Source: a virus. From it: a DNA stretch of 37,414 bases. The notes below the pieces were generated by a model. It saw nothing but the letters and a program-made list of their open reading frames with translations. It was not told the DNA's origin and did not search any database. This document shows positions 1 to 37,414 of the stretch, piece by piece; the first letter of the stretch is position 1; each line of letters begins with the position of its first letter. Position numbers and translations under genes: made by a program. The stretch covers positions 1 through 37,414 of the IMG/VR virus record IMGVR_UViG_3300032291_003704. One strand, written 5' to 3'.

Positions 1-405
1 GACCAAATCCAGCATTTCCCGCCGCAACACCGCGCGTTCACCATCCGTAATCGCGCCATCCGCAACCGCGCGCCCGAAGGCCGCGAACACCTCACTGGAA
101 TTCTGCCCGACTGCGGCAATGGCGCTGATGGCGCAGCCGCTGATGGGTTCCACATGCACAAGCGCCAGGCCGTGCATGCCGGCCAGCAGCTTCGTCACCA
201 CAGGCACACCCGCCGCGCGTTCCAAATCCGCCACAACATCCAGCGCAGGAAAGCGATCTTTCGCTTCCTGATCATAGCTGACTGCCAAATGAGTCTTGTT
301 CAGGCGCGATGCCGCCGCCGCCGCTTCCAGCCCGCCGGCATGCTGCACCAGCACCCGAAACCCGGTTTTCAGCGCGCGACGTTCTTCATCCGTGGTCAGG
401 TGCAT
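1..405 (-). CDS. phage regulatory protein, CII/CP76-like (partial at window edge)
   Basis: The minus strand is open from an ATG at 405 to position 1 (135 codons) with codon use like the neighbouring genes. The visible protein has a helical N-terminus containing QHAGGLEAAAAASRLNK, then FPALDVVADLERAAGVPVVTK and LLAGMHGLALVHVEP. Family knowledge: this order (GG-E-AA helix, an L-S type helix, a P-x-D-V-x-x-LE segment, then V-T-x-x-LA) is typical of small CII/CP76-type phage DNA-binding regulators. It points away from the XRE repressor, on the same strand as the late operon. The frame stays open upstream of 405 as far as about 500, but no better start codon is seen. If the window is circular, the gene continues to a TAA at 37304-37306 (171 aa in total). 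The role as a lytic/lysogenic regulator is inferred. Confidence 0.6.
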   Translation of the reverse strand, partial: MHLTTDEERRALKTGFRVLVQHAGGLEAAAAASRLNKTHLAVSYDQEAKDRFPALDVVADLERAAGVPVVTKLLAGMHGLALVHVEPISGCAISAIAAVGQNSSEVFAAFGRAVADGAITDGERAVLRREMLDLV

Positions 406-420
406 CAGCGCGCCACCTTC

Positions 421-435
421 GCGGAAACGTTCCGC
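421..435. promoter_or_regulatory. inverted repeat GCGGAA-ACG-TTCCGC, possible operator
   Basis: Six-base arms are perfectly inverted around a 3-bp centre. The repeat lies in the 81-bp gap between the CII-like gene (start 405, minus) and the membrane-protein gene (start 487, plus), directly upstream of a candidate plus-strand -35 box. It differs from the 17-bp repressor dyads near 1.3-1.8 kb, so a different protein, perhaps the CII-like product, may bind it. Function is inferred from position only. Confidence 0.35.
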
Positions 436-464
436 ATGACAAACGCGCTTGCCTTCGCCATATT
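436..464 (+). promoter_or_regulatory. candidate sigma70-type promoter for the membrane protein gene
   Basis: ATGACA (436-441) and CATATT (459-464) are separated by 17 bp and lie just before a strong ribosome binding site, GGAAAGGAG (471-479). The same -10 hexamer occurs in the early-operon promoter candidate at 1766-1771. It would give the plus-strand membrane gene its own promoter. Confidence 0.35.
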
Positions 465-486
465 CGCGACGGAAAGGAGAATTCCC

Positions 487-1011
487 ATGGAAAAATCAAC
501 CATCGGCAAATTCGCATTAGCCCTTTGCGGCGTCTTCATTCTGCTGACGGCGTTTTCAGTGCTTTCAGCACAAACGACACCGGAAGAAGCAAAGGCCCTG
601 GCCAACCTGCGCCGCGCTGCCTGCAATGCCCAGGCACTGACCTTTGATGCGCAGCTTGCCTGCGCCAGAATCCAACCCGAATCGGGCTTCGTGGTTGCGC
701 GCATGGGCATCGCCGGGTTCTTCGGGCTGGCCACGCTGATCACGCTGGGCTTCGGGCTGGCCATGCTGGCAAGGCCCGATGAGGACAAGCTACCGGACAT
801 GGGCAGCACCCCGGAGCGGGAGCGGCAACGCCGACTTGCGCTGGCCGCGCAGGAGAAACTGCGAGAGGCAAAGGGCACCGACCGCCCGGCCAAAATGCCG
901 GACAACATGGCGCGCTGGCTGGATGACCTTGACCGCAAGGAAAATGAGGAGAAGGTCGAGAAAATCTTGGCCGAGGAAGAAAAGAAACGCCGCGCCGAAG
1001 GCAAGGCATGA
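487..1011 (+). CDS. two-span membrane protein in the immunity region (candidate moron)
   Basis: A 174-residue protein; the start was chosen at ATG 487 behind GGAAAGGAG. Residues about 8-28 form a hydrophobic segment (FALALCGVFILLTAFSVLSA) that could be a signal anchor. A loop of about 40 residues with two cysteines follows. A second span (about residues 73-95, GIAGFFGLATLITLGFGLAML) leads to a long charged C-terminal tail rich in Lys, Glu and Arg, probably a cytoplasmic coiled coil. It is the only plus-strand gene between two minus-strand regulators, and it converges on the Cro-like gene. No family is recognised. A gene with its own promoter beside the repressor would suit a protein made in lysogens, such as superinfection exclusion. 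That role is inference. Confidence 0.6.
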   Translation: MEKSTIGKFALALCGVFILLTAFSVLSAQTTPEEAKALANLRRAACNAQALTFDAQLACARIQPESGFVVARMGIAGFFGLATLITLGFGLAMLARPDEDKLPDMGSTPERERQRRLALAAQEKLREAKGTDRPAKMPDNMARWLDDLDRKENEEKVEKILAEEEKKRRAEGKA

Positions 1012-1045
1012 CGCATTTTCAACGCAGCAGGCCGGGGTAATGACA

Positions 1046-1258
1046 TCAAGCGGCACCCCGCAAGCGATCAACGCGGTGCACCGCCAGCTCCTGGGCGGTC
1101 ACCGCCCCATTGGTCGCCTTTTCAACCGCAAGGCAGCGGGTGTCCGGCACCCCATAACGGCGCCAATCCGCAAGGGTTCGGCTGGAAATACCAATACTAC
1201 TGATGAAGGCATCAAGCCCACCAGCAGCTTCGATTGCACGGGACAAGGGATCGGACAT
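1046..1258 (-). CDS. YdaS/Cro-like transcriptional regulator
   Basis: A 70-residue helix-turn-helix protein. Residues about 5-45 contain AIEAAGGLDAFISSIGISS, RTLADWRRYGVP and RCLAVEKATNG, followed by VTAQEL. Family knowledge: this is the pattern of the YdaS/Cro group (helix 2-turn-helix 3, a W-x-x-x-G-V-P turn, then R-C-x-x-x-E and a conserved T-x-G). The frame is open to an ATG at 1294, but that start would place the 17-bp operator inside the gene, so MSDP at 1258 is preferred. No Shine-Dalgarno is visible, and the promoter candidate ends 7 bp before the ATG, which suggests a leaderless mRNA. It is divergent from the XRE repressor gene, as Cro is from CI. It probably represses the repressor gene in the lytic cycle. 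Confidence 0.7.
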   Translation of the reverse strand: MSDPLSRAIEAAGGLDAFISSIGISSRTLADWRRYGVPDTRCLAVEKATNGAVTAQELAVHRVDRLRGAA

Positions 1259-1264
1259 GGCGCG

Positions 1265-1294
1265 ACCATGCAGGATTTCTGCATATCGTGTCAA
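1265..1294 (-). promoter_or_regulatory. candidate promoter of the Cro-like gene with embedded operator
   Basis: On the minus strand a perfect -35 TTGACA (1294-1289) is followed, 18 bp on, by a weak -10 CATGGT (1270-1265). The 17-bp dyad at 1268-1284 fills the spacer and the start of the -10. A transcript would begin at about the ATG at 1258, giving a leaderless message. Confidence 0.4.
1268..1284. promoter_or_regulatory. repressor operator O1 (17-bp dyad)
   Basis: ATGCAG-GATTT-CTGCAT, perfect 6-bp arms. Two other copies lie at 1719-1735 and 1752-1768. It lies between the divergent Cro-like and XRE repressor genes. A further half-site CTGCAT is at 1302-1307. Confidence 0.65.
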
Positions 1295-1342
1295 TCACCT
1301 TCTGCATGGAAAAGCAAAAAAGCTGCAGGCAGTATCTCTGCC

Positions 1343-1615
1343 ATGCCAGCAACCCCGCATAAGACCTTTGTTGGGAATAACCTCCGCATTGCGATAGATG
1401 CGCTCGGGCTATCTCAGGCTGAATTCTGCCGCCGCACCGGAATCGCCCCAAACAAACTCAGCAATTACCTGCGCGGGGACAATTACCCAGACCCTATCTG
1501 GCTTGTGCGGGTGTGTGACGAATTCGGCCTTACCACCGATTGGTTTTATCGGGGTGCTCGCGCGGGCGTGGCGGCCGGCGTGGCGGCATATTTGCGGGCG
1601 GCGGAGCCGGCATAG
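1343..1615 (+). CDS. XRE-family phage repressor, short form (CI-like)
   Basis: A 90-residue DNA-binding protein. The helix-turn-helix covers residues about 12-46 (LRIAIDALGLSQAEFCRRTG then IAPNKLSNYLRG). It is followed by LVRVCDEFGLTTDWFYRG, a dimer-type helix common in small XRE repressors. Family knowledge: classic CI/LexA-type repressors carry a C-terminal Ser-Lys autopeptidase domain, and this one has no room for it, so RecA-driven self-cleavage is not expected. The frame is open upstream with a GTG/ATG near 1268, but that would translate through the operator. ATG 1343 is preferred, although its Shine-Dalgarno is weak. It is flanked by operator dyads on both sides, so it probably binds them to silence the Cro-like/late side and the plus-strand early operon. 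Confidence 0.75.
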   Translation: MPATPHKTFVGNNLRIAIDALGLSQAEFCRRTGIAPNKLSNYLRGDNYPDPIWLVRVCDEFGLTTDWFYRGARAGVAAGVAAYLRAAEPA

Positions 1616-1718
1616 CTGGCGGCTTTGACGGCAGAGGCGATCCAGGCTCCCGGAACGCTCTTTTTGATGAATTAGGAAACATGTCGTAAAACTAGAACAA
1701 AACGGGAAATCCCGTCAA

Positions 1719-1735
1719 CAGCAGAATTTCTGCAT
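1719..1735. promoter_or_regulatory. repressor operator O2 (17-bp dyad, imperfect)
   Basis: CAGCAG-AATTT-CTGCAT matches O1 at 14 of 17 positions. Its inner arms GCAG/CTGC are perfect. It lies 16 bp before O3, in the leader of the early operon. Confidence 0.55.
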
Positions 1736-1742
1736 TTTGTGC

Positions 1743-1771
1743 TTGCATGCCATGCAGGAAATCTGCATATT
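1743..1771 (+). promoter_or_regulatory. candidate promoter of the early operon
   Basis: TTGCAT (1743-1748), 17-bp spacer, CATATT (1766-1771). Operator O3 fills the spacer and enters the -10, the same geometry as at the Cro-like promoter. The first gene starts at 1801 behind GGAGG (1791-1795). Repressor binding here would silence all plus-strand early genes including xis and int. Confidence 0.45.
1752..1768. promoter_or_regulatory. repressor operator O3 (17-bp dyad)
   Basis: ATGCAG-GAAAT-CTGCAT, perfect 6-bp arms identical to those of O1; only the centre differs. It is placed between the -35 and -10 of the early promoter candidate. Confidence 0.65.
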
Positions 1772-1800
1772 GCCTTCGTCAAACCCAGACGGAGGCCCAA

Positions 1801-2019
1801 ATGGTCAAACCACCCCGCCCACCCGGCGATAAGCATTCCCCGGCGCGGCCCAGCCCACCCGACCTGACGCTGCGCGATCAATTTGCCTTGGCTGCCCTGA
1901 CTGGGCTGCTGGCTAATCATCTCGCGTGGGACACCGTGCTGTCGCAGCAACCCATGCACGCAACAGCGCAGATGGCTTACGAATTAGCCGACGCAATGCT
2001 GAGCGAGCGCGGACAATGA
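1801..2019 (+). CDS. small phage early protein, unknown function
   Basis: First gene of the plus-strand early operon, 72 residues. The start at ATG 1801 is set by GGAGG nine bases upstream; the frame is open further left, but that part covers the promoter and operator. A proline-rich N-terminus (PPRPPGDKHSPARPSPPD) precedes a helical part, LTLRDQFALAALTGLLAN. Small alphaproteobacterial phage and bacterial proteins with a T-L-R-D-x-F-A-x-A-A-L-T-G-L-L core are common but have no known role. Its stop overlaps the next start (ATGA). Confidence 0.65.
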   Translation: MVKPPRPPGDKHSPARPSPPDLTLRDQFALAALTGLLANHLAWDTVLSQQPMHATAQMAYELADAMLSERGQ

Positions 2020-2282
2020 ACGCGATCACGCCGCAATTCGCTCCTGCCACCACACAAGCGCTGGACGCCCTGATCCGCAGCGCAACCAGCCACAAGGCGA
2101 TGGCCCTGCTTTGGCAGGGCCGCATCGCCCGCCGCCAAACCTCCCCTTGGGGAGAAGCCCATTGCCGCGAATGCCAAGCCTTCTGGCAAGGCGAATTGGT
2201 GCGCGCGCTCACGCTGATCATTGAAGGCACAGAAGCCGACATCCTGGCCCATGCGCCCGCAACGCAGGCGGCGCAGGCATGA
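2016..2282 (+). CDS. small early protein, unknown function
   Basis: An 88-residue protein starting at ATG 2016, overlapping the previous stop by ATGA. It is mainly helical and contains WQGRIARRQTSPWGEAHCRE followed by CQAFWQGELVRALTLIIEG. The two cysteines are close together (HCREC), too few for a clear zinc finger. No family is recognised. Its place in a tightly coupled operon supports a real gene. Confidence 0.55.
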   Translation: MNAITPQFAPATTQALDALIRSATSHKAMALLWQGRIARRQTSPWGEAHCRECQAFWQGELVRALTLIIEGTEADILAHAPATQAAQA

Positions 2283-2572
2283 ACCAGATCACCCGCCCGC
2301 GCATGGTGCTGTTCCCGCCAATGCACCCCTTAGCCGCAATAGCGGCGCAGCTTGAAGACCTTCCCCCGCCGCTTTGCGCCTGGGCAAGCCTGACGCTGTG
2401 CAGCGCCACCAGCGCGGATCACGTGTTGCTTGTCGCCGATGGCGCAGATGAAGCCGCACGCGAAGCGGAAAACATCCTGCGCGGAGACAAAGACGCAGCC
2501 GCCTACCGCCTGATGGCCGCGCTGCTGCGCGAAGCCGCCCCGATTATCGAAGCCCAAAAAAAGGAAGGCTGA
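2279..2572 (+). CDS. small early protein, unknown function
   Basis: A 97-residue protein starting at ATG 2279 with an ATGA overlap. A hydrophobic N-terminal half (MVLFPPMHPLAAIAAQLEDL) is followed by an acidic helical C-terminus (ADGADEAAREAENILRG), ending in KKEG. No recognised domain. Coding is supported by position and by stop/start coupling rather than by homology. Confidence 0.5.
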   Translation: MNQITRPRMVLFPPMHPLAAIAAQLEDLPPPLCAWASLTLCSATSADHVLLVADGADEAAREAENILRGDKDAAAYRLMAALLREAAPIIEAQKKEG

Positions 2573-2575
2573 GGC

Positions 2576-2791
2576 ATGACACACCACCCCAACCAAGCGC
2601 CGCACCGCGGCTGCTATGATTGGCCGGCCATCGAAGGCCAGCGCCTGCCGCGCAAAAGCTGGATCGGCATGAAGCTGACCGCCCTTGTGCTGGCCAGCCC
2701 GCTACTCGCCATCGGCTTCCTGTGGGTGGCCTACTACCTGGTGAAGGGCCTTGGCGTATTGGCGCTGATCTTCGCGGCGGTGCTGGCATGA
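2576..2791 (+). CDS. small membrane protein, unknown function
   Basis: A 71-residue protein, ATG 2576, three bases after the previous stop; GGAAGG lies at 2563-2568. The N-terminal 35 residues are polar. Residues about 36-70 are strongly hydrophobic (LTALVLASPLLAIGFLWVAY then LGVLALIFAAVLA), enough for two closely spaced spans. The stop overlaps the next start (ATGA). A small membrane protein in an early operon could act in host takeover or exclusion, but nothing in the sequence proves a role. Confidence 0.5.
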   Translation: MTHHPNQAPHRGCYDWPAIEGQRLPRKSWIGMKLTALVLASPLLAIGFLWVAYYLVKGLGVLALIFAAVLA

Positions 2792-3069
2792 TCGCGCCCA
2801 GCCTGAACGCCGCGATTGCCATGGCGTATGATGCGCTGAGCGCCGCCGAACACGCGCCAGACCGCATGGCAGCCCTACTACACCTGCGCCGCGCATCAAT
2901 GGCCATTCAGGCTTTGGAAGCCCATGTGGCCCGCGTTGCCGCGATGGAGGCATCCCCCATCCCCGCACATTGTCGCCAGCAGCCGGTCGCGCTGGCCGAC
3001 ATGCCGCCAAACGTAGTGCCACTCCGCCGCGCGCGGCACATCCCCATCCACCACGGGGGCGCCGCATGA
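2788..3069 (+). CDS. small early protein, unknown function
   Basis: A 93-residue protein starting at ATG 2788 with an ATGA overlap. The first 55 residues look helical (AAIAMAYDALSAAEHAPDRM then LLHLRRASMAIQALEAHVAR). The C-terminus is basic and rich in Pro and His (PLRRARHIPIHHGG). No family is recognised. The stop overlaps the next start. Confidence 0.5.
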   Translation: MIAPSLNAAIAMAYDALSAAEHAPDRMAALLHLRRASMAIQALEAHVARVAAMEASPIPAHCRQQPVALADMPPNVVPLRRARHIPIHHGGAA

Positions 3070-3917
3070 CTCACCCCGGCAATGGCCGCATCGTTTTCAC
3101 GCCTGAAAGATGCGCGGCACTGGTAGAAGACTGGCAAGCAGGCGTTGACGCCAGCGTTATCATGGCGCGATTGAACACCATGCCCTCCGCCTACCCCGTT
3201 TTCAGCCCGCTTGCGGTCATGGACAAGGCCCGCGCGCTTGGGCTCAAACGGCCCGAAGGCTGGATGCGCGCCAAAAGGAAAAGCCTCAGACCAAGAACCT
3301 GGACAAATGAACGCCGGGACCTGCTGCACAACTTGATCAACCTGATCCCGGATGATGATTTGCTGGAAAGGCTGAACACCCTGCCCGGGCCGGCAGTGCG
3401 CAACCGGCGATCCATGCGGGACAAAGCTCAGGAACTTGGCTATTTGGCCGAACGCCCGCGCAAATCCGGCCCCAATCAAGGCACCTGGACAGAATTGCGG
3501 ACATCGTTCCTGCGCGAAAACTACGGACGCATCCCGCCGGCGGATTTGCTTGTCGCGCTGCAATACATGCCCGGCCCGGCCATCGGCAGCCTGAAAACCG
3601 TGCGCAGCGCGGCAGTGCGGCTTGGCATCAAAAGCGCGGGGCTGGTGCGCACCCCGCCCGCGCCACGCGCATCCCGCGCAGCCAGGCCACGCCCCACCCT
3701 GGCCACCAGCACACCCGAACCCGCCCTGCGACCATTAACGGCTGAAGAACAGGATGCGATCATTCTGGACAAACTCGCCCGCATCGAAGCGCAAGCGATG
3801 AAGCTGTTCAGCAAGCGCGAAAGCGCCGCGACAGTAAGCGGATCACTGAAAATCCCCCTACGCGAAGCTTTCCGCCTGCAGGCGATGCATCGCGAACAAC
3901 AGAAGAAAGCGGCGTGA
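3066..3917 (+). CDS. DNA-binding protein with three GcrA/SANT-like repeats
   Basis: A 283-residue protein starting at ATG 3066 (ATGA overlap). Three modules of about 50-60 residues repeat. Module 1, about 9-65, has FTPERCAALVEDWQAG, RLNTMP and DKARALGL. Module 2, about 77-130, has WTNERRDLLHNL, RLNTLPGPAVRNR and DKAQELGY. Module 3, about 140-192, has WTELRTSFLREN, ALQYMPGPAIGS and RSAAVRLGI. Each fits three helices: an aromatic-T-x-x-R helix, an L-x-x-LP turn and an R-x-K-A-x-x-LG recognition helix. This resembles the GcrA cell-cycle regulator fold seen across Alphaproteobacteria. A Pro/Arg/Ala-rich linker and a C-terminal helix-turn-helix-like segment (AATVSGSLKIPLREAFRLQA) follow. A regulator or origin-binding role is inferred. 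Confidence 0.6.
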   Translation: MTHPGNGRIVFTPERCAALVEDWQAGVDASVIMARLNTMPSAYPVFSPLAVMDKARALGLKRPEGWMRAKRKSLRPRTWTNERRDLLHNLINLIPDDDLLERLNTLPGPAVRNRRSMRDKAQELGYLAERPRKSGPNQGTWTELRTSFLRENYGRIPPADLLVALQYMPGPAIGSLKTVRSAAVRLGIKSAGLVRTPPAPRASRAARPRPTLATSTPEPALRPLTAEEQDAIILDKLARIEAQAMKLFSKRESAATVSGSLKIPLREAFRLQAMHREQQKKAA

Positions 3918-4177
3918 TGGGTGAATTGCCGCAGGATCAGAAAGACTTGCTGACTGCCCTATCCACCCCGGGCCTATGCGAAACGGTGCCCTTTCATGTG
4001 AAGGTAAAGGTGGCTCGCAGAGGCTGGCGCTTCATTTTGCCGCCACTTGGCTGGGCAATCAATTATGAAGAACCGTGGGAGCTAACCGACAAAGGCATAT
4101 TGGCAACAATGGAGCCAGGCGAAATTGAAAAATTCAACGCAGAGATAGATTGCCTTGAAAGGGGAGAAACCCAATGA
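3917..4177 (+). CDS. small early protein, unknown function
   Basis: An 86-residue protein. ATG 3917 overlaps the preceding TGA; a GTG one codon earlier is an equal alternative. Its base composition is visibly less GC-rich than its neighbours (for example 4060-4150), which may mean recent arrival. It contains FHVKVKVARRGWRFILPPLG and WELTDKGILATMEPGE, suggesting a small alpha/beta fold. No family is recognised. It sits directly upstream of xis with an ATGA overlap. Confidence 0.5.
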   Translation: MGELPQDQKDLLTALSTPGLCETVPFHVKVKVARRGWRFILPPLGWAINYEEPWELTDKGILATMEPGEIEKFNAEIDCLERGETQ

Positions 4178-4515
4178 CTGACCGCCTTCTCACCCGCCCC
4201 CAGGTTGCCGACCGCTTCCAAATCACCGCCCGTCACTTGGCAGATTTGGAGAAAGAGCATTCAATCCCCATCCTCAAGCCTGGCCGTGCGGTGCGGTATG
4301 ACACCGCCGCCATCCTGCAACTGGAAGCCGCGATCAGATGCCCCTCACGCTCACCCGCAGCGGCGCCACAGGCGCTTGGCAAATCGTCGGGACAGTTGCC
4401 GGGCAGCGGATCAGGCAATCTGCGCGGACGTCTGACCGCAGGCTCGCGGAAGAAGCCAGGGCCGAACTCGAAGCCAGCCTCTATCGTAGTGCCGTTTACG
4501 GCGCGCGGGCGGTAG
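4174..4515 (+). CDS. xis: excisionase-like helix-turn-helix protein
   Basis: A 113-residue protein starting at ATG 4174 behind GGGGAG. Residues 4-56 form a MerR/HTH_17-type domain: LLTRPQVADRFQITARHLAD, then a short turn, then IPILKPGRAVRYDTAAILQL. This matches the winged helix of phage excisionases and AlpA-like regulators (recognition helix followed by G-R-x-x-R-Y). The last 59 residues lie in a different frame over the start of the integrase (178-bp overlap) and are low in complexity (Ser, Pro, Gly, Lys). The functional part is therefore probably the first 55-60 residues. Role: bends DNA at att and directs the integrase towards excision (family knowledge). Confidence 0.7.
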   Translation: MTDRLLTRPQVADRFQITARHLADLEKEHSIPILKPGRAVRYDTAAILQLEAAIRCPSRSPAAAPQALGKSSGQLPGSGSGNLRGRLTAGSRKKPGPNSKPASIVVPFTARGR

Positions 4516-5387
4516 TCACCTGGGATCAGGCCGTCAATTCCTATTTGGACGCAGCGCCGCGGAGCGCCGCCGAAAACGCCCGGCTGCTGCGCCTGCTGGA
4601 TAGCCTGACCGGCAAGCGCCTTGCAGACATCACGCAGGCCACCATTGACCGCGTGATCCAGGCCCGGTGCCGCCCGGGCGCTCAGCCCGCCACGAAGCTG
4701 CGGGAAGTGATCACGCCCGTCCGCGCCGTGCTGGCCCATGCCGCCAGGCGCCAGTGGTGCGATATGCCGAACTTCGAAGCGCCGAAGGGCGCCAGCGGCG
4801 TCAAGCGCACCCGATGGCTTACCCCGGCCGAGGCCAATTCCCTCACCGCCGCCGCCGCGCCGCACCTGGCGCCGCTGATCCTGTTTTTGCTGGGCACCGG
4901 CGCGCGCCTGAGCGAGGCGCTGGCGCTGCAATGGGCCGATCTGGACCTGACACATGGCCGCGCGCTGCTGCGCGATACCAAGCAGGGCCGAGACCGCGTG
5001 GCAAGCCTGCCGCCGCGCGCCGTGGCAGCCCTGGCCAATCTGCCGCACCGGGAAGGCCATGCCTTTCGCCCGCCGGCCAAGAAGCGCGGCAAGCAGCCGC
5101 TGGCCTATGCCGACACGGGCGGGCTGTATGGCGGGCAGATCGCCAGCGCCTGGCGCGGCGCCTGCAAGCGCGCCGGCATAGCCGATGCCAGCCCCCACAC
5201 GCTGCGGCACACCTGGGCAAGCTGGCATTATGCAATGCACCGGGATCTGATGCGGCTGAAATCGGATGGGGATTGGAGCACCGTGAGCCAAACCGAGCGC
5301 TACACGAAGCTGGTTCCGGGCACGATGGCGCCGGAAATTCGGAAATTCTTGGGGCTGACCAAGCCCAATAAGCGCGCGGCAGCCTGA
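4338..5387 (+). CDS. int: tyrosine-type site-specific integrase
   Basis: A 349-residue tyrosine recombinase. Residues 5-50 form an arm-binding or SAM-like N-terminus (GAWQIVGTVAGQRIRQSART). Residues about 63-145 form the core-binding domain, and about 160-345 the catalytic domain. Catalytic residues visible are Arg190 (GTGARLSE), probable Lys215, His287-x-x-Arg290 (HTLRHTW), Trp313 in place of the second His, and nucleophile Tyr322 (ERYTKL). The start at ATG 4338 lies inside xis in another frame; the protein homology begins there. Transcription runs towards the tRNA-like att core 117 bp downstream. Role: integration into, and with Xis excision from, a tRNA-Thr gene. Confidence 0.92.
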   Translation: MPLTLTRSGATGAWQIVGTVAGQRIRQSARTSDRRLAEEARAELEASLYRSAVYGARAVVTWDQAVNSYLDAAPRSAAENARLLRLLDSLTGKRLADITQATIDRVIQARCRPGAQPATKLREVITPVRAVLAHAARRQWCDMPNFEAPKGASGVKRTRWLTPAEANSLTAAAAPHLAPLILFLLGTGARLSEALALQWADLDLTHGRALLRDTKQGRDRVASLPPRAVAALANLPHREGHAFRPPAKKRGKQPLAYADTGGLYGGQIASAWRGACKRAGIADASPHTLRHTWASWHYAMHRDLMRLKSDGDWSTVSQTERYTKLVPGTMAPEIRKFLGLTKPNKRAAA

Positions 5388-5416
5388 TTCGCACCGCCCG
5401 GCATATGTCAGAAACT

Positions 5417-5466
5417 TGCCACTGTTCCGTTCTTGTTCATGCCTTTTAGTGCCATTCTGTTCCTGT
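5417..5466. repeat. paired direct repeat, candidate integrase arm sites
   Basis: Two copies of a TGCCA-(N1-4)-TGTTCC type motif begin at 5417 and 5450. They are 33 bp apart, about three helical turns, and lie between the int stop and the att core. Each continues with a T-rich stretch. Spacing and position suit arm-type integrase binding sites; binding is not shown. Confidence 0.35.
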
Positions 5467-5503
5467 TGGCCGCAAAAATATCCGCGCTAAGTATTTGAAA
5501 TCA

Positions 5504-5553
5504 TGGTGCTGTTGGAGAGGATTGAACTCTCGACCTCTCCCTTACCAAGGGCG
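5504..5553 (-). other. attachment core: 3' half of tRNA-Thr(GGT), attP-like
   Basis: Read on the minus strand, the segment holds an anticodon loop TTGGTAA, the 3' anticodon stem, the variable loop, a perfect T arm (GAGAG-TTCAATC-CTCTC), the acceptor 3' strand CAACAGC, A and CCA. The matching acceptor 5' strand (GCTGTTG) and the D arm are absent, so it is not a working tRNA gene. Many phages carry such a tRNA 3' end as the identity block for integration. Phage genes lie on both sides of it. Confidence 0.8.
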
Positions 5554-5636
5554 CGGCCAACCCTGAATTGCCTCACGCAATCAATACGTTAGGCACCACC
5601 TTTCCATGCGGTCTGTCAATTTCATGCCATCGCCCA

Positions 5637-5664
5637 ACCATTTCCCTGACACCGGGAAAATGGT
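5637..5664 (-). terminator. hairpin at the end of the late operon
   Basis: ACCATTTCCC (5637-5646) pairs with GGGAAAATGGT (5654-5664) with one bulged A and a 7-nt loop. It starts at the endolysin stop codon on the minus strand. There is no long U-run after it, so an intrinsic terminator is only probable. The rest of 5554-5636 shows no gene. Confidence 0.4.
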
Positions 5665-6356
5665 CACGCCCCCGGCCAAGCCTCCAGCACCGCCGCCGCG
5701 CGGGCGTAAATCGCCCGCCGATCCGCCAAGCCATTTCGCCCGCCATTCACGCGCAGCGTAATGCTTTCCACCATTTCCCCGGCGCCCTGATCCGCCAGAT
5801 CATTCAGCCGGTTATCCGCCCAAAACAGCCCGGCAGACATCGCCGCGCCTTCGCGCGTGGCCGCCCAGGCCGCGGCGGCTTCTGGCTCATAAAAGCCGAA
5901 AACCTCAGCCAGCCGCGTGAAATTGCGCCTGCCCGTGGTTTGGATCAGGCCCCGCGCGCGGAAGGTCCAGCCATCACCCGGCTTTACATTGCCCAGGTCG
6001 CGGCGCCCGCCATACACCAGATTCGCCAGCGCTTCCGGGTCGCGCACATAGCGCGCAGCCTCAGCCTCAGTCGCGAATCGGCGTGGCCATACCGCCTGGA
6101 TGCGGCCAGCGGTGCGATAGAACAGGTCTTCTTCCGTGACGGTCAGGCCGGCACTTTCATGCCCCACCTGCGCCAGAAAATGCGCCACGCGGCGCGGCGT
6201 GGTGATGGCGTAGCGCTGCATTGCCGGATCCAGCCACACCGCCCAATCGCCCCGGCCTGGGAAAATCGCGTCAAGCTGTTTGGCGGTAATGGCAGGATCA
6301 GGAACGCTCATTTTCACCTCCGGCGCTGGCGCAAAGATGCGCTTGAACCAATTCAT
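5664..6356 (-). CDS. GH19-type endolysin (chitinase-like muramidase)
   Basis: A 230-residue protein starting at ATG 6356 (ATGA overlap with Rz1). Residues about 23-225 are a glycoside hydrolase family 19 domain: RVAHFLAQVGHESAGL with catalytic Glu67, EEDLFYRTAGRI, YGGRRDLGN, then WTFRARGLIQTTGRRNF and an N-G-G-x-N-G motif near 204-210. Family knowledge: phage GH19 proteins cleave peptidoglycan at the end of infection. The first 20 residues (WFKRIFAPAPEV) are amphipathic, without a clear signal peptide, so export probably depends on a holin. It is the last gene of the late operon, after the spanins. Confidence 0.88.
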   Translation of the reverse strand: MNWFKRIFAPAPEVKMSVPDPAITAKQLDAIFPGRGDWAVWLDPAMQRYAITTPRRVAHFLAQVGHESAGLTVTEEDLFYRTAGRIQAVWPRRFATEAEAARYVRDPEALANLVYGGRRDLGNVKPGDGWTFRARGLIQTTGRRNFTRLAEVFGFYEPEAAAAWAATREGAAMSAGLFWADNRLNDLADQGAGEMVESITLRVNGGRNGLADRRAIYARAAAVLEAWPGA

Positions 6357-6586
6357 GACTGCACCAGCCCGCGCACCAGGCGCAGCTTTGCGCGGCAATC
6401 TTCCCCGGCATCGACCGTGTCCAGCATCCAGCGCGCGATGGCGTGATCATCCATCACATCATCAAGGCCGGGCTGCGCCTGGCACTGAAGCAGGCTGGCG
6501 GGCACCGCCACCTTGGGCTGCGCGCAACCCGTCAAGAGCAACCCGCACAGGGCCGCTGTTAGCGCAGGAATTCGAAGCTGGTGCAT
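6353..6586 (-). CDS. Rz1-like outer-membrane spanin lipoprotein
   Basis: A 77-residue protein with a lipoprotein signal: a hydrophobic stretch (PALTAALCGLLLTG) and lipobox L-T-G-C at Cys21. The mature part contains further cysteines (CQAQPG, GEDCRAK). Its start, ATG 6586, lies inside the upstream Rz-like gene in another reading frame (125-bp overlap), the classic nested Rz/Rz1 layout. It would sit in the outer membrane and pair with the inner-membrane spanin. It overlaps the endolysin start by ATGA. It has fewer prolines than many Rz1 proteins. Confidence 0.7.
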   Translation of the reverse strand: MHQLRIPALTAALCGLLLTGCAQPKVAVPASLLQCQAQPGLDDVMDDHAIARWMLDTVDAGEDCRAKLRLVRGLVQS

Positions 6587-6833
6587 TGGCCACCGCCCTT
6601 CTGATTGGTTCCATTTTTGCCCGGCGCGCGGCGCTTTCCGCCGCTGCCTGTTCCAGCGCGGCAATCGCTTGGTCGCGCGCCGCCACCTCAGCCTCCGCCA
6701 CTGCGGCCCGCGCCGATGCGGCATGGCGCCCCATGCGTTCCAGGCTGACCCAGCCGATCAGCACCGCCACCACACTTGCCAGCACCGCAAAGCGGCCAAG
6801 CGGCGAGCGGATGAACGCCAAGGCCGCGATCAT
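6462..6833 (-). CDS. Rz-like inner-membrane spanin
   Basis: A 123-residue protein. The start is ATG 6833 (ATGA overlap with the upstream small membrane gene); the longer frame to 6884 is antisense-like filler. One N-terminal span (residues about 12-27, GRFAVLASVVAVLIGWV) is followed by an alanine-rich coiled coil (about 32-75). A C-terminal motif reads NSCANSGPVRVALDGLR, which resembles the end of many phage i-spanins. It pairs with the nested Rz1-like lipoprotein to fuse inner and outer membranes after endolysin action (family knowledge). Host implication: a Gram-negative cell envelope. Confidence 0.7.
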   Translation of the reverse strand: MIAALAFIRSPLGRFAVLASVVAVLIGWVSLERMGRHAASARAAVAEAEVAARDQAIAALEQAAAESAARRAKMEPIRRAVANAPASNSCANSGPVRVALDGLRAAQGGGARQPASVPGAARP

Positions 6834-7012
6834 GCCTTCCGTTCCGGCAGAAACGCGGAAACAAGGCCAAGCAGCACCCCGCACGAAAGCGCGATGTGCG
6901 TTACCGCCGTGTCGCCCGTATCAAGCCCTGCCACCGAAAGACACACCCAGATAAGGCTGCGCATGGTGCCAGGCTCAGCCAGCCGATCCCGCAAATAGGA
7001 AATCGCCTTCAT
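6830..7012 (-). CDS. small membrane protein, holin candidate
   Basis: A 60-residue protein starting at ATG 7012 with an ATGA overlap. The N-terminus KAISYLRDRLAEPGTMRSLI is followed by two hydrophobic stretches (about 19-31 and 38-55) and a short charged tail PERKA. Many phages carry a small protein of this kind (L-x-x-R-L-x-E-P-x-T start, two spans) in the lysis cassette, often annotated as holin or holin-associated. Its position just before the Rz/Rz1/endolysin genes supports the call. A competing holin candidate is at 16588-16890. Confidence 0.5.
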   Translation of the reverse strand: MKAISYLRDRLAEPGTMRSLIWVCLSVAGLDTGDTAVTHIALSCGVLLGLVSAFLPERKA

Positions 7013-7245
7013 TCATCTTCCCCTTCATCATCTTTCACTTCCGGCCAAATCAGCCTTTCGGACATGAGGTGCAGGCCGCGCTGCAGGGCCGCGCTTTCGG
7101 GCACGGAAAACACCCGGACACCATCGCGATATTCCGCCACAATCATCAGGCTAAGCGGCTTATCGGCCAGGGCCGCTTCCAGCGCGGTGACGGCCGGCGC
7201 GGACAAATCCACAGGCGCAGCCTTGCGCTTCACGCTTGCCGTCAT
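7009..7245 (-). CDS. small protein, unknown function
   Basis: A 78-residue soluble protein starting at ATG 7245. It contains LSAPAVTALEAALADKPLSL, a beta-like stretch MIVAEYRDGVRVFSVPES, and a very acidic tail (VKDDEGEDE). No domain is recognised. It lies between the dNMP kinase and the lysis cassette and overlaps the next start by ATGA. Confidence 0.5.
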   Translation of the reverse strand: MTASVKRKAAPVDLSAPAVTALEAALADKPLSLMIVAEYRDGVRVFSVPESAALQRGLHLMSERLIWPEVKDDEGEDE

Positions 7246-7278
7246 GCGACCCCCAACTTGTAAGGAATGCTTAAAGGT

Positions 7279-7848
7279 TCAGCGCCACCCAAAGGCGGAA
7301 ACCGGGCTGGCCCAATTCAGTCCAAAGGCAAGGCCAGAGGCCTGCGTATTCGCCACTTCCATATCGAAGCGGAAGCCATCCAGCGCGCCTTCGCTGGCAT
7401 GCCCGGCAAGGCGCGCAGCATCTGGCCGGGTAATCCGCACCAGCTTACCGCCCGCTTCCTGGATGGCGCGCGCTTCATTTTCGAACCGCATGTCATCCAC
7501 AATCACCGCCACACCTTCAGCGCGCAGCCGATTCGCGCGCATGATGGCCAGGCGCACCCAAATATCGGATGCCATGGCGCCCCGGCCCCATTCCGTGCCG
7601 AGCGTTTGCATGGTGTAGCGCGGGGTTCGCCCCGCCAGCGCTTCCATCGGCTGGGATTTCAAATCACCCTCAAGCGCGCGATCAATCACATCAGCCGATT
7701 CGCCCGCTTCGCTCAGCAGCGCCGCCACCATGGCCTTCAGCGGCGCGGCGAATTTCACCACCCGCCAGCCATGGCCGAACATGGCCGCCGCCAGAGTGGA
7801 TTTCCCAGAACCAGGCGCGGGGCTGTAAAGCCCGATCAGCGGCGCCAT
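7279..7848 (-). CDS. deoxynucleoside monophosphate kinase-like protein
   Basis: A 189-residue P-loop protein. Start ATG 7848 overlaps the methyltransferase stop; GTG 7851 is possible. Residues 8-18 carry a P-loop (SPAPGSGKST). Then come FAAPLKAMVAALLSEAG, LEGDLKSQP, and a strongly family-like block TPRYTMQTLGTEWGR with a following WV. VIVDDMRFENEARAI lies near 115-130. Phage dNMP kinases with a G-D-L-K, T-x-R-x-x-M-Q-x-L-G-T-E-W-G pattern convert dNMPs, sometimes modified ones, to dNDPs. Here the gene sits in the late operon beside a DNA methyltransferase. Whether it serves general dNTP supply or a modified base cannot be read from the sequence. Confidence 0.8.
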   Translation of the reverse strand: MAPLIGLYSPAPGSGKSTLAAAMFGHGWRVVKFAAPLKAMVAALLSEAGESADVIDRALEGDLKSQPMEALAGRTPRYTMQTLGTEWGRGAMASDIWVRLAIMRANRLRAEGVAVIVDDMRFENEARAIQEAGGKLVRITRPDAARLAGHASEGALDGFRFDMEVANTQASGLAFGLNWASPVSAFGWR

Positions 7849-8501
7849 CACGCCACGGCATCCCGAAACATATCGCCCTGCCGCTGCGCTTCTTCTATGC
7901 GGCGGCAGGCGATGTCGAAGTAGCGTTCCTCAATCTCAATCCCGATGAAGGGATGGCGCATCTGCACTGCCGCCACGCCGGTTGAACCGCTGCCCATATA
8001 GGGATCAAGGACCACGCCGCCGGGCGGCACCTTGGCCTTTTCGATACACCAGCGCATGAGGGGCACCGGCTTTTGCGTAGGATGTTCCTTGCCATGTTCC
8101 AAATTTGTAAAATGCCCGCGCGCGAGGTTAAAAGCGCGGATTGGCGCGTCAATGCTGGTCCAAGCTAATTCCAAATCACCGGTCGAAAAATCACGCTGCA
8201 TCTTGTCCCAAGCCAACCAACCGCGAGACGCGGGTAGATCGTAGTAGTTGCCACCCCAAATAATGCAAATATCGGAAAGCGCCGGCAGTTCATTGACAAA
8301 CTCGCCGCGCACCGTATCCCATCCCCCATCCTTCAAATCCCGGTCGCGCAAAGGCCAATGACCATCACCCGCGCGCACCCACTTATCGCCCAACCCATAA
8401 GGCGGATCTGTAATCACCGCCGCCGGACGCTCCAGCCCCGGCGCAATCTCCCGGCAGTCGCCCAGGTAAAGCGTCGCCAATCCAATCTTTTCCACGCGCA
8501 T
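7848..8501 (-). CDS. DNA adenine/N4-cytosine methyltransferase
   Basis: A 217-residue amino-methyltransferase. ATG 8501 overlaps the upstream TGA; GTG 8504 is an alternative. Motif IV DPPYG is at residues 32-36. The middle contains CIIWGGNYYDLP and GWLAWDK. Then come HPTQKP (140-145) and motif I DPYMGSGSTG (166-175), followed by GIEIEERYFDIACRRI. Order IV before I places it in the beta-type group that methylates adenine N6 or cytosine N4. There is no partner restriction gene, so it is an orphan enzyme. Likely role: masking phage DNA from host restriction, or mimicking host methylation; the target site is unknown. Confidence 0.88.
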   Translation of the reverse strand: MRVEKIGLATLYLGDCREIAPGLERPAAVITDPPYGLGDKWVRAGDGHWPLRDRDLKDGGWDTVRGEFVNELPALSDICIIWGGNYYDLPASRGWLAWDKMQRDFSTGDLELAWTSIDAPIRAFNLARGHFTNLEHGKEHPTQKPVPLMRWCIEKAKVPPGGVVLDPYMGSGSTGVAAVQMRHPFIGIEIEERYFDIACRRIEEAQRQGDMFRDAVA

Positions 8502-9775
8502 CACGCCACCGCCACGAATTTTACTTGTTCACGCTGCTTGGGTTCATCGCAAAACACATTGAAGGGCAGGTTTGGCCCAAAGCGCGGATGCACAAAAAAC
8601 AAGCTTTGCGTCGGCGGGGCAAAGCTGTAGCGCTGCATTCGGCTGTATTCGTCAAACCCCTTCAAGGTTCCATTGACCACAAGCCCTGAATGCGGCTGCC
8701 AGATGCTTTGATGGAAGTGCCCCAACAGCAGCACATCAAAGTCGCGCCCGAGGGAACGCTCCGCCCTGCCGGTCTTGATCGCGCCGCGCATGATGGGCCC
8801 GAGCGCGCCGATAAGCCCGTCTCCGCCCTTCACGCCTAATTCATGCCCGTGCATCGCTAAAAACCGCGTGCCCGCCACCTGGAAAAGCGCATCGCCGCTT
8901 GCGGGTATCTGCCAGGTGATGCGCGCATCATCGCGCAGCCGATCCGAAAGCGCCTCATAAATCGCGTGGTCAAAGCAGCTTGTGGCGCCACCCTTTGCCA
9001 TGGGCTTCTTTGTCAGGCGCCCATGGTTGCCCGGCACACACACCGCATGCACGCGCCCAAAGGCTTCAGCCAGGCGCAGCAGCGCGGCATGCAAGCGGGA
9101 AACACACCAATTCGCCGCAGTCGGCGGGGCGCACCAATCGGTGCGGAACAATTCTTCATGCAACCAGCCAGAGACAAAATCCCCACCCAACACCACCACA
9201 ATGCCGGGATATTCCGGCGTCTTCACATGATGGAAGGCCAGGTGCAAAACCCGATCGATCACGGATTTCACGCGCCTGTCCGCAACCGCCGCGTTGAATT
9301 CATTGCAGCCATGAACCTGCGCTGAATCCACAGTTTCCCCAATATGCCAATCGGAAAGCATCAACACCGGCACGCCCGGCGCATCCTTACCGGCGGGCAC
9401 GCGCACGGTCCACTTCGGCGGGGCTTGCGGGTTTTCATGCAGCTCAGAAGACAGCGCGCGGAACTTATCCGCCTGGGCTGCCTTGGCATCCGCCTCCGCA
9501 AGCTGGCGCGCCAATTCCCGGTTCTTTGCCTGCAGGCTTTTGAAGGCCACCCGTTCTTCGGCGTTCATTTCCGGCAGGCGCTTGATACCGCTATCCTTAT
9601 GCCCCCGCGCTGGCGCCACCTTCAGCCCGGCTTGTTCGGCGCGCATCAGCCGATTATTCATGGCGTTGTGCCCGATGCCCAGCGCCTGCGCCGCGCGCAT
9701 TTTGTTGTGCCCGGCCTTGTCGTAGGCCTTGACGGTCTTGATCAGTTCGGCACGGCTGAGCGGGGCGGGGGGCAT
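8501..9775 (-). CDS. calcineurin-like metallophosphoesterase with N-terminal HTH
   Basis: A 424-residue protein; ATG 9775 overlaps the upstream TGA. Residues 8-50 look like a helix-turn-helix (LIKTVKAYDKAGHNKMRAAQ then ALGIGHNAMNNRLM). A coiled segment (70-112) follows. Residues 135-400 form a metallophosphoesterase domain with all metal motifs: D142-x-H144 (SDWHIGE), G-G-D199, G-N250-H251, H309-G-H and G-H353-F-H355. Related phage proteins are usually annotated as phosphoesterases of unknown substrate. The HTH suggests nucleic-acid targeting. It heads the three-enzyme block with the methyltransferase and the kinase. Confidence 0.8.
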   Translation of the reverse strand: MPPAPLSRAELIKTVKAYDKAGHNKMRAAQALGIGHNAMNNRLMRAEQAGLKVAPARGHKDSGIKRLPEMNAEERVAFKSLQAKNRELARQLAEADAKAAQADKFRALSSELHENPQAPPKWTVRVPAGKDAPGVPVLMLSDWHIGETVDSAQVHGCNEFNAAVADRRVKSVIDRVLHLAFHHVKTPEYPGIVVVLGGDFVSGWLHEELFRTDWCAPPTAANWCVSRLHAALLRLAEAFGRVHAVCVPGNHGRLTKKPMAKGGATSCFDHAIYEALSDRLRDDARITWQIPASGDALFQVAGTRFLAMHGHELGVKGGDGLIGALGPIMRGAIKTGRAERSLGRDFDVLLLGHFHQSIWQPHSGLVVNGTLKGFDEYSRMQRYSFAPPTQSLFFVHPRFGPNLPFNVFCDEPKQREQVKFVAVA

Positions 9776-10083
9776 CAGGCAGCCCTCACGAACAAATTCA
9801 CGCCGCGTTCCAGCGTGATGCCATTGGCCGTAGTGATGGTGCAGACAAAGGCATAGCTTTGCCCCGCCGTGCCACCTTCCAGCCAGATCAGCGCGATCTT
9901 TGAAGCCGCATCCTTGTCAATCTTGCCGGCCGTCACGCGCGTGATACCGGCTGGCACCACCCATGAAACGGTCGCAATCGTATCAGCCGGGTCTTCAAGA
10001 CCCAACTGGTCTGTCCAATCCAGCTGCCAATAAGCCCTATCGCCTGGCCGCTTATCGGGCCACTGCAACGGCACAATCGCCAT
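9775..10083 (-). CDS. phage fibre-tail adaptor-like protein
   Basis: A 102-residue protein, ATG 10083 behind AAGGAA. It contains QWPDKRPGDRAYWQLDWTDQ, DTIATVSWVVPAGI and an immunoglobulin-like strand pattern ending in GITLERGVNLFVR. Small beta-sandwich proteins with a D-W-x-D-x-L…D-T-I…S-W core next to fibre genes are called fibre-tail adaptors in alphaproteobacterial phages. It would join fibres to the tail tip. The assignment rests on pattern and position. Confidence 0.55.
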   Translation of the reverse strand: MAIVPLQWPDKRPGDRAYWQLDWTDQLGLEDPADTIATVSWVVPAGITRVTAGKIDKDAASKIALIWLEGGTAGQSYAFVCTITTANGITLERGVNLFVRAA

Positions 10084-10101
10084 GGTGTGAATTCCTTCTG
10101 T

Positions 10102-10506
10102 TCAGCTTGGAATGGCCGCGCGGCGCGCAGCACGTATCGCCAAAGCCCGGCGCAGGGCATCAACCCGCGCTTGGCGTTCAGCCGCCGTCAAAGACACGGC
10201 GCGCAGATCAGCAGCAGCCGCCGCATCACGCGGCGCGCTTGGCACTTCAACCGCCCGGATAATCCCGGCAATCGCCACCTGGCGCCGCACCGCTTCAAAC
10301 GCCACCACGCGCGCCGCGGCGCTAATGCGGCTATCACGCAGCTCCGCCGCAACCGCCGAAAGCAGCCGCCCAGGGGGGATATTGGCCCGCCGCACCACGC
10401 CAGGCACCAAAGCGCGCCGGGCAGCGGAAAGGCCCGCAACGCCATCAAGCGGGCCCCAGGCATTACCCCAGGCATTGCCCCATGCCGCACCCCAGGCGGA
10501 AGCCAT
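10102..10506 (-). CDS. virion-associated protein with WGNAWG repeat, unknown function
   Basis: A 134-residue protein; ATG 10506 overlaps the upstream TGA. The N-terminus repeats WG-x-AWG three to four times (WGAAWGNAWGNAWG). A basic, alanine- and arginine-rich helical region follows (LSAARRALVPGVVRRAN, AAERQARVDALRRALAIRAA). Short W-G-x-A-W-G openings recur in small proteins beside tail-fibre genes of phages; no function is established. It sits among the virion genes of the late operon. Confidence 0.55.
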   Translation of the reverse strand: MASAWGAAWGNAWGNAWGPLDGVAGLSAARRALVPGVVRRANIPPGRLLSAVAAELRDSRISAAARVVAFEAVRRQVAIAGIIRAVEVPSAPRDAAAAADLRAVSLTAAERQARVDALRRALAIRAARRAAIPS

Positions 10507-11021
10507 CACACCGGCCCGAAGGGGTCAGCTTCAGTGCCAGCGCCATCAACCGTGATAGCGTTAACCCTGCGAATATCCGCATGGATCGGCGTTGACTGCG
10601 CGGCTGCCAGCACTGCCGCTGCGTTCTGTGCGGCGGTAGGGACGCTACCGCCCGCCGTGACCACGGTTGAAGCCGCCGACTGGATCAGCAGGGTTTGGAC
10701 ACCGGCTGTATAGGCAATGGGGTCTCCGCCTGGTCCGCCGATGAAATTGCCGCCTGCGATTCGGGCGACGTAATCGCCGGCTGGGAAACGAAGCTGCCAC
10801 GCCCCCAGTACCTCGACGGTGAGACCGACTTGCACGCCGGGGCCGAGGTTATTGAGCCCTGATCCGCGTCCGATACGGTCATAGATGATCCCCTCCTCAC
10901 TTGCCTGCGCTGCCTTCACCGCAGCGTAGAGCGTGGCACAATCCACATCCGCGACACCCACATCCACATCAATGCGGGACGTCACGAAATCAAAGGTGAA
11001 AGGCGCGGCGTAATAGGCCAT
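10506..11021 (-). CDS. putative virion/tail-fibre-associated protein
   Basis: A 171-residue protein; ATG 11021 overlaps the upstream TGA. The N-terminal half is beta-rich (PFTFDFVTSRIDVDVG, LYAAVKAAQASEEGIIYDRI, LTVEVLGAWQLRFPAGDYVA, RIAGGNFIG). The C-terminal half has an alanine-rich helix and a short beta tail. The G-x-Y-x-x-x-I-x-G-G-N pattern is common in proteins next to phage fibres, where a strip of beta structure acts as a linker. No enzyme motif is seen. Confidence 0.5.
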   Translation of the reverse strand: MAYYAAPFTFDFVTSRIDVDVGVADVDCATLYAAVKAAQASEEGIIYDRIGRGSGLNNLGPGVQVGLTVEVLGAWQLRFPAGDYVARIAGGNFIGGPGGDPIAYTAGVQTLLIQSAASTVVTAGGSVPTAAQNAAAVLAAAQSTPIHADIRRVNAITVDGAGTEADPFGPV

Positions 11022-12472
11022 CACACATCACTGTTACGGCTGGCATTCACGCTGCCGCCCGCATTGGTGATGGAAAGCGTGGTGCTGAACGGCACGATGG
11101 GCGAAGCGCCGGACCCGTTCCGCACATCCACCCGCGTATTGAAATTGCTGGCATAAATGAAGGTGACGCTTTCCGTCGCACCCGCCGCTTGCCGATCAAT
11201 GTAAGGCACGAATACATCATCCCCCGTGACAATGTTGCTGGCGAGCGCCGGGGAAAGGCCGGAGAAGGTCTTGGTGCCCGCATTGAAGGAAGAATAGGTG
11301 TAGCGCAGGCCCTTGATGCGAATGACGCCCGCCGAAGGGGTATCGGTCTTGATGCTTTCCACCACAGTCAGAGCAGTCGCGCCGGATGATGCGGCGACAG
11401 GCGTGTATTCATCTTTCAGCAGCCCGCCCGATCCATTGTCCCGCGCCACCAAAACGCGGTCGCCAGCCACCAGATTGCCGATGGTAATGCCGACAAGCGT
11501 AGGCGGAACCTGCGTGGTGCCGTCATGGGCGGTCAATTCATAACGGGTGCTTTCAGCCGGCAACACGCCAGTGATAAACCAGCCTTGCGCCAGAAAGAAC
11601 GTGCCGCCGGCAAAAGTGCCGAAGGGCGCCGATGGGATTTCAGTATAGGCCGCATTTAGAACGCGATACCGCCAGCCTGGGACGCCGTTCAAAGTGGCCG
11701 CGCTGTCTTCCCGCGTCAGATATTGAAGATACTGATAGGCTTCCTGCAAGGTGCAAGAATTGGAAAGCGTGATGGTGCCCTTATACAGCTTCGCGCCGTT
11801 CCCGTTTGCCAAATCCTGAGTGGTGTCCCCGAACGTCACCGAAACCTTGGTTGAAAGCGCCGCCGCCTGCGCCTCAGTCAGCAGGATACTCTTGTCAATC
11901 CCGGTTGAAAGCGCCGCGTTGCTTTCGCCGCCCGCAGACAGGTTCAGATCGAATTGCGAATAGGTCTGGCCCCACTTGCGCGAAAAAGCAGTGACGTTTC
12001 CGCTATCAATAAACGCACTTGCGGTCTTGACCTTGACCAAAATTTGAATGTGGCCATTGCTCCAGAACTTTGTCAGCTTGGCGCCGTTTTGAACCACATA
12101 GATCGGGCTGCCGGCCACAATGCCGCCAATTGTCTTTAGACCGGAGTATTGGGTCGCCCCGCCTTCCTGCTTTACCGTGCCAAACTTAAAATACTGTGCC
12201 GATTCATCGTCTAAATTGTAAAAGACCGTCCCTGCTTCATTCTGTTTTAATAGCGTCAAAGGCGCAGCGGCGTCTGGGTTTCTTCCGCCTGGAAGGGCTG
12301 AAGGGACAAGCGTCGTAATGGCGACAAGATCATTCCCGGAAGGCGCCTCATCATCGCTCAGCCCCTGCAAAAACTCATGCAGCGCCAATACAGTATAGAC
12401 TTCGGTACTGGCCCCGGCCTGGCGGCGAATGTCGCCCGTCGCGGAAATCGTGAAGTCTGTGGCTATCGGCAT
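11021..12472 (-). CDS. putative tail/virion structural protein
   Basis: A 483-residue protein starting at ATG 12472, directly after the spike gene. It is beta-rich with no catalytic motif. The N-terminus is ATGDIRRQAGASTEVYTVLA followed by LHEFLQGLSDDE. The middle contains TSAFIDSG-like and EAYQYLQYLTREDSAATLNG segments. The C-terminus is rich in short strands (SVTFIYASNFNTRVDVRNGS). Proteins of this size and type lie beside tail spikes in several alphaproteobacterial phages without known role. A fibre or whisker is a reasonable guess. Confidence 0.5.
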   Translation of the reverse strand: MPIATDFTISATGDIRRQAGASTEVYTVLALHEFLQGLSDDEAPSGNDLVAITTLVPSALPGGRNPDAAAPLTLLKQNEAGTVFYNLDDESAQYFKFGTVKQEGGATQYSGLKTIGGIVAGSPIYVVQNGAKLTKFWSNGHIQILVKVKTASAFIDSGNVTAFSRKWGQTYSQFDLNLSAGGESNAALSTGIDKSILLTEAQAAALSTKVSVTFGDTTQDLANGNGAKLYKGTITLSNSCTLQEAYQYLQYLTREDSAATLNGVPGWRYRVLNAAYTEIPSAPFGTFAGGTFFLAQGWFITGVLPAESTRYELTAHDGTTQVPPTLVGITIGNLVAGDRVLVARDNGSGGLLKDEYTPVAASSGATALTVVESIKTDTPSAGVIRIKGLRYTYSSFNAGTKTFSGLSPALASNIVTGDDVFVPYIDRQAAGATESVTFIYASNFNTRVDVRNGSGASPIVPFSTTLSITNAGGSVNASRNSDV

Positions 12473-12474
12473 GG

Positions 12475-15400
12475 CTATTCATCCGGCTGTTGGTTGGCGG
12501 TTTGACTGTTATTCGAAGCGGCCAGCGTGGTCGTTGTGCGCCATTCCTGATAAAATGGAGAGGCAGACGCCTTCCGCACCACAATTTCAACCGGCACATC
12601 AGCGGTGTGCGTGTACGTGTAGCCAAAGCTGGTCCCAGCGACGGTTTGATTGGCCAGGACCACTTGCGTATCGGTGCGGCGGATCAGGATGCGCGATCCC
12701 ACCACAATGCTGCTGACATTCAGCGTGTAGCTGGCGGCTGGCGAGTAGTAGCTTCCATCATCGGCCTGCATCCGCGCGAAGCCGGGCACCTCATTCTCGC
12801 TAGCGTCCACCACCCGCACACCCTTGAGCGTGGCACCAGCAGAGCCAAACAGCGTCCCGCGCTGCGTTTCAAGCGCCGTGCCGACCGCGACTACCATCAC
12901 GGGCCACGCCATGTTGTGAAAGCCGCCAAGCGTGAACGCATCTTGCGCGGTCTGCCAGGAAAGGAACTGCGCGACCTGCGAAGCCGAGACGCCGGCAGGC
13001 ACCGTGACAGTGATTGACCACTGTTTTCCGTTCCACGTCACAGGTGACGCGCCGTGGTTGGTTACGGTGATGCCCAGCGCGCCGGGGTTGCTATCCGCTA
13101 TGGCGTTGTCGCTTTGGTTCAGCGGAAAGGCCGCACCGTTTTCAGTGAGTGTGAAGGGCGTCTCGATACCATCCCAGCCAGGGCGCCGCACCCGCAGGGT
13201 TACGCCAGCATCCGCATACCAAGCCGGGTAAAGGCGCGGCAGCGTGTGCGGCTTGACATCAAGCAGCCGACCGTCGCTGTTGCGGAAAACCGCCGCCATT
13301 GAACCCGCCGTCATATTCGCCAGCGACACCAAAGGCTCATTCTGCGGATACGGGTTATCAGCGATCAACTGCTGCGTGGTGTTCCCGAATATGCTGACGG
13401 CACGAAGCAGATTGCCCGCATTGGCCGTAGTGCAAACGGCGCGGAGCCGCCAGCGGAAGCCGACGCTGGGCGATAGGCCCGTTTCACCAGACAAGTTTGC
13501 AGCGGTCAGCGCCTTGAAGGTGCCGGAGAAGCCCACGCCTTTGTCGAGGTCATAGGTGAGCGCGATGTTGCCCGTATTTGAGCCGTCAAGGACAGGCGCG
13601 GTATTTTGCAGCGCGGAAATGCTGAGGACGTAATAAGGACACGTCCAAGTCACCTGATCCCCAACTGCGCGAAGAAGCAGGCCATTGGTGCCATCCCGAA
13701 CCGGAGTGCCTGCGTCATCGGTGTAGGCAACCGCCGAGAAATCATTGTTGGTCTTGACCGATCCGGCCATCACGGTGAGCATGATTTCCGTGGCCGACAC
13801 TTCCTGCTCTACGAAATGCACCCCACGGGCCGCAAAAACTGTATTTGTGCGACCGGCAGTAACAGCGCCTGAGTAGGTTTTGAGTCCACCACCCCACGTC
13901 CTGCGAGCGCGCCCGTTGTCAGTGATGGCTTGAGCATAAGCCCCGGCGCTATACGAAAACCCGCTATCAGCAATTCCCACATCGTCACAAGAATTCTGAC
14001 TGATTACGTTGATGTCGTAACCACCAGACGTTCTATAGAACGCCTTTGAAACTTTGATATTTCGCCCATTCGTAAAAGAAGCCAGTTCTCTAGCCCCGTT
14101 TACAAAAAGCGGCGCAGTGCGCGTGCCGATATTTCTTATTCTGACGTTACGAGCATTTGCGCCTTGGATTAACTGATTGGAAGGCCCGATGCCACGCGCA
14201 CCGCTGGTGCCATGCACGAAATTTTCAAAGTGATCCATGCCATCAATGAGCAGGCCGTTCACGTTATTGGCTATCATCCAAGAAATATTAGAAGAATTAA
14301 AGCCAACTCCCGCCGCAGAGAATTTGAAGTTTTTTAAGGTTATATTGATACCGCCATCCAAGATAAACGGGAAAACCGCAGCGCTAACATTGGAACAGTC
14401 TTCGAATAAAACATTTGAAGAGGCGAGCACGTCCCAACAACTGCTGCTGGCTGCACGGCTGAAGCACTCAACCCTAGTGAAAGCGGCGTTATTAAGCGCA
14501 GTGAACTGAATTGGATGACTACTTGAGTTAAAGCCAACAATCGGTTTGAATACTGAAACGTCCGTGAATGTCAGGTTTTCACTAAAGGAAAATCCAATTT
14601 GAGGCTTGCCTGATGCACCGAGCACCTGCGAAGAACAGACGTTTTCAAACAGCACTGAGGAATGGTAGGTACTGACGATGTTGTAAACTCCAAAAAAGCA
14701 GCCATCTAGCCCTGTGCTGTTTCGTACAATAAATGACGTGGTTGTCTGGCCACTCACAAAGCCGTTGCAACTAAGGTTGTTGATGTCCAGGCTGCCGGGG
14801 TTTCCAAAAAACCTATATCGGCGCTCATAGGTTGAGACATTGGCTGTATTGAAGCCATATCCGTTTGACGCAGTGATCGTGGCTGAGGCAGCAGTCATTG
14901 AAGCCGACAGGTTATAAGTGCCGACCCCGCCATTTCCAGTGCCAAGCGAAGTAATTATCGTACCCACGCTGATGCCGGTGCCGGTGACAATGCTTCCGAC
15001 AGTGAGGACTCCAGAAGTTACTGCGGTAACCGTCAGCACTGATCCCACGACCGAGCCTGTTACGACTGCGGTTGTCGGACCAGAGAAATACAAGAATGAA
15101 TTTGATGCTACGGTCTGCGAAACAGAAACAACGTAGTTGCCGGTGCCACCAAACGCCCCGCTCGCCCTAATCTCGACCGGATTCGCGACAGTTGATGATG
15201 CTGACAAGTTGTAAGTCCCGACCCCACCCGTGCCGGTTCCAAAGGATGTTATCGTGGTGCCACCCGCAATCGGGATGCCGGGGGAGGAAAGCTGCTGGCC
15301 GACGACGACCGCGCCCGAAATGACCCCCGTGACTGTCAACACCGTGCCGGAAATGGTGCCCAAGAAAAGCCCACTAGGGACAGCCGACACGACCGTTGTT

Positions 15401-16587
15401 CCTGGGGCGACCGTGGCCCCCGTGACACGCATCCCCGGCGAAATCGTAGTGTTTGTGCCCGATACGTTAGTGACGCTCAGCAGCGTTCCCGAAATCGAGC
15501 CTAGGAACACAGCGTTTGGCGACGCCGTGGAAAGGTGGATGTTCGGGGCTCTGATTTTTGCGCCATTCGGCGGAATACGCCCGAACGCACCGGCGCTGTA
15601 TATCGTGGTAGATGCCGCTGTGGATGAAGCGGATAGGTTGTAAGTGCCGATCCCGCCTGACCCGGTAACGAAGCTGGTGATTGTTGTCCCTGGCGTTACA
15701 TTCGTGCCAGACAAAACGCTGCCAACCGTCAGGTATCCAGCGATCACCGCCGTTACGGTTAAAACTGATCCCGATATAGAACCAGTGACCGCGCTGCTGC
15801 GGGTGCCGCCGCCGAAGGTGATAACGCCCGTAACTGTCGAAGAAAAAAACCGCCCCCGCAGATCAGCCGGAATGTGCGATGGCCCAAACTCCTGCGTATT
15901 GGCCCCACCCCACCACTGATAGACACCCGTTCCAGCGCCCGTCTCGACCTGCAAACCTGAAAGATAGTCAGCGACATAGTGCTGGAAAACCTGCGACGGT
16001 GAGCCATCCGAGACGCCTAATTCAAACCAGTCACCAGTCGTTGTGATCTTTGCGAGGGCGCTGGCTGCCACCGCCCGCCCGTTGTTTGATCCTGTGCCCT
16101 CACGCCCAACAAAATGTATCCACCCGCGCTGCCCGGCGCTTGCCAGCGTGGCGGTCGCGCCGCCGGTGAAGGTCAGCACATCGCTGGCTGCCAGGGGCGC
16201 GCTGCGACGGCGTAACTTGATCCAGCCCGTCGCGGGCATGGCACCACCGGGCGCAAGCGGCGCCGTGCCAAGGGCGGTCCAGATGCCCAGATACTCGCCC
16301 ACATTGGAGCCGCCACGTGTAACGTCTGGTGTGCCCTGTGTGCCTAGCGCCGGCACATTGCCGGTGGATGCGGTGAACGCCACCCACCATGTCTCAGTGG
16401 CGTCAATCCGAAGTTCGCCGTTGTTGATGTCAATGTCGCCAAGCACAACCGCCCGCTGTGCCCAGCGGGGATCGCTGTTAATCGTGACAGAGCCGCCACC
16501 GTTAATCGTGATGTTGTCGCCGGGGCGCAGCAGCGACATTGAAGCATCATCAAGATTGACGGCTGTGGTGACGGTTTGGTTGGCCAT
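12475..16587 (-). CDS. large modular tail spike/fibre with beta-helix region
   Basis: A 1370-residue protein, ATG 16587 behind AAGGTAA. The N-terminus (1-100, [20 protein letters not shown]) resembles a beta-strand attachment domain. Residues about 260-575 hold four copies of a module: G-S-x-x-G-x-V-L-T-V-T, G-T-x-I-T-S, G-T-G[12 protein letters not shown]. Residues about 580-905 are rich in short Asn/Ser/Phe strands ([29 protein letters not shown]), typical of a right-handed beta-helix that binds or cuts surface polysaccharide. The remainder is beta-sandwich-like ([23 protein letters not shown]). The beta-helix DNA is clearly less GC-rich than its flanks. Likely the host-range determinant. 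Confidence 0.8.
14865..15805 (-). repeat. four-copy protein module in the tail spike
   Basis: Full copies at about 15600-15800, 15165-15375 and 14865-15075 share a V-L-T-V-T … G-T-x-I-T-S … [10 protein letters not shown] core. A shortened, diverged copy lies at about 15380-15520 and lacks the G-T-Y-N-L-S end. Between modules 2-4 are short linkers. Confidence 0.75.
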
Positions 16588-16890
16588 TTACCTTGCTTTC
16601 CGCGAAAGCCATTCAGTCATTAAATCCAGCCCGCGCGTTCCCATGGCACCAGCCAGGCCCGCCGCGCCGCTTGTGATGAAGATCGCCCAGGAATCAGCCT
16701 TCAAGGCCGGGTCAAGCCACACCGCAGCCGCAGCGGCGATAACGCCAAGGGCCGCCCCCACAAAGCCTTCAAGCACCAGCCGCCAACCACGCGCGCCGCC
16801 CTGCGCAGCGAAGGCCACGCGCACAACCGCGCCCATGCCAGCCGCCGCCCCCGCAAGCTTGTCGATGAAGCCAATCGAATCATCAGACAT
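16588..16890 (-). CDS. holin-like membrane protein (LydA/holin III type)
   Basis: A 100-residue protein, ATG 16890 behind AAGGAAAA. Two to three hydrophobic segments are visible: about 12-29 (weak), 41-57 (FVGAALGVIAAAAAVWL) and 68-83 (WAIFITSGAAGLAGAMG), with a charged C-terminus EWLSRKAR. The layout resembles LydA-type holins (W-R-x-x-x-E-G-x-x-G-A…G-x-A-G…G…L). Unusually it is 10 kb from the lysis cassette, between the lectin-like protein and the spike. An alternative is a membrane-active virion protein. Confidence 0.5.
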   Translation of the reverse strand: MSDDSIGFIDKLAGAAAGMGAVVRVAFAAQGGARGWRLVLEGFVGAALGVIAAAAAVWLDPALKADSWAIFITSGAAGLAGAMGTRGLDLMTEWLSRKAR

Positions 16891-16901
16891 GATGGTTTTC
16901 C

Positions 16902-18980
16902 TTAAAGCCGTTCGGTTACGCGGAACGTGCGCGATGAAAGCGGGAAGCTGTCACGCGAAACCGCAGCATCTTCGCCGGGCACATTCACCGCACCCCAGAG
17001 GGCGCGGCGGTTCCGTTCAGCCAGCGTGTCGTTCAATTCCATAATCACCAACCCATCCTTAGCGGCCCCCAGAAGCCGCACCAGGTCCCGGTGCTGGTTA
17101 CGGGCTTCGCTAGTGGAAAGCGCAGGCAGGGTGAACGCCGCCATGCGCGGGTTAGCAATGGCAGGCACCGGGAATTCCGCACCCGTGAAGGGGTTGCGGT
17201 CCCGCCTGTCCAGCATCACGCGCCCTTCGCGAATGCCATAAGCCGTGCCGCGCAGCAGCCGCCAAAGCACGCCAGCCGCTAATACGCCAATATCCGTGAA
17301 GGCCGCAGTTGGGTTAGTGATGTCAATCCGCAGATACCGCCCCACAGCAGGCGCCGGCAGGGTCAGGATCACATTGCCCTGGTTCGCGTCTTCCGCTTCT
17401 GCCGCGATGGCGCCGGTGTCGCCCGTGACCTCGCTTGGCACCAAGGTTGAACCCGTGCCGGAAAGCGCCACAAGCTGCGCGTTGGTTAGCCTGCTACCGT
17501 AAAGGCGAAGCCGCCGCAGATGCGTGACTGCCTGATCCTGATAAATTTGCATCTGCGAAAGGCCCGGCAACGCGCCGAACCCATCTGTTTCAATCGCGCC
17601 GCCATTCATGGAATAAGCCATATCGTTGACCGCATAGGCGCTGGCCTGCGTGATCACCTGGCCTGCCGTCACCGCCGCGCCGCCGAAATCAGCAATAATT
17701 GCCCCCGCAACAGAATTGATGCCATCTGCAAAAGAAACGGCGCCTGCGCGGAATGATCTAAGGCCGGAGCCAGTAATTGGGTCGCCGACCGATGTTTGAT
17801 GAAGCACTTCGACCACGTTTTCACTGCGGATCGCCGCGTGGCGCGTTTCAGAAAACAGCGAAAAGCTTGCAGGCACCGAAATGGGCAGCGTTCCAAAATC
17901 CGTCGCGCGGGTAGTTACCGCCGGCGCACCAATCGGGTTTAGGATTGCGCTGGTGGCAAAGGATTTTTGTTCAAGCTGCGGGCAGGCGATCCTGAACGTG
18001 CAATCAATAGGGGTGTTGATCACTGGAATTATGGAAATCTGACTGCCGACCAGGCTCACGGTAGGCTGGGCCAACACTGCCGAAATTTGGCGACGGCTGG
18101 CCCCCATGCTTGGCGCATTGACATCTATCGCTGCGAACTGCTGGCCCAAAAAGGTAGGCCCAGCGCTCCACTCAGACAAAAGCATCAACACCTGCGAAAT
18201 GCCCGAAAGCGTTCCTGCCACGCGGCGAATGTAACAGCTATGCGTCCAATTCTGGCCAACCGATGCCGCTGCGTAGGCTTCATCAGCCCGCACCACAACA
18301 CCAACGCCAGTGCGGCTTGTGCCGACGAGCCGCAAATCCACATAAGGGACACCGCTATCAAAACCGAAATTGGCTACGTTCCAGCGCAGGTCAACGCCGT
18401 CTCCATACGCGGCCCAGTTTGTGGGCAGTGCCCCCAGGCCCAAAATGCCCACCATGTCAGGCCCGCCAACCACCGCACCGCCTGCGCAAGAATTGCGGAT
18501 GTAATTCGTGCTGGCCGGTTCCAAAAGCAGGCCGCGCCGTTCCAGCGTGGCCGGGTCATGATCAATGCGCCATTCGCCCGCCGCCGCGACGGTCAGGTTG
18601 CCAGCCCAGTCAAAATACGTTGCCTCTCCGGCGCCGCCTGTGCCGCCACGCGCGGCAGACCAGGCGGCCATGCTTGAAGGCGTTCCTTGCAGAAAATCCA
18701 AGCCCACAAGCGGCGCGGCTTCCACAAGGGCAGCTTCGCTCCCCACCCGCGCCCGCACCGTGGCGCCGGCCCCAAGCGTGGTTGAAATCAGCGCGGCACA
18801 ATCAACCGAAACATTTACGCCCATATTTGCGATGACGCTTGCGGTGCTTCCCATTAGGCGCGCGCGACGGCGCGGCTGAGGGTCTTGCAGGTTTGATAAA
18901 GGCATGGCGCCCACGGTTGCTTGATTGCTGGAAAGCGCTGCAAACCTGGCAACATTGTCATACAGAAAAGCGCCTGGCAT
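16902..18980 (-). CDS. putative tail protein with lectin-like domains
   Basis: A 692-residue protein. ATG 18980 overlaps the upstream TGA. A central stretch begins with the phrase EPASTNYIRNS, common in phage proteins that carry carbohydrate-binding (concanavalin/LamG-like) folds. A following jelly-roll pattern runs to about residue 380. Residues about 380-520 resemble a second LamG-like domain (SFSLFSETRHAAIRSENV, GLSQMQIYQDQAVTHLRRLR). Residues about 550-600 hold a discoidin-like end (GRYLRIDITNP). The C-terminal quarter repeats short strands and ends TFRVTERL. No enzyme motif. Likely a tail-tip or fibre component binding cell-surface sugars. Confidence 0.55.
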   Translation of the reverse strand: MPGAFLYDNVARFAALSSNQATVGAMPLSNLQDPQPRRRARLMGSTASVIANMGVNVSVDCAALISTTLGAGATVRARVGSEAALVEAAPLVGLDFLQGTPSSMAAWSAARGGTGGAGEATYFDWAGNLTVAAAGEWRIDHDPATLERRGLLLEPASTNYIRNSCAGGAVVGGPDMVGILGLGALPTNWAAYGDGVDLRWNVANFGFDSGVPYVDLRLVGTSRTGVGVVVRADEAYAAASVGQNWTHSCYIRRVAGTLSGISQVLMLLSEWSAGPTFLGQQFAAIDVNAPSMGASRRQISAVLAQPTVSLVGSQISIIPVINTPIDCTFRIACPQLEQKSFATSAILNPIGAPAVTTRATDFGTLPISVPASFSLFSETRHAAIRSENVVEVLHQTSVGDPITGSGLRSFRAGAVSFADGINSVAGAIIADFGGAAVTAGQVITQASAYAVNDMAYSMNGGAIETDGFGALPGLSQMQIYQDQAVTHLRRLRLYGSRLTNAQLVALSGTGSTLVPSEVTGDTGAIAAEAEDANQGNVILTLPAPAVGRYLRIDITNPTAAFTDIGVLAAGVLWRLLRGTAYGIREGRVMLDRRDRNPFTGAEFPVPAIANPRMAAFTLPALSTSEARNQHRDLVRLLGAAKDGLVIMELNDTLAERNRRALWGAVNVPGEDAAVSRDSFPLSSRTFRVTERL

Positions 18981-20539
18981 CAGCCCGCCCCCCACAAGGT
19001 AATTTCAAGACGCCGCGCCGATAGGCTTTCACGCCACCCAACCACCACGCCCGAAAAGCCATTTTCAAGGCCGAAAGCCGGGTATGTGATGCGCCCGATG
19101 TGCCCGATCTCCACCTGCCCAAGCAGCCTGTCAGTCACCACCCGCACCATGCGCGGCCCGGCTTCCAGCAACGTGCGCCACTTGGCCGCACGCGCCAGCG
19201 CTTCGCTTTCGTTCCAGTAAGCAGCCGGAAAGCTCACTTCCCGCTGCTGGGCCACGCGGGACGTGATCAAGGCGCTTTCCGCCCGCGCGAAGCTGCCTTC
19301 CTGTCCAAGGCGTTGCCGGTCTGCGGCAGATACCGCGCCCGCCACATTTGAAAGCGGCGCATGGTTGCGCTGCCAGCGCACTGCAATGGCGCGCGGCAAG
19401 GGGCGCAGGTTCGCCGGCAAGGGCAAAGGCTCGCATGACAAAATGCAGGCCGAAGGCAAATCAAACTGTGCTGTATCCGTCGCCAATGGATCAGCCAGGC
19501 GCAGCTTGCCGCCCCGCGTGCCTGAAAGCATGGCGCCAGACCCGGCTAGAATTTCTTCCACCGCTGCAAGCGTGCTGATAGCCCCCGCCCCTTGGTGAAA
19601 GCCCACCACGCCGGGCAGGTCAATTTCTGCAAAGCCCCAAGCGTCTTCGTCAAATTCAGTCAGACCAAAAGCGCCACCAAGCGTTTCCAGCATCCGGCGC
19701 AGAATGGTGCCGGTTGTGTTTGCGTAAATCGGCAGGGCATCGCCGCGCGCATCGGCGGTAACGTCACCATCCGGCGCGCCGCCAAGCTGGAAAAGGCCAA
19801 GCGCCGGAAAGTCCCGCGCCTGGCCCACGGCTGGCGTGCCGCTTGTCACAATAACCTGCGCCACGCCGCGAATACGGATAGCATCATGCCCGGCCATCGC
19901 GCGCCAATGGCTTTGATAGGTTGGCAAGCTGCCAGCGCCTAAATCAAGGTTGCCCAGGAAAACGGGCGCGATATTGAACACCTGCCCCAGCGTCACCGGC
20001 TTAGGCCGGCCCTTTAATTCTGCGCCGCCTTCCTGCCCGCCGGTGCCTTGATAGAGCGTGGGCTGCAACGGCGTCACCATACGTTCCGTCAAATCATTCA
20101 GGGCGATGCGGGACGTGAAATCGCCCGCGCGGTCAATACTGCGCAGCACGCCAACAAAAGAAACCGCCGCGCTGGCAAGCGTGGCGCCGAAATCACTGGC
20201 GCGCGGGTTGAAGGCGGGCAAGGCCAGCACCCGCACGGCCCGGCCATCTGCGCCACCAAACCGCGCCAGATCAGCGCTGAAGCCATCCCCATCAGCCAAG
20301 GCAATCTCAGACACCGTAAGCGCCACGCGCCCGCCCACGCCCACCGCATCGGCGGCAGACTGGCTTATTTCAATCTCCCCTATGATGCGCGGCTCGTAAA
20401 AGGCCAGCGCGGGGCTATCGATTGCACTTGTGACAAACCCGGCAGAGGCAAGGCGCAGCGTGTCCACATTTTGCAACGAAACAAAAGCCGCCGGCAGGAA
20501 GGCCGGGGCGATCATTGCCGGGGCATCAAAGGCCATCAT
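18980..20539 (-). CDS. putative tail-tip/baseplate hub-like protein
   Basis: A 519-residue protein; ATG 20539 overlaps the small upstream gene. It is beta-rich at the N-terminus (SLQNVDTLRLASAGFVTSAI, YEPRIIGEIEISQS, GGRVALTVSEIALAD). A middle part has a repeated strand-loop layout (FVGVLRSIDRAGDFTSRIAL). The C-terminus ends in a Tyr/Gly-rich barrel (IGHIGRITYPAFGLENGFSG, VVVGWRESLSARRLEITLWG), resembling the closing strands of tail-tip or hub proteins. It is the best candidate for the central tail-tip protein, because no lambda J, K, I or L homologue is visible. Confidence 0.45.
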   Translation of the reverse strand: MMAFDAPAMIAPAFLPAAFVSLQNVDTLRLASAGFVTSAIDSPALAFYEPRIIGEIEISQSAADAVGVGGRVALTVSEIALADGDGFSADLARFGGADGRAVRVLALPAFNPRASDFGATLASAAVSFVGVLRSIDRAGDFTSRIALNDLTERMVTPLQPTLYQGTGGQEGGAELKGRPKPVTLGQVFNIAPVFLGNLDLGAGSLPTYQSHWRAMAGHDAIRIRGVAQVIVTSGTPAVGQARDFPALGLFQLGGAPDGDVTADARGDALPIYANTTGTILRRMLETLGGAFGLTEFDEDAWGFAEIDLPGVVGFHQGAGAISTLAAVEEILAGSGAMLSGTRGGKLRLADPLATDTAQFDLPSACILSCEPLPLPANLRPLPRAIAVRWQRNHAPLSNVAGAVSAADRQRLGQEGSFARAESALITSRVAQQREVSFPAAYWNESEALARAAKWRTLLEAGPRMVRVVTDRLLGQVEIGHIGRITYPAFGLENGFSGVVVGWRESLSARRLEITLWGAG

Positions 20540-20694
20540 GCGTTTGGCGCCTTTGCCGAGATTTCCAGCAACACCACCGTCGCGCCGGGTTGCGCGCCGA
20601 GCGTCAAGGCTGGGCGGAAAGCTGGCGCGGCGGTTGACATGGAAGCTGCCAGCATGGCCGGCGCATCCATTGCGGGCGCGTCACCCGCCAACAT
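20536..20694 (-). CDS. 52-residue small protein between tail genes
   Basis: ATG 20694 lies 14 bp inside the end of the upstream membrane gene, and the TGA at 20536-20538 overlaps the next start (ATGA). The N-terminus is rich in Ala, Met and Pro (AGDAPAMDAPAMLAASM). The end, GATVVLLEISAKAPNA, looks like a strand. The motif DAPAM recurs at the start of the next protein (MAFDAPAMIAPA), hinting at a duplicated leader or a shared interaction motif. No homologue is recognised. Reading-frame coupling on both sides supports a true gene. Confidence 0.5.
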   Translation of the reverse strand: MLAGDAPAMDAPAMLAASMSTAAPAFRPALTLGAQPGATVVLLEISAKAPNA

Positions 20695-21091
20695 TGCCAG
20701 CGCTCTTCAAACGGATTACCGCGCCCCAGGCCAGGCCAATAGCGGCGGCCAAAACTGCAACCAAAAATAGTTGCTCATGCCCGCCCGCCACGGCTACCAC
20801 CAAAGCAGCGCCAGCCGTGACAAAAAGCGAATCCTGCACACAATCGCGCGCCGTCGCCCAGCTTGGGTCGCGGGCAAAATCCGGCACTTCCTTCCCCAAA
20901 GAATAGCCCAGCGCCACTGTAGCGAAGGCCAGGCCGGGGGAAAGGACAAACAGCAGGCCACCCACGAACACCGCGCCGATCATCGCGTGCGCCATCTGCG
21001 CCGCACACCACAAAAACCATTGGTCGCGCTGCGCGCTTGGCGTATTCAATTCAGCCAAGATCGAGCGAAAGGCGCGGCGCCAATCCTTCAC
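20681..21091 (-). CDS. phage-encoded membrane protein, unknown function
   Basis: A 136-residue protein; GTG 21091 overlaps the upstream TGA (GTGA). Hydrophobic segments lie at about 32-50 (AHAMIGAVFVGGLLFVLSPG), 52-64, 87-100 and 107-122. Between spans is KEVPDFARDPSWATARDC, which reads like a short cytosolic loop with conserved character. Proteins of this type sit next to tail genes in other alphaproteobacterial phages with no assigned role. Possible roles are holin-like lysis or exclusion of superinfecting DNA; both are guesses. Confidence 0.55.
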   Translation of the reverse strand: MKDWRRAFRSILAELNTPSAQRDQWFLWCAAQMAHAMIGAVFVGGLLFVLSPGLAFATVALGYSLGKEVPDFARDPSWATARDCVQDSLFVTAGAALVVAVAGGHEQLFLVAVLAAAIGLAWGAVIRLKSAGNVGG

Positions 21092-21561
21092 GGGATGGAA
21101 GCCCCGAGCGTGAAAATCGCGTCCACCTGTTCACCTGTGGCAAGATTTGCCCCAATCATCGCGGTGATAAGTGGATGATCCCGCGCAACTTCGCGCATAG
21201 TTGCCCAAGTCACGCGCGCCGCGAAGGCGTCTTGGCTTGGCAGTTCAGCAAAAACCGCTTCAATCGCCGCTGGCACCGCGCCCATGCGCGCGGCGGCAAG
21301 CGCTTCAGCTTCTGTGATAAAGCCCGTCAGGGCAAGCGCGATGAATAGCTGACGATTGGTCAGGATAATTGGTGCGGGCGATGTAGCTGGCGGCAAAGCC
21401 GCATCATCAATGGATAATTCATCAGCCGCGACCAAAGCCATGATTGCCGCGTAATCAGAATTCCCAAGATCAAGCGGCACGATACTTTGAACGCCCCGGA
21501 TGTCGCATTGAATAGCGGTGTTCACCCCGCCTGAAGCGAGGTACTTTGCATTCGAGTACAT
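21088..21561 (-). CDS. putative tail-fibre accessory/assembly protein
   Basis: A 157-residue protein; ATG 21561 overlaps the upstream fibre stop (GTG 21564 is possible). The first 70 residues are strand-rich and polar (SGGVNTAIQCDIRGVQSIVP). The second half is helical with a motif NRQLFIALALTGFITEAEAL and TEAEALAAARMG, resembling small fibre-assembly or tip-attachment partners that follow a fibre gene. Its immediate coupling to the upstream fibre gene supports a partner role. Confidence 0.5.
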   Translation of the reverse strand: MYSNAKYLASGGVNTAIQCDIRGVQSIVPLDLGNSDYAAIMALVAADELSIDDAALPPATSPAPIILTNRQLFIALALTGFITEAEALAAARMGAVPAAIEAVFAELPSQDAFAARVTWATMREVARDHPLITAMIGANLATGEQVDAIFTLGASIP

Positions 21562-22859
21562 CACAATTCCCCATTGAAAGAAGTGGAAGCTGACAATGTT
21601 ACGAATGAATTGCCCGCAGCGGCGGCGACCAATTCCAGCGTACCGCCATCGGCTGTTACCCTATTCACAGTGAAGGATGAGGCGTTGCCAGACGCCCCCC
21701 ATGCCGGCGCAGCCGTAGGTGCCACGCGCATTCTTACCGGGAATCGGACAGGCAAAAACGAACTAGATGAAGCCCCAAGTGAATAGAATGCGATTGGAAT
21801 ATCGTGGCCCAACACGAAAAAATAGCGCTGGCACAAGGCCAATTCTGCCGCGAAATGACGGAACCCAAATGGGGAAGGCAAAAGCCCCCGTTCAAGCTGC
21901 ACAAGGCCAAAGGTTCCACTAATCAATCCGACAATAACATCGGTGCCGCCAGTCAGGAATACGCGACCACCGTTTAAAATTGGCACTCCGTTGATAGCCG
22001 CGCTTGCGTTGCCAATAAAGGAAAAGGTGTGCCATCCGCCATGATTATTAATGCCCTCAATCACTTGCTGGACGCCGCCGGAGGCAGGCGCCAGCGCCGT
22101 GCGGATACCGCCGCTGTCAGTCCATGAAAGAGTCGCGCCTGAATTGACAACCTGCCACCTGTCCAAGGTGTATTGATAAGCCCCGGTTGTCGCGGCACCA
22201 GACACATAATTCCGCTGATTGATAATTGGGTTTCCGTTGATGATCAGGTTCCGCATTTCGGCCTGCGGCGCGACATAGCCCTGAACGGCAGCCTGCCATT
22301 CACTTCCCACGCGGAACAGGATGGCAGACTGGCCAGGGGAAAGTACCAGTGTTGATGCGCCGTTGACGAGTTCCGCGCCATTCGGGTCAATAGTCAGCGC
22401 GGCGCTTGCGGAATTGATCATGGTCCAGCCGCTGCCTTGCGGCACGCTTGCCAAGGCCGGCAGGAAAACCGTTGAAGCAAAGACGCCTGTCAGGACCGCC
22501 GTGTTATTCAGATCGGCAAGCGAAAGAGTCAAATTATGATAGAGCGCCAAAACTTCCCGCGCGGCGGGGTCAACGACAGGAAAGACATCTTTCGTGCCGC
22601 CTGGCAGCGTTACCAGCGCGTCACTGTTTGATGATTTCAGCACCGTGGCGCGCGTGAGGTTTCCCGGAAATCCGCCGTCATAATCGCCGAAGCCGATTTC
22701 AAACCCCGTCGCCCATGAAATCGCGTACATAATCCGGCGGGAACCCGCGCCAAAAGCGGTCTGGAAGTTGCGCGCATTTGCATCGGCTGCATTCAGCACA
22801 ATCGTGCCGGTGCCGGTTGTGTTTGTGCTTTGCTTTGCGCGCAGCGGTGAAACAGGCAT
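21561..22859 (-). CDS. tail fibre-like protein with carbohydrate-binding-type domain
   Basis: A 432-residue protein, ATG 22859 behind GGAAG. The N-terminal 110 residues (GTGTIVLNAADANARNFQTA, YAISWATGFEIGFGDYDGGF) resemble the virion-binding head of alphaproteobacterial tail fibres. Residues about 205-340 carry a phrase frequent in phage fibre/lectin-type domains: NLIINGNPIINQR, TLDRWQV, a Q-x-I-E strand, HTFSFIGN and LVQLERG. The cluster ELALCQRYFF follows. The fold is probably a jelly-roll sugar binder. It is the first gene after the tape measure, an unusual place for a fibre; it may be part of the tip complex. Confidence 0.65.
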   Translation of the reverse strand: MPVSPLRAKQSTNTTGTGTIVLNAADANARNFQTAFGAGSRRIMYAISWATGFEIGFGDYDGGFPGNLTRATVLKSSNSDALVTLPGGTKDVFPVVDPAAREVLALYHNLTLSLADLNNTAVLTGVFASTVFLPALASVPQGSGWTMINSASAALTIDPNGAELVNGASTLVLSPGQSAILFRVGSEWQAAVQGYVAPQAEMRNLIINGNPIINQRNYVSGAATTGAYQYTLDRWQVVNSGATLSWTDSGGIRTALAPASGGVQQVIEGINNHGGWHTFSFIGNASAAINGVPILNGGRVFLTGGTDVIVGLISGTFGLVQLERGLLPSPFGFRHFAAELALCQRYFFVLGHDIPIAFYSLGASSSSFLPVRFPVRMRVAPTAAPAWGASGNASSFTVNRVTADGGTLELVAAAAGNSFVTLSASTSFNGEL

Positions 22860-22873
22860 TTCAAATCTTCCTT

Positions 22874-25800
22874 CTAGCTGCGCGCCAAGATGGCTTCGTT
22901 TTGGGCAGTCAGGCGCTTCAATTCTTTCAGCAGGCTTTGCAGAACCTCGGTCTGTGCTTGGCCGGTGCCGATGACCGCCAATTCAAGCCGATCCGCGCCC
23001 GCCACCTGGGCTTCCAGAAGCGCGCCAAGGTTTGCCGGGTCGCTGCCAGGCGCCGCCGTGCCAAGCGTGCGGGAAACATCCGCCACCAATTCCGCAAAGG
23101 AGCCGGATACGCCGAGGAAGTCTTTTGCGATGGGCAAGGCGATCTGCGCCACGCGGGCGAATTCCGCCAATTCATCCGGCGTGGCGCCATCCAGCAAAGG
23201 CCGCTGCGCTGCTGATAGGCTAGACAATGCCGCGCCGTAGCGGGCTTCAAGCGGAAGGCCGCCCAAATCACCAAGGGTCAAGCTTTCAAGCAGGCCCTGC
23301 GTGATCCCGCGCATCCGGTCTGCCTGCGCCTTGGCTTGTTCTTGTGCCTGCCGGTCAAATTCCTTCATCACCGCAAGCCGTTCATCGGCGATGATCTTTT
23401 CCAGGTCCACCACGCGGCGCGCAAATTCTTCGCTTGCGTCATCAAAACCGAGATTGCGAAGCTGATCTTTCAGCGCGCGGTTTTCCTGCTCTGCCCGCAA
23501 GTCAAACTGCATTAAGCTGGCGCCGCGCGTGTCGCCCGCCAGCGTGGCACGGCGCGCGCCAAGGCTGCGATCAAAATCGGCGCCAAATTGCAAACGCGCT
23601 TCGTCCTTCGCTTTTGCTTCATCGGCGAAGCGCTTCATCACTGCCAAGCGCTCATCAGCCAGCACTTTTTCAAGGTCAACCATGCGGCGCGCGAAATCTT
23701 CGCTTGTTTTTTCCCAACCCAGGTTAAGAAGCTGATCCCTGAATGCGCGGCTTTCCGCTTCCGCCTGCAAGTCAAATTGTATCAGGCCAGCGCCTTGCGC
23801 ATCGCCCGCCAGCGTGGCGCGACGTGCCTCAAGGTTGCGATCCGCATCAACGCCAAATTGCAAACGCGCTTCGTCCTTCGCTTTTGCTTCATCGGCGAAA
23901 CGCTTCATCACTGCCAAGCGCTCATCAGCCAGCACTTTTTCAAGGTCAACCATGCGGCGCGCGAAATCTTCGTTTTCGTCAAAGCCCAGGCTGAGAAGTT
24001 GCTGCCTCAAGGCACGGCTTTCCGCCTCGGCCTGCAAGTCAAATTGTATCAGGCCAGCGCCTTGCGCATCGCCCGCCAGCGTGGCGCGACGGCCGGCAAG
24101 GCCACGATCAATAACGCTGCCTTGTATGACTCTTTCAGCCTGCGCCCGCGCTTCTTCTTCAGTTTTCGCTTTTGCTTCATCGGCAAACTGCTTCATCACG
24201 GCCAAGCGTTCATCAGCTAGGGCCTGTTCCAGCAAAACAATGCGTTGGCGGGTTTGATCGTGCGTCCGCTCAAGGCCAAGTTCCAAAAACTGATCTTCTA
24301 AAGCGCGCAATTCCACTTCGGCCCGCAAATCAAATTGCGCCAGCGCCGCGCCGCGAGCGTCCCCCGCAAGGCTCGTGCGCCGCGCGCCAAGGGTGCTGTC
24401 AATAATGCCAAGATCGCGGTTGCGGTCGGCTTCTAGCTTCGCCACCCGCGCCGCGCGCTGCGTTGTTAGATCGGCTTCTGAAAGCCCAAGGTCACGTGCC
24501 TTGGTAATGGCTTCGTCATAGGTTTTGGTCAGCGCTTGCATGGCTTGCGTGAAGGCGCCGGTTTTGTTTTCCGCCCTGCCGAGCGGTTCAAAAATCTGGC
24601 TAATGAAATCCGCCGCTTGCAGCGCCTGTTCCAGATTGCCGCCGCGCCCGGCGAGCGTGCCGAAAGCAGCCATCTGGTTTGCGTTGCCGCTGCGAAGCTG
24701 GCCGACAAGGCTGGTCAAGCTTAATTCACGCGGCGAACCAGAAGCCGCACCAAAGCCAACCGCCGCCTGCCCAGCGCCTGCAAAGGAAAGGCCACGCAGG
24801 CCGATTTGCTGGTTGATCGCGTCAAGCTGCGCCTGAACTTCCGCCGTGGCTGCGCCGCCATCCCAGCGCTTGCCACGCGCGCCGGTGATGACAAGCTGGC
24901 CATTCGCGTCAGTGCCCAGGAAGACATCGCCGCCGGAGCGTGCCGCGTTGCCTTTCTTGGTCGGGCCGAACATGCCGCCCGCCGTGCCGCCAAGGGCGCC
25001 GCCAATAGCCATGCCTACAGGCCCGCCGACAAGGAAGCCGAGGCCCATGCCAAGGCCAGTGCCAATCATGCTGCCGGGCATGGGGTTCGCCGTGCCACGC
25101 AACCCGCCCGCAAAATTACCGCCCGCTATGCCCAGCCCTGCACCAATCGCAGCTGACCCAAGAAAGCTTCCGACCGTAGTGGCGCCCAGGCCAAGGCTTG
25201 AAGGCGCAGCAGGGCCCATCATACCGCCCGGCATGGCCGCCAAGGCGCTATTGGTGGCGCTGGCCTGCGCCGCAGACCCGAATAGCGGCATAGCCATGAA
25301 GCCGCTGACGCTGGCGCCAATGCCGCTCAGCCCTAGCGATTCCATCATGCCCGAACCGCTACCCATGCTCGGCATGAAGGAACCAAGCGAACCAAGCATA
25401 CCGCCGCCAGAAGCGGAAGACTGCGCACCGCCGCCGAAAGCCCCCATCAGCGTGGGCCGGGCCGTTCCGAAGATGGAATTCGTGATCGGCGTCACCACGG
25501 CCAGCTTCAGCAAATCCGCCGCAACGCTGGCGATAACGCCCTTCATCAGGGATTGGAAATCAAGCGCCGCCTTGCCGCCGGACGTAAAAGCATTCACCAG
25601 GCCGGTGCCAATCCGGTCCATGGCGGTTTCGCCGATTTGTGCCAGGGCATCGCGGGACCGGCGGGCGAATTGTTCAGCCTGGCGCGCGGCCTGTTCCTGC
25701 GCTTCACGCGCGGCGCGGGCGGCGGGGTCCAGCGCGGCGACCGCGGCGTTGTATTGTTCCTGCGTGATCCGCGCGGCACCAAGCGCGGCGCTGAGCGCCA

Positions 25801-26884
25801 GCACCTGTTCGCCGTAGCGCTGCTGTTCCGTGGCCGCCGTGCCCGCAAGCTGAACACCCTGCTGCACAAGGCGCTGATATTCGCGTTCGGCTTCGCTGAG
25901 CTCCTGGCGCGTGGGGCCACGGCCACCACCGCCGCCAGCGCCGGCACCGCCACCAGGTGGCGGGGGCGGTTGATTAAGCATAGATGGCGTGACTTCGCCA
26001 AAAGCCGCGGCCTGCGCGCGCGCAAAATTGGTCTGGCTGATCAAATCGCGAATTCGGCCTTCACGCTCTGCGGCCTGCCGCACGAGCGCCAAAACCTCCG
26101 GCCGATTTTGAATGTCTCCTACAACCCTATCGCGATCTTGCCGAACCGAGGTGATTTGATCGCGCAACGCCTGCAAAGTCTGATTTTGGTAATCACTCCG
26201 CCTAGGCAGACTTTCAAGAGCCTGACTTTCTTCTATCAGGCGCCGCTCAGCATCGTCATATCGCCGTGTAGATGGACCAGTTGAACGGGAAATTTGCAGC
26301 CGGATTGAATCTAAATCGGCCTGCGCAGTAACACGAGCAGCTTCGCCACGGGTCGCCAACTCTTGCAAATTTTCACGCTGCAGCCGAACCGATCTTTGCG
26401 CCGCCGTTTCAGATAGCTGCGCAAACTCCCTGAGCAATCCATTGATGCTTTCTAACGCCTGCCCGTTGCTACGGTAGCGGCCAGTCAACCAGTCAATACC
26501 CTCACCCAGCGTCCTAGTAATCGAATCCCAATTCTTGAAAATCTCATAACCAGCCGTGGCCGCCGTCACTACTATGCCAATCGTGCCAGCCAGGCCCACA
26601 CCGCTGCGCAGCGCAGATGTCAGCGCGATTGTCGAATTCGCCAGCGCTTCAAATTGCCGGCCGGTATTCGCCAGCTCGCCATTGACCTGCCCCAGGCCCG
26701 CGCGCAGCACATTGCCAGCCTCAGCAACCGAAACCACACCACGGCCCGCGGCTTGCCCGCCCGCTTCCAGCTTGCGCATGGCGGTGTCACCCACCTGCCC
26801 AAGCTGTTCAAGCTGCGCGCGCGCTTCCTGCGCGCCATCAAAACTCAGCCTGATCGAAAGGCGCTGATCGGAAGAACCGCTCAT
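22874..26884 (-). CDS. tail length tape measure protein
   Basis: A 1336-residue protein; ATG 26884 overlaps the upstream TGA. The N-terminus is helical and amphipathic (SFDGAQEARAQLEQLGQVGD). Hydrophobic stretches lie near 93-112 (GVGLAGTIGIVVTAATAGYE) and in a Gly/Ala/Met-rich middle at about 460-680, plausible membrane-active segments. Residues about 830-1185 hold four coiled-coil repeats of 89-90 residues. Long helices plus Gly-rich spans, its size and its place after the chaperones G/GT are the marks of a tape measure. The total length predicts a tail of roughly 200 nm at 0.15 nm per residue (family rule). Confidence 0.85.
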   Translation of the reverse strand: MSGSSDQRLSIRLSFDGAQEARAQLEQLGQVGDTAMRKLEAGGQAAGRGVVSVAEAGNVLRAGLGQVNGELANTGRQFEALANSTIALTSALRSGVGLAGTIGIVVTAATAGYEIFKNWDSITRTLGEGIDWLTGRYRSNGQALESINGLLREFAQLSETAAQRSVRLQRENLQELATRGEAARVTAQADLDSIRLQISRSTGPSTRRYDDAERRLIEESQALESLPRRSDYQNQTLQALRDQITSVRQDRDRVVGDIQNRPEVLALVRQAAEREGRIRDLISQTNFARAQAAAFGEVTPSMLNQPPPPPGGGAGAGGGGGRGPTRQELSEAEREYQRLVQQGVQLAGTAATEQQRYGEQVLALSAALGAARITQEQYNAAVAALDPAARAAREAQEQAARQAEQFARRSRDALAQIGETAMDRIGTGLVNAFTSGGKAALDFQSLMKGVIASVAADLLKLAVVTPITNSIFGTARPTLMGAFGGGAQSSASGGGMLGSLGSFMPSMGSGSGMMESLGLSGIGASVSGFMAMPLFGSAAQASATNSALAAMPGGMMGPAAPSSLGLGATTVGSFLGSAAIGAGLGIAGGNFAGGLRGTANPMPGSMIGTGLGMGLGFLVGGPVGMAIGGALGGTAGGMFGPTKKGNAARSGGDVFLGTDANGQLVITGARGKRWDGGAATAEVQAQLDAINQQIGLRGLSFAGAGQAAVGFGAASGSPRELSLTSLVGQLRSGNANQMAAFGTLAGRGGNLEQALQAADFISQIFEPLGRAENKTGAFTQAMQALTKTYDEAITKARDLGLSEADLTTQRAARVAKLEADRNRDLGIIDSTLGARRTSLAGDARGAALAQFDLRAEVELRALEDQFLELGLERTHDQTRQRIVLLEQALADERLAVMKQFADEAKAKTEEEARAQAERVIQGSVIDRGLAGRRATLAGDAQGAGLIQFDLQAEAESRALRQQLLSLGFDENEDFARRMVDLEKVLADERLAVMKRFADEAKAKDEARLQFGVDADRNLEARRATLAGDAQGAGLIQFDLQAEAESRAFRDQLLNLGWEKTSEDFARRMVDLEKVLADERLAVMKRFADEAKAKDEARLQFGADFDRSLGARRATLAGDTRGASLMQFDLRAEQENRALKDQLRNLGFDDASEEFARRVVDLEKIIADERLAVMKEFDRQAQEQAKAQADRMRGITQGLLESLTLGDLGGLPLEARYGAALSSLSAAQRPLLDGATPDELAEFARVAQIALPIAKDFLGVSGSFAELVADVSRTLGTAAPGSDPANLGALLEAQVAGADRLELAVIGTGQAQTEVLQSLLKELKRLTAQNEAILARS
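23330..24400 (-). repeat. four tandem ~270-bp repeats in the tape measure gene
   Basis: Repeat units encode RRATLAGDAQGAG, QFDLQAEAESRA, a variable L-x-x-LG segment, then DLEKVLADERLAVMKRFADE. The DNA at 23581-23702 and 23851-23972 is identical over 122 bp except one base (offset 270). The 60 bp at 23764-23823 and 24031-24090 are identical (offset 267). Outer copies are more diverged. Confidence 0.85.
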
Positions 26885-27612
26885 GACAACCTCCCTGCTA
26901 CGGATGCGTTGACTTCACGTTTTACTGCCCGGCGCGCGGCTTCAGCCGGGCCGGAAATGTCCAGCAATTTCTTGCCCTGAATTTGCTTGCGCAGTGCAAA
27001 AAGCGGCAGGCCCTTTGGCTGATCCGGCGCGTAGAAAACCGCCGTCAGGCCATCGCCCTTGCGCGCCTTCATAATCACGATGCGCCGCCCGGCCAGGGGG
27101 GCATTCCGGCCTTTCGGCTTGGCCTTTGCTATGCGCGGGCCGCGCTTGGCGTTATGGGCGGAAACCACCACGGCGCGCAGCAGCTTTGCCGCCGCTTCAA
27201 TATCAGAAACCTTCCGCCGCTGGCCGGCCGGCACCGCGCCGCCCTTGCGGCTTTTGGTGGAATAGCCAAGGCCAAGATGGATCGCGGCGGGCAGGGCAAT
27301 CACCAGATATTCAGCGCGCACCGCGCGAACAAGGCGGCTTTCTTCAAAGGCGCGGTGCAAGATGGTGCTTTTGGAATACACAACAGCCGCCGGACCCATG
27401 TTCAGCTTTGATCGGCGCTTGGGGTATTTGTCCAGGCGCCAAGCCTTTTCCAGCCCTTCACCCAAATTCGCGCGGCGCACCTGGCCGCGCAATTCAGCCT
27501 GCAGCGCCTCACCCGTGCGATGCACGCCATCACGAAGGGCAGAGGCTAGAATTTCCTGACGCCGCTTGATTTCTTCCGAAACCATGCCCTGGACCTTCAT
27601 CAGGATTTTCAC
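26881..27612 (-). CDS. DUF6441-like minor tail protein
   Basis: A 243-residue basic protein; GTG 27612 overlaps the GT stop (GTGA). The N-terminus is a long helix (EEIKRRQEILASALRDGVHR). Then come GLEKAWRLDKYPKR, LNMGPAAVVYSKSTIL, FEESRLVRAVRAEYLVIALP and a basic C-terminal half rich in Lys/Arg/Gly. The A-W-R…Y-P…A-x-V-Y-S-K…L-x-I-P pattern fits the DUF6441 family of phage proteins. Length and context suggest a tail-completion or Z-like role. It lies between the tail chaperones and the tape measure. Confidence 0.65.
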   Translation of the reverse strand: MKILMKVQGMVSEEIKRRQEILASALRDGVHRTGEALQAELRGQVRRANLGEGLEKAWRLDKYPKRRSKLNMGPAAVVYSKSTILHRAFEESRLVRAVRAEYLVIALPAAIHLGLGYSTKSRKGGAVPAGQRRKVSDIEAAAKLLRAVVVSAHNAKRGPRIAKAKPKGRNAPLAGRRIVIMKARKGDGLTAVFYAPDQPKGLPLFALRKQIQGKKLLDISGPAEAARRAVKREVNASVAGRLS

Positions 27613-28471
27613 TCGCTGCCCCTTCGCCGTTTCTTCGCCGCTTCCAGTTCCGCTTCAATCCCGCCCAGCGTGCGGAAGGCATCGAAAACCCATGCCGCCT
27701 GGTCCGCCACACCGCCCGCATCCGGCCAGGTGGCATAGCCACCCATGCCAGCGCGGCAAGCGAACCAAATCTGCACAAATTCAATGAATGGCCGCGGCGT
27801 GGTGATGCGCGGGTTCTCAGCAACCTCATCATCACCGATCAGAAAAGCGCCCCCATCGGAAGCGAATCGGCCTTCGCCTGCGCCAATGCCGCTGAGGGCG
27901 GCAAAGGCGCTTTTCAGTTTTTTTCCGCGGCCTTGGTGACCTGCATCATATCCATGGCAGCGGCGGCAATGATGGAAAGGTCTTCTTCGCCGCATTCTTC
28001 CAGCAGCGCATCCGGCACCAGGCCGCGCGTGCGGGCAAAGGCGGGCAGAAGGTCAGAATTCCAGCCGCGCAAAGCGTGGCGCGCGGTCACCAATGGCATC
28101 AGTGAAAACCAGCGCACCTGGTCCGCCAGCATGGCGGAATAGGCCGGCACCCGGCGCGCCGCGCTTTCCATGACGCGGAGCGCATCTTCATCGGCCTTGG
28201 TCATGGGTTCCGCACCATCGGCCAAGGCCGCTTCAGCGCGGGCAATCACCGCCAGCAGATCGGGCAGGTTATCCGGCGCCAATTCCTTCAACGCGCTGGC
28301 CAGCCCTGCCAGTAATTCATCGCGCATCGGCAGGCGGCAGCCTTCGCGCGCCATGTCGGCGCGATATTCCGCGCGTTCGCGGACGCTCAGCGGCGCCACG
28401 GTATAAATCGCGCGCTTGCCTTCCACCTGCCGCGTGGTGTGGCGGGAAAGGATTGCTTCTTCGTTTTTCAT
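27609..28471 (-). CDS. tail assembly chaperone GT fusion made by -1 frameshift
   Basis: Joined product: gene G read from 28471 to the slippery site at 27917-27923, then -1 to the stop at 27609, about 287 residues. The downstream frame starts LKSAFAALSGIGAG and contains FIEFVQIWFACRAGMGG and IEAELEAAKKRRRG. It has no start codon of its own near the G end, which argues for frameshift translation. Family knowledge: G and GT bind the tape measure and recruit tail tube subunits; only a few percent of ribosomes shift. Placement between the tube and the tape measure fits. Confidence 0.75.
27914..28471 (-). CDS. tail assembly chaperone G
   Basis: A 185-residue protein, ATG 28471 behind AAGGGAC; the upstream extension to 28513 is in the hairpin region and is rejected. 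Composition is helical: QVEGKRAIYTVAPLSVRERA, LPMRDELLAGLASALKELAP, AMLADQVRWFSLMPLVTARH. The last codons overlap the slippery site and the TGA at 27914-27916. It sits between the tail tube and the tape measure, the invariant place of G in long-tailed phages. Confidence 0.7.
   Translation of the reverse strand: MKNEEAILSRHTTRQVEGKRAIYTVAPLSVRERAEYRADMAREGCRLPMRDELLAGLASALKELAPDNLPDLLAVIARAEAALADGAEPMTKADEDALRVMESAARRVPAYSAMLADQVRWFSLMPLVTARHALRGWNSDLLPAFARTRGLVPDALLEECGEEDLSIIAAAAMDMMQVTKAAEKN
27917..27923 (-). other. programmed -1 ribosomal frameshift site A-AAA-AAC
   Basis: On the minus strand the G frame ends GAA-AAA-AAC-TGA. The heptamer A-AAA-AAC is in the correct phase for a -1 slip, and the stop follows at once. 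After the slip the frame runs 102 codons to 27609. Confidence 0.85.
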
Positions 28472-28498
28472 GGGATGTCCCTTGTGCGAGGGTTGGTT

Positions 28499-28524
28499 GG
28501 CCGGGCCGCGCACACGGCCCGGCC
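28499..28524 (-). terminator. strong hairpin after the tail tube gene
   Basis: GGCCGGGCCG (28499-28508) pairs perfectly with CGGCCCGGCC (28515-28524), 10 bp with a 6-nt loop. It lies between the tail tube stop (28591) and the G start (28471). There is no U-run, so attenuation or 3'-end protection is as likely as termination. Confidence 0.5.
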
Positions 28525-28590
28525 AGTGTCACGCGCGGCTTGCCGGTCAAGGGCCCGGCCGCGCGCAACCGCGTTCCGCTGTGCGGCGGA

Positions 28591-29769
28591 TCAGAAGGCG
28601 GTGATGAAGACGGGGGCGTCAGCGCCGTCCGCCTGGAAGCCAATGCTGTCAACCGCAAGCGAACCGCGATCACCTGGGTTCATGGCCGTGGCGCGAATGG
28701 AAGGCAGCACAATGGCGAAGCAATTGCCCGCCACGCTACCCAGGATGGCGCCCAAAATCATGTTGGTGCCGTTGCGGAAGTTGTTGAAGCGGCTGACGGA
28801 AACAGTGGTGTCCATCAGCGGGTCAAGGCTGCCAGCCACGTCGCGTTGCACAGGCACGGCGGGGTCATAGCCTTCAGTGGCTTCCGGGTTTTCCGGCAGC
28901 ACCGTGACCACACCAGCCTGCACCGAAAGCGCGCGCACGCGGGCGACCGCACCATTCAAGCGGCAGGCGCCGGCCACAAAGCGCGGGGCGGTTGGGCGGA
29001 TAACCGTGTTCCAGCCGGTCGGCAGGGCAGTCGCGGTGTAATCCACAAAGTTCCCGACCAGATCGAAGGACAGCATGCCGATCCCGCCCGTGGTCAAATC
29101 CAGGGACCAGGTGCCCAAGCAACCCGTGAAGCGCCAGCGCATGCCATCCGCGAAGAAGTAGATGGTGCAGGTCTTGAACACCGCCTCATCGCTCGTCGGC
29201 GCGTAGCGCTGATTGATCGGGATTTGCGCGGTTTGGGACACGCTGAAGGCTGGCGTGACTGTGTGGATAAGCGTGGCCACGCGGCCTGCAGTGTAATCGG
29301 CAATGGCACTCAGCGCGGGCTGGCCGCCCGTGATACCACCAAGCGCAATCGGCATGCCGCGATATTGCTGCGCCGTGCTGCCAAAAGTGGCGCCAAGCGT
29401 GCCGCCGTTCACCGTGCCAGCCGTCAAGGCAAGCGGGGCAACAGGCACCGCCGCAGCGGTAAGGGTTTCCACCATGGTCGCGCATTGCAGCAAGCGGCCC
29501 CATTCCGGCGCCGTGCCGGCCGCGCCCGAACCGCGCAAAGGCATCATCAGGCGCAGGCGCGGGCGAAGCCCACCAACAATGGCGGGCGAGCGATCCAGGC
29601 TGCCAGTCAATTCCGGGTTCGGCACCGCAGACTGATCGAACTGGATTTGGCAATCAGACGCAATCCAATCCGAATTGGCGGGCGTGCCAGCAATGGCATC
29701 AATGCCAGGCGTGGTTTCGATTTTAACAGCGACGGCAGCTTTGCGCAGCGCCACCAGATTGTTGCTCAT
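28591..29769 (-). CDS. major tail tube protein
   Basis: A 392-residue protein, ATG 29769 behind AAAGGA. The N-terminus LRKAAVAVKIETTPGIDAIA with DWIASDCQIQFDQ and GSLDRSPAIVGG, then LRPRLRLMMPLRG, matches the tail tube family that polymerises as hexamer rings (tube-like beta sandwich). The middle contains CTIYFFADGMRWRFTGCLGT and LTTGGIGMLSFDLVGNFVDY. It is longer than many tube proteins, leaving room for a surface domain. Position before G/GT and after the connector genes fits. Expected to be one of the most abundant virion proteins. Confidence 0.75.
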   Translation of the reverse strand: MSNNLVALRKAAVAVKIETTPGIDAIAGTPANSDWIASDCQIQFDQSAVPNPELTGSLDRSPAIVGGLRPRLRLMMPLRGSGAAGTAPEWGRLLQCATMVETLTAAAVPVAPLALTAGTVNGGTLGATFGSTAQQYRGMPIALGGITGGQPALSAIADYTAGRVATLIHTVTPAFSVSQTAQIPINQRYAPTSDEAVFKTCTIYFFADGMRWRFTGCLGTWSLDLTTGGIGMLSFDLVGNFVDYTATALPTGWNTVIRPTAPRFVAGACRLNGAVARVRALSVQAGVVTVLPENPEATEGYDPAVPVQRDVAGSLDPLMDTTVSVSRFNNFRNGTNMILGAILGSVAGNCFAIVLPSIRATAMNPGDRGSLAVDSIGFQADGADAPVFITAF

Positions 29770-29780
29770 GGGTTATCCTT

Positions 29781-30224
29781 TCAAGGAGCGTATGGTGATT
29801 TGGCCGGCGTCATCGCCATGGCTTCAAAGCTGGCGTTGAATTCGCCCGCGGGCTTGACGGATTCTTCTGTCGAATACAGTTCGAACTGCGCACTGCCGAC
29901 ATTGCACTGGACAAAGCCTGACTCAAGGTCATGATCCTGCAGCGCCGCAACCACGCGCGCATGCAAATCAGACATCGCCTGGTCTGCCGCCAAATCCGTG
30001 GCGGCGGTGATGTAGCCCGCGACCGCAAAGCCGATTCGCCATTGGGTTTCCCCAAAGGACATATCTTCGTCAGCATCCATGCTGGTGCCCGTGATAACCA
30101 CGGCAGGGCAATGGCGCGGGTCCAAAGCAGCGCGATACGCGCGCAGCACCGTGACGCCGGTAAGCTGCGCGGTCAGGCGCGTGGCGACTGCGGCCAAGAT
30201 TGCTTCGCGAATGGGCGTAGGCAT
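29781..30224 (-). CDS. tail terminator/minor tail protein (gpU-like position)
   Basis: A 147-residue protein; ATG 30224 overlaps the upstream TGA (TGATG). Alpha/beta fold pattern: IREAILAAVATRLTAQLTGV at the N-terminus, then strand-rich CPAVVITGTSMDADEDMS and a helical ATDLAADQAMSDLHARVVAA. This order (helix, strands, helix) and the size match tail terminator proteins of lambda U type. It caps the tail after the tape measure length is reached. It lies directly before the tail tube gene. Confidence 0.55.
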   Translation of the reverse strand: MPTPIREAILAAVATRLTAQLTGVTVLRAYRAALDPRHCPAVVITGTSMDADEDMSFGETQWRIGFAVAGYITAATDLAADQAMSDLHARVVAALQDHDLESGFVQCNVGSAQFELYSTEESVKPAGEFNASFEAMAMTPAKSPYAP

Positions 30225-30550
30225 CAGGGCTCTGCCGCCAGCATCAAACGCCAGACCAGCTGCAGGTCATCACGTTCCGCTGATTTGATGCGCAGATCAT
30301 CCGTGCCGATGACCAGCCTATCGCCTTCGGCGGGCTGGGTGGGAACATCTGCAATCAGCATATCCGCCATGAGCGATGCCTGCAGATTACCCATGCCGCC
30401 GGCCGGGCCATAAACTGGCTGGATGGGCGCTGAGCGGATCACGCGCAGCGCCACCCCAGGGCCGGAGCCGCCAGCGTAATAGGTGGCGGGTTCCGATAGG
30501 TTTTGGTCCGCGTGCAGCACGGCGGCTGCGGCGGAAAAGGCGTTTGACAT
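30224..30550 (-). CDS. head-tail connector (lambda FII-like position)
   Basis: A 108-residue protein, ATG 30550, after a hairpin. The start MSNAFSAAAAVLHADQNLSE with ATYYAGG, then beta-rich segments (VALRVIRSAPIQPVYG, MLIADVPTQPAEGDRLVI) and the end RDDLQLVWRLMLA fit the small head-tail attachment family (FII/Phage_attach type), in size as well. It would sit between the portal ring and the tail. Confidence 0.6.
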   Translation of the reverse strand: MSNAFSAAAAVLHADQNLSEPATYYAGGSGPGVALRVIRSAPIQPVYGPAGGMGNLQASLMADMLIADVPTQPAEGDRLVIGTDDLRIKSAERDDLQLVWRLMLAAEP

Positions 30551-30558
30551 AGGGAAGC

Positions 30559-30582
30559 CCGGGGCGGGCTACGCCGCCCCGG
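30559..30582 (-). terminator. strong hairpin after the cement protein gene
   Basis: CCGGGGCGG (30559-30567) pairs perfectly with CCGCCCCGG (30574-30582), 9 bp, 6-nt loop, between the cement stop (30590) and the next start (30550). On the minus strand it is followed by GCTTCCC, no U-run. Attenuator or stabilising element. Confidence 0.5.
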
Positions 30583-30589
30583 TTCAGCC

Positions 30590-30940
30590 TTAGGCGGCAG
30601 TCGCGTTCGGGCGACCCAAGCGCACCAGGATTTCCGTGGCGCCGGAGGCATAGTTGCCCGGGCCAATGGCCCAGCCGATGCAGTTATTGCTGGCGGCAGT
30701 GGCGGTGACATTGCCGGCGGTATTGTCCCAAAACACCCGCACGCCTTCATTGATGCCTGCGCCGGTTGCCTTGGGCAGACGGAAAACACCTTCGGTCATG
30801 ATGGCGACGTTGGCGCCAGATGCAGCGGCATGAATCGCCACCCCAAACAGCAGGCCAACCAACACGCCAGCGCCGGAAGCCACTGCAGCCGGAGCGGTAA
30901 CGGTGACAACATCAGAATCACCAACTTTATTTGTAGCCAT
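30590..30940 (-). CDS. capsid cement/decoration protein (DUF2190-like)
   Basis: A 116-residue protein; ATG 30940 behind AAGGGG. A GTG three codons earlier lies in the Shine-Dalgarno spacing and is less likely. The pattern DSDVVTVTAPAAVASGAGVL, VGLLFGVAIHAA, then EGVFRLPKATGAGINEGVRV and FWDNTAGNVTA fits the DUF2190 family, small beta proteins that bind the outside of the capsid. It directly follows the major capsid gene, the usual place of a cement protein. It is set off by hairpins on both sides. Confidence 0.75.
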   Translation of the reverse strand: MATNKVGDSDVVTVTAPAAVASGAGVLVGLLFGVAIHAAASGANVAIMTEGVFRLPKATGAGINEGVRVFWDNTAGNVTATAASNNCIGWAIGPGNYASGATEILVRLGRPNATAA

Positions 30941-30978
30941 GGGAATCACCCCTTTCGATCAGATGGATGGATGGGAAA

Positions 30979-31002
30979 GCGGGCGGCGTTTCAGCCACCC
31001 GC
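30979..31002 (-). terminator. strong hairpin after the major capsid gene
   Basis: GCGGGCGGC (30979-30987) pairs with GCCACCCGC (30994-31002), 9 bp with one G-U type pair, 6-nt loop. On the minus strand it follows the capsid stop (31009) and is followed by TTTCCC. Confidence 0.5.
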
Positions 31003-31008
31003 ATCAGA

Positions 31009-33054
31009 TCAGCCCAGGTTTGCGGCCATGGCGCGCGGCTGCACCGCCGCGGCGCCAAAATCGAACACCACGCGGAAAGTCATGCCGCTATAGCGGATGT
31101 CTTCGGCGCTCGTGATGGTGGGCGCGCGCTGGCCTTGGAGATACGCAATCTCCACCCCGCGAATATCGCCACGGCAGAGGTAGTAAGGATCATTCCCGGT
31201 ATCCAGGAAAGGTTCCATCACCAGCGAAGTGCTGGAACGATACGCATCAGGCAGCACCGCACCAGTCGCGGTTGGCACAATGCGGTTGCCCAACAGTTCC
31301 AGCGCCGTGTCTTCTTCATCCGGGCCAACCAGCAGCACCGTGGAAGAAGGCGGCGGCAGCGGCGCGGCACTCTCACCCGCGCGGGCCGGGCTGGTTTGCT
31401 TGGTCAGAAGCGCGCGCAGCTCAGCAAAGGTGCCGACAGCCAGATTACCAGCCGTGCCCAGGTTGTTACGGCCAGCCGCGAACAGCGCCGTGGCGCCACC
31501 CGCCGGCCAGTTGGCATTGGCGGTCAAGATGCCAAACACCACACGGCGCAGCGCCGTGTAGCCAGCCAAGGCCGCGCCCGAAAGCACATCCTGGAAGGCG
31601 CGCGTATCGTCATTCACCAAAGCCTGGCGCGTCAGCGCCACCAGGCGGCCGCGTTCCTGCACCGCATAGGTCTGGCCTTCTTCCGCGATTGAGCCATAGG
31701 TATAAGGCGCGCCTTCAGAAATGGCGGCCACTTCCGGGAATTGGCCAGCAAAGGCAGAAGTGATGGTTTTGAAATCCGCCACATCAACTTCGCGCGTCCA
31801 AGAAGCCCAGGTGTTCGGGTATTGGCCAAACAGGCCCTGCACAGACTTGTTCGAGGAATTGACAAGGATCAGCGGGAAGTCGCTGGTGGAATGCTGCGCG
31901 TTGATTCGACCGGACAAAACCATTTCCGCCAGGTCCGCGCCGGACATGCGATGCACGTCCTTCACACCATTGGCCACCGCGATTTCACGCATAAGGCCAT
32001 GGAAACCCATATTGGCGAATTCGCGGCTTTCCGCCGGCGGCGCCTGGTTGGAAAGCTGCGCGGAAAGCGCACCAGTCCAGCGGGCACGCAGCGTATCGCG
32101 TTCATCACGGATCACGCTGACCACCGAAGAATTTGGCATGATCGGGGCGGGGCTGCGCGCCGCCACCGCTTCAAGCGCGGCTTCAAGCGCGGCTTCGCGC
32201 GTGGCGCCAGCCTTGATCTGCGCCACAATAAAATCGGCGGGCAGGCCGTTGCGGCCAGCGATACCTTCAAGTTCGGCAACGCTTGCGCTGATGGGTTGAA
32301 CCGCTACGGTTTTGGCCGGAGCGGCGGATGGGGCCGGGGCATTCCCGCCGGCCGGGGCGATGGATTCGGACATGCCGATCTCCTTGGCTACTGCCGGCGA
32401 AATTGCCGGCGGGTTGGAAGATACCGGCGCCGCTACCGGCACCGCATCGCGCGCCGCGCGCACCAGCCCACAAAAGGCTGCAGGCGCGGCGGCGTAACGA
32501 TTGGGGTCAAACGCCGCAAAGGCGCGAATTTCTGCGGGCTCCGCCGTTTCACTGGCAAAGCCTTCCGACACGGCCATATCCGCATCAAACCAGGTTTCGG
32601 CGCGCATCAGCGCGGCTACGGTTTGTTCATCCTTGCCGGATTTCACGGCATAGGTACGGCGATACGCGCCGCTGATCTGGTCCAGCACATCGGCCTGTTG
32701 GCGCATGGTTTCAGCATCGCCCAGCGCGCCACCCCATGCTTCATGGATCATCAGAAAGGCATTACCCGGCATCACGATCCGGTCACCCGCCATAGCGATA
32801 AGGCTGGCTGCTGATGCGGCAATGCCTTCCACAATCACGGTCTTCGGCCCGGCATGGCGCGCCAGCATGTTGTGGATAGCGATGCCCGCCAGCGCATCCC
32901 CGCCATAGGAATTGATCGAAATGGTCAGCGGTTGATTGGCCGAAAGCTTTTTCAATTCCGCCGCGACACCGGCGGGTGTAATGTCCCAACCGACATCACC
33001 CAACAGCGAAAGCACCGCGGCCTGGTCGGCCGCAGCGCGCATTTGCACTGGCAT
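31009..33054 (-). CDS. prohead protease (ClpP-like)/major capsid protein fusion
   Basis: A 681-residue protein, ATG 33054 behind AAGGGGG. Residues about 12-175 form a ClpP-like protease: ISINSYGGDALAGIAIHNML, then EGIAASAASLIAMAG with nucleophile Ser81 and MIHEAWGG with His104. Residues about 180-320 form an Ala/Pro-rich, partly helical linker acting as a scaffold. Residues about 335-681 form a major capsid domain (SEGAPYTYGSIAEEGQTYAV, TRQALVNDDTRAFQDVLSG, FDTGNDPYYL-type end). Such fusions are known; the protease cuts itself and the scaffold from the capsid part during prohead maturation. It replaces separate protease and capsid genes. Confidence 0.9.
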   Translation of the reverse strand: MPVQMRAAADQAAVLSLLGDVGWDITPAGVAAELKKLSANQPLTISINSYGGDALAGIAIHNMLARHAGPKTVIVEGIAASAASLIAMAGDRIVMPGNAFLMIHEAWGGALGDAETMRQQADVLDQISGAYRRTYAVKSGKDEQTVAALMRAETWFDADMAVSEGFASETAEPAEIRAFAAFDPNRYAAAPAAFCGLVRAARDAVPVAAPVSSNPPAISPAVAKEIGMSESIAPAGGNAPAPSAAPAKTVAVQPISASVAELEGIAGRNGLPADFIVAQIKAGATREAALEAALEAVAARSPAPIMPNSSVVSVIRDERDTLRARWTGALSAQLSNQAPPAESREFANMGFHGLMREIAVANGVKDVHRMSGADLAEMVLSGRINAQHSTSDFPLILVNSSNKSVQGLFGQYPNTWASWTREVDVADFKTITSAFAGQFPEVAAISEGAPYTYGSIAEEGQTYAVQERGRLVALTRQALVNDDTRAFQDVLSGAALAGYTALRRVVFGILTANANWPAGGATALFAAGRNNLGTAGNLAVGTFAELRALLTKQTSPARAGESAAPLPPPSSTVLLVGPDEEDTALELLGNRIVPTATGAVLPDAYRSSTSLVMEPFLDTGNDPYYLCRGDIRGVEIAYLQGQRAPTITSAEDIRYSGMTFRVVFDFGAAAVQPRAMAANLG

Positions 33055-33065
33055 GGAAGCCCCCT

Positions 33066-34628
33066 TTAAGCGTTTGTGGCCGCAAGCCCCGTGGCGGCAA
33101 TTTCAATGGCGGAATTCACCGCCGCATCCTGTGCGCCACCGGAAGCATTGGCGCGGCGCGGGTCAGCATCCAGGATCAGACCCAGATCATCATGAAGCGC
33201 GTTGTCGTCGGCGATCTCTTGCGCGATGGTGGTTGGGTCATAGCCCTGTTCAGTCACCGCCTGGCGCCAGGTCTTCAGCCCCATGCGGATCATGGCCTTG
33301 GTAGCCAGCGCGTCCTTCATGGGGTCAACAAATTCAAACACAGGCGGCCCCCAGGCTACCGGGTAGGCGTGCGGCGCGGGCGGCAGCGCACCGGAACCCA
33401 GCGCAGATGCCACCCAGGCGCGCCAGATCGGTTCACACATGCCAGGGACCAGCAAATGCCATTGGTCTTGTTCAAGCTGGCGCTTAAAGGCCAGCCGCCC
33501 TGCGCGGAGCGATGAATAATTGGCGCCGGAAAGATCACCCGTCAGCAAGTCATAGGTCAGGCCATAAGCCGCCGCGATGGCGTGAAGCTGATGTTTCGCC
33601 AATTCATTGAAACCGCCAGTGCCGGACGGCGTGGCAAAAGACACATCTTCACCGGGCAACAACCGTTCAATCATGCCGGGCGAGAAAGTTTTCAGCGCAT
33701 CGCCGGTTTCCGAATCAGTCCCTTCCAGCGGGCCGCGACCAGGCGCGGCGTCACTGGTGATGAAGGCCGCTAGGCAGGCTTGCACCTTGGCCTGCTGCAG
33801 CGCTGCGTCTTCCAATTCATCCAGCGCCATCAGCCGCGTGATGATAGGCGACGCCACCGGCACACCGCGCACCTGGCCGGGGCGCGTGGCCTTAAACAGG
33901 TGGATAATGTCGGAAGCCGGAACGCGACGGCGCAGCATGGTGCCGCGCCCAAAGGTGGCAGCTTCGCCGGGGTGCCGATCAAACAGCCAATAAGCCACCG
34001 GCGCGCCCATAACATTGTATTCGACGCCATTGGCAATCAGATTGTCTTCCGGCAGGCGGCGTTCTTCATTGTAGGTTTCATCCAGCAAATCAGGTTCCAG
34101 CACCTGCAGCGCCAGCGGCACATTCAAACCGCGCCGGCGCTGTTCGGCAGGCGCCAGGCGGATCAACTGGATCAGCACTTCACCGGCTTCAGCGCGCGTG
34201 CGGGCGGCTAGTGCTTGCAAGCCGTAAAAATCCATCTGGCCGGTGACGTCACACCGCGCGGCCCAGGCTTCGAAAGCGGCATCCACCGCAGCATTTACCG
34301 CATTGATCTGGTCGCGTTCTTCGCGCGTTGACATGGGCACCGCGGAACGCGGCGTGATGCCAGTGCCGATCTGATAGCCGATCAGCGTATCCAGCGCGGA
34401 AGCCGCCCAGGCATTGTTACGCACTAGGTCGCGCGACCGGTCGCGCAGTGTCTTTAAGCCTTCCTGCACTTCGGCGCGCGGGCCATTCGCGCTGGAAAGC
34501 CGACCCATGCGGCGAGACCGGCGCGCACCATCATAGGCCGCCTGGATGCCGTGCAGCGCCAGGCGCGCGCGCGCACGGCGCAGCGCGGCTTCCGGCGCAA
34601 GGCTGGCAAGCAGGCGGTCAAACCACAT
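33066..34628 (-). CDS. portal protein (lambda B family)
   Basis: A 520-residue protein, ATG 34628 behind GAAAGGAC. The N-terminus (AAYDGARRSRRMGRLSSANG, then DRSRDLVRNNAWAASALDTL and IGYQIGTGITPRSAV) matches the lambda-type portal family. The middle contains VLEPDLLDETYNEER, NGVEYNVMGAPVAYWLFDRH and IIHLFKATRPGQVRGVPVAS. The later part LTGDLSGANYSSLRAGRLAF and RQLEQDQWHLLVPGMCEPIW is typical as well. It forms the dodecameric ring at one capsid vertex. Confidence 0.9.
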   Translation of the reverse strand: MWFDRLLASLAPEAALRRARARLALHGIQAAYDGARRSRRMGRLSSANGPRAEVQEGLKTLRDRSRDLVRNNAWAASALDTLIGYQIGTGITPRSAVPMSTREERDQINAVNAAVDAAFEAWAARCDVTGQMDFYGLQALAARTRAEAGEVLIQLIRLAPAEQRRRGLNVPLALQVLEPDLLDETYNEERRLPEDNLIANGVEYNVMGAPVAYWLFDRHPGEAATFGRGTMLRRRVPASDIIHLFKATRPGQVRGVPVASPIITRLMALDELEDAALQQAKVQACLAAFITSDAAPGRGPLEGTDSETGDALKTFSPGMIERLLPGEDVSFATPSGTGGFNELAKHQLHAIAAAYGLTYDLLTGDLSGANYSSLRAGRLAFKRQLEQDQWHLLVPGMCEPIWRAWVASALGSGALPPAPHAYPVAWGPPVFEFVDPMKDALATKAMIRMGLKTWRQAVTEQGYDPTTIAQEIADDNALHDDLGLILDADPRRANASGGAQDAAVNSAIEIAATGLAATNA

Positions 34629-34634
34629 GGCGGG

Positions 34635-34832
34635 TCAGTCCTTTCTAAAAACTGAAAACGTGGTGCGGTTCATCGGCACGGAAAGTTCGCGGCGCAGCGC
34701 GGCGATGGCTTGGCTCATTTCCGTGATGCTGCGATATTTCACTGATCGGCCATCGGAAAAGCGCACCTCCATCACCGCGCCGTTTTGCGCCATGGCGGCG
34801 GTCAGCGCGTCTATATCGGCTTGCGTGGCCAT
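34635..34832 (-). CDS. gpW-like head-tail joining protein
   Basis: A 65-residue protein. ATG 34832 is preferred, behind GAAAGG and ten bases after the TerL stop; the longer frame to 34868 overlaps TerL. Helix TQADIDALTAAMAQNG, a beta hairpin EVRFSDGRSVKYRSI and helix TEMSQAIAALRREL fit lambda gpW in size and fold order. It stabilises filled heads and allows tail joining. Gene order TerL-W-portal is that of lambda. Confidence 0.7.
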   Translation of the reverse strand: MATQADIDALTAAMAQNGAVMEVRFSDGRSVKYRSITEMSQAIAALRRELSVPMNRTTFSVFRKD

Positions 34833-34842
34833 GATGAACCTT

Positions 34843-36828
34843 TCAAATCCAGTCTGATCGGCGTTCAAACCAGGCGCCGCGCGGGGCGGCAGTTGCAGTT
34901 TTCGCTTGTGGCGCGGGCGGTGTTGCAGCAGCCGCCAACGTCTTCAGGTCAGGCTGCCAAAGCGTTATCATATCCGCCTGCGCATCTTCGGGCTTTCCAA
35001 CCCGCTCAGCGATCAGCCTTTCCCAATGTGCATCGGTCAGGTTTGCGGTTTCATGCCTCGCCAAGGCGCGGGCATAAATGGCGATATCCCATTGTTCATT
35101 GCGGGGCCGCACCTTGCGCCATTCCCGCCTGGTGAACCCGGCGCGGTTGCCGATTTCAACGCAGGCTTCAGCGGTGATCTGTTCGAAAAACCCAAGGTCC
35201 AAGGCTTGCGGGAAATGCGCCGCACCCTTCGGCCAGGCGCCGGTCGCGTCAGGCCCCATTTCCGTGAGCCGTAGCGCCGCCGCCACTTCGGTCTTCAAAT
35301 CCCATGTCCCGACCGGCCAAAGAAGGACCGATCCGATTTTCTTGCCGTTGTAATCAACATCTTGCGGCTTTGGCATGCCAAGCGGCGGTTCACCCCACTT
35401 TGCCCGGCCATCCAGCGCCATGATGCGCGGGTCTCGGCCGGCGGCGTGGCGGCGAGCGTATGAATAAACGCGCTGCGGCAAATAGCCCGAATCAATCCCG
35501 TAAGAAATCGGCGCCCATTCGCGATTCCAGGCATCGCGATACCGCTTGCCGATCACCTCATCCAAAGCGAGCCATACCGGATCAAGCGCGGGGTCGCCTT
35601 CCAGAATTCCCCCATCTATCCACCAGGACGATAGGTTGCGATCCCATCCGTACACACCCCACTCCAACCGATCCCCCTGGACGTCAACCGCGCCGGTCAG
35701 GAACAGCACGCCGGGCGGAATGCGCCGCGGCGGATAGGCTTCACGCCGGCGCCACAGCAATTCGTGGCTGGGCAAATCATAGCGGGGCTCATAAGGCAGC
35801 CCCAACACCTGCTGCGTGAACACCTTATCCAGCAGCGGATCATCCTGGCTGCGTTCGCGCTGTTCCGCCACCCAGGCCCAGGATACGAAAGGCGAATACA
35901 GCGCGTTCAGCGCGAAGCTTGCGTGATGCACCAAAAGCTCCGGCCGCTCATGTACCCATTCACCGGCGGCCAGCATCGCTGCCTTGTGGCGATGTTCGAT
36001 CCCTGAACCGCATGCGGTGCAGTGATACAAAGCGGCGCTTGGCTCACCTTTCGGCCAGCGCAGATTCTCAAACACCAGCGGCTGCTTCGCGCCGCAGTCT
36101 GGGCAGGCCACTTGGAACCGGCCCTGGCTACCATCTTCAAAACGGGCGCTGATGCGGCACTGGCCCTTGATGCCGGGCGTGGATGCCGCGGCGATCTTCT
36201 CCCGTCCTGTCCAGGCGATGGCGCGGGCCTCAGCCATGGCAACCGGATCGCCTCGGCCATCCACATCCATCGGGAATTCTGAGACTTCATCCAACAGGAT
36301 CACCCGCTTGGTGACCATCTGCAGGCCCTTGGAACTATTCGCCCCGGTTAGGTCAATATTCCCGCCGGGGAAATTCTTGCGTTTGGTGGTGGAACCAGTT
36401 TCATCCCGGCTCACCAGCGCCTTCACCTTGGCCGATACTGCCGGCGAATTGGCCAGCATCGGTTCCAGCTTATCGCGGTTGAACTTCTGCGCTTCATCAA
36501 GGCTGGGCAGAACCCAAAGAACGGTTGTCGGCGTTTCCGCGATAACTTGCCCGGCCAAATTCAGCAGGGCCATTGTCTTGCCGACCTGGGCACTAGCCAT
36601 CAGCGTCACGCGCCGGGCCGGATGTGCTAGGCTCAGCGCGTCCATCACGTCGCGCAGGTAAGGTACGCGGTCAGTGCGCCAGCGGCCCGGGAAGGGGCCT
36701 TCTTCCGGCCCCAAAACGCGATGTGCATCAGCCCAGGCAGAAACCAAGCGTTCCGGCGGTGAAGCCAGCCCGCGCGCCCAAGCCCGGCGAAGAATAGGCG
36801 CCGGGTCAGGCAGGGTCTGGAACATCAT
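34843..36828 (-). CDS. terL: terminase large subunit (GpA family)
   Basis: A 661-residue packaging motor; ATG 36828, with a second ATG at 36825 closer to ideal Shine-Dalgarno spacing. ATPase domain: Walker A SAQVGKT (79-85), Walker B VILLDE (176-181) and a coupling motif AAASTPG (213-219). A four-Cys zinc knuckle is at C242-x-x-C245 and C270-x-x-C273. Nuclease domain from about 375: GAVDVQGDRLEW with Asp382 and Asp386, then YGIDSGY and EQWDIAIYARA. Family knowledge: GpA-type terminases cut at cos sites. It overlaps terS by 23 bp. Confidence 0.95.
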   Translation of the reverse strand: MMFQTLPDPAPILRRAWARGLASPPERLVSAWADAHRVLGPEEGPFPGRWRTDRVPYLRDVMDALSLAHPARRVTLMASAQVGKTMALLNLAGQVIAETPTTVLWVLPSLDEAQKFNRDKLEPMLANSPAVSAKVKALVSRDETGSTTKRKNFPGGNIDLTGANSSKGLQMVTKRVILLDEVSEFPMDVDGRGDPVAMAEARAIAWTGREKIAAASTPGIKGQCRISARFEDGSQGRFQVACPDCGAKQPLVFENLRWPKGEPSAALYHCTACGSGIEHRHKAAMLAAGEWVHERPELLVHHASFALNALYSPFVSWAWVAEQRERSQDDPLLDKVFTQQVLGLPYEPRYDLPSHELLWRRREAYPPRRIPPGVLFLTGAVDVQGDRLEWGVYGWDRNLSSWWIDGGILEGDPALDPVWLALDEVIGKRYRDAWNREWAPISYGIDSGYLPQRVYSYARRHAAGRDPRIMALDGRAKWGEPPLGMPKPQDVDYNGKKIGSVLLWPVGTWDLKTEVAAALRLTEMGPDATGAWPKGAAHFPQALDLGFFEQITAEACVEIGNRAGFTRREWRKVRPRNEQWDIAIYARALARHETANLTDAHWERLIAERVGKPEDAQADMITLWQPDLKTLAAAATPPAPQAKTATAAPRGAWFERRSDWI

Positions 36829-37303
36829 CCTTGCTCATGTCATCAGCCAGCCCATCAAGCGCGCGACGAATGGCCTGCGTGATGGTCTTCTGAATTGCAA
36901 TTTCATCGCCCAGCCTGGCGCAATCCGCCGCCACTTCCTGGGGCACCTGCAGCAGCCGGTCGCGTAGCTTGCGGGTCAAGTCTTCCTGCTCGGCTTCAAC
37001 GCGGGCCGCTTCAACCAGCTTGCCCTTTTGCCGACCAAGTTCCAGTTCGGCGAGCTCAGCATCCGCCGCCATCTTGCGTTCGCGCTGCGCTGCCAGCCCG
37101 GTTTCAGGATCGCCACTGGCCTGCGCGGCGCGGCCCGTAGTCTGCAGCAGCGGATCAAGGCCCGATTCGCGAAGCGTCAGATACGCATCCAGATCAACCT
37201 TGCCGTCAGCGCCGCGAAGCCCGTGCGCGGCCACCTGGCGGGACACGGTTGACTTGTGAACCCCCGCATGTTTAGCGATATCGGTTACGCTTAAACGCGG
37301 CAT
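36806..37303 (-). CDS. terS: terminase small subunit (Nu1-like)
   Basis: A 165-residue protein, ATG 37303. Residues 4-28 form a helix-turn-helix (SVTDIAKHAGVHKSTVSRQV) as in Nu1 proteins that recognise the packaging site. A long helix follows (RERKMAADAELAELELGRQK, EAEQEDLTRKLRDRLLQVPQ) for oligomerisation. The C-terminal acidic tail (DDMSKDDVPDPA) may bind TerL. It is the first recognised late gene; the segment upstream (37304-37414) holds palindromic repeats. Confidence 0.85.
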   Translation of the reverse strand: MPRLSVTDIAKHAGVHKSTVSRQVAAHGLRGADGKVDLDAYLTLRESGLDPLLQTTGRAAQASGDPETGLAAQRERKMAADAELAELELGRQKGKLVEAARVEAEQEDLTRKLRDRLLQVPQEVAADCARLGDEIAIQKTITQAIRRALDGLADDMSKDDVPDPA

Positions 37304-37338
37304 TTATGCCACACTCCCCGCAGGCATTCGGGGCTTTC

Positions 37339-37366
37339 TGTTGCGCAACAAAGAGAAAATTGTTGC
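37339..37366. promoter_or_regulatory. iterated TGTTGC palindromes upstream of terS
   Basis: TGTTGCGCAACA (37339-37350) is a perfect 12-bp palindrome. A third half-site TGTTGC follows at 37361-37366, so GCAACA-N10-TGTTGC is also inverted. A direct repeat TTCAGCA lies at 37371-37377 and 37380-37386. Position just upstream of terS suits a packaging (cos/pac) recognition region or an operator. The other part of 37304-37338 has a CCCCG-N8-CGGGG hairpin (37316-37333). Confidence 0.4.
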
Positions 37367-37414
37367 ACCCTTCAGCAATTTCAGCACTACCAATGCCGGG
37401 CGCGCAAAGCCGCC

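Follow-up and report, generated by a model that had tools for sequence, protein, structure and literature searches.

Hairpins behind the capsid, cement and tail tube genes of a temperate siphophage as putative mRNA 3'-end elements within the late operon

A phage virion of this kind holds hundreds of capsid, cement and tail tube subunits, against about 6 to 12 of many of the neighbouring proteins encoded on the same RNA. In the viral DNA analysed here (37,414 nucleotides, called the window in what follows), GC-rich hairpins stand behind the genes of these three bulk proteins, and the earlier note on this DNA had proposed that they set protein ratios from one operon, by partial termination or by protection of upstream 3' ends. 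The question is whether these hairpins are more than chance products of the gaps in which they lie and, if so, what they would do to the late transcript.

The window is a contig of a temperate siphophage, with an integrase at 4338-5387. Its late genes lie on the minus strand, in the order small and large terminase, a small gene, portal, protease/capsid, decoration protein, FII-like connector, tail terminator, tail tube, probable chaperones and tape measure. The names given previously to the three bulk genes hold, by protein family for the capsid fusion and the cement protein (Table 1) and by predicted structure for the tail tube, which was modelled because its family match is weak (phrog_290). 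The AlphaFold2 model of the tail tube (pLDDT 68, pTM 0.73) aligned over most of its length with the tail tubes of P74-26 and T5 (VIA-align Z 22.1 for 8ed0 and 21.0 for 9iny). No near DNA relatives of the window were found in the phage collection, and the capsid, searched in genome contigs, gave a single poor match. An Rfam scan of the window returned no match at the gathering score, and a tRNA scan found nothing. The closest known phage for both the tail tube (38%) and the large terminase (34843-36828, 49%) is Synechococcus phage MinM1, unlike the other terminase matches, which are mostly proteobacterial.

Table 1. Hairpins and genes of the late operon discussed in the text (window coordinates)
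Feature	Coordinates	Strand	Description
Capsid hairpin	30979..31002	minus	9-bp stem GCGGGUGGC / GCCGCCCGC with one G-U (sense strand), 6-nt loop, ~-19 kcal/mol
Cement hairpin	30559..30582	minus	Perfect 9-bp stem CCGGGGCGG / CCGCCCCGG, 6-nt loop, 8 nt upstream of next start codon
Tube hairpin	28498..28525	minus	11-12 bp GC stem (perfect 10-bp core 28499-28524), no U-tract, ~-27 kcal/mol
Second tube-gap hairpin	28528..28569	minus	10-12 bp helix 28560-28569 / 28528-28537 (RNAfold), upstream of main tube hairpin
ClpP-type protease / major capsid fusion gene	31009..33054	minus	PF25209 + PF00574; phrog_133
Head decoration (cement) protein gene	30590..30949	minus	phrog_122, E=2e-24; likely start ATG at 30940
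Head-tail attachment protein (lambda FII-like)	30224..30550	minus	PF05354, E=2e-12; next gene past cement hairpin
Tail tube protein gene (T5 pb6 / P74-26 type)	28591..29769	minus	AlphaFold2 model
Probable tail assembly chaperone (G-like)	27914..28471	minus	No family match; lies between tail tube and tape measure, gene end carries a -1 slip site

Hairpins do exist at all three places. Just three of the non-coding gaps in the late operon exceed 30 nt (30950-31008, 30551-30589 and 28472-28590). Each of them holds one or more hairpins, and the other late junctions are free of a comparable stem, as had been noticed earlier. Each of the three genes has its stem on the 3' side, followed by a gene on the same strand. 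A fourth, hairpin-free late gap at 20540-20680 was rejected, as a previously unlisted 52-codon ORF (20536-20694, minus strand; MLAGDAPAMDAPAM...) covers this interval between two tail genes. Some details of the first description need correction. The stems had been called perfect over 9-10 bp, which is right for the cement hairpin and for the core of the tube hairpin but overlooks the G-U pair of the capsid stem, and they had been placed directly after their genes, whereas the tube hairpin starts 66 nt past the stop codon, with the second helix in between. They had also been said to lack U-runs: this applies to the tube hairpin, which is followed by ACCAACC and has no U-tract in ACCAACCC, and roughly to the cement hairpin, where GCUUCCCU makes a poor U-tract, but not to the capsid hairpin, which runs into UUUCCC, a partial U-tract, with UUUU or UUUUU at the same place in relatives.

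The single GC-rich stems fold with about -19 to -27 kcal/mol. Compared with 200 dinucleotide shuffles, the capsid gap (z -3.3, 0/200) and the tube gap (z -3.1, 2/200) fold clearly better, and the cement gap only weakly so (z -1.5, 18/200). Over the entire 37.4 kb, perfect stems of at least 9 bp are as frequent as expected from shuffles (2 observed, 2.05 expected), and both fall inside the gaps, which make up 0.6% of the window; what is unusual is the location of the perfect stems, their window-wide count being ordinary. An intrinsic-terminator scan of the window called none of the three hairpins, and its total was that of shuffled sequence.

The earlier note had proposed covariation of the stems in related phages as a check, and such covariation was found at the tube but not at the capsid or the cement hairpin. 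In the main tube helix, 5 of the 10 pairs are changed on both sides among 17 haplotypes and pairing is 100%; the second helix is paired in 95.9% of cells in 17 relatives, with one pair showing a two-sided change, and the two helices jointly reach 97.9% of cells paired, against 27-54% for slid control structures. The tube stem occurs in the same place as two very different sequences (GGCCGGGCCG-CGGCCCGGCC and GGCGCAGGGG-CCCCTGCGCC), and was altered by paired substitutions within flanks that can otherwise be aligned. As independent events are few, we regard this covariation as good, short of overwhelming, evidence of selection on pairing. The capsid stem is paired in all 9 near haplotypes, with loop and spacer varying, and carries two changes, both one-sided and both pair-preserving (U-G to U-A, and G-C to G-U); the cement stem is paired in 12 of 12 haplotypes, again with one-sided, pair-preserving changes. 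No two-sided change was seen in either set, where variation is too small to count covariation. Taken with the tube, the relatives lend support to selection on the hairpins, which appears to act on their pairing. The tube hairpin is missing in several lineages. It was also considered as a mobile repeat and rejected: 9 viral contigs contain the exact 26-mer, each in a single copy, and the names of all nine recur among the tail-tube relatives.

Capsid profiles extended the comparison to 29 clusters at <60% capsid identity. The post-capsid gap folded better than shuffles (p <= 0.05) in 17 of these clusters (Fisher 8e-16). This test was repeated with a simpler gap rule because automatic gene calls had mis-set several gaps; the simpler rule in turn ended the post-capsid gaps of L101 and L115 early, at an ATG within the stem (likewise the tube gap of L096), and these two gaps gave z -3.0 and -2.5 in the automatic gene-call test. 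About 19 of the 29 divergent capsid lineages accordingly have an unusually stable predicted post-capsid fold, mostly of unrelated sequence and with a U-tract or none: a U-run is present at the stem in L085, L140, L148 and L193 and absent in L120, L160, L188 and L201. In L085 (3391-3465), L087 and L098, which share the tail tube with the window phage and have a 49% identical capsid, the post-capsid site holds a canonical terminator, GGCGGGC-GCAA-GCCCGCC-TTTTT. Phages with the same capsid type also have post-capsid stems, with z -3.5 in Rhodobacter, -3.6 and -4.1 in two from Paracoccus and -2.7 in Pseudomonas; the gap of Synechococcus phage MinM1 folds no better than shuffles (z -0.5). Five lineages with short gaps (L078, L082, L133, L169 and L186) have no post-capsid stem. 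Within the same loci, z below -2 was reached by 13 of 23 post-capsid gaps versus 10 of 31 other late gaps (Mann-Whitney p 0.034), a comparison based on automatic gene calls in which several gaps are mis-set. Hairpins in late gaps are therefore common, and moderately commoner after the capsid gene.

The cement site is the least secure of the three, because weak statistics are combined there with a mosaic joint and with loss in near relatives. The hairpin is absent from L005, L006, L009 and L016, whose decoration protein is 86-91% identical, and also from L088 and L101; in relatives without it, stop and start codons are 2-3 nt apart. The cement hairpin thus appears dispensable. Comparison with L005, L009, L085, L094, L088 and L101 shows that the cement stop codon (30590) coincides exactly with a sharp recombination joint: some of these relatives have an exchanged head side, others an exchanged connector side. 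Identity changes there from 50-60% upstream to 90-100% downstream in L085 and L094, and from about 85% upstream to unrelated sequence downstream in L005 and L009. That exactly the three most abundant virion genes carry hairpins is true of the window phage and is not a rule, given the loss of cement and tube hairpins in relatives, the other late gaps that fold well and the additional stems of HK97 described below.

Stem-loops in comparable places are on record for known phages. In the late operon of N15 (AF064539), they are annotated as putative terminators after exactly the decoration gene gp7, the major head gene gp8 and the major tail gene gp13. The gp8 and gp13 stems lead into short U-tracts (CCTTTCTGG, TTCCCCCC), similar to the capsid stem of the window with its UUUCCC; N15 differs in that the decoration gene precedes the capsid gene and a full U-run follows the gp7 stem. 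HK97, unlike the window phage, presumably has no decoration protein. Its record (AF069529) marks putative terminators after the major head gene gp5 and the major tail gene gp12, as in the window, and the gp12 stem (ATGCCGGG-TTGT-CCCGGCAT) lacks a U-run like the window's tube stem, but further ones are marked after the portal, gp11 and gp15. Lambda (J02459) shares with the window GC stems immediately 3' of cement gene D and capsid gene E, and differs in the seven T that follow the D stem and in a gap of just 15 nt after the tube gene V. SPP1 has terminators at 8775-8815 and 11,255-11,304, at the ends of the capsid gp13 and tail-tube gp17.1* genes, though with canonical U-tracts and in a low-GC host (PMC6316719). 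Leaky terminators past capsid genes that lower downstream expression are known from T7, where Tphi after gene 10 is the only terminator of the phage polymerase and genes 11-12 are expressed by read-through (PMC5592923), and from phiX174, where TJ, TF and TG are 40-60% efficient (PMC11527146). Both differ from the window in being characterised terminators of other polymerase systems. We take Tphi, as well as TJ, TF and TG, to have a U-tract. According to later accounts of the Rhodobacter puf operon, an intercistronic hairpin affects segmental mRNA stability and the ratios of complexes (Klug 1987, in PMC10253847 and PMC6238624). As these accounts have it, puf resembles the window in that the hairpin lies between cistrons of one operon, and it affects product ratios there; it differs as a host operon in which the stability effect was measured. 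Literature searches found no functional test of the N15 stem-loops, no RNA data on transcript levels or ends for N15 or HK97, and no paper treating hairpins after major virion genes as a class. The late operon of the window, encoded on one strand, shows the N15/HK97-type layout of stem-loops in the gaps behind the major head and tail genes, and also the N15/lambda-type stem after the decoration gene, though L005 and L009 are without it. In the light of the N15, HK97, lambda, SPP1, T7 and phiX174 precedents, we consider the feature real but largely familiar, of a known and rarely discussed kind.

We suggest that the hairpins probably are operon-internal mRNA 3'-end elements, formed by weak termination or protecting against 3' exonucleases, that raise the output of the gene upstream. 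The stem would fold in the late transcript once the ribosome has left the bulk virion gene at its stop codon, and an mRNA ending at the stem would be left, either because some polymerases terminate or because 3'-to-5' exonucleases acting on longer RNA halt there; the upstream RNA, for capsid, cement or tube, would then be more abundant than that of the downstream genes. Such RNA ends, and the protein ratios resulting from them, we infer from what is observed directly in the position, stability, kept pairing and recurrence of the stems. The ratio-setting proposed previously is in this form partly supported, since a 3'-end role would fit the position, the tube covariation, the recurrence among lineages and the phage precedents, and it is not new in outline. 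Against it stand the cement hairpin, weakly above shuffles and absent in close relatives, the five capsid lineages free of a hairpin and the many other late gaps that fold well.

Sequence by itself cannot choose between termination and 3'-end protection. Partial intrinsic terminators only, with termination alone giving a transcript step-down as at TJ, TF and TG of phiX174, are a possible but less probable explanation, in keeping with the UUUCCC behind the capsid stem, the GC stem that precedes UUUUU at the corresponding position in L085, L087 and L098 and the phiX174 and T7 precedents. The absent U-run leaves termination possible, because 78% of the structured transcript 3' ends in the alphaproteobacterium Methylosinus lack a U-tract (PMC12403871), and many of the database relatives of the terminase are alphaproteobacterial; in Bacillus subtilis, liaH terminates with UUCCGCACG (PMC8060035). 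However, ACCAACC follows the tube hairpin, and stems persist while U-tracts vary freely. Because decorated capsids need cement and capsid protein in similar copy number, it would make little sense to separate the two genes by a strong terminator. The late hairpins of lambda, moreover, sit in what we take to be a Q-antiterminated operon. For these reasons, and in view of puf, we consider 3'-end protection the likelier general function, supplemented at the capsid hairpin by weak termination. With strong terminator variants, transcript abundance was 2.2-fold higher on average, which was put down to the stability of the upstream mRNA (PMC11696848).

Three further explanations were weighed. It is improbable that the stems serve translation, insulating or weakening initiation of the next gene. 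The cement stem would suit this, as it stops 8 nt short of the connector start codon with no Shine-Dalgarno sequence left, the connector downstream is a low-copy protein, and the 2-3 nt between stop and start in stem-free relatives suit coupled initiation; but the capsid and tube stems are distant from the following start codon, the cement gene is preceded by a purine-rich GAAAGGGG, and in lambda and N15 the post-decoration stem precedes the major capsid gene, which needs strong translation. Slightly more improbable still is that the hairpins are module-boundary sequences kept as recombination joints, with no role as RNA: the sharp joint at the cement stop, where identity jumps in opposite directions in different relatives, points that way, but the tube stem was changed by paired substitutions inside alignable flanks, and unrelated lineages have different stems at the capsid site, sharing no boundary sequence. 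Least probable of all are chance products of GC-rich gaps. An ordinary window-wide count of perfect stems and the z of just -1.5 at the cement gap agree with chance, and the concentration of stems in the gaps, the tube covariation and the recurrence over 29 clusters disagree with it; a chance origin is largely refuted for the capsid and tube hairpins, and the cement hairpin could still have arisen in this way.

If hairpins acting as 3'-end elements set the difference in subunit numbers, they would be a simple and portable device for ratio-setting in the late operons of phages. Because post-capsid stems recur across many divergent lineages, U-tract or not, the old "putative terminator" annotations can be tested together, as a single class. 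More speculatively, and in our view rather unlikely, hairpins after bulk genes could form a control layer of tailed-phage late operons that is widespread and has been re-invented repeatedly, and in which selection keeps the stem and not the U-tract and ratios are set by 3'-end protection even under antitermination.

The gene that follows the tube gap shows a feature of its own. An A AAA AAC slip site lies at 27914-27924 (minus strand), directly 5' of the TGA of the probable chaperone gene, and a -1 shift there would carry translation into the 27609-27995 frame (AAE-K-K-LKSA), as is usual for the G/GT frameshift of tail chaperones.
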